NCBI GenBank assembly: GCA_030847615.1 | Contig: JAUMIR010000001.1 | Span: forward strand, 370,318,687-370,382,686 | Length of the DNA: 64,000 nucleotides | Direction: 5' to 3' | Source of the DNA: Gambelia wislizenii | Taxonomy: Eukaryota > Chordata > Lepidosauria > Squamata > Crotaphytidae | Part shown: piece after piece, positions 1 to 64,000 of the stretch | Layout of the letters: every line of letters begins with the position of its first letter | Numbering within the stretch: the stretch's first letter is position 1 | Program-made: the position numbers and the translations under genes | Notes under the pieces: model-generated | The model's database searches: none | Told to the model about the DNA's origin: nothing | What the model saw: only the letters and a program-made list of their open reading frames with translations

Positions 1-2547
1 TGGATCTTGCTCTACATACTTCGTCCCTGAAACCATGCTGGGGGCTGGGCAAGGACCCTATTGTATCTCTAGAGCTTGAGGGGCTCAGTGCCAATACTCC
101 CACTGTGCTTCTACCCATTCTGTTTCTTGTACTCTCCAGGCGAGTTGGGTGTTGTAGTAATTTGTGCTGAACACACCTAAGAAGCTTGGGAAGAGATTTT
201 TTTTTTTTTTTGAGGCAACAAGACTTCTTCCCAGATGCCTCAGGTGGTCAATGAAAACTACAGGTTTTGTGTTAAACATCTGAGCCATATGGAAGGAAGT
301 CTGTCTTTTCTCAAAAACCTGTTTTCTCATCCTACCCTAAAGGAGTAAAGGGAATCAATAGGATAGTGGAGAGCTTTATAATAGCATTTGCTCCTTCTGA
401 CAACTTGAAAAGGCTTTCAGTGCTCGGTAAACAAGCTCTGAAATGGCATGTTTTCTTCTTTGCCAAGGCATAGAAACATGACTGAGATTGCCTACCTGTC
501 CCTAAATCTTCAAATCACCTTGGGATTGTTATTTTTTCAGGACCTAGTGTCCAGGGCTTGAAGTAAAATAGATCAGATTGTAGCATTTATGTGTCTCCGT
601 ATGGTTTTCAGATGCTCTCTGTGCTGGGTAGAAAAGGGAAGTCTCCTCTGCATACTTTTCCCAGCCCTTCAAACAATTGTTTGGCTGAGTGGAAGCAATA
701 CCATCTTCATGAGGATGGGATCACTGTTGGTGGGTGTCCAGCTTTTTCTTCCCCAGTGCTCCTGATGCAGCCAGGGTTGCTGTCCCCACACTGCTGGAGC
801 AATCAGGATAGTGATCTTACTTACATTGGGATTCTTGTGGGGGGACAGGCATGTAAGTTAAAGCTTCAGCCCTCCCATTAGCGATCTTGATGGAGATCTC
901 TAATAACAGCCATGGGATATCAGTCATTTCTCCAATACCTGGTTGATGCCTGGGTAGTGATGAAAGGAAGCCAGTGCTTCCCATGGTTTAGCAGGTTCTG
1001 CACTCAACCAAGGGGCATATGTAGCTTGTGGGATATGAGTTGCCCACCTTTGGACTAAAGCATTCTGCTTTAATACTCTCACATATGCTTACATCTCATT
1101 CTGTACTTCGACTGCTTTGGCTTATATTTTTGTTTAGATAAAAAGCACTGGAAACATTGTGAATGCAATGATGTGATATTAGCCAAAAAAAAAGTGTTCT
1201 TTTAAAAAATTAATGTTGGTAGGAACTGTTCTTTGCAATTTGTTTATGTGGATTTAAGTTGACTTCTAACAGATGGCCTCACTCAAAGTGACTGGAGATA
1301 GAATGGGAAGTCTAGAGCCAGAATGAAAGAGGAGAATTACTGATTCCCTCTCCCTTGGGGACATTTAATGTCACTATAGTATTTGAAGTTTCCCAGGTAT
1401 TTATTGCTTAAAGAGATGACTGGGCTTTTTTCCAGGGTAAATCAAACAATGTGGACATTTCAGCATTCATTTACATGTTTGTGTGTATATAGGACATTTC
1501 TTGGGCAATAATTGAAAAGCTTAATATGAAACTTCCTGCTCAATGTGAATGGAAAAACACATCTGTTTTATATGTGGTTATGCTGGGCAGAATGCCCATG
1601 ATTAAAATTTCCAGCAAACAAGAGAGTATTGAAAATGAACTTAATAATTTAAATGTGAATACAAAATAGCTTTTAAATACTATAATTGCTTTGATTGTTT
1701 TTTTTTTTAAAAAAAATGATATAAAAATATCTAGGATTCTCCCCTCCCCCAACATAACAACTACATTCTGTTACCACAAATATAGTGAAATGTTCTCTTT
1801 TGCAACTTTCATTTTGTCTACTGTGCAAGTGATGTCTTTTTAAAAAATTGACCAAAGAAAGGATGTACAATATAGGGTTCTTAGCCCTTGAAGTTGCATA
1901 GAAGCTCTTTCATATTTTTTTTAAAAAATGATAATATTAATATATTCACACATGCAAAATGTTAAAGATGTTTTGGGGTGATATCTACAATCATCCAATG
2001 GTTGCATAGTTTTGCATGCACAGGCTTAAGTGTTATGTAAAAGGTGCCCAGCTCTAGAGTCATCTGAAGAATCACTAACAGGCAAAAATACTTGAAGGTC
2101 AAACTTGTCATTAAGGGGAGTATGTCCTCTTTATGATTAACCCTTCTCCCACCACGCACACATAACAAGATTTCTTCACAGATAACATGCTTCATCATCA
2201 GACTGGCATAAACCTATGTTTACTTTCCAATGGCAAATCACAAAACAAAGCAAGCTAAATGCAAGATAGATTGGTGAATAAAATTGTGTACTATGACAGA
2301 CAGACATCCTTGGCCACATGGGGGAGCAGAACTGCAAAAAAATTGTACTAACCATACTGTTTGATTTGACCCTAACCATTTTCAGTTGGCCAAGCACATA
2401 GCAGTACTGTCATGGTCATTTCAGGCTTTTTAAAAAGTGCAAATCATGTGTATCTTTGCTGATACCTCTTAAGGATTCCTAATATCCAGGCATCAAAAAC
2501 CTAGAAGTACATGGATTTTTTATGAGCTTCATGAAGAAGTGAAAGTA

Positions 2548-3263
2548 CAGTAGGACCCCTGTATCCACTTATTCATTATCCATGGGACACAAAACAGCAC
2601 ATCTACCATAGAGTCTTCCTAGAAAATGTGTCCTTTCTAGCCATTTTCTAGGTCTTCCAAGGCAACTCTATGTATGTTTATCCAAGACAACACACAAGTG
2701 AGAAAGAATCTTTCAGTGAGTACTCATAGCACTACCTAAATGTAAATGTGTTGGTTCTAGAGCACATAGAACTAGTGATTAATGACAATGCTCTTTATAT
2801 CCATTTTTCAGCAGTATAAACTAAATGCAGTCTTGAAATCTGCACAGTATTTTTAGAATCAAGATGCTGCAAATCTGAATTGCATCTGTTGGGTATCATA
2901 TATTAATACTAGAGTATCAGCACCACTCACTTTCTTTACCATATTTGGAAGTTTGAATTCTTGGAGTGGAGATTGTCAGGATGTCCTGAAGAGACCCAAA
3001 AGCCCAAGATCTCAAGAGAGTGCCTTGGAACTTCAGAACATGTGGCCTTATTGCTTTATGTTAACCTAAATCAAATGGATTGTTAAAATGTATAGTACAG
3101 TATAGTACAAAAAAATTCCAAGAAGCAAACCTTGATTTTTGCCATTTTATATAAGGGACACCATTTTACTATGCTATTATATATAATGAGGCTTGAGCAT
3201 CCATGGATTTTGGTATTGAAGGGGGGTCCTGGAATCAAACCCCAGCAGATACCAAGGGCCCAC
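2548..3263. mobile_element. Tigger/pogo-like MITE
   Basis: The left end (cagtaggacccctgtatcc) follows a TA at 2546-2547. The right end reads, in reverse complement, as the related gtgggcccttggtatctgc, next to TATA. An internal block (gttaaaatg... caaaccttgatttt...ataagggacaccatttt) is shared with the copies at 40128-40343 and 53117-53346. TA duplication and these ends fit a non-autonomous Tc1/mariner (Tigger-type) element. The boundaries are accurate to a few bases. Confidence 0.6.
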
Positions 3264-3596
3264 TATATAACTGTGGTATATAATTAGATTGCTAGTCCTT
3301 AAAAAAATGTTATGTGATCTTATAAAAGCCTATATGATGATGAGCTTGGGATATTAGTGATTTCATTTACCTATTTCCACCACTCCATTTGTGAAAATGA
3401 AATCCCTGGTGATTGGCCAGCATTTTCTATGGATATGTCACCTTGTGGTGTAATTGGAATCGATCCTATAGATGTTGATCTGGCGTTTGGAATATTCATG
3501 TCATATAATACTTCAGAGATAAAACATACATAACAAATACTGTGGTTCTGATATTATTTTGTAATCTGTTGATACTCTGTTAAAATTAATGGTACA

Positions 3597-3685
3597 TATT
3601 TTTTATTTACTTATTTTATTTATTTATTTATATCCCGCCTTTCTCCCAAAATGGGATTCAAGGAGGCTTACGATACTTTAAAAAG
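3597..3685 (-). repeat. LINE/SINE 3' tail with (TTTA)n
   Basis: A TTTA-rich run is followed by tatcccgcctttctccc, the reverse complement of the gggagaaaggcgggata tail common to reptilian SINEs and L2-like LINEs. Similar tails occur near 19364 and 57487 (minus) and at 42225-42275 (plus). Confidence 0.5.
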
Positions 3686-4624
3686 ATGTCACTAAAACAT
3701 CTTTTAAATTAAAAGTTAAAAGAGTTTAAAAGGAATTAATTATCAGTATTATTAAAAGCATGCTTAAAAACAAACATATTTAAAACATGGTTTCAATAAA
3801 GGGTACCTACAGCCTGAAGAAATATTTAACAAGAACTGGGAGTGGTTTTTGGTATATTCATTAAGATATAATTACCATTCCCAAGAATCAAATGGACATT
3901 AAGACTTGAAATGTATTTCTCTGTGATAATACTGAGCATCAGCTTAATCGTTTTTTATAAAGAGGGTGGGGAACCTCAGGCCATGGAGCCAAATCTGGCA
4001 TCACCATCAAAGCATCCTGGGCAGCCTCAGAATAGCATCATTTGGGGGGTTTCCTGCTTCTGCACAGGTTTTTCCCCTTTCTGAAAAGTTGACATGCCTC
4101 TTGTTGGCCACTGGCTATAAAATAATATATGCTGATATTTTTGGTCCCATCCTTTTGCATTTTGCATTCCATATCACCACGGCATATGGGCCCTGAGAAC
4201 TTAACTCAAATCGAGATTGGCCATTGGTCTGAAAGCTGTGCCCCAGCCTTGTTTTAGAGGCTCCTCATATTTCAGCAATAGGAAGTCCTCATAACCAAGC
4301 CAAAAAGAGCGCACCAATCCATTAGGGCTTATTCTGCTGAGACAGATTTATGCTGACATAGTGAGTTGAGTTGAGATATTGGGAGGGTTGTGTTTGACTT
4401 TGGGCCACGGGTTGTGGTCACATAGCTAGTTTTGCCCTACTTGCACAGACAGGTGTACTAAAATCCTGTTGAAGTAAGTTGAATTTCAGTAGTCTGTCTA
4501 CAATGAAGCTTTGTACCTTTTGAATATAACATTAGATATGTTCCAAATTTGAGCCTTTTCATTTATACACTGTTACGTCATTTAAAGAGCTCATCTTGCT
4601 TCTCCCTTTTTCTTCTCCTTTTAG

Positions 4625-4701
4625 ATATTGTGAATTGTGACTTGAAGTCAACTCTGAGAGTGCTATACAACCTCTTCACCAAATACAGAAACCTAGAATG
4701 A
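4625..4701 (+). CDS. PARVA: Alpha-parvin, terminal coding exon
   Basis: After a strong polypyrimidine tract and AG (4623-4624), the exon opens with the last two bases of a split Asp codon. It then reads IVNCDLKSTLRVLYNLF, ends in ...YRNLE, and stops with TGA at 4699-4701. From established knowledge this matches the C-terminus of alpha-parvin (human ends ...YRNVE) better than beta-parvin, which has VVNLDLKS. Alpha-parvin is a focal-adhesion adaptor with two calponin-homology domains; it binds integrin-linked kinase, paxillin and F-actin. These residues are the last helix of the second CH domain, which contacts ILK and paxillin. The exon is in frame and unbroken. The upstream exons are outside the window. 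Val-to-Leu near the end is a conservative change. An alternative, a processed pseudogene, is unlikely because an intact splice acceptor precedes the exon. Confidence 0.9.
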
Positions 4702-5874
4702 AGAAGTCCATTGGGTTTCCAGCTATTAATTAACCAACCAAAGAGCCACTCCTTCCTTTACAGTTATCCTTCCCCTACCCCCATACACACTTTGCTTTTT
4801 AAAATGAAATGGCATTCTTCTCAGCATATTCTTGTAGCATTTCTCTTGCATAGGATGTTTTAAATCAGAACTCTTTTAATATTGTTAAGTGAACACCCAA
4901 ACAAAGATCCACAGATTGCTACTGAGAGACTCCATGGATAGCGATGACCCTTTCTACTATTGCTTGTATTCTTGGAGAACAACTAACACAGACACAAGTG
5001 TCAATACACAACCAAGTAAGGGGGGGGGATGGTGTTAATAGAGTTAGTAGCCTGTTGCTATCAGCTTTGCTGAGGCAACAATTGAGACTGTGCTAAGACT
5101 CAAGCGTACAAGGTCCAGCTTCGTGGGAACAACTCATGCAAGACTTACCATCACTCAAAGTGTTGTTACACCTGCCGCCTTTGGCGCTGCTGCTTTAGTG
5201 TTCCTTCCCATTCTACATGTAACATAGCCACACAAAAGACATAATCAGTCTTCAAAGCTAGCAGCCCGTTCCCTCAACGTCGTAGGCTCTTCCTCAGCAA
5301 TGGAGCGGGGAAAATTGCACACCTCTGTACTTATTTTTCCCCATATATTAAGGTAGTTAGCTGGCAGACAGCTGGAAGTGACTTTCTCCATTACTTATCA
5401 TCAACAGTCTCTTGTGAAAGGTATAGCAGTTCAGCTGGTCCACAGAACCATTTAGATTAAACTGCTTCAGTATAATTAAGTTGAATTCACAATAAGATAA
5501 GAAAGCTATTGCAAAGATCATGGACAGAGAAGAGAGAGGAGTATGAGAGCACAACTGTGGAGCACATGATGCTACTTTGAGCTTAAAAACAGTCTTGGAA
5601 ATACATATATCCCATTAGCTTTATACAGAGCTAGGTAATATTCCCTCTGCTTACATTCCTCAATTTTTCATTCCATGAAAGTTCTCAATATCATAAAAGT
5701 TTTCTGTTAAATATACATTACAATGTATTTAAAGTAAAACACATACAACTTTCTGCAATAATTTGCTTAATTCCAAAGGCAATGGTACGAATTGTTTATA
5801 TATGTTCAAAACAGCAACTCTCTTAGAGCAAAGCACATAGAAATTCAGTATGGTAGCATAAATTCTAGAATAAA
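4702..5874 (+). other. PARVA: PARVA 3' UTR, at least the proximal part
   Basis: Non-coding sequence follows the PARVA stop codon. The first AATAAA downstream is at 5869-5874, so a transcript could end shortly after it. I could not see a clear GU-rich element, and the real 3' UTR may run several kilobases further (another AATAAA lies near 8015). The end given is only a minimum hypothesis. Confidence 0.5.
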
Positions 5875-8183
5875 GGTGGGATCAGTGCTACCAGTGCATT
5901 GAAAGGAATCTTAAATGAGTGATGTTTACTAAACTGAAATGACACAGTCAAAAAACGTAATTGGTACCTGTAAGACGTGGAAGTTTTAGCTGTAGAAACA
6001 GAAGTATATAATTTTGAAATAATTAAGTATTTTTGTGTTATCGTGTTATCTGAAAATCTAACTTGAGTGAGAAATGTTGATCACTAACTTAAAGTCAGTC
6101 TATGTTGTATTGGTGATATAGAGCAACAGGATTCAGCAAAGTATGGTGAGAAAGTGAGAGTTAGCATTGTTATTCCATTTGTTCTACATTTTGTGCTGAT
6201 TTTTTTTTTAAAATGCCAACTGAAAATGATCAAACTTGAATGTAAATAACACTTTACAAACACCTTCACCTAGTTTATATTTTGAGAAGATGGTTTCAAA
6301 TATTTCTCGTCTTTAGAGAGGAATAATTTGACTCCTATCCTTCATATTGGATTTGTTTTTGTAATGCAAGTCAAAGTTTTCACATTGTATAAGAACAATC
6401 CCATTGCCCTCCAGAACCTATTACCCCTTAGGCATTCAGTAGCCCAGGTCTAATTTGGATCTTAGTCTTCTTCGTAGTACATTTGCAGGAGGTGATTGTA
6501 GTTCTATAAATTTTGTATGGTACATATTTTGGTCAAACATCCTTGTATATATGAGTACTTTTTGTAGGGATTAACATAATGCAAGTAAAACTGCCAAGGA
6601 TGCTGCCATTATATTTAATTCTGCCATGAAGGCACTATTCAAGACATAGGGTGAGAGTGAATGAAAATGTGGCACTCAGGCTGAGTATAGGCCAACGCAA
6701 TTAGAGCAGTTTTGCTGCTGTGCAGTCCCAGTCCTGCTGTTTGGGTCAGATATACAAGATTCCCAACATTCTCAAACTAGGGTGGAACCACTTCTGCTAG
6801 TTTCCACAATATTGACTGGGGCTTTAACATCTTGCTTCCACCTTTTTATTATGAAATTACCAGAATAGACCCTGTCCTCCAGAACCATATCAGGCATAGC
6901 TGACTCTTCAGTAGATGGAATTTATTTCAGGGGCCAAATTATTTCTGTGTTGGCTGTTCTTTTCTTCAGTATCACCCTCTTAAATTTTGTGGCTGGATGA
7001 GAGAGATTGAAAGAGAACACCTTCAAATATTTTTTTAAAGATCCTGATTATTTGAACACTGTTGAGCTACGGTAGTTACCAGTTTTTGTTTTTAGGGGTT
7101 CAGATTGGCAGAATTATAGGATTTCCATTTCATATTGTTCAAAGATATGTCTTTGAATCAGTTTCTGGGTTTGGATTTAAGGTTTGATGCAGCTTCCTTG
7201 AATAGCAGTGTATTCCATCAAGCACATAGGCTCCAGGCAAAGCCCATGTGCTAGGTGATTGTGTTACAAAAGCAAAGTCAAAATGGAGAGAAAGTCTATA
7301 GAAGCTAAAATATGCCAAGGAAAACAAGAGAGTCTTCATCACAAGAGGAATGAATAGTAGGTACCTTATAGTTATCCTAAGCAGAGGAGGAAAATTACAT
7401 CACAGTGAAAATCTCTGTATGGCTCTCTTTTTCAAAATAGCAGAACACCAGCAAGTTTGGAGTTCTGTTATGAATTTTTATCAAGTAGGGGTGTATAAAA
7501 TACAAATGACTGTGTTTTTCTTTTTTTTAAAAAAAAAGGAATTCCACTGATAAAAAGTATGTGAGGTATCGAAACAGTAAGAAAAAGTGAGCAAATGTAG
7601 TCGGTTTTGGAATCCATTTAATTTTAATTACCATACTGGAACTGAGACCAATTATATTTACAGTCCATATGTCTGTCATTTTGATATACTTTTTCATGGG
7701 AAGATGGTTATAGTCTTGATCCAGTTGTGTGCACATAGCTGCTTCAGCTGTACACATGCAGTCCTGTAGAAAAGGCAACAGGAGCTATGAAGGATCCACA
7801 TATAAATTACTCATATACACATGGAGTTCCTTGTCATGCCAGAGATAGGGGCCCTAATTGGATAGGAATGATTTGCAAATGAATCTCTGTGATGCCTAGG
7901 CATCATAGCTTACAGGAGAATTACACTTTAACACCAATTCCTTTATAAACCCTTTCCAGTGATTATTTTCTGCTAGTACTTCTTTCTGCAACAAAGTGAC
8001 TTTTAAAATAGTCCAAATAAATTATGCTTTGGATGTGTATTGTGACCATATTCTAAAGAACTTACCTTAAAACTTATTCAAAAATAGGCATGTGGGTAAA
8101 TCAGAGGTGAATCCATCTTCAGTATTTCAAATGGTTCACATTTGAGATTATGAAGATAATTTATTTGATTCTGCACACAAAAC
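5875..8183. other. AT-rich non-coding stretch, no gene seen
   Basis: This may be distal PARVA 3' UTR or intergenic DNA. Short open frames on both strands lack domains or codon-like conservation. I saw no clear repeat apart from homopolymer runs. Confidence 0.5.
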
Positions 8184-9345
8184 TATATTGTGAAGTTGAA
8201 GGCTTTCATGGCCAGCATCCATTGGTTTTCTGTGGGGGGTTTTCTGGGCCGTGAGGCCGTGTTCTGGGAAAAGAAAAGGAAGGAACATTGCCATTCTTGG
8301 ATGTCCTAGTCATCTGCAAACCAAACCAACAACTGGGCTACAAGGTACACAGAAAAGAGAGACAGATATCTACACAAGAACTCCAATCATCACCCAGGAC
8401 AAAAAAGAAGCACAATAAAAACATTAGTAGACCGCGCAAAAAGGATCTGCGAACCCCACTATCTGGCGGACGAACTGAAGCACCTAAACTGGGCTCTACA
8501 GGCTAATGGTTACTCCAGATCAGACATCACAAGAGCAGACAGACCCAGAAAAAAACACAGGAATGAAAACAAACAGACACCCAAAGGGAAGGTATTTTTA
8601 CCATACATCAAAGGAGTCACAGACAGAATAGGGAAACTGATGAGGAAACACAAGCTCCAAATGATCTACAAACCAACCAAGAAAATCCAAGAAATGCTAC
8701 ACTCAGCGATGGACAAAAGAGACCCTCTCACAGCTGCAGGAGTTTACCACATACCATGCAGCTGTGGACAAGTTTACATAGGAACCACTAAACACAGTGT
8801 GCAAACACGTATCAAGGAACATGAGAGACACTGCAGACTGGGCCAGCTAGAAAAATCAGCAGTAGCAGAACATGTGATAAACCAACCTGGACACAAAATG
8901 TTATTTAAAAACACCAAAATTCTGGACCAAGCCAACAACTATCATGACAGAATGCACAGAGAAGCTATTGAAACCCACAAACACCTGGACAACTTCAACA
9001 GGAACAGGAAAGAAGAAACTCTCAAAGTAAACAAAGTTTGGCTACATCCTGAAAAACACCAAAATCAAAACTCAATACATGCAAATGAACTTCACCCAGG
9101 GACAGGGGGATTTCCAACAGATAGCCATTCAAGGAGATAGCCACTGTAGGAACTAGCCATCCAAATAAACAAATTTACATAACCTCTCCAACAGGGACTC
9201 ACAGTATATAAACCCCACACACCCCTACCCAACCATTCTCTGAAGATGCCAGCCACAGATGCAGGCCAAGCATCAGGAATAAATTCTTCCAGAACACGGC
9301 CTCACAGCCCGGAAAAAAACCCACAGAAAACCAAAAATATATTGT
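8184..9345 (+). mobile_element. Penelope-like element copy 1 with flanking duplication
   Basis: The element (8192-9337) is 5'-truncated and flanked by the 8-bp repeat tatattgt (8184-8191 and 9338-9345). It starts with an inverted copy of its own 3' terminal sequence (8192-8272), which pairs with about 9265-9335. Next comes the end of the reverse transcriptase, then a GIY-YIG endonuclease, then a non-coding 3' region. Terminal inverted copies of this type are known for Penelope-like elements. Confidence 0.75.
8285..9140 (+). pseudogene. Penelope RT C-terminus plus GIY-YIG endonuclease, broken
   Basis: The first part (about 8285-8640) encodes the C-terminal tail of the reverse transcriptase in shifted frames, with at least one frame change near 8330-8400. 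The continuous frame from 8640 holds the endonuclease. GVY is at residues 34-36 and YIG at 46-48. A C-x-C pair (40, 42) sits between them, as in Penelope-type enzymes. Arg57 lies in TRIKEH and Glu77 in AEHV, the expected catalytic residues. The family uses GIY-YIG nicking to prime reverse transcription. The catalytic RT palm is missing, so this copy cannot move itself. Confidence 0.75.
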
Positions 9346-9459
9346 TTTAACTGAAGCACTGTTTCTACAGTTTATATTACAAATGCATGTGTTACAAACA
9401 TGGAATAGTTTAATAATTTTCATATTCAAGCTTATATATATGGATCCCAGCTTATATTT

Positions 9460-10045
9460 CTAATAGAGATTTATCACGTATATGAAATTAATATGAAATA
9501 GAGTCTACAGATTATATCTACTATTTATTGCAGCTGAAAAAAAATAGAATATATAGATATATATTACTATAGTAGGTTTATTTCTATATCAAATATATAG
9601 TTGTTTTAAAACATTAAAACTAGTGTTAACCTAATTGGATAAAACTGTGTTATTATACCATGAAGTTCTGATTTATGCAGCATTTTCCTCCTTCATTGAT
9701 CAAGAGTTTTAGAGCTAACACTGCCTTCTTTATACCAGAAAATCAATTAACTTTCCAAAACTATGATAGAAATATAAGAATAGCATTGCAATTACACTAT
9801 ACTTCTATAGAACTATGATGTAGTTTCTCCAGATTCTTAAAAGCACAGGCTGATGAACCAGATAAGGAAGACTAAAGCAAAAATTGCTGCTGCAGAGTGC
9901 TGTAAAACTGCCACAAAAGTCTTTTATCTATTTTTAATGCCTCCTGTCTCTGGCCTGCTCAGCTTTTGGCAGGCCGCATGCATAACTGTGCAGGAGGTGC
10001 ACGTAAGGCTTACAAAGTACCCAGATTCACATGAGGGCAGATTTA
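9460..10045. other. AT-rich intergenic stretch
   Basis: Very AT-rich, with short TATA runs around 9540-9600. No gene or recognisable repeat was seen. Confidence 0.4.
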
Positions 10046-10260
10046 AGAAGCACTATCCCATCTCATCTTGGCAGCTAAGCAGGACCAGCACTGGTTAGTA
10101 CTTGGATGGCAGACTGCCACCGAATATCAAATGCTATAGGTTATATAATTCAGAGGAAGGAACTGGTAAAACCACCTCTGAGTATTCCTTGCCTAAGAAA
10201 ACCCTGTGAAATTCATTGGGTTGCCATAAGTTGACAGATAACTTTAAAGCACACACACTT
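10046..10260 (+). repeat. 5S-rRNA-derived SINE
   Basis: The head matches the 3' half of vertebrate 5S rRNA, including agctaagcagg and gttagtacttggatgg, with the internal promoter region recognisable. The body (cctctgagtattccttgcc...) and a tail ending in ttgccataagttgacag then acacaca follow. This is the arrangement of the 5S-Sauria-type SINE of squamates. It is not a functional 5S gene because the 5' half is missing. Confidence 0.8.
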
Positions 10261-12233
10261 CCCCATGAAAAGTACTGTAGACACAATTACTGCCATTTGG
10301 ATTATCATGGCAACTTTTTAAAAGAAAAAATTCTGTGACCACGCAGATCACAGTGGTCATGTGTTCACACAGATCCATGTGTGTGTAATCTTGCAGTTTG
10401 GATCTGTGTGATGCCTACAGAATCATAACCTATCATTCCATATACCCCTGAAAGTAATCTTATCTTGGAACTTGCCAAACTTCTGAACACTTTCCACTGT
10501 TTCTAAGGAAGGTTCTTCTTCCTTGTGCTTTTACTATTGTGTTGTTCTTTTCTGCTGCCTCTCACTTAGCAGTAAGCCCACTTAGATTTAGCAGTTATCC
10601 ACTAATGTGAAATATACAGTATTATGTTTTTGCCTCTTCTTAGAGATCTTACTGTCAGATCATTTGGCAGAAAAAGTCTTGGTTTGTTTTTTTCTTCCTG
10701 GTATGGCATTAACTGTGTGTACCAAGCCATAAATAATGCCTAAATCCAGCAGCTACGGTAGTACTAACTATAGCAGAACTATTAGATCACTTGGGAACTT
10801 GGTAAATCAATACTTACATAAATTCCATTTATTCAATGGGTTTACTTTAGTTGAGACTAACCATTGGATTTAAACTTACATGTTAAGCCTGTCTGAAGAA
10901 TTAAAACAGTTTTTAACCTTTGTGGTTCTGAGAAAATACTTAAGATTCTATGAGAAAACTCTTCTGAAGGCTCAAAACTAGCCAGGCCAGCTTACTCAAA
11001 GAACAAAGCTGTTCATCCCACATTTCCTGGCCTCTTTGTCCTTCTCCTTCTACCAAAATAATTTTCCAGTATGCTCATCTTCACTTAGGTGGGGAGGGGG
11101 AAGAAAATAGCATCCAAGAAGGATTTTTATAGCAGGTTTATTATCTAGCTTGCATGGATGGATATTAAAATAAATGACACTTGATCAGTTTAAATGGCCT
11201 GTACCTCTTTACAACTCTTTATAATTCCAAATTAATGTTCTTTCTTTCCATGTGTGTTTTATTGCAAGCCTGTTAGTGGGGGTGGGGTTAGTACTAGGTA
11301 CTAAGCTAATTTTTAATTTCTTTTTAATTAAATATCGTTTATTTTCCAAAAATGTACTTAAATATTCAAAGCAGTATAGTATAGAATACAATGGCATTTT
11401 GAAACAATCTTGTAATGGAATTTGATTACCAGTTAACAGAGGGATAGATTGTAAAAACAGAGGCTGCATGGATAAATGCTTCTGTTATTTCACTGGAATT
11501 CTAATGAGTGAGAGCTTGCAGTCTTGAGAATCTGCAGTAAGGACTTGCACCTCCTCCTGTGCACTAGATGGGGTATAATCAATAAGTATTTAACCCATTG
11601 AACCGAGCAAGCAACTGCTGCTGTGTGTATGTGTGGTTGTTAAATTAATAGACATTTAAAATCAATGTAAATCAGCCACACACACAAATCCAGTTACGCA
11701 AACTACATTGGAATACATATTTGAAATGTATTTGATAGGAAAAAATAAACTATCCAGTTGTAGTATTGGAATTTCTTCAATAGCTTGAGAACTGCAGGTA
11801 TTCTACATTCCAAGTGATGTTAATGCCATGCTTAATGTTCAATCTTGTACATTAAATCTGAATACATTGTGGGTCATCTATATATACTCAGTTACACACT
11901 AAAAAATGTTGTCTTTGTTGCCTAATGGATCAGTACATCTTCAACTACAAATTCAATTGCATTTATAAAAATAAATATAATGTGTGCTGTGAATACTACA
12001 TTCAATTTTCTTCTCCTGGATTCCATAGTTTTTCTTTAAATGTGGTTCATCATTAACCAGAAAAATCATGTGATAATTGGAATTGCTGGTTCTATAAGTT
12101 AAATAATTTGTGACACAAATTAGTTGGTTACAGGTTTCTATTTCAATAAAAAAAAATGTACCACCAAATATGTCTTCCCAATTTAATAGAATCTTTGTGA
12201 AAATACCTTCCTTGGTGCCTGAACAGTCTATGG

Positions 12234-12854
12234 AGATTTTCACACGGGCTATATAACCCGTGGCAGGAACAGAACAGGGTCAGGAAAGGTTTTCCCTTTC
12301 GGACGACGTTGACCCCATTCTGTCCTGCATCCATCCTACTCCCGTGACTGTTCCAGAACAATGTAAACACGATTTTTCATCGTGAATAGACCTCCCGTTC
12401 CATTGCTATAACGCAATCACAGGTGTGCGAACAGGAGCCCCGTTCCTGTTCTGAAATGACAGCCATGGAGGGGAGGTCCGTTCGGAGCACTTCCTGGTAC
12501 GATCTGGACATCCAGGTAAGTGGCACCCTTTATTTTACCCTCCCTGTTTTGATTATGTGATTTAAAGAGTGTTTTTGTGCTTGGTGAATTGATTTTATGT
12601 TTGGGGGAGTTTTATTTTTTAAATTTACCATCCGGCGTTATCACGTGATAACGTGATAACGTTTCAGACGGCCGGTCGTAAAAGCAGCCTTACGACGGCT
12701 GCATTTACGGCCGGCCAGCAAGGGGAGGGGGAGCCCGTTCCTGCTGCAGAATTAAGGTAAGTGTGTGAAAGATTTATGTTATTCCGTGGCAGGAACGGGA
12801 GAGGAGGTAGCGGGGCAGTAACGGGGCATTTTGGCCCAGTGTGAAAATCTCCTT
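12234..12854. mobile_element. TIR element (MITE), Harbinger-like family A
   Basis: The ends are inverted: ggagattttcacacgggc on the left and, read in reverse complement, ggagattttcacactgggc on the right. The interior carries a tract resembling a splice donor (CAG/GTAAGT, 12513-12521) that is shared with 63884-63892, and a short palindrome-rich block (gttatcacgtgataac, about 12637-12652). No transposase is encoded. A target-site duplication is not clear, so the superfamily is uncertain. Confidence 0.6.
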
Positions 12855-13156
12855 TATGTCATGACATCTATCATTGTCAAGCTAATACCATCCACTCATC
12901 AACCTGGTTTTATAATCAATAAGCAGACCCAGCTACAATTGCTAAAGAAGTAAGAGAGGTACGTACTTGATAACATGTATGTGTGTCTAAAGGGTTGCTG
13001 GAGGCCAAGATTGTCCACATTGCAGAGGGGTTGAGGCTGAATGAAAATGGTTTCCCTAAGACCGCTATACAGGGTCACAGAAAAGTTAAGATTCTAACTT
13101 TCCTGATTCATACTGATGGGACTTTCTGATTTGTAGCTCCATTTCTTAGCCATTAT

Positions 13157-13326
13157 GGTTAGTACAGTACTTGGATGTGAGAGTGCCAAGGAATACCATG
13201 TGCTGTAGGCTGTATTTCAGAGGATGGGATTGGCAAAACCACCTCTGAGTATTCCTTGCCTAAGAAAACCCTATGGAATTCATGGGGTCTCTATAAGTCG
13301 ACAGGTGACATGAAGGGCACATACAC
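13157..13326 (+). repeat. 5S-derived SINE, 5'-truncated
   Basis: It begins inside the 5S portion (agtacttggatg...gaataccatgtgctgtaggct). It continues with the same body and tail as the copy at 10046-10260, including cctctgagtattccttgcc. Confidence 0.75.
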
Positions 13327-13452
13327 GTACTGAATACCAGCTACTGTAGGCTGTATTTTAGAGGAAGGAATTGGCAAAACCAGTTTTGAGTATTCCTTGC
13401 CTAAGAAAATCCTATGAAATTCATAGGGTTGCCATAAGTCAACAGGTGACCC
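13327..13452 (+). repeat. 5S-derived SINE, tandem second copy
   Basis: It directly follows the previous copy in the same orientation. It starts at the end of the 5S segment (gaataccagctactgtaggc) and has the full body and tail. It may be a partial tandem duplication of the SINE rather than an independent insertion. Confidence 0.7.
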
Positions 13453-14587
13453 ATGACATCAGTTCCCTATATGAATAACTAACCTCACAAATCTACCAGG
13501 GAGAAAGACATTTAAATCATACCCAAGGCAATAATCAACATGAAAAAGTATTTTCCACATGGTTTGACGAAGCTAACTTTAAAAAATAAATAAATCCTGG
13601 TGCCTTACTGTGCCTTAGCTTGCATTTAACACTGTGATAATCCTTTGACTAACTCAGATTCTCTCTCATCCTTGTGGTTTGCACATTTCAAATTAAAAAG
13701 TTATTATTATCCTGGTTTTTGTACTTGAAAGCCAAAGCTCATGAATTTTCAGTTGTGGCTAAGTACTTTATTTAATGTTTAAAGGGAAACAGTTATGATC
13801 CAACAAATATCTCACAGTTAACAGTCAGTTAAACCCCACATGAAGTAAAGGATATAGTGCTGCTACATTATACAATCTGATTTAACAACATTCTTAGTAA
13901 ACATTCTGCTTTCAGGTGTCTTTGTATCTAGTATTACATATGCTTTTCATGCTTAGCTGTGTATCCAGCAGTAACTAAATGAAGTACAGTATATACTGCA
14001 TCCTGTTCTTCATAGTTTAATAGGGTGCCATCTTACAAGTTAGTGTGCTTAGAGATATCTTGTCCTTCCAGTAGGAAAGAAGATTTCCATTAAAAAAAAG
14101 AAGAAGAAAATGAACCTCAGAAGATATTCCTTATATCAAGGCAGGAGTGAGGAAAGTGTAGTCTGCTAGGGTCATTTTGGAGGGAGGCAGTGACCATCAA
14201 TCTGCCCCCCCCAATGCCCTCTGGGCATGGAGGGGCAGTTTTCTGATTTTTAAAAAATATAAAACCATCAATTTCAGGTCCAAAAGACACCCCCCTCTCC
14301 GCCCAGACCTAAAAGGCCCAGAAATGGTAAAAAAGCTGGTGAAAATGCCCCAATTGGTATAACACCAATTACAGGGATGAAAGGGAAGATGGTGGGGATG
14401 TTTAAAAGAAGCTATCATAAAGATTTGCACAAACAAAGCAAAGGAAGATGCAGTGCCCCATGAGAGAAATTTGTCAAGTCGACAGTTGGCAGAAGTTTCA
14501 TTAGGATCAACCCAAACATACTATGCAGACACAACAATTGCTAAGCTATGGAAGGAGTAACAGTAGATGGTGTCAAAGCTGAGTCCA

Positions 14588-15147
14588 AGGGCTTTTCTGC
14601 ACTGGCTAGAATAATCCATCTTCCTACCAGAGTATTCCAGCCCTGGGCCTGTGGGTTTCCCCCCCTTCCACCATTACCTGCCCTTCCACTGCGGCAATGG
14701 AGGGGTGTCCTCACACCCAAGGCCTGTGCACAAACTGATGCTTCTCTTCCCTGTACCGGTCACGTCTTCTGAGGCCAGGGACAAGGTGCCCAGTCATGAT
14801 CACATGGCTGGGTGCCTCACAGTGACCTCAGCAGAGGCAATGCACATGATCTGGCTGGGAAATGGCTGTGCTGGGCACCTCGCAGATCCCGTGTGTGGAC
14901 ACACATACACGTTGCAGTAATGAAATGCACTGTTTTCTCTGGAAATAACACAGCAAACGGTGCGGTTTTTTAAAAATTATGTGTCCACTCCATTTTAAGG
15001 GGTATTTGCCCTAGATTTTCATCAGAAATGCCCAGACATCGTCTGAACAGTTCAGACTAGAAATGGGGCAAAAGCCCTGTGTCATCCAGACTTCTGGGTG
15101 CAGGAATGAGGAGAGGCCCTTTTCATTTGGCCTGTCTAGACAAGGCC
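14588..15147. mobile_element. Probable TIR element (MITE)
   Basis: The left end gggcttttctgcactgg and the right end (reverse complement gggccttgtctagacagg) resemble the ends of the MITEs at 28607-29147 and 44160-44728. No transposase is present. No clean target-site duplication was seen. Confidence 0.4.
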
Positions 15148-15434
15148 CAAGAGTCCTCAGAATGGGAGAGTGAGAGGTGGAACTTCATATACTGGTACTG
15201 ATGGGGAAGTTTCATCCTTCCCTCATCACTTGCTATCTCAATACCACCACCACCTGTTATACACACAGCAATTGGCATTTGGCAGGAAGATCTCCCATTG
15301 TACCTGATGGGAGAAGTTTTCCCCTAATGCAAAGCTAAGACACAGCAGTCTAATTTTTTTTTACCAAGAGCCCAGCTGGAGAAGGGAAAATTTTACATCC
15401 CTCCTGTAGATCCTGATATCCATCCTGGCCATGC

Positions 15435-15462
15435 TTGTGTGTGTGTGTGTGTGTGTGTGTGT
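15435..15462. repeat. (TG)n microsatellite
   Basis: About 14 TG dinucleotides in a row. Confidence 0.9.
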
Positions 15463-16000
15463 TTGTTTCTTTGTTTTTAATGCACAATGCAATGGCTAAT
15501 AACTTTGTTAACATATAGTTAGGCCCTTGGAATTTAGGGAGAAAAAAGATTAAACAATATTCATGGATAATGAATATGCCAGTCAGCAGGAGATTCTGTT
15601 AAGCATTCCTTTCCTTTTAGTGTTCTGTTAATAATTTCTGATTTGCATGTAGTTATGCCTTCCAAATTATTCACACACATGCTCACATGCATAATGCAGT
15701 TCAGAGCCTACCACATAGCAATAAAGTTTTAATTAACTCGGCCTACACGCAAGCACTTTGTACAAGCAAGTGATAGTAGATCATTCATAGCTTACTGTAA
15801 TTTTTTATGAGATCATGTTGGAAAACAGATCCTAAGACAGAATTTAAAACCAAGAGAAGCCCTCAATAGTTTCTCCTAGCAGCTGAATCCCTTAAATAGT
15901 CTTTACAGAGGTAAGCCAATTGAAATATTTATCCATTATACTGCTAAATTTGCAACAACAACAAGTGGAGGGAGGAGCTAGAAGTTGGAAAAGTGGTATA

Positions 16001-16906
16001 TGAGGCCTGCCTAATAAATAACGAGACTGACAGAATAACCCATCTTATTTTTATGTATTATAATTCTAATGCTTTCCCCCTTCAATATACTCCCTGTTCA
16101 CAGTCATACACCAATGCAGTCTTGTTTTCCATTGGTTGAAGGTGTGGAGCAGATCAGTTTCTGTCAGCTGTTTCAACACATCTGCCATTTTCTTCTTTAC
16201 TGCATCAATTGACTCAAAACGTGTTCCATTAAACACTGATTTCATTTTAAGGAAAAGAAAAAAGTTGCATGGTGCCAAATCTGGGAAATATACAGGATGG
16301 TCAAGTATATTAATGCATTTATCAGCCAAAAACTGCTTCACAGAAAGTGCTGTGTGAGCAGGTGCATTGTCTTGATGAAGAATGAAACCATTTCCCCACA
16401 GTCTGGCTTTTTTTCCCCCCCTGACTCTCTCAGCTTTTTCAAAACTTCCTTATAATAATGCTGGTTCACTGTTCTGCCTTTTGGAACCCATTCTGCCAAA
16501 ATTATGCCCTTGATGTCAAAAAACCCCAATGAGCATGGCTTTGAATATGGACTTGCTTTGACGTACTTTTTTCATTCTTGGAGGTGATGGTGTTTTCCAG
16601 TGCATTGACTGTCCTTTTCTCTCAGGATCATACTGGAAGATCCAGGTTTCATCACAAGTGATGATTTTATGAAAAAGGTTTTGTTGCTGCAGAATGTCAC
16701 GTGGCTTGACTTTTAAACTTAGCATTTTTCCGGCACACAACAGACAACACTTCTGCTTTATACAATGACTGACAATTAACTGAACAGCTGAGAGTTGATG
16801 CTTGTCATGCAGGTTCAGACATGTTCAAGGTCACCAGTCAAGCATTCACATTCAGTTCTTCCTGATTTGTAGAAACACAGTCTTGTTATTTAATAGACAT
16901 ACCTCG
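16001..16906 (-). mobile_element. Mariner-type DNA transposon, internally deleted
   Basis: The terminal inverted repeats of about 30 bp are tgaggcctgcctaataaata at the left and, in reverse complement, cgaggtatgtctattaaata at the right. TA dinucleotides flank both (15999-16000 and 16907-16908). The length of about 0.9 kb is shorter than the usual ~1.3 kb; the missing part corresponds to the N-terminal DNA-binding region of the transposase. Confidence 0.8.
16066..16740 (-). pseudogene. Mariner transposase fragment, catalytically dead
   Basis: Minus-strand frames, broken by at least two shifts, encode the catalytic half of a mariner transposase. The first catalytic Asp lies in TCDETWIFQYDPE, the second in HQDNAPAHTA. 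The third should be Asp after 34 residues in the YSPDLAPCD motif, but this copy reads PDLAPCN, an Asp-to-Asn change. The N-terminal helix-turn-helix region is absent. The protein family cuts and pastes DNA at TA sites; this copy cannot. Confidence 0.8.
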
Positions 16907-16962
16907 TACATGACCATCCCTTCTCAATAGTCTTTATCCAGAGATTAAATGTTTCTGTTTAA

Positions 16963-17288
16963 GGAGATTTTCAGTTGGGGGGAAAAACCCCACAGAGGTC
17001 AGGAGAGAAATGGGGCTGTTCTGCTTCCAGCGCTCTGTTTCACATGCCCCCGTCCTTCTCCCGACCTCCCTTCGTTCTCCCTCTGTCCTGCTTTCATTTT
17101 CCTTCCACTGTTTTTTGTTTACGGAAACAACCGTTAGTAAAAAAACAGTGGAAGGAAAACGAAAGCAGGACAGAGGAAGAATGAACGGAGGTCAGGAGAA
17201 GGACCAGGGCATGTGAAACGGAGCACTGGAAGCGGAACAGCCCCGTTTCCTGACCTCCATGGGGTCTTTTTCCCCATCTGAAAATCTC
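16963..17288. mobile_element. Foldback MITE, near-complete palindrome
   Basis: About 326 bp in which the left half (ggagattttcag...) pairs with the right half (...ctgaaaatctcc) over roughly 150 bp per arm. The short centre lies near 17120-17138. The 3-bp repeat TAA flanks both sides (16960-16962 and 17289-17291). A TWA-type 3-bp duplication fits PIF/Harbinger. It contains no coding sequence. Confidence 0.75.
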
Positions 17289-17599
17289 CTAAGACAAAAT
17301 TTAAGGCATCAGGGCAGTCAAATGTCGTTCAGTTCTCTGTCCTGTGCACATTAAACAGAAAGTGGGAAGTCTTAAACTTATGTATATGCGCACACACCAT
17401 GAAATAGCATCTTTTGTTGAAGGTAGAGTTAAACTACCTCTTTCCCCTCCATCAAGCATCTTCTCACCAACCTGGCTAAAGTGCATATCAAAAACAGGCC
17501 TGGTAGGAAAGTGTTTGAAAGTGTAGATTCAGAAGAAAAATGGTTTTGCCTTCTTCACTCATGCATACTTTAGAACCTTCTCTTGTTTTATACATAAAT

Positions 17600-18412
17600 A
17601 TAGGTGTATAGAGAATGGGTGACACCTGGCTTAATGGCAGTACATACAAAAGGGATCTAGGACTCTTAGTGGCCCACAGGAAATGCACCACTTTTATTGA
17701 TGGAAAACCCCTGTCAATAAAAAGTGGCATCTGCAGCATGGAAGAAACATGGGGGAAGGTCGGGAGGAGGACAGCCCCATCTGAAACAGAGTGCTGTAAG
17801 CGGAACAGCGCCATTATTTTCCCAACTTCCACGGGGTTCCCCCCCCCATTTGAAAAAGTCCTAGATCCAGGCAAGTAATAGTGCCACTCTATTCTTCTTT
17901 GATCAGACCTCACCTGGAATACTGTGTATAGCTCTGGGCATCACAATTCAGGAAGGATATTGACAAGTTGGAATGTGTCCAGAGAAGGGCAACTAAAATG
18001 GTAAAAGGTCAGGAAGCCATGCCCTACCAGGAGTGGCTTAGGGTGCTGGTTATGTTTAGCCTGGAGAAGAGAAAGTTAAGATGGGACAAGATAGCCATGT
18101 TTAAATATTTGAAGGAATATCATTCGAGCAAGCTTGTTTTCTGCTGGTCCAGAGACTAGGACACAGAGCAATGGACTCAAACTCCAGGAAAAGAGATTCC
18201 ATCTAAACATTAGGAAGAATTTCCTGACAGTAAGAGCTGCTGGGAAGTGGAATACACTGCCTCAGAGTGTGGTGGAGTCTCCTTCTCTGGAGGTTTTTAA
18301 ACAGAGGCTGGATGGCCATCTGTCGGAAATGATTTGATTGTGTATTCCTACATGGCAGCGGGTTGGACTTCATGGCCCTTGTAGTCTCTTCCAACTCTAT
18401 GATTCTATGATC
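17600..18412 (+). mobile_element. CR1 LINE, 3' part, interrupted
   Basis: Encodes the C-terminal region after the CR1 reverse transcriptase (pieces such as MGDTWLNGSTYKRDLGLLV and CVQRRATKMVKG). It ends with the diagnostic CR1 terminus ctatgattctatgat. A foreign segment (about 17682-17862) interrupts it. Frames are broken. Confidence 0.85.
17682..17862. mobile_element. MITE remnant inserted in CR1
   Basis: The segment splits CR1 between gtggcccaca and tagatccagg. Its right part (gaaacagagtgctgtaagcg... to the end) resembles the right arm of the foldback MITE at 16963-17288. Its left part carries a 13-bp hairpin (ccacttttattga with tcaataaaaagtgg). The exact ends are uncertain. Confidence 0.5.
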
Positions 18413-18554
18413 CCTAATAGTGGCTTGTTAGTCCTCTTCCAACCCTAATGCAGCAAGATGAATGGGCATTTTGCTTGCCCTGAAAATCAGTCACTATGAT
18501 GTGTAGTGCTGGAGAGAAATGGTTGAAATCTTCATAGAATCAGTCAATCAACCA

Positions 18555-18725
18555 ATTACAAATCCACCTAGCACTTGAATTGTCTAGGCCACATGTTACT
18601 AATTTTTTTCCCCAAGAATGTCATGGGAAACCTTGTCAAAGGCCTTCCTGAAATCAAGATAGACAACATCCACAACATTCCCTTCATGTTCAAGTCATTG
18701 GATAAACTTGGGAAAGGGATAAATA
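18555..18725 (-). mobile_element. CR1 LINE reverse transcriptase fragment
   Basis: In reverse complement the sequence reads VYLDFRKAFDKVSHDIL, the palm-motif region of CR1-type reverse transcriptase. Only this fragment remains. Confidence 0.7.
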
Positions 18726-19534
18726 CTTCTACAATTTAGCATGTTGAAAGCTGTGACTCCTTGCAATCGGAGAAAACCAAAGAGAAGGAATTCTCTTTGA
18801 TTTTGTGAACTTGGCTTTATTTGACATGAGCTGCATTATACTTTCTGTTAAATTTTATTGAACAACCTCTTGCTCTCCAAGATTATGTAGGTAACTGATT
18901 TTGAAGACAGGCGCAAGCTTCCAGTTTGTCATCTAAAGGAAATTAAAGCAGCTGCTAGCTAGAACAAATTAACTTGCTTTTGATGTGCCTGAAATTATGT
19001 TTTCCATTTTAGCATTTCTTGGTCTTGTTCCTAGATTTATGTTCAAAGCTTTTCAACAGGAGGTATTATTCAGTCACTCACTTGTATCTGGAAGTAGTAC
19101 AAGCATGGGCAGGTTGCACCCGGGGCATGGCTTAGCCCTGAGTGCCAAAGCCTAAAACTGTCCTGTTCCGTATGCAGGTATTAATGGGGCACAGAGTGCC
19201 TTCTACTTGGCATAGCTACAATGGCACTCCATGCTTGGGCAAGTCCTTTGGGCAAGACTCCCTATTCTTTGCCCTCCCATTATTAATATTGGGCATTGAA
19301 AAATAATATATGTGTTTCCTCTGTGATTAAGCCAGCCACTATGTCATATGAGTCATTCACTAAGTCTTATTATTTTATTAATTTATATTCTGCCTTTCTC
19401 CCAGCACAGGATCCAAGTCTTGCTCCTTCTATCATATTCCTCCTATTACTCTGCCTGACAAGCACCATGAAGCATATAGGAATGACACATATTGCCACCA
19501 TATAACAATACTACAGGGTTCAAGCACTGCAATC

Positions 19535-20241
19535 CTATACAATCCATGCATCTGAGGAAGTAGACTAAGTCTACAAAAGCTTATGCTCCAACTTCTTATG
19601 TCTCAAGGATGCTACAAGATTCCTTGGCCTACTGATGTTCCAGACTAACACGACCATGTCTTTGAATTCTAACCCCATGGAAAGCACCAAATTCAGCTGG
19701 ATAGAGTCAACATCCACCAGCCTCTTCAAGACATTTGCTGAAGTACAGACAGACATCATCTTTCTTAATAAGTGCAAACAATAGGATTTCATTCCAAAAG
19801 GCCTGCAGGATGAACAACTCACCAGGGACTACATATCACACAGACTACAGCAACAAAGTGTGTAACATTCTCTCCATGAAGCTACTAAAACATCTGATCA
19901 GCATTCTGTACAACAAACAAGAAAAAATCAAGAGAGAAATCTCCTATCTAGAAGCACAAATGAACAACCAGCCCTCTACACAAATTATCAATGGACATAA
20001 CTTCTCCAAGAACAGGAAAACCATTTACAAGACACATTTCTCTTCCCTGATGAAAAATAAGGAAAATAAACTTTTTCCACTACTGCAAGACTCTATGGCC
20101 CACAACAGGAACAATGTGAACCCAGACCACAGTATTATAAATCTATCAAGCCACACCCTGAGTCAGGCAGAGGACCCTGTTCTGTCACAGGGCTTATTCT
20201 TCTGCCCCACCAAACACACACGTGATACATTTCTGTGGTAA
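19535..20241 (+). mobile_element. Penelope-like element, second family: terminal repeat plus ORF start
   Basis: The 5' part (about 19535-19680) is the terminal-repeat sequence typical of reptilian Penelope-like elements and carries a hammerhead-like motif. It is followed by a frame (19735-20241) with LLKHLISILYNKQEKIKREI and INLSSHTLSQAE...LSQGLFFCPT. The latter resembles the region just upstream of the RT domain in Penelope/Neptune-type proteins. The RT and endonuclease domains are missing, so this is a truncated copy. Family assignment is from memory of the motif. Confidence 0.6.
19548..19586 (+). ncRNA. Hammerhead-ribozyme-like motif, probably inactive
   Basis: In order: GCAT (stem I), CTGAGGA core (19552-19558), GTAGAC-TAA-GTCTAC stem II with a perfect 6-bp stem (19560-19574), AAAA where GAAA is expected (19575-19578), GC-TT, and ATGC closing stem I (19583-19586). 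The minimal stem III is as described for Penelope hammerheads. The G-to-A change at the GAAA position (G12) should abolish cleavage; it sits at a former CpG. Confidence 0.6.
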
Positions 20242-20485
20242 TCTGGATGACTTCTTCCACTGCCAGTATTGGAAGTGTTTAAAAATCAGGGTTCCAATGT
20301 TTAAACTCTCCTCACTGTACTTCCAGGACCGGTTTAAGGAATTTTGGGGGGCCCTGCAACACTTTATTTGGGGCCCCCCATATATTTATCTCAGGTCAAT
20401 ATAACCTAGCCTATTAACAGTACAGGATGTTCAGATTATTACATAATTTGCCACCAATCTCTGGCTTTTCTTCGCAAACGAAGAT

Positions 20486-23400
20486 TCAGGAAGGACTCAT
20501 CCCGTGTTTTCTGCAAGTGCGCTGATGACTAAAAAGGCCAATCCGAGATAAACAAGTCCGGTTGCAAAAAGCACAGCAGAAGGTTTCCTCGGGTGATGTT
20601 ACCAGGTTGTGATTCTTTCTGCGTTGCCGTTTCTCTTCAAGACTTGTTCGGTGTGAGTTCTCAAATAAGGCTGCAGCATTGTTGATAGTGTGTCTCCATG
20701 CCTCCCGATGTGAGGCCAGAGCGGACCATTGTTGGTGATCAATTTGGCCGTGCCTGAGATGTTGTTTCAGGGAGTCCTTGTATCACTTTTTTGGAGTGTC
20801 CCTCTTATGCTGACCCATGGCGAGTTCACCGTAGAGTACTATTATGGGGAGGCGATGGTCCTCCATACTAGACACATGCCCTGCCCAGCGCAGCTGTGTT
20901 CTCAATACCATGGCCTCAATGCTGGTGATCCCTGCTTGCTCAAGGACAGCAACATTCGTCACATCGTCAGTCCAGTGTATATTTAGGATTGTGCGTAAAC
21001 AGCGCTGGTGGAAGCGTTCGAGGAGTCATAAATGGTGGCGATAGGTGACCCATGTTTCAGATAGATAAAGGAGAATAGACAGTACAATGGCTCTATACAT
21101 ACTGATTTTTGTGTTTCGCCTCAGGTGTTTATTACTCCAGACTCTTTTGTAAAGTCTTCCAAATGCGCTATGTGCCTTTGCTAATCTGTGATCGATCTCT
21201 TTATCAATCTTGGCATCTGAGGAGATGATGCTTCCCAGGTAGGTGAACTGCTGAACGGACTTAAGCACAGAATTGCCGACAGCAATGTGCGGATGGTGGT
21301 GTTCGTCCTGTGGTGCAGGCTGGAAAAGAACTTCTGTTTTCTTCAGGTTGACTTCCAGCCCAAAGAGCTCTGCAGCTGTTGCGAAGGAGGATGTTAGGCA
21401 CTGCAGAGCTGCTTCTGTGTGGGCAACAAGGGCAGCATCGTCAGCAAAGAGCGGCTCACAGACTAGATAGTTTAGAGTCTTAGTGCGAGCCCTCAGACAG
21501 CTTAAGTTAATCAAAGTACCATCAGTACGGTAATGTATATAGATGCCGTCGTCCTCTTTGAGCTCGCTGTAGCCCTTTGGAGCATCATGCTGAAGAAGAT
21601 TGTAAATAAAGTTGGCGCAAGAACATAACCTTGCTTCACTCCATTAGTTATTAGAAAGGGCTCTGAAAGAGCATCGCCATATCTGATTTGACCACGCTGG
21701 CCCTCGTGTAGCAAGATAATCATTTTAAGGAATTTGGGGGGACATCCTAGTTTTTCCAGGATCTGCCACAGACCTTTCCTACTCATGGTGTCGAAGGCTT
21801 TGGTGAGGTCAACAAATGTTACATAGAGACCCTTGTTCTGCTCTCTACATTTCTCTTGCAGTTGTCTAAGGGCAAATACTATATCAGTAGTACTCCTATT
21901 GGCTCTGAAGCCACATTGGCTTTCAGGAAGAAGTTCTTCGGCAATGGCAGTTCCCCTTTTTCCCAGCAATTCACAAGGAGCTCATGGAATTTAACATGGA
22001 GTTTCCAAACTTCAGGTGGGATTCCATCAATCCCAGCTGCCTTGCCGTTTTTCAACTGCTGTATGGCCTTAAGGGTCTTTTCCAAAGTGGGAGCTATGTC
22101 TAATTCATTTTTTACCGGTTTTTGTATCATATGTTGGATAGCTGAGTCCTGGACGACTCGGTTGGCACTAAAGAGACTTTGAAAGTGTTCAGCCCATCGA
22201 TTCAGGATGGAGGCTTTATCAGTAATTAATGTTTGACCATCTCTACTCTATAAGGATCTTTGGACCTGATAAGTAGGTCCAAACACTGCCTTGAGAGCTA
22301 GAATCACCCAGATCTGCACAGCGTTGTGTCTTTTCTGCTATATTGATCCACCACTTGTTCTGCATGTCTTGTAGTTTTTGTTGAAGTTTACTACATATGG
22401 GACGGAAAGCTGCTTTTCTTACAAGGCAAGTTGGCTGGGCTAGGTATGCCTGGTGAGCAGTTCTCTTCTTTGCCAACAGCTCCTGGATCTCTTGGTTGTT
22501 TTCATCAAACCAGTCTTGGTTTTTCTTGTGAGAGAACCCGAGGGATTCTTCCGCAGACTGGAGGATACTGTTTTGGATATGTTGCCAAAGCACTGTGGGA
22601 GAAGGATCTGGAGGATGGTCTTCAAGTTTTGTTTGCAGGTTTGCCTGGAAGTTGTCTCTCGTGGTAGCTTGTTGAAGATTGTTGACTTGGAGTCTCTTCT
22701 TTAAGATGGCACCCCTCTTAGGTTTGAACTTAAGATGAAGGTTTAGTTTACGAGGCGATGATCTGTCTGGCATTCTGCACTGGGCATCACTCGAGTATGA
22801 TGGACATCGCAAATGTTTCTCTGGCGGACTAGAACATAGTCAATGAGGTGCCAATGTTTCGATCAGGGAGGCATCCAGGTTGTCTTCAAACTGTCTTTCT
22901 GCTGAAAGATAGTGTTTGTAATAGTCAGCTGTTGTTCTGCACAGAACTCTAGCAGGAGCCGTCCGTTATCATTGCAATTTCCAACACCATGCTTGCCTAA
23001 GACATCTTTCCAGGCTTCGGAGTTCTCTCCTACTCTGGCATTGAAGTCACCAAGGATAATAATGTTATCTTCTACAGGGACTTTTTGTATGAGGTGGCGT
23101 AGGTCTGTGTAGAATTTGTCTTTCTCTACAGGGTCGGCTTGCATAGTTGGGGCATCTATACTAAAGAGAACAACATGTAGGAGGCATAAGGAAATAATGC
23201 GATCAGAGTGTCCTGTTGGCAAGGTTTCGAGTTTGGAGGCAATGGAGTTTTTAATCATGAAGCCTACCCCTGAAAGATGTTTTTCGGTTTCGGGTTTGCC
23301 AGACCAGTAAAGTGTGTAGCCGGTGCTGTGTTCTTTAAGGCTGCCTTCCTCATGGAGACGAACTTCACTAAGAGCAGCAATGTCAATATTAAGCCGTGAT

Positions 23401-23805
23401 AGTTCATGGGCTATTAGAGCAGAACGACGCTCAGGCCATCTACTGTTTTCAGAGTCTCGCATGGTTCTGATGTTCCAGCATGCAAGCGTCAGTTTATTTA
23501 TACCTTTGGAGGCCGGTGTGCGCCTTTGTTTCTTTGCCTTGGTTGACCACATCAGAAGATTCCCGTTGGCCGTGGCTAGCCAAACAGGTAGTTGGGGATG
23601 AGCTTTCGTTAGGCCACCTTTTCTAGGCCCCTCTCCATATGGAGCAAGCAGTGCTCTCCTTAAAAAAGGCTGCTTGGTCATTCAGGATGCTGCTGAACAA
23701 GACTGTCATCTCCCGGGTCAGTCTTGAGCGACCAAAGTCCTGAACTGCCTGCATGCAGGGTTGGGTCTGCGGCTTCCAGTGCATCTTTACACCTGCCGGT
23801 TTCAT
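20486..23805 (-). pseudogene. LINE polyprotein (APE endonuclease, RT, zinc finger), broken
   Basis: Read on the minus strand. An AP-type endonuclease lies at about 23540-22860, with LACWNIRTMRD, SEVRLHEEG, and ILGDFNARVG. Then comes a linker, and a reverse transcriptase at about 22130-21030: FVDLTKAFD palm motif, NGVKQGYVLAPTLF, FADD active site near 21440, and TYLGS. Then a C-terminal domain and a cysteine/histidine finger, FCCAFCNRTC...SHQRTC (about 20500-20585), before TGA at 20486-20488. Several frameshifts or stops break it, at about 23640, 22850, 22240, 21950 and 21510. The family performs target-primed reverse transcription. Alternatives considered: RTE/BovB, which lacks this finger. 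Function is lost in this copy. Confidence 0.8.
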
Positions 23806-23824
23806 CCCTTGCCTATCGCTACAG

Positions 23825-23876
23825 GGCTTTTTTTCTTTTTTCTTTTTTCTTTTTTCTTTTTTTTGCTTTTTTTTTG
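23825..23876. repeat. T/C-rich simple repeat inside the LINE leader
   Basis: Repeated ttttttc units in the element's 5' region; likely slippage expansion after insertion. Confidence 0.7.
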
Positions 23877-24383
23877 GAATTGGATTTGTCCTTTGAGCCT
23901 GTGCAATGGATTTTTCTGGTGGAGCACAGCATGCACAGAACTGGCCTCAGAGGTTCATCTGTCGTGGCCTTGCAAGCATGGACGTAGCAGCGAGGTCCTC
24001 AGGGTATAGGTTTGATTTAGTTTCCTTTTCTTAGACGGTTGACCTTACAGGGTTGGATAAGTACCATCTGCCCGGGTTTGGGATTAGAGTTTTCATTCTC
24101 CTAGGACGGTTGCCATAAGGCTAGAGAGCCCATCGTGCCCTTTGACGCTCTTTGTCAGACCCTTTGGTTTTGACCTGTCTGGCATGGGAGACCCTACCAG
24201 TGGCTATTATGCCACCGCCAGCATAGCTCAAAACATCATTAGGGTACGCAAGCCTCTCTCCCACGACAAGGGGGCATCAATGGAGAGGTTTGCCACCAAT
24301 AATTCAGTGTAAAAAACTATATTATAGGTACTAATGTATTTTTTTGTTGTTTATTAGCAATTAACATAATGGTGTAGATCTCC

Positions 24384-25058
24384 TCAAAGAAAAGAAAGAG
24401 TGGACCACAAGATGAACATGAGTCATCAGTGTGATGCAGCAGCTAAAAAAGCCAATGTGATTCTATGCTAGATCAATAGGAGTCTAGTGTCTAGATCAAG
24501 GGAAGCAATAGTGCCACTCTGTTCTGCTTTGGTCAGGCCTCACCTGGAATACTGTGTCCAGTTCTGGGCACCACAATTCAAGAAGGATATGGACGAGCTG
24601 GAACGTGTCCAGGGGAGGGCAACCAAAATGGTGGGAGGTCTGAAAGCCATGCCCTATGAGGAGTGGCTTAGGGAGCTGGGTATGTTTAACCTGGGGAAGA
24701 GAAGGTGAAGATGTGACATGATAGCCATGTTTAAATATTTGAAGGGATGTCATACTGAGGACGGAGCAAGTTTGTTTTCTGCTGCTCCAGAGACCAGGAC
24801 ACAGAGCAATAGATTCAAATTCCAGGAAAAGAGATTCCACCTAAACATTGTTAGGAAGAACTTCCTGACAGTAAGACCTGTTCAACAGTGCAACATACTG
24901 CTTCAGAGTGTGATGGAGTCTCTTTCTTTGGAGGTTTTTAAAGAGAGGCTGAATGGTCATCTGTTGGGAATGCTTTGATTGTGTATTCCTACATGGCAGG
25001 GGGTTGGACTAGATGGCTCTTGTGGTCTCTTCCAACTCTATGATTCTATGATTCTACT
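24384..25058 (+). mobile_element. CR1 LINE, 3' part
   Basis: Encodes the CR1 C-terminal region ([50 protein letters not shown]) and ends in ctatgattctatgattcta. It is 5'-truncated and broken by frameshifts. Confidence 0.85.
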
Positions 25059-25099
25059 CCCAGGTCAGTCTTTTAAATTAGAAGTATTGCTAGAACCAA

Positions 25100-25160
25100 A
25101 GGGGCCTAGTGGTTTGAATGTTAGACTAGGACTCCAGGAGACCAAACTCTTGGATTATAA
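25100..25160 (+). repeat. tRNA-derived SINE head, truncated
   Basis: The A-box-like segment agtggtttgaatgttagact and the following bases match the head of the SINE at 27038-27222. The copy stops just before the MITE at 25163. Confidence 0.5.
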
Positions 25161-25162
25161 TA

Positions 25163-25972
25163 CAGTCGTCCCTTCACATTCGCGAATAACTACACCCCTC
25201 CCCCTCCCTCCCCAGGCCTTCGCGGGGCCTTCCTAGGCCCCGCGGAGGCCTCACCGGCCCTCCCTCCCACCCTCCCCGGGCCTTCGCGTGGCCTTCCTAG
25301 GCCCCGCGGAGGCCTCACCGGCCCTCCCTCCCACCCTCCCCGGGCCTTCGCGGGGCCTTCCTAGGCCCCACGGAGGCCTCACCGGCCCTCCCTCCCTCCC
25401 TCCCCGGGCCTTCGCGGGGCCTTCCTAGGCCCCGCGGAGGCCTCACCGGCCCTCCCTCCCTCCCTCCCCGGGCCTTCGCGGGGCCTTCCTAGGCCCCGCG
25501 GAGGCCTCACCGGCCCTCCCTCCCACCCTCCCCAGGCCTTCGCGGTGCCTTCCTAGGCCCCGTGGAGGCCTCACCGGCCCTCCCTCCCACCCTCCCCAGG
25601 CCTTCGCGGGGCCTTCCTAGGCCCCGTGGAGGCCTCACCGGCCCTCCCTCCCACCCTCCCCAGGCCTTCGCGGGGCCTTCCTAGGCCCCGCGGAGGCCTC
25701 ACCGGCCCTCCCTCCCACCCTCCTCAGGCCTTCGCGGGGCCTTCCTAGGCCCCGCGGAGGCCTCACCGGCCCTCCCTCCCTCCCCAGGCCTTCGCGGGGC
25801 CTCCGGAGGGCCTCCGGGCGTCCCGTGAAGGCCTCCCCACCCCTCCCCAGGTCTTTCACGGGGCCTCTGGAGGCCCCGTGTCGCGGTTTTGGGGGGGCCC
25901 GGGGGGGCCCTCCCAAAACCGCGAATAACCGAAACCGTGAATGTCAAGTTCGCGAATGTGGAGGGACAACTG
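25163..25972. mobile_element. Tigger-like MITE carrying an internal minisatellite
   Basis: Terminal inverted repeats are cagtcgtcccttcacattcg on the left and, in reverse complement, cagttgtccctccacattcg on the right. TA flanks both (25161-25162, 25973-25974). Almost the whole interior is a GC-rich tandem repeat. Copies of the same end family without the repeat lie at 40128-40343 and 53117-53346. Confidence 0.8.
25201..25860. repeat. 64-bp GC-rich minisatellite
   Basis: The landmark ccttcgcg recurs at 25217, 25281, 25345, 25409, 25473, 25537, 25601, 25665 and 25729, exactly 64 bp apart, then at 25789 (60 bp). Decayed units follow. Units differ by a few bases and each contains the palindrome-like block ccttcctaggccccgcgg. 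Confidence 0.95.
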
Positions 25973-26080
25973 TACAGTAATAGTGGTTTAGCTAACAATT
26001 TGCTGATCTTTCATCCTGATAGTCAAAATCTCCTTTCTCCTTCTCCCTAATGGTAGGACTAGGACTAGAATGTTGGACTA

Positions 26081-26310
26081 GGGGTTCATTGACACTACAG
26101 AGCTATAGCGCTATTATTCCCCTTTAACTGCCACCGCTGCTTCCTATGGGATCCTGGGATATATAGTTTGGTGATACACTGAAGTTCTCTGGCTGAGAAC
26201 TTTAAACACCCCCTCCCTAAACTGTAGATTCCAGGATTCCATAGAGTGAAACCCTTGCAGTTAAAGTGGTATCAATATGCTATAATTGTTTACATATTGT
26301 GAAAGGGCTC
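26081..26310. mobile_element. Foldback MITE (tgcagttaaagtgg family)
   Basis: Paired segments such as tgggatcctgggatatatag and tagattccaggattccata, plus cctttaactgcc and ggcagttaaagtgg-like ends, form a foldback. Relatives lie at 33828-34043 and 45223-45600. Confidence 0.6.
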
Positions 26311-26505
26311 CAGGACTCTGGGAGAGCTGGGTTCAAATCCATGCTTGGCCATGGAAACCCACCTTGGGCAAATCACATTCTCTCAGCCTCAAGAGGAAGG
26401 CAGTGGGGAACCTCCTTTGAATAAATCTTGCCAAGAAAATCCTATGATAGGTTTGCCTTAGGGTCACCATAAATCAGAAACAACTGAAGCACACAATATG
26501 CACAA
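26311..26505 (+). repeat. tRNA-derived SINE with CORE-like body, 5'-truncated
   Basis: The B-box-like ggttcaaatcc lies at 26330-26340, followed by ccttgggcaaatcacattctctcag, which resembles the MIR/CORE central domain. The tail reads aatcagaaacaactgaagcaca. Confidence 0.65.
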
Positions 26506-26929
26506 TGATAGATAGTTGTAGTTACCTGACAAACATATACAACAATTCCCTCCTTCCCAGTTTAAGCCACATGGACTCAGACAGCATGAGCCAACCAGAA
26601 CATTATGAAGCTATGCCTTAATTCATCATGGGAGGGAACACATTGTTCAGAAGCAGAGGACATGGTTTTCACTTAAACAGCCAGGTTCTACTCCCAATAT
26701 CTCTAAATCAGGCTGGAAAAAGGCTCCCTTTGAAATCATGCTATCAGTAAAAACAACCATGGCTGAGCTGTCAGACTCTGACCCAGTACAGAGAGCTCCC
26801 AATTTACCTTCAATTTCCATACAACCAACTGATATACTTCTGTAGATTTAGTTTTGCACCCATATGCCACTAATTGTTGCCCAAAGCACTAGTGTAATGC
26901 AGTAACCAATGAATAAACTGGCAAATAAT

Positions 26930-27020
26930 AGAATTACAGTATAGAATTGGAAGAGACCACTAGGGCCATGTAGTTCAACCCACTGCCCTGCAGGAATACA
27001 CAGTCAAAGCATTCCCACTT
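26930..27020 (-). mobile_element. CR1 LINE 3' terminus fragment
   Basis: Reverse-complement CR1 end: the sequence agaattggaagagaccac, then ccctgcaggaatacacagtc, is the standard CR1 terminus in reverse. Confidence 0.7.
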
Positions 27021-27037
27021 CTGATTGCACTAGTTAA

Positions 27038-27222
27038 GGGTGGAAGAGTGGTTTGAATATTTGGACTACAACTCTGGAGGCTAGGGTTTGAATCCCCACT
27101 CAGCCATGGAAACCCACTGGTGGCACTGGATGACCTTAGGCAAGTCACATTCTCTCAGCCTCAGAGGTTTCTTTTCATGCCAAGAAAACCCCATGATAGA
27201 TTTACCTTAGGATTGCCATGAG
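27038..27222 (+). repeat. tRNA-derived SINE with CORE-like body
   Basis: The A-box-like gtggtttgaat, the B-box-like gggtttgaatcc, and the CORE-like ggcaagtcacattctctcag occur in order. The tail ends in taggattgccatgag. It is nearly full length. Confidence 0.7.
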
Positions 27223-27440
27223 AGGGAGGGGGGAGGGCCCTCTTTTGGGAGAGGAAGAGGAGGGGGTCCTTTAAGATTGGCCCCCTTTGGGGTAAGCCGA
27301 GGGGAGGGCAGAGGGCAACGCGTATCCAGGGCGTGCACATGTGGAGCAGGCGTAGGGCACAGGCTCTGGCCAGGACGGCCTCACCCGCAAGTCAAGGCTC
27401 TCAGGCCAGACTCCCAATGGGGCCATGGGGCCCCTTCCCG
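27223..27440. other. GC-rich segment of unknown origin
   Basis: A GC-rich stretch (including ggagggggtcctttaag and gcaacgcgtatccaggg) without an open frame that I recognise. It is likely part of another dispersed repeat joined to the Penelope fragment that follows. Confidence 0.35.
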
Positions 27441-27795
27441 GTAGCTAGAACAAACGTGGTCTATACACAATCTCAAGAACAATTCTAATATTGTCATCAA
27501 AAAGGCTGACCAATGAGGAACTTTAGCCATTATGGACAAATCTGACTACATACAGGAGGCTGAGAGGAAACTGTCCCACACTACATTTTACAAAATCCTG
27601 TCTAACAATCCCACAAATGAATACCAGAAGGAATTACACAGACTGCTCAGGAAATTTCCCATGGAGGTGCAGAACCAAATCTAAATTGACACACCTCAGG
27701 AGCCTCAACCAGGCACATTCTATCTATTATCGGAAATACATAAACAGGGCAACCCTGGACAGACCATTGTCTCAAGCATTGGAACACTCACAGTT
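27441..27795 (+). mobile_element. Penelope-like reverse transcriptase fragment
   Basis: In one frame with a stop or two the sequence encodes AIMDKSDYIQEAERKLSHTT, then PGTFYLLSEIHKQGNPGQTI and SSIGTL. This matches the beginning of the Penelope/Neptune-type reverse transcriptase, which in the family reads FYLLPKIHKPGNPGRPI. The rest of the RT is missing. Confidence 0.65.
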
Positions 27796-28585
27796 GGTGC
27801 CTTTTGTATATATGTACAATATGTCCTTTCATCCTTTCAAAGGAGGAGATGTGGTCCCTGAGCCCTCAGACCTGACAAGCAGAGAAGAGAGCAGAATAAC
27901 AAAATTCTGTGAGACTCCTTGCCAAACAGCAGGAGTAGCACTCTTAATGATGGGCAGCTGACTGAAGCTAATTTCAGAGACACCTTTAACTCCTGTTCCT
28001 TGCTGGAAACAATTGTCTGATTTCTGGCTCTGGCTTGGCATTCCTACATTCCTGCTCTAGATTCCTGAGACCCTGACCTTTGGACTGGCTGACAACCCTG
28101 CTTTACTCACAAACCCTTGGACTAGCTGACAACCTTGCTTGAGTCACAGAAATTCAGACTGGCTTGACTTCTCTCCTGCGCTGCTCCTTGCTTGCAAGCA
28201 AACCCTTATAGGCAAGAATGTTATCAAAGATTTTGTTGATTTATGGCCCCTGACTTAGTTACCATTATCTAGGAGAGCTAATTGCTCCCTCCCTAGCAAT
28301 AGCTGGTGAGTGTGCCAAAACCTGAACCAAGACACTCTTGGCCAGTTTATCCCATCTCCTTTCTGGTTCCCAGCCAGCATCACACTACATTCCAAAACTC
28401 CCCCTCCCATACCATTCATATGGCCATCAATTCACCCTAGGCTTAGGCAACATCTTTCCTTCTGCTTTTGTCCTTCAATGACCATCATTAAAACTGAATT
28501 TGAGACCTCATCACCATACCAACAAGTTTTGCATTTGTATAAGGTCTGCTTATAAGGTCTGTTCCTAGGCACTAGTTCACTCCAT

Positions 28586-29168
28586 GCATCTGAGGAAGTA
28601 GACTAAGGACTCACCTACACGGTCCAGGATATGCCGGCTCCCTGCCAGCATATTCTGCCTGCGGATCAGGCCCATTCATTCCCTGTTACCTCTAAAAAAT
28701 GGTGTGGAATCCAGACAGGCCCATTCTCCCGTCCTTGAAGTCAATGCCATTGCTCTCATCCCACTCTCTGACATATGGAAGCAGGCCTGCAGCACATCAG
28801 TAAGCCCCCCTGCATATGACCAGCCTTGGTCACATGCTGCAGCTTCCCTTCCTGGCTATGGAAAAGTGAGGCAGAGGACAGCTGCAGCGATGGGCCAGCG
28901 CACTAGAATGGGTTCCTGTGGTCACACAGGGTCTGATCCATTTTTCCCAGCAGGAAGGCATTTAAACAGGTATTTTAAAAAAATGTTTTATTGGATCCTA
29001 CTCCATCTTCCCCTGTCTTAGCCCCGTCTTTGCCTTGGGGGTCATGAGGACTGCCCAGGACCAAAATGGGGCAAAAGCCTGCATCATCAGGACTGCAGGG
29101 CTCCAACACAGGGGCAAGATGAGGTAAATTGCCCTGCAGACAAGCCCTAAGTCTACAAAAGCTTATGC
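28586..29168 (+). ncRNA. Hammerhead-like motif split by a MITE in its stem-II loop
   Basis: The left half is GCAT, CTGAGGA, a, GTAGAC (28586-28603). The right half is GTCTAC, AAAA, GCTT, ATGC (29151-29168). The original loop TAA is now the duplicated target site of the inserted MITE. The G of GAAA is A, as in the intact relative at 19575. Confidence 0.6.
28607..29147. mobile_element. MITE with TAA target-site duplication
   Basis: The left end ggactcacctacacgg and the right end (reverse complement gggcttgtctgcaggg) form imperfect terminal inverted repeats. TAA flanks both sides (28604-28606 and 29148-29150). The empty site is visible in the related terminal repeat at 19566-19568. A 3-bp TWA duplication fits PIF/Harbinger. 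Confidence 0.8.
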
Positions 29169-29186
29169 TCCAACTTCTTTTTCTAA

Positions 29187-30059
29187 GGGCCCATCTAAAT
29201 GGTGAAAATACCCCTCATGGAATTCGCTGGGAATCTTACCTGTCTAAACGGGATCCAGTGCTAGTCCACACTCTTTGGAAGGAGGGGGGGAGGCAAAATG
29301 GCAAAAACAACAAGGTAAAAGCCTTTGCAGATTTTCCAGTATTTTCAAAAACCATGAGGGTGGTGCACATTCCTGCTCATTTGGACTATCAAACAACAAA
29401 AAATTCAAAGGGAAGCACAAAGCTGATTGGCTGGGCAAGAGCGGGGTTGGGGCTTGCTAGCAGAGCAAGCGCCCACTGCCACCACATTGGATTTTCACCT
29501 TAGTGAGCATTTGCTAAGGCGATAAACCAGGATGAATATTTTTCTGTTTTGCTGTCCTATAAAATTGGAAAATCACTCTATCGCACCAGCGCACCTTGGG
29601 ATGACTTAAAAAAAAAACAGCAGCAGTGAAGCACTAATGCGCCCTGGTGGTGCAGTGGTTAAATGCCAGTACTGCAAGCCGCCACGTTGCAAGTTTGATT
29701 CCAGTGGGCTCCAAGGTTTAATCAGCCTTCCATACTTTCGTAGGTTGGTAAATTGAGTACCCAGCTTGTGGGGGGCAATTAGCTAACACACATTGGAAAC
29801 TGTTTAATGCAGTGTAGATGTGTAAATAGCTATTGCTTAAAACAATTTGTAAGCCACTCTGATAGCCTTGTGGCTGAAGAGCGGAGTATAAATAAATAAA
29901 TAAATAAATAATGTTTGTAAAGCACTCCCAGCCTCCATCAGGAATGCAAGGCTTATGCGGGCTTACAAGGCCAGAAAACCATTTAGACATGTCGCTGCTG
30001 CTGCGAGATGCCAATACTACGAGGTACTGTGGATTTCCCCCCCTCATGTAGATGGGCCC
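29187..30059. mobile_element. MITE with gggcccatcta ends, hosting a SINE
   Basis: Terminal inverted repeats: gggcccatctaaatgg on the left, reverse complement gggcccatctacatga on the right. It is flanked by TAA (left) and TCA (right), a probable TWA duplication with one change. A second copy lies at 61847-62204. It contains the SINE at 29636-29919. Confidence 0.75.
29629..29926 (+). repeat. tRNA-derived SINE with (AAAT)n tail and 7-bp TSD
   Basis: The SINE (29636-29919) has an A-box-like tggtgcagtggttaaatg and a B-box-like gcaagtttgattcc. Its body ends in gaagagcggagtataaat followed by AAAT units. It is flanked by aagcact at 29629-29635 and 29920-29926. Confidence 0.75.
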
Positions 30060-30841
30060 TCAGTCTCAAAGGTGCCAAACCATCCCTTTGCAATCCTATA
30101 CACTGTTACTGAGATCAGCATTCCCTGAATTCAGTGAAACTCATTGCTGAATAGATGGGCAATAGAGTTGTGTTGCAAAATCCTATTTGCGGGTCAGCTT
30201 GCGGTTTCAGAGTTCACAATGCCACCTTGCCCATTAATGTTTTCCAGCCCTCTAAAACGGATTTTCAATGGTGCATGGGGGGGGTCAATCCTCCCACTTT
30301 CACTGATAAACAGTTTTATCAGCAGAAGCATTCCATTGGGCCCTGGTCTATATGTGACCTGAAGTCCACATTGTTTTAAGAACCAAGTTACTTAAACAAG
30401 TTTAACATACAAACTATACTAATGCACTTAAAACTGAACACAGACTGAGCTTAAAAGATGTACAGTTCAGTATTCCATTACTAGAACTGAAACCAAATAC
30501 TTCCAGAATGATACTCGAAAAATGCCTGCAGAGCTGAAAGAATTAATTTCTTTTAGTTTGTTATTTTAAACATGCAAACATTAGAAAGTGCACTAGTTAA
30601 GGGTGATATTCCTCATCTCCTTTTAATTTAATAGCCTCCATTGTGTTTCATGCTTTTATAACAATATTGTGTCACTGATATTTAAGCAGAGCTCTGAATT
30701 TAAATCAATGATTAAATGCCACAGTGTGACTCAGAGGACAAGAGTACTATATTGACTTTTCTGTTTTTTGTTCAACCCACATCAGATTCAAGAGATGTTA
30801 TTTATACTTGCCCAAAACAGAAATCTGGCTCTTCCAGTTAC

Positions 30842-32351
30842 CGTATATTCTAGCGTATAAGACAACGTTTGAGCCCTCAAAAATATCCTCCAAAATTGAG
30901 GGTCGTCTTATACGCCGGATACACTTTGCTTCACCCCCGCCGTCCAATCTCCTGCCTCTTCGCTCCCTTCGCAAACGGAGCAAAGAGGCAGGAAATCGGG
31001 CAGGGGGGGTGAGGCAAAGTGTTTACTGGTTCATTCTCCCCCCTCCTCTGCCTTCTCCCCCTTTGCAGAGCAACCGAAGACAGAGGAGGGGGTGGATGTC
31101 GCGGTTTGTCGCGGCTGCCGCTCGATCGCCTGTGTGTTCAGTGGCCGAGGCAAACTGGGGATTTTCACCCCTTTCCTCCACCTTCCTTGAAGCGAATCTA
31201 GTGGTTTGCCGCAGCCGCCCCCACTTCCCCCGTCTTCATCCCCTTCAGAAGAGAGCCAAGATGGAGGGAGGGGGTGGAAAGGGGCGAAAATGCCCAGTTT
31301 GCCTCAGCAGCCCCCTTCCCTCCATCTTGGCTCTCTTCCAAGGGGGACCAAGGCAGGGGAAGCGGGGGCAGTTTGCCATGGCAAACCACTAGTTTCACCC
31401 CTTTCCTCCAACTTCAAGGAAGGTGGAGGAAAGGGGCGAAAATGCCCAGTTTGTCTCAGCATCCCTCTTCCCTCCATCTTTGCTCTCTTCCGAAGGGGTC
31501 CAAGGCAGGGGAAGCGGGGGTGGTTTGCCGCAGCAAACCACTAGTTTCACCCCTTTCCTCCAACTTCAAGGAAGGTGGAGGAAAGGGGTGAAAATGCCAG
31601 TTTGCCTCAGCAGTCCCCTTCCCTCCGTCTTGACTCTCTTCCGAAGGGGCCAAGGCGGAGGAACCGGGGGCGGCCGTGGCAAACCACTAGTTTCGCCCCT
31701 TTCCTCCACCTTCCTTGAAGGTGGAGGAAAGGGGCAAAAATGCCCAGTTTGCCTCAGCAGCCCCCTTCCCTCCGTCTTGGCTCTCTTCCGAACCGCCGCC
31801 GCTTTCCCCGCTTTGGTCCCCTTCGGAAGAGAGCAAGATGGAGGGAAGGGGGCTGCTGAGGCAAACTGGGCGTTTTCGCCCCTTTCTTCCACCTTCAAGT
31901 CAAGGGTGACTAGAAGGTGGAAAAGAGGGGCGAATGCCACGGTTTGCCACGGACGCCACCCATCCCCTCCGTCTTCATTCCCTTTGCAAAGGGAAGAAAG
32001 ATGGAGGGAATGGGCAGTGACTGAGGCAAACTGGGTTCATTTGGCCCCCTCCTCTACCTTCACCCCCTTTGGGGAGCAACCAAAGGTGGAAAAGAGGGGC
32101 GAATGTTGCGGCTGGCTGGCTGAGAGAGCCCTGCCAGCTGATCCTGTTCGCTTTCCCAACTCACGAGGAGATCTTCGTGAGTTGGGAAACAAAGAGGATC
32201 AACTGGCAAGGCTCCCCCAGCCAGTCAGTCAGCCAGCCAAATTGGGGGCTGGTCTTATATGGCGAATATATGCCAAACCCTAGATTTTTAGTTGAAAATG
32301 GGGGGGGTCGTCTTATATGCCCAGTCATCTTATACGCCGGAATATACGGTA
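30842..32351. mobile_element. TIR element with internal ~150-bp tandem repeats
   Basis: The left end ccgtatattctagcgtataa and the right end (reverse complement ccgtatattccggcgtataa) are inverted repeats of about 30 bp or more. TA flanks both. Subterminal blocks (ggtcgtcttatacgccgg left; ggtcgtcttatatgccc right) are also related. The interior is low-complexity repeats with no transposase. Confidence 0.75.
31230..31910. repeat. Tandem repeat, ~150-bp unit, with an inverted unit
   Basis: The landmark tgcccagtttg (or its variant) recurs at 31291, 31443, 31595 and 31741, spacings of 152, 152 and 146 bp. The landmark aaaccactag recurs at 31383, 31535 and 31681. An inverted version (gaggcaaactgggcgttttc) sits at about 31858-31877. 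Long open frames here (31423-32283 +) are by-products of repeat periodicity. Confidence 0.85.
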
Positions 32352-33827
32352 CTCAGGTTGAGAGATTCTAAGGGCAGAACAGATAATGAAAAGGAAGGTC
32401 TAGCTTGGATCATTTGCATGAAAGGAACCAAACCATTCAAACAGTTTGCGTCTCCAGTTCAGAATGTCTAGCTATTTAAAATTAAGGCTGCAGTACTATA
32501 CTCACTCACTCATATGTAAGCTCCATTGGCCTCAGTGGGACTTTGCCTTAGTATACCTATAGAACTCAGAGCTTGGGAAAGTTACTTTTTAAAACTTTTT
32601 TCTTAGTATCAACTAAGTAGTTGATACAGAAAACTGGCCAACATTTTTATACATAACCAAAGTCCTAAAATTATGAATCAATTAGGCTGCAATCCAAAAT
32701 ATAATTGCTAGTCACTAAACCCTGTTGAACACAGTAAGACATGCTTCTGAATAAACATGCATAGAACTATACTGTTGGTTTCTGAAATGATGACAAAGAT
32801 CTAAGTGACCTTGCAGGCGTGGTTAACTAATAAAATTCAAGTAAAAAATACAATTAAATAGATAAAACAATTAAAATATATCAGTTTAAAAAGAAGAAAG
32901 ATCAGCACTCTGAAATTAAAAAATTGTCAACAGCCACCTACCTTAAATGCCAAAGACTGTCTGAATAAAATGCTATGGAGACACTCTAAAGAGTGATTGC
33001 TCTGGCAGAATAATTTTTTAAAATACAAAGTGTATTATATTTACCTCACTGTAGTAGAAGCAATTCCTTGAGGGTTTTTTTAAAGACAACTCAGAGAAAC
33101 TCAAATATTTGCATATTTCTGAAGAAAACGTTGCTGGCAAATAACGTTTTGTGTTTGTACTAGAGCCAAGGAGTTTAATGAAATGTTCATGAGAATGTCT
33201 GGCAACTGGCCACATTCCTATGGGAACATTGCTGCAGTGAGGTTTAACAGAGCATGAGGGACATCAGGAACCAAACATGGGGGCATTTTAGGGTGAACTG
33301 CAAATGATCAAGACTTTTCTTTAAATCACACAGTCTGTTTTGTCTCTGATGTGCTTTCATGTATCTTTAAGTACAATAAAACCATCAGACTGCCTTCTCT
33401 CTTGATCTTTCTCCCCTAGAAGCTACTATGGCTTCTTTCTTTCAAAACTGTAACAGATGGTGTGTGCAGAGAACTATGGTACCACAACCTCATCAAAAAC
33501 TCCCTTTCTTGTGTGATGGAATACCATATTTAATGCTTTATGAATTTCTGAAACCAGGCTGGTACTAGTAGAGTAAATATTACCCTGGGCAAGCAACAAT
33601 CATCCTTCAGCTCTGCCCCCAGCAGTTTATAGTGCCTGCGCTCTCTTCCTCCCCACAATTACTACTGTTCTTATAGTGTTTATATCTTATTTACATTTGA
33701 AGTGTACCTGATCCTACTCAGGTCCCTACCTAATATCTCAAAAAGTGTCCATAGGGTCTCTTTTTCTCCTGTCCTCACTTTTAACCTAAAGGAATCTTAC
33801 CATCTATACCTTAGAGAGCTCTCTTCT
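32352..33827. other. Intergenic stretch, no gene seen
   Basis: No recognisable exon, RNA gene or repeat apart from short A/T runs. Confidence 0.4.
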
Positions 33828-34043
33828 GGGACTATTCACACTACAGTACAGAATTATAGCATTGTGATTCCACTTTAACCATCCCATGGAATCCTGGGAT
33901 TGTCAGTTTAGGGAGGTACATTTAAAATTCTCAGCAGGAGAACTCCAGTGCCTCACCAGACTACAAACCCCAGGATTCCATAGGATGGAACCATGGCAGT
34001 TAAAGTGGAATAACATTATAATTCTGTGGTGTGAGCAGGCCCC
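33828..34043. mobile_element. Foldback MITE (tgcagttaaagtgg family)
   Basis: The ends gggactattcacactacag and (reverse complement) gggcctgctcacaccacag pair. The interior also folds: ggaatcctgggattgtcag with ccaggattccatagg. Related to 26081-26310. Confidence 0.65.
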
Positions 34044-34129
34044 TGTTTTACTGCTCTTTTTAAAACCTTAGGAATTGTAGCACCAATGCCTTAGCTTTCC
34101 TGTTTTTCTGCCTTTTTTCTTCCTGACTC

Positions 34130-35260
34130 AGGGATCTTAGCAAAAGGGTTCTTTAAAAGGTTTCTCAGTTGCATACAATAATGTCCCAGTATAACAAAAG
34201 CAGGAAAATAAAAATACAAAAGGGGGGGGGGAAATAACCACATTAGTCGTACATTTCTATAAAAGCTGACCAAATGTCCAAATATGTCAATTTGCAAATT
34301 TTGTTTATACACCATTCTTTCAAATGTTGCAAGCACTATTAGATCTTCTATCCATTGGATCACAGGGGAAAAAGAAATTATCTTTCCAGCAATGAATTAT
34401 CAATGTTTTAACAGTCAAAGGGCATGAAAAATCATATTCCATTGGCCATGTGTTAATTTCCAAGAAACAGCTAAATAGTTCAAAAGAACAAACACATCCC
34501 TAAATATCAAGGGACATTTCAATATCAAATTTATCAATGGGTCTTCAACTCATTTCCAGCTTATGGTGATGCTAAGGTGAACCTAATATTTCTGAGGTAG
34601 AGAGTGTGTGACTTGCCCAAGGTCACCCAGTGGGTTTTCATGGTTGAGCAGGGTTTTGAATCTGGTCTCCAGAGTCATAGTCTAACACTCAAACTAATAT
34701 GCCACACTGGCTCCCATTCATGTGATTACTTCCTCCCAAAATGTAGCTACTATGGGACAACTCCAAAACATATGCATTAACAAAGCATTAGCAGTATTAC
34801 ATCTCGAATAATTTGCTGATTTCAAGCTCTTTCTTGAATAGATGTTGTTGTGACCAATGTATCCAAAAGAGCTATTTCTGCTGTATAAGATGTAGTTGGA
34901 GATCTATAGTCATACTAGCTACAGATGTTAAAACCAATGGCAATTGATTAGCCAGAACTGGGTATTCTAATTCTCTATTCCATTCTTGCTGTAAACCTCG
35001 TGTTTCATACTTATTGATAACAGAAATTTATATATATAAATTGTTGGCTTGGATACTTGGTTAGCCTCAATTAATATCTCTCATTTTTAAGGGAACTCTC
35101 ATTTTTAAAGCTGCAAAGCTAAATGTGGATTGTAGCAAATGTTTCGGTTGTAGATATTGCCATTTAGCTGACAGAGGTAGTTTAAACTGCTCTTGCAAAA
35201 CTGAAAATGGCAAAAACTCATCATCAGCACCAAGGACCTGATTTAAGGTAACCATCCCAC
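34130..35260 (-). mobile_element. L1 LINE ORF2 C-terminal fragment
   Basis: The minus strand encodes LGADDEFLPFSVLQEQFKLP (35230 downward). Further along it encodes ANALLMHMFWSCPIVATFWE (about 34800-34735), typical of the L1 ORF2 C-terminal region. A SINE interrupts it at about 34558-34712. The 5' end of the fragment is part of the palindrome at 35094-35577. Confidence 0.75.
34558..34712 (-). repeat. tRNA-derived SINE with CORE-like body, reverse
   Basis: The reverse complement contains ccagtgtggc..., an A-box-like region, a B-box-like segment (attcaaaaccctg), and a CORE-like region (gggcaagtcacacactct). It lies within the L1 fragment, so it inserted after L1. Confidence 0.6.
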
Positions 35261-35577
35261 CCTGTAAAATTTTACACTTTGTAAAATCTTGAACTGTCTA
35301 TCATGTTCAAGTAAAATCTGTCTTGAACTGTCTATCATGTTCAAGTAAAATCTTGAACTGTCTATCATGATAGACAGTTCAAGATTTTACAAAGTGTAAA
35401 ATTTTACAGGGTGGGATGGTTACCTTAAATCAGGTCCTTGGTGCTGATGATGAGTTTTTGCCATTTTCAGTTTTGCAAGAGCAATTTAAACTACCTCTGT
35501 CAGCTAAATGGCAATATCTACAACCGCAACATTTGCTACAATCCACATTTAGCTTTGCAGCTTTAAAAATGAGAGTT
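35094..35577. repeat. Long palindrome of L1 sequence
   Basis: The right arm 35368-35577 (210 bp) is the inverted copy of the left arm, with only about two mismatches seen over the outer ~190 bp. The centre is ctatca/tgatag at 35367/35368. The left arm is longer because a ~30-bp unit (tcttgaactgtctatcatg) is repeated near the centre. Both arms encode the same L1 peptide in opposite directions. Confidence 0.9.
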
Positions 35578-35631
35578 ACCTTAAGGCCCAGCTATTTCCT
35601 TCTAGACACTTTGCCCCTTTGGAATTTTTGA

Positions 35632-38455
35632 CATGAAACTAGGCACTGTCACTTGGAACATAAGAAAAAAATGGTCAAACATAGAGGCCTCTGCTATAAT
35701 TTTCTGGTGAGTTATGACTGCTCCATTTTGTTTCTAGTTCCTATGCTCCAGTCGGCATGTGTCCTAGGAAACAAGTGATTAGAATGCACATGCTGTTGAG
35801 TGGGTGATCCAGTCTCAGAGTATCCAGTAGAGTGAAGGGAAAATCAAGAGGGTGGTTGGCAGCTGGTCCAGAAGTCATTTAGTAAGGCAGTAGTCCAGAT
35901 AAGCAAAGTAGTAAATCAGAACCATAAACTGCGCAGGTCAAGTAAACAGGAATGCTGAGGAGTGCTGCTAATCACCAAGCAGAAGAGTTGAAAACAACAA
36001 AGCTGCCCAGGAGTGGCTGTGAGATTTATAAGCAGCACACAGGGGTCTAATTGGGTCAGCACCTTGTACTTAATAGCCTCTGGGATTGGCATTTCTCTCT
36101 TTGGTGTTCAGTGAAGAAGGGGATGTCTTCTGCATCTGCCAGCTCCTGCTGGAGGACCAGGCCTCCCACTGACTCAGCCTTCAGCTCCCCAGACTCAAAG
36201 AGACCTGAGTTACAGATTCCTGGGAATCTGCCTCCTTTTTCTCAACATCTGAATTGTCCAGAGAGTGAGTTATGAAACTAGTTTCCTCTCCCTCCATTTT
36301 GAAATTCAGAGTTGAAACTTTCCATGCAACTTGGGCGACAACCAAAACCACCCTGTCAGATGTTAAGATATGTAGCATGATGCCCCTATGAATTGGGCAT
36401 ACACACACATTACTATTCTATATATTAAATTCTCTGCCTTTACACATATAATGCAAGAAGACATGTTGTTGTTGTTGTCATTGTCATCATCATCATCTTC
36501 TGTGTAAAAAAAAAAAAAGATGAAACTATTGACCACCTTGTGTTGCAAGATCACATGGACTCAGTATCAGAAATGCTGTGATAAAGTGGCTTCAATGATA
36601 CACTAGAACCTATGGGGAAAAAATACAATTCACCATATGCAAAGAACTGGTGGGAACATATGCCCAGAAATGTTGGCAAAAAATGTGAAGTAAAAATCTT
36701 ATGGGACTTTTAAGAATCAAACTGATAAACAATTAGAACATCATACGTCAGACATAACTATAGTTGAGAAAAAGAAAGCTTAGATTATAGATGTGGAAAC
36801 CCCTGAGGAGAGCAGAAATGAAGACAAAGAAAGGGTGGAAAGTATGAAATATCAAGATCTACAAACTGAGATTTCTCTAGGAAAAGAAAGCAACTTTAGT
36901 TCAGTGGTGATGCATGGTCTGGGAACAATTCTAAACAGACTGACAAAATGTTTAAACGAAATCACCATATAGCAGCAAAACTACAAAAAGTGACACTTCA
37001 TGAAACACGACACATTATCCAATGATACATCACTGATTCCTAGATTCTTGGACTGAATTCAAATCATCGATGGCCCCAAACTCCAGTGACTAATACCATG
37101 TAGGTTATGAAACCAATATACAACAACAACAATAATAATAACAACAACAGAGAGAGAGAGATGATGGAGACAATGATGATCCAACAGCAAGTAATGCATG
37201 CTTTAGGAGTACAGTAGGATCCCTGTATCCACTCATTAGTTTATAGACATAAACTATAATCAGGTATACAATTAAAGCAAAATTAGATAAGGGCTAATAT
37301 TAAACACAATTTAATTAATAACAGTTTAAAAGCACATCAACCAAAATAATGGATCCCTGCATTGTCAGATGTAACAATGCCAGTGCTCTGTTGTCATGCC
37401 ACCTCTCTGAAAACTTACCTTTTCTGCCTGGCCGCACCCCAGTGGAAGAGTTTCTGAGGCGCTGAAGATTGGAGCCCTGAGAAATGACATCCACAGCACT
37501 CTCCTTATTGTGTGGTGTGTTGAAAACAGGAGGCTGGAAAGACCTCCTCAGGGTTTGGCTGCAGCCACTTGTCTCAATGCATCCCATAACTAGGAGAGCC
37601 CTGAAGCTGTCATTTCTCAGCAGCCCAATCCTTTTGGCTGGCATGCTGCCAGGTTGGAAAGGGAGGTTTCCCAGGTCAGGTTCAGCTGTTCAAAACCATA
37701 AATATGAATCCCCTCGCTTTTTAGGTAGGAGTGTATGCCATTTTGGTACTAACATTGAAGAAGAGCATGATTGTTTGATAGCTATGTCTTCAGTCTCAGA
37801 GAGCAGGAAGTCATATATATATTTTGTTTGTGGGCATGTCAACATGAGGTTATAAAATGTTAATTGATGCACACTAATGCCAATTCACAGCAGCTTTCAT
37901 TTGTCTCAATAGTTTTTTGGTAAGATCACAGGCATGCAAAGCTCTCCGCATTCGTTGTTCAAATGGGCATGCCCGTGGATCAAGATGGTCACCAGTTTAT
38001 TGTCACCAGTTGCCACCGCCAAACAATATTTTTTTTAAAAAAAAAAAAGCACATCCAAAGTGTGGAATGCACATTCCCCATAGAGCTTTGCTTTTTCTGC
38101 AAAGTTTTTGGAGTTTTTTGCCCCCCCTCCTTCTGAATACAGTGGATCGATATGGGATCCCATTAAGACAAACTGTATTCTCCTCAAATTCTATGAGGAA
38201 TATTTTTGCCATTTAGACAACCCCTGTATCCATTTGTGTTGTATGTTTGTGTGTGGGGGGGGGGAGAAAGTAGGGGTTGTGTTTGTGTTTGTCAAGAATG
38301 TGTAAAAATCTAATAAAGGTATGTTTTAAAAAAACTAAATGTGAATCCCAAAATATACAAGATCCTAAGCCCAGTCTACAGTCTTATAACTACTGAAGAT
38401 GATGCCAGCTAATAGCTAGAAATTAAGCAATACAGCACTCAGCCAAGAAGATTTT
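35632..38455. other. Intergenic stretch with simple repeats
   Basis: No gene recognised. Contains GTT/CAT trinucleotide runs near 36465-36500, CAA/AAT runs near 37120-37150, and a short Tigger-like end (cagtaggatccctgtatcc) at 37212-37240. Confidence 0.4.
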
Positions 38456-39024
38456 GGAGATTATCAGATGTGGCTAATGTGGTGCCAGAATAATTACAGC
38501 AGAACACAAATTACACCAATATCACACAACATCATCCTTTTGTGTTCCGCTGTTGTTATTCTGGCATTTCTTTTTATTGATGGGCCAGAACTATAAATTG
38601 ATTGCCCATCCCAATTTGGCACTGTCGACGTCTGAAACCTCACACCATTTTTGACTCATAATTCCAGCGTCAATGGGCAGTCCTGCCAGAACACTTCCAG
38701 GTGGGATTACGAGAACCAGGTAGGTTACCCTCTTTTTTGTACCCTACCCAGGTTACTTTATTTTTTTAGTGTGTGTATTTTCTGAATTGTTTGCTTGTAT
38801 TTTTCTTTTTCTTTTTGAATTTCCTACACTCGTTTCTTCTTGCGAGAACGGGCAGGATTTCAGTCCAGGAAGTGAACAGAGCTCCATTAGAGCTCTGTTC
38901 ATTCCTGGGCTGCCTTGGATAGAAGATAAGGCAAGTGTGGTGAGGAGGGTTATTGTGCTGGGACAGGGACAGGATTGGAGATTGTGGGACAGGAACACTT
39001 TTTGCATTCCCGTCTGATAATCTC
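38456..39024. mobile_element. TIR element (MITE), family A
   Basis: Ends ggagattatcagatg and (reverse complement) ggagattatcagacg. The interior shares the splice-donor-like segment (CAG/GTAGGT at 38717-38725) and the following T-rich block with the copies at 12234-12854 and from 63640. The target-site duplication is unclear. Confidence 0.65.
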
Positions 39025-40127
39025 CTTCTATTCAGGTGAAAGTCCAAATGAATAAGAAGGTTCTTCTAGATCAGTAGAAGAACAACAAGGAGAGGGTCAG
39101 CTCTCTTGGAAGAGAGTTCAAGTTTGGAAGCCGCTTGGAAGGGAAAACATGTGAGGTAAGAGTAGGTCCAGAAGACCCACCTGCCTCCCTAATGCATGTC
39201 CATTGTCATTTATAAATATGCTTTGCCTTCACACTTTATGGCACTTGCTGCTTCAAATTCTGGCATGCCTCTGGCAAATTACCTCACCACATTGCATCTA
39301 CCTTTTATAGAGCCCTGAAAAGCGACATGTGTTTTGCCAAGCAGGAGGGATCTGTGTGATTGCCAGTCAGCATTTGGAGAAACAGAGCAGCCATTTTCCA
39401 CAGACTTAGTGGGAGGTGAGCATAAGGAAGTATCAGGATTTATGTGTGTCAGATGCTGGTAAAAAATTATGTTATAACTCTTGACAGCCAGAAATTTAGC
39501 TTAATATATCAAAATGCAACACTTGCATTCTTAACTTACCTTCCCACTAGATGGCAACAGTACATGTAGTTGCTGGTGTTTAGAATGGTTTCATCATAGC
39601 AAATTGTAAGGAGGAATGTGTTGTCTTAAATTAACACATCATGCTGAAAATTGTCTCCTCCACAGTCTTCACCAGGAAGCGTAATTCTTTTTCTGTCCAG
39701 CAGATAAATTACATTCATAGAGTGGATTTTAATTTTCTTAAATAGCATCCTAGGGTGCTTCAGAACAGAGGGCTCCCACTGCTAACACTCAAATGGCATT
39801 GTGCAGCTATTCCATCTTTCTTCCCCCTTAACAGATTGTTTTCTGGCAAAAAGAAATAAGAAAAAGATGGAAGAAGATAGAAGGACAAGGTGGAAGGGGA
39901 CAAATGGAAGATGATATTTGGAGACACACAATGCACACCCATAAAATTTAGTGCCATCGTACACTAAAAACCTTGTCTGGAAATGGCCTAAAGTTTGGGA
40001 TATACTCACTGCTCTCATATATTTCTACATCATTTTTCAAATGAGGAAGACAACATAGGTGTTCATGGCAAACTACAGCTCTTTGAAGCATTAGCTCATT
40101 CACTGAAATCAGCAGGACTTACAAATA

Positions 40128-40343
40128 CAGTTGTCCCTCCATATCCATGGATTTAAGTATTCACGGCTTGAAAATATTCTTTAAAAAATAATAATCCAAA
40201 AAAGCAAACCTTGATTTTGCCATCTTTTATAAGGGACACCATTTTGCTATGTGATTGGATATAACAGGACTTGAGTATTCACGGATTTTGGTATCCCCAG
40301 GGGGTCCTGAAACCAAACCTCAGCGAATATGACGGGACAACTA
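40128..40343. mobile_element. Tigger-like MITE
   Basis: Left end cagttgtccctccatatcc, right end (reverse complement) tagttgtcccgtcatattc, flanked by TA on both sides. About 216 bp. Internal foldback (tattcacggcttg with gtattcacggatttt region). Confidence 0.75.
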
Positions 40344-40771
40344 TACTTAGATGAGCTAGGCAAAAGGTGGTTTTTCTTGCTGTCAGCAAATAGATCAGAC
40401 ATTGCAGGGCTAGATAAATTGATTGCCTAGGCTCTTGTTTTTAATGTAGCTGAAGGGTAACATCTGTTCCCAAAAGTCTGGATCAACAATTAAAAATGAA
40501 ACAAAAAAGAATATGCTATGGAATGAGAAAAAGTAAGCAGAGGAGGTTTGTCAATAGTTTCCCTCATGGAGGAGATGAGTTTTAAAAAAAAAAACAAACA
40601 GGAGTATTATTAATTAAACAGGATTAACATTTATTATGGACCATACCTAGAGAAGATACAAATATCAGTAAGGATTCACATCAGTGGAGGTGGGCTCAGA
40701 TGAACACATTCTTTCCCGATTACACAGTGATTTTTACAGTCAATATGTGATCATCCACCCCCACCTACAAG

Positions 40772-41705
40772 TACAGCATGAATAGAATTTCCTTGGGTTT
40801 TTTCCGGGCTGTGAGGCTGTGTTCTGGAAGAGTTTATTTCTGACATTTCACCTGTATCTGTGACTGGCATCTTCAGAGAATGGTTTGGGTAGGAGTGTGG
40901 GGGTGGGTTATATACTGTGAACCCCTGTTGGGGAGGATATATAAATTTGTGTATTTGAATGACTAGTTTCTGGGTGGAGATATGCAAGGAGGATTAGTGT
41001 CTGTTTGACTAAAGGTTGGTTAATGGTCCATTATCTGCTGGAAATCCTCCTGTCCCTGGGTGGAGTTCATTTGCAAGTGTTGAGTTCTGATTTTAATGTT
41101 CTTCGGGACTGGCAGCCAGAGACATTGCAGACTGGGCCAGCCAGAAAAATCAGCAGTAGCAGAACATGTGATAAACCAGCCTGGACACAAAATGTTATTT
41201 GAAAACACAGAAATTCTGGACCAGGCCAATAACTATCATGTCAGAATGCACAGAGAAGCTATTGAAATCCACAAACACCTGGACAACTTCAACAGGAAAG
41301 AAGGAACCATTAAAGTAAACAAAATCTGGTTGCCAGTCCTGATGAACATTAAAATCAGACCTCAACACTTGCAAATGAACTCCACCCAGGGACAGGGGGA
41401 TTTCCAGCAGATAATGGACCATTAACCAACCTTTAGCCAAACAGACACTAATCCTCCTTGCATATCTCCATCCAGAAATTAGCCATTCAAATACACAAAT
41501 TTACATATACTCCCCAACAGGGCTTCAGAGTATATAACCCCTCCCCACTCCTACCCAACAATTCTCTGAAGATGCCAGCCACAGATGCAGGCGAAACATC
41601 AGAAATAAACTCTTCCAGAACAAGGCCTCACAGCCCAGAAAAAACCCAAGGAAAATCTATGGATGCCAGCCGTGAAAGCCTTTGACTTCACATACAGCAT
41701 GAATA
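40772..41705 (+). mobile_element. Penelope-like element copy 2, long foldback with 13-bp TSD
   Basis: The insertion (40785-41692) is flanked by perfect tacagcatgaata copies (40772-40784 and 41693-41705). The left arm (about 40788-41118) is an inverted copy of the 3' non-coding region and end (about 41332-41655). Between them is a coding remnant of the GIY-YIG endonuclease C-terminal half (RHCRLGQPEKSAVAEHV... frame, about 41105-41330). The catalytic motifs GVY and YIG are missing. Confidence 0.85.
41566..41618 (+). ncRNA. Hammerhead-like motif in Penelope copy 2
   Basis: TTCT, then CTGAAGA, then a GCC...GGC stem, GAAA, CATC and AGAA occur in order. The core elements CTGANGA and GAAA are intact and TTCT can pair with AGAA. 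The C-G pair expected in the one-pair stem III reads C-A. Copy 1 (about 9239-9280) is more decayed (CCAAGCATC). Confidence 0.4.
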
Positions 41706-41829
41706 TTTATACATGGGAGATTTGACAAAGTGATATTTTAGAGAATAAGTGAAAGGTCTGCAGAAATCCAAAATATTGTGGATATAGGAGTCTATGCATA
41801 TCCAGTCTTTCCCCAAATGGTGCTTTCTG

Positions 41830-42290
41830 GAGGTTTGGACTGCAACAGCTCCATTGGCCACTGGTCCATTTCCGGGCACAATTCAAAGTGCTGATTTTGA
41901 CCTATAAAACTCTATATGGCTTGGGTCCAGGTTATTTGAAGGACCGTGTCTCCCTTTGTGAGCCCATTAGATGGCCCTGTCTCTACTCCGCTTTCATCAG
42001 CAGGTAAAAACATTTTTGTGCCATCAGACATTTATAAACTGACAAGGGTGGGGCTTTTAAATGCTGTGTGATTTGGATTTTAAGGTTCATATCTAGCTTT
42101 TAATTTATATTTAATATTTTCAATGTTTAATGTTTTTAACTGCATAAATTGTTTAATTTTAAAAATTTATATTTACACTTATAATGCATTTGTATTGTTT
42201 TTAATTTGTACTGTTTCAAATTCATTGCTAGCTGCCTTGAGTTCCTATATTGGGAGAAAGGCAAATATGGTAGACTTATTGATGAGAAAA
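41830..42290 (+). mobile_element. L2-like LINE 3' fragment
   Basis: Translation around 41865-42000 reads FRAQFKVLILTYKTLYGLGP then GYLKDRVSLCEP, the conserved segment after the RT in L2/Rex-type LINEs. The 3' end has gctgccttgagttcctatat and gggagaaaggc. No long frame remains. Confidence 0.6.
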
Positions 42291-42452
42291 TTCATTTGCC
42301 TGTTTTTGACACTTAATTAAATATTTTCCAAACACCCATGCATGCAATTACTTCAGAGCTATTAGCATTTATGTCTTGTAGCAGTTAGACTATGAAAGGA
42401 GAAACCAACCACTTAGCTATGAAGTTTATTGGATAACCTTGCACAAGCCACT

Positions 42453-42650
42453 ATGGAGATTATCAGCCAGGAACAAAAAAAGTGTTCCCGTTCCTCAATC
42501 TCCTTTCCCGCCCCGTTCCACTCCTGTCCCAGCACAAGAAAAAAAGTTTCACATTTACCTTAATCGTGCTTGTGCCGGACAGCCTTTCACTTCCTGGTTT
42601 GTAATCCTGGCTGCTTTCACGAGAAGAGAAGAGCCAGGAATTTAAATGTG
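42453..42650. mobile_element. Fragment of TIR element family A
   Basis: The left end ggagattatcagccaggaac matches the family end. The interior (gttcccgttcctcaatctcc...) resembles the right half of 38456-39024 in reverse. The other end is missing. Confidence 0.5.
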
Positions 42651-44159
42651 TCAGTCCAACCAACCTCATAGAGTTGTTGTGAGAATAGTGAGAAAATGAT
42701 GCCACTGTCCCCAATTTCTCAAAGAATAACTGCAGTGTAGTATGAGGAAGAGTAAATTAAATATACAAATATGATCAATAACTACATTGAGAACTTGTGT
42801 TGTATTTGAGAATCCAAGTTATTTAGGACTTCCTTGTGCATAACATTTTTAGTATGAAAACAACAGGTTGGGGGGCCAGTGGACAGGTGGAGACAATCCT
42901 ACAGTTATAGTCCACAGAAAAGTTGCTGTGTGATGGATGAAACAGCACATAAATTTACTGTTTGCCATGTAACCACATGCTAGCATAATCCTCAGTGTTC
43001 TTTGATATAAAAAAGCACAAACTTTGATTATCCCAAATATTGTCTTTGCCTCCTTGGACATTTGAATTAGGAATGGCTTCCCTACCCTACTGTACTCAGC
43101 TATCATGAGAATATTTGAGATGAGATCTCTATGAATTTGCTCACTGGAAAGTGATCCTTTCAGAGATGTTTCACGATGATTATGTTACTTAGTTTGCTTA
43201 GAAATCTAATCTACAGTATATAGTAAGGGATGGCCTAGACATCACATCTGCCACTTGGCAGATGATATACATTGCTCCATGGCATGGCAGTTATCACTTT
43301 AGAAACATGCCTCAGTACATACTCACCACAGACTGTCTCCATGCCACTGCAAGTCCCCAAAAGGGAGGGGATCGCAACAGAACAGTAAGAAGTGTCTGGT
43401 CCACAGGGGAAGTGATTCTACATATACTTAGCTATTGGGTGGGTGATTTACAGCTCTCTCTAACAAGTGGTGAAAAGGTCAAGCAACAACAGCAATGATA
43501 GAACCAGTTCAACAGTGAAAGGATGGGTAAGAGTTTCTATCTGAAACTGCATCAGGTGTCTCACTGTGTCTATATGTACACACAAGAAATAAATGACAGC
43601 AAATTATTTTCTGATCTTTCAAATTCTTGCAACAAGGTTTGGAATTTGGGGTTTTCTGCATGTTGCTAACAACATCTTTCATTTTTCTGTCAATGGAGAT
43701 TTGATTTCTTTGCTTGCTCCCTGCTTTTGGATAAAATTACATAGCCTGGCATCATTTTTAAAAGCCTCACTTCTCCATGCTGTGTTTCAATTGAGTAAGA
43801 TTTGCCGGAGCTATTATTTCCTTATTTATTTTTTGTAAATGTTTAATCGTCTAGGTAACATTTTGACAAATAGGCTCTTAGTCTCAGTATCACATTCGCT
43901 GCTCCTGAAGCTGATTTAGCTGATAATTTCCTTCTCAGAGATATTTGGCAAGGATAATATTAATACAGCAGGAGAAAAATAAATGAAACACTCTGACTTA
44001 GTGAATCATGATGTTCAATGTATATTATTTCTATGTAGGTTGTACTGCCTTATTTTCAATACGTAAGATTGAGAAGGATAATCTTTTTGAGACTTTGAAA
44101 ATGTATTTCCTGGTATCTAAAGTTGAACATAACATTCTTCTTGTTTGACCATACCAATG
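42651..44159. other. Intergenic stretch, no gene seen
   Basis: Short open frames only; no domain, RNA gene or clear repeat recognised. Confidence 0.4.
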
Positions 44160-44728
44160 GCTCATCTACACTGGCAAGAAACCCTGCACCTAACCTCATA
44201 GCCACAGTGAATTTATTTGATCCTCAGCAGCCCTGTAAACACCACAGGGTTGTCAGATTGTAGATCAGAGTATCCTGCTACACTACAATCTATATCGGGG
44301 TAAAAAGGTGTCCTATATGCTGTACTATTTCTACCTACATAGCCAGGGCTGTTCCAGGATTTTTTTCTGTTTGTTCATGCATGTGAATAAGTGAATATAT
44401 ATGGTCTGAGAGTACTGCATCACTGGATAAGCAGAGATGCACTTATCCAGATATGGGCTCAATACAAAAATAAAAAATAAAATAACACACCAGAAGAGAG
44501 TCCCATCCACCAGAAGTCTTGCCCCAGCTTTGCTCTGAAGCCAATCTTTGGCCACCATATGGCCAAAAATCTGGACTTCCCCCTCAAATGTAGAGCAAAC
44601 CACAAATCTTACAGATCCAGAGTTTCCTGCAGAAACCTTGGTGAAAATGTGCATCATTGAAAACATTACTTGTCAACTGTGCTGCAAATATGGGGTGAGT
44701 ACAGGTTTTTTTGCCCTTGTAGACAAGC
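44160..44728. mobile_element. Probable MITE
   Basis: Left end ggctcatctacactggcaag, right end (reverse complement) gggcttgtctacaagggcaa. Ends resemble those of 28607-29147. Target-site duplication not evident. Confidence 0.5.
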
Positions 44729-45222
44729 CCTAAGATCCTAGCCTAGCATTTAGGCCCCAGCAGTAGTCAGACTGATGCCTTTTGAAGCTCATCAGCAGGT
44801 CAGGATGGTACTGGCTGATCTCATGCTGTTGTTTCTTTCCATCATCTAGTAATCAGGGATACAGTGACTCTGAATCCAGACGATTCATTGATTTATCACT
44901 GATTCATCATTCAGCATACATCTGTTACTATTCTCAGCATCATAGTTTACCAGGTGTTTTTGACTGGAATTTTGGACCATCAACTATTTGGATTCTATGC
45001 AAGAATCTAGAAATCAGTGAGGTATCACACGATTATGTGGTATGTTCCAATTAGTGTCATTTTTTGTACTTGTGATCTGGTCTATAGCAATTTTGTTGAA
45101 ATGCCTTGTCAGTTTGCTTGGGATTGCACCCTTGCTACTTATCACTGAAACCACAGCTGTTTTCTTTAACCAAAAGTGCTAAGTCTCCATTTGTAAGTCT
45201 TTATATTACACAATCTTTTCCC

Positions 45223-45600
45223 TTTCTTTCACCACTTCAATGGCCATGGCTCTAGCCTACAGAATCCTGGGTTTTGTAGTTTTGTGAGGCACTAGCACTC
45301 TATGGCAAAGAAGGCTAAAGGCTTGTAAAACTACAAATGCAGGATTCTGTAGGATGGAGCTACAGTACTTAAAGTGGTGGTAAACTGCATTATTTCTACA
45401 GTGTAGGTGCACTTATAGGCTGAATGCCTACAGGCTGAATGGAATTCTGAGATTTGTGCTTTTACGAGATGTTTAGCCTTCTCTGTCAGAGAGCTCTGAT
45501 GCCACAACAAACTACAAATCCCAAGATTCCATAGCATTGAGTCAGAGCAGTTAAAGCAGGATCAACTGGATTATTTCTGCAGTGCAGATGCAGCCTGAGT
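45223..45600. mobile_element. Two adjacent foldback MITE copies
   Basis: Two units of the tgcagttaaagtgg family in tandem (about 45223-45418 and 45419-45600). Each has opposed blocks such as gaatcctgggttttgtagtt / ctacaaatgcaggattctg and ttctgagatttgtgctttta / ctacaaatcccaagattcc. Confidence 0.6.
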
Positions 45601-46073
45601 TAGCTATTATTTCTGTTAACAATTTAAACATTTTTAACAAACAGGTGATTGGATGGTAGTTTGCTGGAGTAGCCCCCCCCCTTCTTTCATAATCAATACT
45701 GTTCTGTTGTGATCCAACTGAAGATAGTAGGAAGTGTTGTATAAAGGAATAGAGTAAGGGGTGTTAAGGAAAATGCAACATGGGACATACAGTGAAAGAA
45801 ATAAAATATGTATGTGAAAGTCACAATGACTAAGCAAGAGCAATTATGAAGCTACACAGGTGAAACTGCTAATGTAATCTAGAAGGCCTGAGAGCCAAGG
45901 ACAGAGGTACTGAATGCAGATTGGAAACACCTGAGAATCATTAAGTGTACAAGGGTGAAATGTTGAAATACATGGGTTGGTCTTAGGCATGGATGGAACT
46001 ACGTGGACCAATCAGAATGGAAGTACACACCCACTGGGTGGAAACTAACTAGTGGGTGGTGATAAACAATGGC

Positions 46074-46080
46074 TATAAAA
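46074..46080 (+). promoter_or_regulatory. TATA box of the copia 5' LTR
   Basis: TATAAAA, 62 bp downstream of ccaat in accaatcag. This is the likely core promoter of the genomic transcript; the start site should lie about 25-30 bp downstream. Confidence 0.7.
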
Positions 46081-46176
46081 TTGCAATGTTTGCCAATGTA
46101 TTTTTGTGGTGGAGTAGTTGTGGAGTAGTGTGTAGAGATTGTGATTTGTTGACCATATAGTATATTTATATAGAGG

Positions 46177-46182
46177 AATAAA
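46177..46182 (+). promoter_or_regulatory. Polyadenylation signal in the LTR
   Basis: AATAAA in gaggaataaagtagg. In the 3' LTR the same signal would direct 3' end formation of the element's RNA. Confidence 0.65.
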
Positions 46183-46420
46183 GTAGGTTTTATATAAAAC
46201 TACTGAGTTGCCTGAGTGAATCCTGGAAACGTTTTGGAGACACCTAGAGAAGAGTGAGAAGGCTTGGAGAGTTTGTCAGGATCTTCAGCCTATTCTCTGA
46301 AACTCTGCTGCTTTGGAGGAAAGCATTAACCACTGATCTAAGCTGGTTGGCTCTGCTGCATAACAAGGTGGTGAGTTTGAGCCAGAGGTGAAGAGCTACA
46401 ACTCCCATCATCCCTGACAA

Positions 46421-46435
46421 GGGTTATGGGCCCAG
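46421..46435 (+). other. Primer binding site: half-tRNA initiator Met
   Basis: gggttatgggcccag follows the 5' LTR by one base. It is the reverse complement of the anticodon stem-loop of eukaryotic initiator tRNA-Met (ctgggcccataaccc), not of its 3' end. Priming by an internally cleaved initiator tRNA is known for Drosophila copia and yeast Ty5. Confidence 0.85.
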
Positions 46436-46637
46436 TTACTAGAGCACCCAGCATCCACAGAAGCTGAAAGTTCCAGAAAGTGGAAGAAAGCTTTGTGGAC
46501 GACAGATCACAGCAAGCTGTTTGTGCTGCACTGATAAGCCTTGTGAGTAAATCATTTTGTGTTTTGCTTAAGCCCAGACGGGTTGGCTGTGCATACTCAG
46601 AAGGACTGTGTCAAATTGAGTCACTGCACAAATCAAG

Positions 46638-49600
46638 ATGGAATTTCTAAAGTTTAGTAAATTGAATAGAAACAACTACTCTACCTGGAAGATTTATGCC
46701 CAATCTCTACTAGTAAAGGAAGGTCTGTGGTCAACAGTTGAAACAGGGCTGGCAGCTGATGCTAATGAAGCCACTAAAGAGAGAGATAGTAAAGCAAAAG
46801 CCTGTCTTTATCTCATGCTTGAAGAAGACTTAATTAATGACGTCAGAGATAAAACGTCTGCCAAGGATGTGTGGGATACCTTGCAGAGATTACACACTCC
46901 TTCAACTGCTTTTGCAAAAATGCTATGGTCTAAAAGAATATACAGGCAAAAGATGGCTAAAGGGCAGTGTGTGATAGAACATTTAAAAATAATGCAAGAC
47001 TTGTTTGTGCAAGCTGAACTGAGGGGAGTGCAAATTAGCAAAGAGCAGCAATGCTACATTTTAATAGAATCGCTAGACTCTTCGTGGGACAACATAACGA
47101 ACAGCCTGCAAAACCTGCAGGAAGCTGAACTTAATAGAGACTTAGTTGTGGCCAGAATACTGGAAGAGAACCAGAGAAGAATGTCTGAGCAGGGTGACTC
47201 AGCAAGTTTAAAGACTGTGCCAAAACAACAAACAACTCCTGACTGGCGAACACAGGAGGAAGCAGCCTCTACAAGGGAGCAACGGAGGTGCTTTTATTGT
47301 AAGAAGATTGGTCATCTGCAGAGACATTGTAAACATTTTGCAGCTGAGAGACACAAGCAAGCAGAGAGCAGATGGCAGCCGCGGCAGTATCAAAAACAGT
47401 CCAGACCTCCATTTTTGAGGGACAGTGGTAATAAAAAGGGGGTTGCAACCATGATTAAGGAAAAACAAAATGCAAATTCTAAATGGCTAGTTGATTCAGG
47501 AGCCACATCATTGATGTGTAATGACATAAATTTAATAAGTAATAGAAAATCAGCTAATGTAAATACTGTAGTTTTGGCTGACGGGAAAGAGCTAAGTACT
47601 GTAAATCAAATGGGTACTGTGTACATTCCAGGGCTAAAAGAGAATTTTAATGATGTCTTACATGTAAAGGAGTTAGAAAATAATTTGTTATCAGTAAGCA
47701 GATTAACAGAAAGAGACTACACAGTCATCTTTGAAAAGAACATGTGTAAGATAAAATTGAATGGGGAATTGCGTGGCATAGGTTTGAAAAAGGACAAACT
47801 TTATTATTTGGAGGACAATATTGATAGCTACAGGGTTGAAGAAGCTAATAACATAGAAAATATTCCAATCCACAAAGACTGCATACACGAGCTTCACAGA
47901 AAATTTGGCCATGCGAGCTTCAAATGTTTAAAGAATTTAATCAGTATGTGTCCAGATTTAAAAGTTGCTGAATGCAAAAACCACTTAGATTGTATGGTAT
48001 GTCATCAGGTAAAGGTCAGAGCTTTTCCAGTAGCTAAGAAAACAAAAAGAATTGCTCAAAGACCATTTCAGTATGTACATGCAGATGTTGCCCAAGCTAA
48101 TTGCTTGTCCTTAGGGGGAAGCAAGTATTTCCTAGTAATTGTTGATAGGTATACAAGATTTGCATTTGTGAGAATAATGAAAAACAAATCTGACGCTGGG
48201 CAAAGTTTAAAAGCATGGGTAAGAATGGTGGAAAGACAATTTGATAGCAGAGTAGGCACCATCATAACTGATAGAGGAGGAGAATTTTTAAATAATCAAT
48301 TGTTTAACTGGTTTCAAAAGGTGGGAATAAGGCATGAAACTACAAACCCTGCTTGTCCTAGTGAGGATGGGTTAGCAGAGAAGAAAATACAAGATATAAA
48401 AAGAATTACTGCTTGTATGGTGGCAGATGCAGGGGTGAAAGATAGTTTTTGGGCAGAAGCAACTTTGACTGCAATACATATCAGTAACAGATTGTATCAT
48501 TCAGAAATTGAAGACATTCCCTACAGGGTATTGTATGGGAGAATGCCAAATTACAAGTACTTAAGGGTTTTTGGACAATTTGCTCATGTTTATACACCTG
48601 CTTGTTTCAGGAGGAAAGGAGAACCCAAAAGCAAAAGGCTTAGGTTTTTGGGGTATTCTGGAAATAGCTACAAGTTTCATTTGGGAGGAAAACAAGTGCA
48701 GTATTCTAGGTCTGCAAATTTTGAGAGACATGCTGGTTGGGACAAACTGCATGCCAATAAAGAAGTGTTTTTGAGATTAGGGAGTTCAAATGAGCCAGAA
48801 GCACAAACTGAACCAACCTCAGGAAACGGAGGGGTTTCAGTTAAGCAGGAAGCATCACCAAGCAGCAGTGGTAGTTCTTCTGATGATGAGATAGCATCTA
48901 GGCCTACTACTACTCGAATGACTGAAGACAAGAGATTTAGTCATAGAACTACAACGCCTAGTAGAGAAAGTGAGGATGAAGGAGACAGATCAGCAGATTT
49001 TATTCCCAGGCGTAGTCATAGAGTTAGAAAGCCTCCAGATAGGTTTGTTGTGACAAAGGCAAGAGCTTGTTTAGCAGTAGAAGAGCCTGAAAGTTTTGAA
49101 GAATTGGAAAGTTATTCTAGTGAAGAACAGGAAAGATGGTTTGATGCAATGGATAATGAGTTTGGTTGCCTGGTAAATAAAGATGTTTTTGAAATTGTTG
49201 ACAGACCCAAAGACAAGAAAGTAATTGGTTGTAAATGGGTATACAAAAGGAAAGAAATGCCAGATGGAAGTATCAAATATAAAGCTAGGTTAGTGGCTAA
49301 GGGTTTTGCACAACAGCAGTATGAGAACTATGATAAGACATATTCTCCAACTGCAAAGCCAGAAAGTCTGAGAATGGTTCTAGCTGTAGCAGTAAAAAGG
49401 AATTTAGTTGTAGAACATTTTGATTTTGAGACAGCTTACTTGAATGCGGTTCTGGATGAAGAAATATTTATGGAACAGCCACAAGGTTTCGAAGAAAATG
49501 GTAGTCAGAGAGTATATAAATTAAAGAAAGCGTTGTATGGTTTAAAACAAAGTGCCAGAGCGTGGAATCTGTGCATCAATGATGAGCTAGTAAAGCTAGG

Positions 49601-50603
49601 TTACAAGAGGAGCATTGCAGATGCTTGTGTTTATACAAAAGGAGACATAGTATTAGTGATTTATGTAGATGATTTGTGCGTAGCAGCAAAGTCAAAACAG
49701 GAAATTGAGTCAGTAAAAAGAGAATTGTCTAAGAAGTTTGTTTTGAAGGACTTAGGTGTATTGAAGTCTTATTTAGGTATTTGTGTTGAATGGACAGAAG
49801 AAGGACATTGTTTATTAAGTCAGAGAAATAAAATTGAAAGACTGATTGAAAAGTGTGGATTACAGAATGCAAAAATAGTAAGAGCTCCAATGACAACTGG
49901 TTTTGTGTCTGAAGAAACAACTAGAGCGTTTGAGGACAAGACTTTATTCAGAAGTATAATAGGATCTTTACAATTCATATCTTGCCACACCAGACCAGAC
50001 ATTTCTTATGCTGTAAATGTATTGTCTAGAAGGGTTAATGATCCAAAAATTGAAGACTGGACAGCGGTAAAACATTTATTGAGATATTTGAAAGGAACCT
50101 TAGATAGGAAATTGATTATAAGAAACAATAGTTCAGATCTAGATTGTTATGTAGACAGTTCATTTGCATCAGAATTAGGAGACAAGAAGTCAGTTACAGG
50201 AATGATAATTAAATATAGTGAAAGTCCAATAGTTTGGAGAAGTAGAAAACAAACTAATGTAGCGTTAAGCACAACGGAAGCAGAATTCGCTGCTTTGAAT
50301 GAGATAGTAAATGAGGTACAGTGGATTAAGCAATTGCTAAATGATTTAAATGAAAGTTACAAGATACCAGTGGAAATTCTGGAAGATTCACAGTCATGCA
50401 TAGCAATGGCTGAAACTGAAAGTTTGAAGAACAGAACAAAATATGTTGGTGTAAGATATCAAAATGTACGAGACATGGTTCAGAAGGGTGAAATAGAATT
50501 GAGATATATAGAAACACAACACAACATAGCAGATTTGTTCACAAAAGCATTGACAGTAGAAAAGCATGAAAGGCTGACACAAATGGTTGGAATGACATTG
50601 TAA
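46638..50603 (+). CDS. Copia Gag-Pol polyprotein, intact
   Basis: One 1321-residue frame, full length for the superfamily. The N-terminal Gag domain ends in a zinc knuckle C218-x2-C221-x4-H226-x4-C231. The aspartic protease active site is D286-S-G-A. The integrase zinc domain is H420-x4-H425-x26-C452-x2-C455, and its catalytic core D483, D545, E581 has the last two spaced by 35 residues. An acidic, serine-rich linker spans about 735-830. The reverse transcriptase lies at about 853-1090, with YVDD at 1009-1012. RNase H lies at about 1150-1290, with STTEAE (E1214, E1216). All key residues are present. The product should form virus-like particles in the cytoplasm, copy the RNA and integrate the DNA. 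The ATG chosen is the first in frame and gives a typical copia Gag start (FLKFSKLNRNNYSTW). Gag and Pol are fused without a frameshift, so a lower Pol level would need processing or splicing. Confidence 0.96.
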   Translation: MEFLKFSKLNRNNYSTWKIYAQSLLVKEGLWSTVETGLAADANEATKERDSKAKACLYLMLEEDLINDVRDKTSAKDVWDTLQRLHTPSTAFAKMLWSKRIYRQKMAKGQCVIEHLKIMQDLFVQAELRGVQISKEQQCYILIESLDSSWDNITNSLQNLQEAELNRDLVVARILEENQRRMSEQGDSASLKTVPKQQTTPDWRTQEEAASTREQRRCFYCKKIGHLQRHCKHFAAERHKQAESRWQPRQYQKQSRPPFLRDSGNKKGVATMIKEKQNANSKWLVDSGATSLMCNDINLISNRKSANVNTVVLADGKELSTVNQMGTVYIPGLKENFNDVLHVKELENNLLSVSRLTERDYTVIFEKNMCKIKLNGELRGIGLKKDKLYYLEDNIDSYRVEEANNIENIPIHKDCIHELHRKFGHASFKCLKNLISMCPDLKVAECKNHLDCMVCHQVKVRAFPVAKKTKRIAQRPFQYVHADVAQANCLSLGGSKYFLVIVDRYTRFAFVRIMKNKSDAGQSLKAWVRMVERQFDSRVGTIITDRGGEFLNNQLFNWFQKVGIRHETTNPACPSEDGLAEKKIQDIKRITACMVADAGVKDSFWAEATLTAIHISNRLYHSEIEDIPYRVLYGRMPNYKYLRVFGQFAHVYTPACFRRKGEPKSKRLRFLGYSGNSYKFHLGGKQVQYSRSANFERHAGWDKLHANKEVFLRLGSSNEPEAQTEPTSGNGGVSVKQEASPSSSGSSSDDEIASRPTTTRMTEDKRFSHRTTTPSRESEDEGDRSADFIPRRSHRVRKPPDRFVVTKARACLAVEEPESFEELESYSSEEQERWFDAMDNEFGCLVNKDVFEIVDRPKDKKVIGCKWVYKRKEMPDGSIKYKARLVAKGFAQQQYENYDKTYSPTAKPESLRMVLAVAVKRNLVVEHFDFETAYLNAVLDEEIFMEQPQGFEENGSQRVYKLKKALYGLKQSARAWNLCINDELVKLGYKRSIADACVYTKGDIVLVIYVDDLCVAAKSKQEIESVKRELSKKFVLKDLGVLKSYLGICVEWTEEGHCLLSQRNKIERLIEKCGLQNAKIVRAPMTTGFVSEETTRAFEDKTLFRSIIGSLQFISCHTRPDISYAVNVLSRRVNDPKIEDWTAVKHLLRYLKGTLDRKLIIRNNSSDLDCYVDSSFASELGDKKSVTGMIIKYSESPIVWRSRKQTNVALSTTEAEFAALNEIVNEVQWIKQLLNDLNESYKIPVEILEDSQSCIAMAETESLKNRTKYVGVRYQNVRDMVQKGEIELRYIETQHNIADLFTKALTVEKHERLTQMVGMTL

Positions 50604-50625
50604 GACACATACAATATTTTATTTC

Positions 50626-50633
50626 GGAGGGGA
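50626..50633 (+). other. Polypurine tract
   Basis: ggagggga, one base before the 3' LTR (50635). Primes plus-strand DNA synthesis in LTR elements. Confidence 0.8.
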
Positions 50634-50634
50634 T

Positions 50635-51292
50635 TGTTAAGGAAAATGCAACATGGGACATACAGTGAAAGAAATAAAATATGTATGTGAAAGTCACAAT
50701 GACTAAGCAAGAGCAATTATGAAGCTACACAGGTGAAACTGCTAATGTAATCTAGAAGGCCTGAGAGCCAAGGACAGAGGTACTGAATGCAGATTGGAAA
50801 CACCTGAGAATCATTAAGTGTACAAGGGTGAAATGTTGAAATACATGGGTTGGTCTTAGGCATGGATGGAACTACGTGGACCAATCAGAATGGAAGTACA
50901 CACCCACTGGGTGGAAACTAACTAGTGGGTGGTGATAAACAATGGCTATAAAATTGCAATGTTTGCCAATGTATTTTTGTGGTGGAGTAGTTGTGGAGTA
51001 GTGTGTAGAGATTGTGATTTGTTGACCATATAGTATATTTATATAGAGGAATAAAGTAGGTTTTATATAAAACTACTGAGTTGCCTGAGTGAATCCTGGA
51101 AACGTTTTGGAGACACCTAGAGAAGAGTGAGAAGGCTTGGAGAGTTTGTCAGGATCTTCAGCCTATTCTCTGAAACTCTGCTGCTTTGGAGGAAAGCATT
51201 AACCACTGATCTAAGCTGGTTGGCTCTGCTGCATAACAAGGTGGTGAGTTTGAGCCAGAGGTGAAGAGCTACAACTCCCATCATCCCTGACA
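50635..51292 (+). repeat. 3' LTR of the copia element
   Basis: 658 bp, TG...CA, with no difference from the 5' LTR on reading. Confidence 0.97.
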
Positions 51293-51858
51293 AGGGGGTT
51301 ATCGGGTGATACGATACCTCTCAGAGTAGCAGATATTTGTGCAGCAGAAGGTTCTCAGAAATGTGTTCTGAGGGTCTCACAGCAAACCACTAAATCAGTG
51401 TTTCTCAACCAGGTTTCCGCGCAACCCTAGGGGTCCGTGAGACATTGCTACGGGTTCAGTGAAAAATGAAACCTGTTAGGCTTTACGACCCAGCTCTGTC
51501 CCAGCCTCCTCCACCAGCGCCTCTTAGCTCCTTTCCTAGGCTTTTCCCCTGCCCTGCCCTCCCCATCACAGGAGGGGCAGAAGATGGCAGCAAGAGGGAA
51601 GAAAGGAAGTACAGTCTGAAAAGTGGGGGTGAGGGAGAAAAGACATATTGGGGAAAGAGGGGGTTTTGCATGAACTTGCACAGCCTGAAACCACAGAATC
51701 GGGATTTAATCATGCACATGTATAAAGCACTGAAACCACAGAATCGGGATTTAATCGTGCACGTGTATAAAGCGAGTTAAATCTGTGGGGTTCTGTGTGG
51801 AGCCTTCCAGCCTTTTAGGACATGGTTATATGGAGCCTCTAGTACTAGAAGCAGTGTA

Positions 51859-51896
<38 letters not shown>

Positions 51897-51898
51897 TG
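51859..51898. repeat. (TC)n(TG)n microsatellite
   Basis: About ten TC units followed by about ten TG units. Confidence 0.9.
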
Positions 51899-52376
51899 GA
51901 GGGGTGGAGGGGTGGTGAAGAGTAGGGTGCAATTAATTCTGTCACCTGAGTTTTCCTGCAAGTTTTGGCTGGTCACTGTTGAATGGAATGCTTGGATCCT
52001 TTTGTGGACTCTATTGGTCTAATAATGCATCAAGAACATTCTTATCAGAGCCCATCCTGACACGCAAGGGAGATAAAGCAGGGGGTCCTTTAGAAAGAGG
52101 AAGCATTTGCTACCAAGTTTAACTGGGATTGTGGCTGTCAGAGGAGACAGTGCTTTCTTAAGCAAGGTATGTTCAGAGGTAGTTTGCTTCTGAAATGCAG
52201 CCTATAGTGCCTGGAAACCATTCATTTCTATAGGGTGTGCTATTATCCAAGGTTTTGTGTATCCACAGTAAGTCTGGGAGCGTATCCCCCATGGATACAA
52301 GGGGGCAACATCTATTTCCAGCCAGAAATTGAGTAGTCTCAGCAGACACAAAGTGTTTATGTTGAGGCCTCTATAG

Positions 52377-52541
52377 CAGGGTTTCTCAACTAGGCTTCCC
52401 TGGAACTTCAGGATTCTACGAGAAATTGTGACTGAAAGAAATAAACATTTTTTTAAAAAAACTATAGATATAATATTTTCAACACAGGAGGTCCCTGAGA
52501 CCTGAAAAATCACCAGGGTAAAAATGTTGAGAAAGGCTGCA
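52377..52541. mobile_element. hAT-like MITE
   Basis: Ends cagggtttctcaac and (reverse complement) gcagcctttctcaac, characteristic of hAT/Charlie-type elements. A related end, cagtgtttctcaaccagg, lies at 51393. The 8-bp duplication is decayed. Confidence 0.55.
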
Positions 52542-53116
52542 CTAAATAGTTCAGGAAAGCCCTGGATAACACTCTAAGATAGAAAAGACAGCCTGTTAGA
52601 ATGTGGTACAATTCCTAATATTTACTGTTACAATATACAGGTAATTTTTAGTAACACATATAACAATTAATGACAAATGTAATCGTATAGCACAAGTTAC
52701 AATGTATGTTGTTAACAAATACAATCTTATAAACAAATTGACTATACAAATTACTTGTTAACATTCCAGAAACCAATCTTATGTTGTTAGAACATATCTG
52801 GACACCACTGTCAACGTGGTGAGCAAGTCAAGTATTTAGCTGAATAATACTGTAATACAATATGTAGAATAATAGTTCACTGTAGAAGCAGATGAATTTA
52901 AGATGAGGATCAAGAAGGACAGTTTCTCCTGGGTAATATATACTGTTTTGTCTGAGAAATGGCTTCTTCAGCTTCCCATTATAATATATATAGCTTCTGT
53001 TTAAATAATAATAATAATTGGAGAAATCATTACTAACCATATTATTCAACATTATTGAAACAAACATAAAAATATAGTGCTACGTACATGTAAAAATTGG
53101 CAAATTTTCAATTATA

Positions 53117-53346
53117 CAGTTGTCCCTTCACATTTGCTAGGGTTTGGTTCCAGGACCCCCTGTGAATACCCAAATCCATGAATACTCAAGTCCCATTATA
53201 TGCAATGGCACAGCAAAATGGTGTCCCTTATATAAGATAGCAAAATCAAGGTTTGCTTTATGGATTATTATTTTTTTAAGAATATTTTCAAGCTGTGAAT
53301 ACATAAAACCATGAATGCCAAATCTGTGAATGTGGAGGGACAACTG
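53117..53346. mobile_element. Tigger-like MITE
   Basis: Left end cagttgtcccttcacattt, right end (reverse complement) cagttgtccctccacattc, flanked by TA (53115-53116 and 53347-53348). 230 bp. Same family as 40128-40343 in the opposite orientation. Confidence 0.85.
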
Positions 53347-53348
53347 TA

Positions 53349-56300
53349 ATCCTTTTTTTTTTTTTTTTTTGTCTTTGATGATGTTTGTAACTGAAAGGGT
53401 ATTATTCCATGTGACCTTGGAAGGTTTTATAACACACCACTGCTTGCTGCTCAGGGCCAAGGCTGTAGACTGAAGCTAATTGCTGTTGAATTTCTAGAAG
53501 AAGTGAAATAGGTCTTTCTGCCAATGATACTATTAACACAGTTAGTTGTGGCAATACTTAAGTATTGGTATTCTAATCAAATGTAACTTCCCAAATTAAT
53601 AATTGAAATTAATTTCAATAACTTGTAAATCAATTAAAAAGTGGTGAATCTCCAAGAGCCTTACTAATAAACTACATCCTGATAAATGTGCTGTTATAGT
53701 CCTACTTGTGAGTCAAGGTTTGTTCCAATTGTTTGTAAATCTAGGTTTATTTGTTTTTTAATCTGTCAGTAATTAACAACTAGAGTGGGTGTTCCTCAAC
53801 AGTCAAAAACAGGATATAATTGTTTGTTACTACAATCTTAAGTTCTTAAAGAATAAGTACAGATAGATCCTAGAACAGATGTTATTCACAATAAAACAGA
53901 TTCTCCTATATATGACTCTGCTGACTCCATTATAAAAAATGCTGATATTGAATATTGCTGTTCAAACTAATATGGTGAATAGGTTTGTAAAAAATGGATC
54001 CAGAAAGCTTCACACCTAAGCAATTGTAATTGATTGTCCATGTGCGTATGTTGCGGTACTACCTCTATTACAAAATACATTGCCAATTATTTGATACTCC
54101 AAGATGGGGGCTATCAGGGTAGGGAAGAGATGGAGAACTTTAAAAGGTGAATGGCTAGCTGATTGGAACTGTAAAGAGGAGCATTTTGCTGTAGGTCCCA
54201 TCTATAAATTCTACTTACTGTACGGGTGATGCTGGTGGAGGTGGTGGCAACAGGAGGAAGATGACAGGGTGTGCAGTGGCTGTAAAGAAAATAAGACATT
54301 GGAGGAATAGACTGCCTGGAGTCAGTAGATGCTGCCTCCCTTCTCTCACAACTGTTATGCAACCCTGTAAAAACAAGCAACTGCTAGCTTAGTGCACAAC
54401 AGGATTCTGTTCCAAGTGTTTACTTACTACAGGGCAATGTGACCACTTGGTAACTGTACTGTAACTTGAAAACTTATATGTATATAGTTATTGGTACAAA
54501 CTGATAACATAGGGCCATGGACAGCTTGTAGATCAAGTAAGCCTGGGTGCATTCCCCACCATCACAGGATGAGATATTGTCCCTACTAAATACACAAGCA
54601 GCAATTGTGTGGGGTGTGTATCTTGGAGTTATTTAATTAGGAGGCTAGTCTCTTTGAAGTTAGATAGACTGGAGAATCCTGAAAACAAATGATTATTAAT
54701 ACGTTCATTTATTGCACTTAAAATTGTTACAAAATTAATTGATGTAACACATTCTTCATGAGCATCATGCTGAATACTATTGGTCTTTATTCAGTCTTCT
54801 AGAGCAGAACTTCTTAAGCTATCAGATAGGGGGAACTGGCTAGGTCCAACCCACCCCCCATGTACCAGGGACTGGCACCATATTTATGCTCATTGACTAC
54901 AATTGTTTCTTTCTTTCCTGGAAAATTGCTGTAGACTGGCAGTCAACAGCTCATGGGCTGGCATCAGTCCAGAGACAACCACTTTGAGTAGTATTAGTCT
55001 AGACTAGAGTAAGAGTTCTTGATAGCTGCCATGATACTGTCTAGGCTTTCAGCAGATATCTTGGTAGTTCCTATGATGTTGTCTAGGTGGCCCCTGTCAA
55101 AACCTTTCTTATCTGTGTATGCATAAACAAACAAACAAACAGAAATTAATTTAGGCAGGGTGATTGGTTTATTTTGTTCATCTTTATGGCTCCCCACCTG
55201 TTGTTTTATACAAAATCCAGCTGACCTACTGACATTTCTAGATTTGGATGATCTTTGCCTCCATGGTCTTCAAATGCATAGCTCCTTGGAACAATGCAGG
55301 GCTTGTAACAGATTTCAGTCAATCCTTTTTGTGGAGAGAGCAACAAGAAAGGAAGAAGACACAGTCATTTCTCATTAGGGAAATTCTGAGATATCTCTGT
55401 TCAGTGCGACAGTACTGGAAATACATCTCCAAAAATAGGAACTAATTTCTGTTTCAAGGCATTCTGAGCAGAGCTGTGCCAAAAATTCACTTGCAAACAT
55501 TGTCGGCACAAATTGAACACTTTTGGAAAGGTCACAATATATTCCCCCAGATTGCAGTGATTTGTTAAAGGGATAGCAAAGGGGGAATTGCCTCAGGTCC
55601 TCATGTATTGGTGGGGCTAACACATGGAAAGCCCCTCCCCCAATATGGCACACTGCACCATTGTTGCCAACTGTTTTATTTCAGAACCCCATTGACTTGA
55701 GCTCTATGAATTGAGTGTTAATGGAGAGAAAAATCACAAAACAAACTCTTAGTGGTCCACTTGTCATAACAGCATGAACAAGATGGCTGCAGGCTCAGGC
55801 AGTGCTAATAGCTGCAACCCAGTCCAACACAGCCAGAAATAACTATGAAGTCCCCAAAGTGGTGCTTGCAGGTGCAAATGTAGTCACAAAGCCCTACCAG
55901 AATGCCCTGCAAAATCTCTCCCCCTTCACTGTGCAACCATAACAGCTGCCAGCATCATTTCACTTTTACTCACATAGCTTTCTCTCACCCTTTTAATGCT
56001 CTGAGTAGAATCAGATAACAGGAAAGAAACAAAACAATTCTATAGCACATCACCAGCAGAAAGAGCAGAGCTCTGTTTGTGCTTTTCTCCAATGAAAACA
56101 CTAATGAGACTTGAGAGTACCAGCAGAGTGAAGAGAGACAGCACTTCTAATTGGACATTTTCAGTAGAAGGGCATGTGGATCCAAGGAGAGAAAGGAGGA
56201 ATGTGTAGGGGGAAAAGATCTAGACCAGGGGCTGGAGGAAGTAAAAAATGTAAGGGTTTTTAAAAGAGGGGATTGCGGGGGCAGGGAGGAAGAATTAACA

Positions 56301-56470
56301 TGCCTTCCATTAGATGTTGGAGTAGAAGATTGTGGGTTCAAATAAGCAGATTTATGTTTTGAGCTTCATGCCCTCCTCTGCCTTTTACAATGCTTCTTTG
56401 GCAAATTACTTCTGTTTTGGCACCACCAGTTTACCCTTTGTGAAAAGAATATTTGGCATGCCCTGCAGCA
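53349..56470. other. Intergenic stretch, no gene seen
   Basis: No recognisable exon. Contains a (CAAA)n run near 55120-55140 and short open frames without domains. Confidence 0.4.
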
Positions 56471-56487
56471 ATATGTGAGGGTGGCGT

Positions 56488-57080
56488 GTGACAAATAACA
56501 CAAAGGACAAACTCATTTGAGCTATAAAAAGGCCGCAGCTTCTTTATTGATTACAGCTGCATAGGCTTGGCCCGCATGGTAACAGGTCTGCATGTCAGGC
56601 AGCCTGCCTGCTGACTGGTGAACATTGGAAACCCAGCCTGTGTGCTGGGACTGACCTGGAGTGATGGAAATGGGATACCAAGTTAGTGTAAGCTGCTGTG
56701 CGGATCCCCTGCTACTTGGGGGGGGGGGGAGGCTGAATCCCCCATCTGCAAGCTGAGTGAGACCCAGACCACCTTCATCCCCTAAGGGGATGACCCCCCC
56801 TCCCGCTCCATATGATATGCACACAGGCCCCCAAACTGGATACAACTCCCATGCAAAAACCTCCAAAGTTGTAACCTAAAATAATAATGAGTAAAAACAT
56901 AAAATATAAACAGAGGAAGGGAAGGTAGGAAGAAGACTAATGCTCAACTGAACCAGCATGAGTGGGGGAGCTGTTTTGATGCTCTTCAGGCAGCCTGAGT
57001 AAAGTCTGCAGGCCTGCCTAAGCCCAACCCCTGCAAACTGAGCTGCTGTCCTATTGGCTGGTTTCTCCACTGCTACAGCA
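56488..57080 (-). mobile_element. Possible solo LTR
   Basis: Read on the minus strand, a roughly 0.6-kb unit ends with caataaagaagctgcggcc, then an R/U5-like tail finishing near ttatttgtcaca. That polyadenylation-signal arrangement is typical of LTRs. The start and a target-site duplication could not be fixed, and no internal domain is present. Confidence 0.3.
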
Positions 57081-57486
57081 AGTGGTTTATGGTTTATGGG
57101 AAGGAGACACCAATTCAGCTGAAGAAAATGATGCTGAGCTTCTATTTCCCCCCTCCCTGCTGCAGGCTCCAGGTAAGTATGGGGCCATCTCTTTGTTATA
57201 TACATAGATATTACAATTGTTCACACTTTGATGGCAGACACACAGTGACAGACTGCAAATGTATTGCCCATGGTATCCTTTTGTTACAGTGCCTGTAGCA
57301 TCTTCTCAAACATCAGATGTACCTATGGGTCCAAAAAGGCTGTAGGACTCATAGTTAACAATTTAAGTATTACTTTTACTATCTTGAAATCATACTTAGA
57401 ATTACCCATCTAGCTTGTGAGAAAGTCACATTCCCCAAGCTATGTACTATTAAGAGAATTGGTTGATTAATCCCTGCCATATAAAA

Positions 57487-57600
57487 TGCATTTATTTGTT
57501 TATTTATAAAAAAAATTAGTTATACCCTGCTCTATATCAAAATGATCTCAAGGTAGCTTACAGATAACACGAAGACAAGTTAAACAGTTTAAAACCATAA
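57487..57600 (-). repeat. LINE/SINE 3' tail
   Basis: TTTA-rich run then gttataccctgctctat and ctcaaggtagcttacag, a reversed copy of the common reptilian tail. Confidence 0.45.
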
Positions 57601-57627
57601 AAATAATGTAAAAACCCTAAAAACGTA

Positions 57628-57965
57628 TTAAACGTAAGAGTAAATGAAAAACAACTTTGATCCAGAGAATATTAAAGACAAACATAAAGCTAAAATCCAG
57701 AAATATTCCTTATGGGACTTATGGATGAACAATTGGAAAAGAAATACTTCAATATATGATCACAGCAGCGAGACTGTTCTATGCCCAGAGATGGAAGAAC
57801 CCCGAAATTCCTACAATGAAAGAATGGTTGCTAAAACTAAACGAATTAGCAGAAATGGATAAACTGTTTAATTTTGATTACAGAAAGATTGATAGAGACT
57901 TTTCTAAAATATTGGAAACCTTTGTTAGACTTTTTGAGAAAAGGAGAAAATGATGTAATAATTAT
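57628..57965 (+). mobile_element. L1 LINE ORF2 C-terminus fragment
   Basis: In two overlapping frames the sequence encodes ITAARLFYAQRWKNPEIPTM then EWLLKLNELAEMDKL, the extreme C-terminus of squamate-type L1 ORF2. It ends in a TGA near 57951-57953 and is 5'-truncated. Confidence 0.75.
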
Positions 57966-58179
57966 GGGTTTTGAGAATTAGTAAGAATTAACTATCAGAA
58001 GAAGTGTATAATTTAGATTGTTAATGGGGTAGGATTGTTATATGTATATGATATAGTCATTGAAGAGAAGGTCAAAGTCATATATTTTTCTCTATTTTTT
58101 CTTTTATGCATTCTCTTTATCTATTTATGTGTTCTACTTTACTGTCTGTTCTTTCCTTTTCTTCTATACTGTTGTAGTT

Positions 58180-58345
58180 TTGTTATGTATGTATGTATGT
58201 ATGTATGTATTTATTTATTTATTTATTTATACCCCACTCTTCAGCCACAAAGGCTCTCAGAGTGGCTTATAAATTGTTAAGCAATAGGCACTCTCTAAGT
58301 GCTAGGCACTCTCTAAGTGGTTTACAATGTGTACAACTTTTATAG
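58180..58345 (-). repeat. SINE tail in reverse, with (TATG)n(TTTA)n
   Basis: A TATG and TTTA run (58180-58232) precedes accccactcttcagccaca, the reverse complement of the 3' end of the SINE at 29636-29919. The following ctctaagtg block is duplicated. Confidence 0.6.
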
Positions 58346-58439
58346 TATGTAGGAATATTTTAATTAAACATTTTGAAACAAGAGTAAGTTAAAAACAGAT
58401 TTAAAAGATGGGGGAAAATAAAACTATGTAACATCAGTA

Positions 58440-58715
58440 TTTAGGATGAATTAATGAGAACCAAAGGCCTTGCTGAACAGCACCAAATGAAATGAATGTT
58501 GGTGCCAATTGGACCTCCAATGGAAGGTCATTCCACAGTTGGGGTGCTATAGGTAAGAAGGCCCTCTCTCATGTTCCAACACAAGCCTTCGCAGAAGACT
58601 TCAATCCTTGGGCAGGGAAATATAGGGTGAGGTCCTCTCTCAAGTATCAAGGAATACTTGAGGGTGCAAGAAATATTGCTCCTTCAACTATATATCACCA
58701 TGGGAGCTTCTAAGA
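58440..58715 (+). repeat. Dispersed repeat fragment
   Basis: Contains ccaatggaaggtcattccac and aagaaggccctctctcatgt, which I recall as a common reptilian interspersed repeat, but I cannot name its class. No duplication or ends seen. Confidence 0.3.
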
Positions 58716-58960
58716 TAAATAGCTTCTTATACTTTCATACCTTCATTTGCTGACCAGAAAAGAAGAAAAAGAAAGTAACCTTTATAATATTCTGAATGTA
58801 GTTTTTCATAGATAATTTTTTCTTTAACTTTATTTATGTCATGTGCATGCATGGATGAATAGTAAACATTGTAAGTAGATATAGTGTCTGATTATTTCTA
58901 TATTAAGTTTTACTTAAACATTTAACTGGATGAATCTGGAGTAAAAAAATTTTTGCAGGT

Positions 58961-58981
58961 TTGTGTGTGTGTGTGTGTGTG
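58961..58981. repeat. (GT)n microsatellite
   Basis: About ten GT units. Confidence 0.85.
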
Positions 58982-59003
58982 CTACTGATATCAATTATTT
59001 ATC

Positions 59004-60048
59004 ATAGAATCATAGAATTGCAGAGGTGGAAGAGACCATGAGGGCCATCCAGTCCAACCCCCTGCCATGCAGGAAATCACGATCAAAGCATCCTCGACAG
59101 ATAGCCATCCAGCCTCTGTTTAAAGACCTCCAAGGAAGGAGACCCCACCACGCTCTGAGGGAGTGCGTTCCACTGCCGAAAAGCTATTACTGTCAAAAAG
59201 TTCCTCCTAATGTTGAGGTGGAATCTCTGTTCCTGCAGCTTGCATCCATTGCTCCATGTTCCAATCTCTGGAGCAGCAGAAAACAAGCTTGCTACATCCT
59301 CAATGTGACACCCCTTCAAAGACTTAAACAGGGCTATCATATCGCCTCTTAACCGTCTTTTTTCCAGGCTAAACATACCTAGCTCCCTAACTCTCCTCAT
59401 AAGGCATGGTTTCCAGACCTTTCACCATTTTAGTCACCCTTCTCTGACGCTCCAATTTGTCAATATCCTTTTTGAATTGTGGTGCCCAGAACTGGATACA
59501 GTATTCTAGGTGAGGTCTGACAAAGGCAGAATAGAGCGGCACTATTACTTCCCTTGATCTGGACACTATACTTCTATTGATGCAGCCCAAAATCGCATTG
59601 GCCTTTTTAGCTGCCGCATCACACTGTTGACTCATGTTCAACTTGTGGTCTACTAGGACTCCTAGATCCCTTTCGCACGTAGTCTCATTCAGCCAGGTCT
59701 CCCCCATCCTATATCTATGCATTTCATTTTTTCACCCTAAGTGTAGTACCTTACATTTCTCCGTATTGAATTTCATTTTGTTAGCTTTGGCCCAGCTCTC
59801 CAGTCTCTCCAGGTCATTCTGAATTTTGATCCTGTCCTCCAGGGTATTAGCTACTCCTCCTAATTTGGTGTCATCTGCAAATTTGATAAGTATGCCCCTA
59901 ATTCCCTCATCCAAGTCATTGATAAAGATGTTGAATAGCACTGGGCCCAGGACAGAACCCTGTGGCACCCCACTGGTCACATCTTTCCAAGATGAAGAGG
60001 AGCCATTGCTGAGCACTCTTTGGGTTCAGTCGGATTTCTTTATATCAG
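59004..60048 (-). mobile_element. CR1 LINE, 3' kilobase
   Basis: The minus strand encodes the CR1 RT region [20 protein letters not shown] with the active site FADD. Then [39 protein letters not shown], and SLEVFKQRLDGYL follow. It ends at the diagnostic reversed terminus atcatagaatcatagaattg (59004). Frameshifts break it near 59390-59400 and 59725. 5'-truncated; not mobile. Confidence 0.92.
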
Positions 60049-61846
60049 CCTCTTAACCAAACAGTCCTGTTGCTGAAATTTGTTTTTACTATAAAACTAA
60101 GTGTGATTTAGGAATAACTTTGATAAAATAGTCCTTCACAAGAGATATCCAGATGCTTACAGTTAGACATACAGTATGGCCAGATCCACTATGGCAGTTG
60201 TAAATGTATAACCTAGAGCTATACACTCATGACTGTTCCATAGCCCCTAGTTTAGGGGTTATGTAGGGACCATGAAAGTCCCCCAATCCCCACTTATTGT
60301 GAAGCAGCTGCTACAATCGATGGGGGTCTGTTTCCCTGTCAACTGGGAAGCAGCTGGCTGCCGTTTTCCTCCACCCCCTCATGTGACTGATTTCCTGTGT
60401 GAGGGAGAATTGCATCAGGGGTCCTGTTTCTGCCTGTCACACTGGAGGTCCCTTACAGAAGGAGGTGAAAATGACAGCCAGCTGCTTCCTGATCAACATG
60501 GGAACAGACCCCCATCGATCACAGGAACTGCTTCCCAGTAAATAGGGATTGGGGGTGTTGGATTCACTAATATCCATAAATCCCATACAGGATTCCAGGC
60601 TATGTTTTTAAAGTTAATATTCAATCTTGGTATTTTTCCATATTAAATGTGGTGTCCATTTCATTTCTGTTTCGTGGTTTGTAAGGAGTGAAGCCACATC
60701 ATTGGCAAATACATTTATTACATTTTATTTATTATTTATCCAGTTCTTTTGAAATGTTTGTCATTCCCAGTTCTATTAACTCAAGGTTCAGTTTTAAAAA
60801 AATAAAACAATAGAGAGAAATGAGACAGCTGTGTTTAGTTCTACATTTTATTTTTATTAATTTACAGCTATACCTGGTGGTAGTGTTTTTTCCTCCTTTT
60901 TCATTTCCATTTCTTGGATGTCTTTTTCTAAAAAAGCTCAAGGCATCTTACAGGCAAAATGTACAAAATCTGAAAACAACGAAAGCAATATAAAGCTTCC
61001 TGCAGCAATATAAAGCAACATCTCCCCACAAGAACAAATTATAATCACATTTTCCCTTATTTGTATTTTTACATAACTCAGTGAAAAGCCTCCATTCCGG
61101 CTATGATGCATGAAGGGATAGCAGTGGTTTTCTTGTTATCCTAGAATAATGGTATATAATATTCAAGATGCAGCTGAGTCTTTTTGTTAAATTCATTTTA
61201 GTCTAATGAATTTGGGTTAAATTTATTGCAATCCTAGGTTGCAATCTTGTGGTGCCTAGAATAATATTCTAGGCAAATGTGATAAGGGAAATGCCTGCAT
61301 GGGGCCTCTGCTTTTCTATGTTTCTATTTTCTGCAGAGGCATAGGGCCTCTGCTTTTCTATATGTAATTACTTCTGGAAAAAGAAGACTCCTAATTAATT
61401 AGTGTTGTGAGTTTATAGGAATCTTCTGTATCTTTGTCCATCTTGATTATTATTATTATTATTATTATTTGGGAGATTTGCCAAGATTTTACTGAACAAT
61501 TTGTGCGGAACTCTGAAAACTGATGTTTTTAACATTTCCCCCTATTAAATTTTTTGATTGTTTTTAATCAATTTTACAACAAGAATTTATTTAGTCTATT
61601 GATAGGAGCTCTGAATTCTTATCCCTGGCCATTTTATTTGGCTAAATTTTAGGGAGACTAATTCAGCTCTTCACTGGTAACTCCTGTAAGTGTTTCTTCT
61701 AATTTTTGTGGGTTTTTTCCCAAAATTGTTAAATCTTTTTTGTACATTTTGCATTATTATTTTCTTTGGTTTATTTTAGTTCTTATTTATTATAGGATGC
61801 CACGGACTGGTTTCTCAGTGCCTCATATGATCAAGCAAAAGACCTG
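60049..61846. other. Intergenic stretch, no gene seen
   Basis: No recognisable exon. Contains an (ATT)n run near 61447-61470 and a duplicated gcctctgcttttctat segment near 61304 and 61347. Confidence 0.4.
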
Positions 61847-62204
61847 GGGCCCATCTAAACAGTGAAAATAACCCTCATGGAATTCACTGGGAAACCTACC
61901 TGTCTAAACAGGATCTAGTGCCAATCCACACTATCCGGAAGGAGCGGCAGCAAAATGGCAAAAACCATGGCGTAAAAGCCTTCACAGATTTTCCCATAGT
62001 TTCTCAAAAACCGTGAAGGGGTGCGCATTCCCTTCGAAGGGAAACACAAAGCTGATTGGCAAGGTGAGAGTGGGGGTGGGGCTTGCTTGCAGAGGCTTAT
62101 GGGGGCTTCTGAGGCCAGAAAAACCATTTAGACATGTCACTGCTGCTACAAGTTGCCAATACCACAAGGTACTTTGGATTTTTTCCCCTCATGTAGATGG
62201 GCCC
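61847..62204. mobile_element. MITE with gggcccatcta ends
   Basis: Left end gggcccatctaaacagtg, right end (reverse complement) gggcccatctacatgagg. Same family as 29187-30059 without the SINE. Interior foldback around ccctcatggaattcactggg. Confidence 0.75.
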
Positions 62205-63639
62205 CCAGTATTACTGATCAAAACGTTGTTGATCATTCCTATATGGAAAGCAACACTACACACATCTTCAACTAATATCATTGATTAAAACCTTCTGAGC
62301 AAAGAGAACAGAAACTGATGTTAAAGAAAAAAAAGTTTAACAGAATAGGCCCAGGATTGTTGTGGTTTCTGAGGTGGTGATACAGGCTCCAATTTCTCCT
62401 GCTGGTTTTGCCCCAAACTGAAATCATTCCCTCCTCTTCTTCCTATAAGGCTTTCTATCATTGTCAGTTTCTTGGTTGGCCCTTTAAATAGGCAGTATAC
62501 AACAGATTTCTGCTTTCATTTTGATCCATGTCAGTTCTCTTGTATGTTGCTTTCATCCCAAGATAAATAGGTGTGTGATCAGAAGCCACAGTAGAGCTTG
62601 TATTTTTGACGTTCTAATGGTCTCTTCCTAAAACTGCGTGGCCAAGTTATAATAAATTATGGTGTGTATGTTTTTATCTGTTGAAATAATATGTTGGAAA
62701 CTAATCCTTTTCTAAATTGGCAGCTTTCCATGTATCAATTAGTCTGAATTCAATTAAAATTTCCAGTTATCCTGTTTCCTTCATTTTATTTTAACCACTT
62801 TGATGTCCTGTTTTGTCTGTTTTATCATCTCTGAATAGCATGGAATCTCTTCTTGCAATTACTCCTTCTTATCTGATATTTTCCCCATGTGGTTGAAGTA
62901 TTTCATTTGAACAATATTTTTTCCCCAGTATTTGGGCTGATACAAAACCTCTTGCAATTACTTTTCCTCCCAGGTGTACCTTTGTGAAAATAGGTCTCAT
63001 AGCATATTTTCTCAGGTCCTCTCAGAACTTCTTTTGGAGTTTGTTTCTTACAGTCAACACCCCATTCAGAATTCCCTGGAACAAAATAGATTTTAATGCC
63101 ACTGGTTAGAGTATATAATAAATTAATTGTAATAAATGTATCTGATGCGCTTCCATGATAAACTGATTCTAACAACATGATATCTGGATCATTCCTTTTA
63201 ATTATCTCTTCGGTTTGATACTCTTTCAAGGTTTTGCAAATCAGGATATGTGCTCATTTCCAGAGTTTGTAAGTAACAAATTACAAGCAAAGTAGTTGTC
63301 CTTTTGTTACTGAGGGTGTTAGGAAGTTACATTTTAAATGTAATGAGTGGGAAAGAAGCTACTATATTGTTATAACAAGTAATGTTTTCTATTTACAGTG
63401 CAAAGTTACTTTTAAGGGTATTTTGGGGTGTTTTGACAAGGATTTCCAAAGTTTTATGCCATTCTCTTAACAACTCTAAGCCAACCCCCACCCTTGTTTC
63501 CAAAATGAAAAGCAATAGGAAAATAACAACTGGTACAATGGCCTAAATCCAAGAGTTTTAGTTCTGACTAAAATAAACCCATTGACTCAATGGAATATAT
63601 AGAAATGTTGAATTACCAAGTTCCTAGTGATTCTAAGGA
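62205..63639. other. Intergenic stretch, possible degraded LINE
   Basis: No gene recognised. The minus-strand frame at 62903-63229 (EIIKRNDPDIMLLESVYHGS...) faintly resembles a LINE endonuclease (nucleotide text such as gatccagatatcatg...), but not enough to name it. Confidence 0.3.
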
Positions 63640-64000
63640 CTTTATCAGATGGACAAAATATGCCATCATAACAACGCCACATTACCACGAAAGGGTGCGC
63701 AGATCAGATGATGTCGCACTTTCGCGGTTATGGCCTGGCCAAAACCCATACCTTTTAATTGACAGCTTAAGGCGTCAATAGAGCCCCCGTTCTGTTTTGG
63801 TGCCGGTATTGGCAGCATGCGAAACCTTAGGCCATTTAAATATCATCATTGTGATGACAATGGCCGGATGAGATCAGGACATCCAGGTAAGTTTTGCTCT
63901 TTTTATGACCCTCCCCGGGTTACTTGAGACTTTTAAAGTGTGTGTGGGGGGGGGTGCTTTGTGTAACTTATTCTTGTTTTTATTGTTGAATTTCCCACAC
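63640..64000. mobile_element. TIR element family A, runs off the window
   Basis: Begins near gactttatcagatgg, a decayed family end. It shares the block around gacatccaggtaagt (63879-63892) and the T-rich sequence after it with 12234-12854 and 38456-39024. The right end is outside the window. Confidence 0.55.

What the first reader, a model, noticed from the sequence alone, without database searches (positions are those of the whole stretch)
45757..51297. Structurally complete, apparently very young Ty1/copia element in a reptile genome
The LTRs (658 bp each) showed no difference on full reading. The 1321-codon Gag-Pol is unbroken with all catalytic residues in place, and the agggg duplication is perfect. 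Ty1/copia elements are uncommon in vertebrates compared with gypsy, ERV and LINE elements, so an intact copy suggests recent or ongoing activity or a recent horizontal arrival.
Basis: partly seen in the sequence, partly recalled or inferred. Interest (0 to 1): 0.85.

Follow-up and report, generated by a model that had tools for sequence, protein, structure and literature searches.

The report
Young copia retrotransposon, thousand-copy family
A complete and very recently inserted jumping gene of the Ty1/copia kind sits here, and the same genome carries about a thousand close relatives of it, many with an unbroken coding frame, so it is a young member of a large resident family and not a lone newcomer.

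Summary
A primer site matches the anticodon arm of initiator tRNA-Met.

The insertion is young. But the 2.47-Gb host assembly holds 1071 exact copies of its 5' LTR/PBS junction, 1091 of its PPT/3' LTR junction and 2521 of an LTR 34-mer. Of 99 5' junctions examined, 86 belong to near-full-length elements. At least 168 copies have a full-length open frame. In 29 of 37 other copies, taken from the tops of hit lists, the LTRs differ by no substitution.

Copies differ by about 1.9% in LTRs and 4-5% at synonymous RT sites, with few protein changes: several functional lineages inserted recently. At least three further copia lineages share the genome, the nearest at 66-68% RT identity. Contamination is ruled out; a recent isolated arrival is disfavoured.

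Recently active squamate copia is already published (corn snake, anole, sea-snake group). This is a new, large member of a known kind.

The parts
45757..45761 (.). 5' target-site duplication AGGGG
   Evidence: identical 5 bp at both ends
45762..46419 (+). 5' LTR, 658 bp, TG...CA, with TATAAA at LTR positions 313 and 432 and AATAAA at 39 and 416
   Evidence: 0 of 658 differences from the 3' LTR; signals found by script
46421..46435 (+). primer binding site GGGTTATGGGCCCAG, complementary to nt 26-40 (anticodon arm) of vertebrate initiator tRNA-Met
46638..50603 (+). gag-pol open reading frame, 1321 codons: Gag with CCHC knuckle, protease, integrase (D,D35E), reverse transcriptase (YVDD), RNase H motifs
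   Evidence: Gag matches the solved Copia VLP protein 8vvw (E 4.8e-11)
50626..50633 (+). polypurine tract GGAGGGGA just before the 3' LTR
   Evidence: sequence directly; the PPT/LTR junction occurs 1091 times exactly in the genome
50635..51292 (+). 3' LTR, 658 bp
   Evidence: identical to the 5' LTR
51293..51297 (.). 3' target-site duplication AGGGG

Best explanation
This is a recently inserted, autonomous-looking Ty1/copia LTR retrotransposon and one copy of a large young family resident in this genome. The likely cycle: the LTR promoter drives a genomic RNA. That RNA gives one Gag-Pol polyprotein whose Gag forms intracellular particles. Reverse transcription starts from an initiator tRNA-Met paired through its anticodon arm. 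Integrase inserts the DNA copy with a 5-bp staggered cut. Several slightly different lineages of the family have been copying themselves in parallel, under selection to keep the protein working, up to very recent time. Shown: anatomy, identical LTRs, TSDs, about a thousand copies, many open frames, low pN/pS in a small sample. Inferred from known copia biology: transcription, particle formation, priming and present mobility.
For: Anatomy. Copy number: 1071 exact 5' LTR/PBS junctions and 1091 exact PPT/3' LTR junctions, reversed controls 0; LTR 34-mer 2521, control 0. Integrity: of 99 5' junctions examined on contig C1, 86 have a 3' junction 4150-4270 bp away, against 4208 in the window. Coding: 84 of 90 scored RT hits (the window copy is one of them) have an open frame of at least 1324 codons with no stop; joined the union is 168 copies. 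Youth: 29 of 37 other LTR pairs have 0 substitutions, 15 substitutions in 24,548 sites in all. TSD perfect in 29 of those 37. Selection: pS 0.038-0.049, pN 0.0018-0.0071, ratio 0.04-0.16 among 4 copies, window included. Solo-like LTRs are 33 of 100 listed LTR hits.
Against: LTR pairs and RT hits came from the tops of ranked lists, so youth and intactness are over-represented in those samples; only the pattern counts are free of that, and they count exact matches only. 20 random 10-kb stretches held no copy; at about 0.2% of the genome that is expected and adds nothing. Gene conversion could also make LTRs identical. No RNA, polymorphism or second individual was available. Some copies are damaged: 5 of 90 RT hits have open frames of only 880-1119 codons and 1 has a stop, and the RT of one other copy (L008) has an indel. 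8 of 37 pairs showed no perfect TSD.
Confidence: 0.93

Rival explanations
1. Recent horizontal arrival: the family entered this species' lineage from another organism and then burst.
For: Very low LTR-LTR divergence in the sampled copies. No protein closer than 42-43% RT identity among those listed from the protein collection, so no donor or vertical relative was seen outside this genome.
Against: Copies differ by 1.87% in LTRs on average and by 4-5% at synonymous sites, too diverse for a single very recent founder. At least three other copia lineages are in the same genome, one at 66-68% RT identity in a supported clade with the query (98/96). Absence of near relatives elsewhere may only mean that reptile transposon proteins are not held.
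Confidence: 0.1
2. Old insertion kept looking young: the LTRs were homogenised by gene conversion or the copy was spread by segmental duplication.
For: LTR conversion is known in principle (recalled). Two RT hits lie 4891 bp apart at C1:270468422 and C1:270473313, a spacing that suggests recombination through a shared LTR.
Against: 29 of 37 checked copies have a perfect TSD, of 28 different sequences, as separate insertions would. Conversion would not keep a 1321-codon frame open, and 0 or 1 substitution is found in 33 of 37 pairs.
Confidence: 0.04
3. Assembly contaminant or chimera.
For: None found.
Against: Family copies with full-length frames lie on 12 different contigs, including the one of 502 Mb that holds the window; the rest of the window holds other transposon pieces; base composition and CpG depletion of the element resemble the window (GC 0.385 against 0.408, CpG o/e 0.19 against 0.22).
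Confidence: 0.01

Closest known systems
Corn snake Copia LTR retrotransposon (5832 bp; inserted in OCA2 in amelanistic and in CLCN2 in Stripe animals; PMC4657000 and PMC11948899, passages read)
   Same: Ty1/copia element of similar size in a squamate; near-identical copies; recent activity; insertions in introns with phenotype. 85 copies at over 95% identity over more than 5000 bp reported in the corn snake assembly.
   Different: The family here looks larger: 1071 exact 5' junctions, though counted by a different method. No phenotype or expression is known here.
Copia elements of the green anole (PMC7561263, passages and part of a table read; the Copia row of polymorphic insertions begins with 1962)
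   Same: Copia insertions segregating in a lizard.
   Different: No sequence compared. Anole numbers are polymorphic insertions across a 28-animal sample, not full-length copies.
Mtanga-like Ty1/copia element of tuatara (PMC7116210, passage read)
   Same: Copia especially abundant in a lepidosaur genome.
   Different: Clade membership of the present element could not be tested against named references.
Drosophila copia and yeast Ty5 (anticodon-loop priming; discussed in PMC10886601, passages read; Gag structure 8vvw)
   Same: Gag matches the Copia VLP protein (E 4.8e-11); primer site complementary to the anticodon arm of tRNA-iMet; single Gag-Pol frame (that of Drosophila copia is recalled).
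   Different: Low sequence similarity; host probably a vertebrate; RT does not group with the named plant or insect rows in the trees.

Membership tests
Ty1/copia superfamily | integrase upstream of reverse transcriptase in pol | tested here: met
   rve 474-572 before RVT_2 849-1086
Ty1/copia superfamily | copia-type RT (RVT_2) and copia-type gag | tested here: met
   RVT_2 E 9.5e-70, Retrotran_gag_2 E 1.1e-27, both above the curated cut-offs
Ty1/copia superfamily | LTRs TG...CA and 5-bp TSD | tested here: met
   window copy; 29 of 37 other copies show a perfect 5-bp TSD; of the 8 misses 3 had ends not cleanly delimited by the alignment
Ty1/copia superfamily | primer site for initiator tRNA-Met (here the anticodon-arm type used by Drosophila copia and Ty5) | tested here: met
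   15-nt complementarity at 46421-46435 (tRNA recalled); first 16 bases after the 5' LTR are the same in 35 of 37 other copies
Ty1/copia superfamily | no envelope gene | tested here: met
   only one ORF of 150 aa or more in 45000-52000
GalEa-like copia clade | primer site complementary to the 3' end of tRNA-Met, as given for GalEa1 and CoRex1-2 (PMC3587641, passages read) | tested here: not met
   the site here pairs with the anticodon arm
a named animal copia clade (Mtanga, Hydra, GalEa, Copia, 1731) | RT-RNase H placed in that clade | not testable with these tools
   no named reference of these clades among the rows used; one insect row (P0109, Mythimna separata) does not group with the query
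active family | transcripts and insertion polymorphism | not testable with these tools
   no RNA reads and one assembly only
horizontally transferred family | similarity between hosts above that of host genes, patchy distribution | not testable with these tools
   states that the genome has no relatives held

The most novel reading that the evidence does not exclude
A presently mobile Ty1/copia family of about a thousand near-full-length copies, with well over a hundred unbroken Gag-Pol frames and several lineages moving at once. It would be among the most successful recent copia expansions known in any amniote and a likely source of new mutations in this lizard or snake.
Probability: 0.55. 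Interest if true: 0.5.

Novelty: new member of a known kind. Interest (0 to 1): 0.35.

Why it matters
Copia is usually called the minor LTR superfamily of animals. A genome with about a thousand exactly junction-conserved copies, mostly full length in the part examined, with strong protein conservation between lineages, shows that copia can be a major recent mutator in a vertebrate. With the published corn snake cases, where two colour morphs are linked to copia insertions, it gives a second and probably larger system in which insertion polymorphism, silencing and effects on genes could be measured. The single copy in the window is ordinary within its family.

Tried and rejected
Contaminant: rejected by copies with full-length frames on 12 contigs. 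Lone recent arrival: disfavoured by family size, diversity and sister lineages. Viral contigs: no match for the patterns drawn from the RT piece. Protein collection: best listed RT relatives 42% identity, mostly unnamed environmental contigs and plants (120 of 4646 were listed); the first 470 residues found only 10 proteins at E 1e-10 or better, 22-28% identity. Host identification from the window's LINE endonuclease: the best named hits are birds and a ray at 69-81%, not diagnostic. tRNA genes: none in the window. Rfam: no match at gathering scores. 20 random 10-kb stretches of the six largest fetched contigs: no family copy. One search returned 0 because I had mistyped the LTR pattern (two bases lost); it is not evidence. 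The same mistyped pattern was in the unanswered. The empty-site sequence was printed but never searched. A fuzzy LTR count with 3 mismatches did not complete, so LTR numbers are for exact matches only.
Full report
1. The observation. The element lies at 45757-51297 exactly as described. The two LTRs are identical over 658 bp (45762-46419 and 50635-51292) and the 5-bp duplication agggg is perfect. One ORF of 1321 codons (46638-50603) runs unbroken. Pfam finds copia gag, the pol beta-barrel domain, integrase core, SH3 and RVT_2 in that order. Script-found motifs are the CCHC knuckle at 218, DSGA at 286, D483/D545/E581 with 35 residues between the last two, YVDD at 1009 and RNase H-type motifs at 1169 and 1209. 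RNase H has no Pfam row of its own. The Gag half matches the solved Copia VLP protein (8vvw, E 4.8e-11).

2. Signals. One base after the 5' LTR lies GGGTTATGGGCCCAG (46421-46435), complementary to nucleotides 26-40, the anticodon arm, of vertebrate initiator tRNA-Met (the tRNA was recalled). Priming at the anticodon loop is on record for Drosophila copia and yeast Ty5 (PMC10886601, passages read). Among plant elements, half-tRNA primers are confined to some Ty1/copia lineages (PMC6317226, passages read). [quoted passage not shown] The purine tract GGAGGGGA (50626-50633) precedes the 3' LTR. The LTR holds TATAAA at position 313 and AATAAA at 416, among others, fitting a promoter and a polyadenylation signal; that is inference.

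3. Age of this copy. With 0 of 658 differences the 95% upper bound on divergence is 0.45%. At recalled host rates of 0.7-2 per billion years that is at most about 1.1-3.2 million years, and zero is the best estimate. Gene conversion is a caveat.

4. The family in the host genome. The assembly G000 has 2.47 Gb in 68 contigs and the window is C1:370318687-370382686. The exact 23-base 5' LTR/PBS junction occurs 1071 times and the exact 22-base PPT/3' LTR junction 1091 times, with 0 for the reversed control patterns. An exact LTR 34-mer occurs 2521 times, control 0. These calls list only their first places. I used 99 listed 5' junctions, all on C1, leaving out the last listed one because it lies beyond the end of the list. 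Of the 99, 91 have a 3' junction on the same strand within 12 kb and 86 lie 4150-4270 bp from it; the window value is 4208. Of the 100 LTR hits listed, 64 are in pairs (32 elements), 3 adjoin an internal junction and 33 look solo. About a thousand near-full-length copies at 5.5 kb make roughly 0.2% of the genome. That is an extrapolation from part of C1, and exact patterns miss diverged copies.

5. Coding integrity. An RT-RNase H piece found 8293 first-look candidates, of which the 90 best were scored, all at 99-100% identity. Of these, 84 (window included) have an open frame of 1324-1342 codons and no stop, 5 have frames of 880-1119 codons, and 1 has a TGA. The RVT_2 profile scored 150 of 5934 candidates; I counted 91 rows with 1326-1327-codon frames, 7 of them also, so the union is 168 copies. 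I take those rows as this family on frame length; one of them (L115) was fetched and is 99% identical. These lists are tops of rankings, so they say nothing about the share of intact copies.

6. Other insertions. I fetched both LTRs of 17 elements, namely every pair besides the window's among the 40 best LTR hits (the other 4 of the 40 were single). From the RT list I computed places for 30 elements near its top and fetched 20 of them. In set 1, 14 of 17 pairs have no substitution and 14 of 17 a perfect TSD; in set 2, 15 of 20 and 15 of 20. In all, 15 substitutions in 24,548 sites, 0.06%. The 29 perfect TSDs have 28 different sequences. The 8 pairs without a perfect TSD include 3 whose ends were not cleanly delimited and 5 that may be recombinants.

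7. Diversity between copies. One LTR from each of 38 elements (window included) gives a mean difference of 1.87% (0-3.5%), and only 2 of 703 element pairs have LTRs without a substitution; the window's own nearest is 1.2% away. Across 474 RT-RNase H codons, the window copy and three others differ pairwise by 11-14 synonymous and 2-8 nonsynonymous changes, with pN/pS of 0.04-0.16. A fifth copy (L008) was dropped because of an indel. Recent insertions therefore come from several lineages that kept a working protein. This is the pattern of sustained replication, not of one founder spreading once.

8. Other copia lineages. Ten RT domains were fetched (10 of 150 rows, chosen for different scores and lengths). 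Two belong to the query family (97-99%), three to a sister lineage (66-68%), three to a third (48-49%) and two to a fourth (41%). The query family plus sister are a supported clade (98/96) and with the third lineage another (100/100) against unnamed environmental, plant and insect rows; the fourth falls elsewhere in the tree. In an earlier tree without these rows the query sat on a long branch beside one unnamed long-branch row (P0121, 94/98). The sister lineages favour long residence of copia in the host line. No other reptile could be searched, so horizontal transfer at some earlier time stays open.

9. Host. Six contigs of 163-502 Mb and others of 30-45 Mb fit a squamate with macro- and microchromosomes (recalled), and the window holds CR1-like, mariner-like and other transposon pieces (labels partly recalled). 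'Reptile' is likely but not proved.

10. Literature. Saenko et al. 2015 (PMC4657000) and the 2025 CLCN2 paper (PMC11948899) report a 5832-bp Copia element in two corn snake genes, the two inserts differing by one base, with 85 copies in the assembly. PMC7561263 has 1962 as the first number of its Copia row of polymorphic insertions in anoles. PMC8872380 reports Copia expanding in hydrophiine snakes and near inactive in the cobra. PMC7116210 calls a Mtanga-like element especially abundant in tuatara. PMC4131045 reports only 6-8 Copia copies of each of two types in a frog genome. For all these I read passages only.

11. Verdict. Observation confirmed. Young insertion and recent family activity supported; rarity and fresh horizontal arrival not supported. 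A new member of a known kind, with a family size that is notable for a vertebrate.

Noticed in passing
G000 C1:270468422 and C1:270473313: Two full-length RT frames 4891 bp apart on one strand, the spacing expected if two copies share a middle LTR, as after recombination between LTRs.
   Followed up: no
L107-L109, L110/L113/L114, L111/L112: At least three further copia RT lineages in the same genome at 48-49%, 66-68% and 41% identity to this family's RT; several of the 150 rows have shortened frames or a stop, so some lineages look older.
   Followed up: partly
window 20486-23681 (-): Remains of a LINE with a 272-aa endonuclease frame and broken RT frames; named relatives of the endonuclease are annotated 'craniofacial development protein 2-like' in birds, a ray and invertebrates.
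   Followed up: partly
window 59387-60025 (-): Reverse transcriptase fragment (RVT_1 E 9.8e-16 in the 59732-60022 part) that looks CR1-like (label recalled).
   Followed up: no
window 16066-16824 (-): Broken mariner-like transposase fragments (label recalled; DDE_3 match weak, below cut-off).
   Followed up: no
window 25202-25802 and 31265-31792: Tandem arrays of 64 bp (9.5 copies, 96% match) and 152 bp (3.5 copies, 88%) in the GC-rich stretch of 24-32 kb.
   Followed up: no
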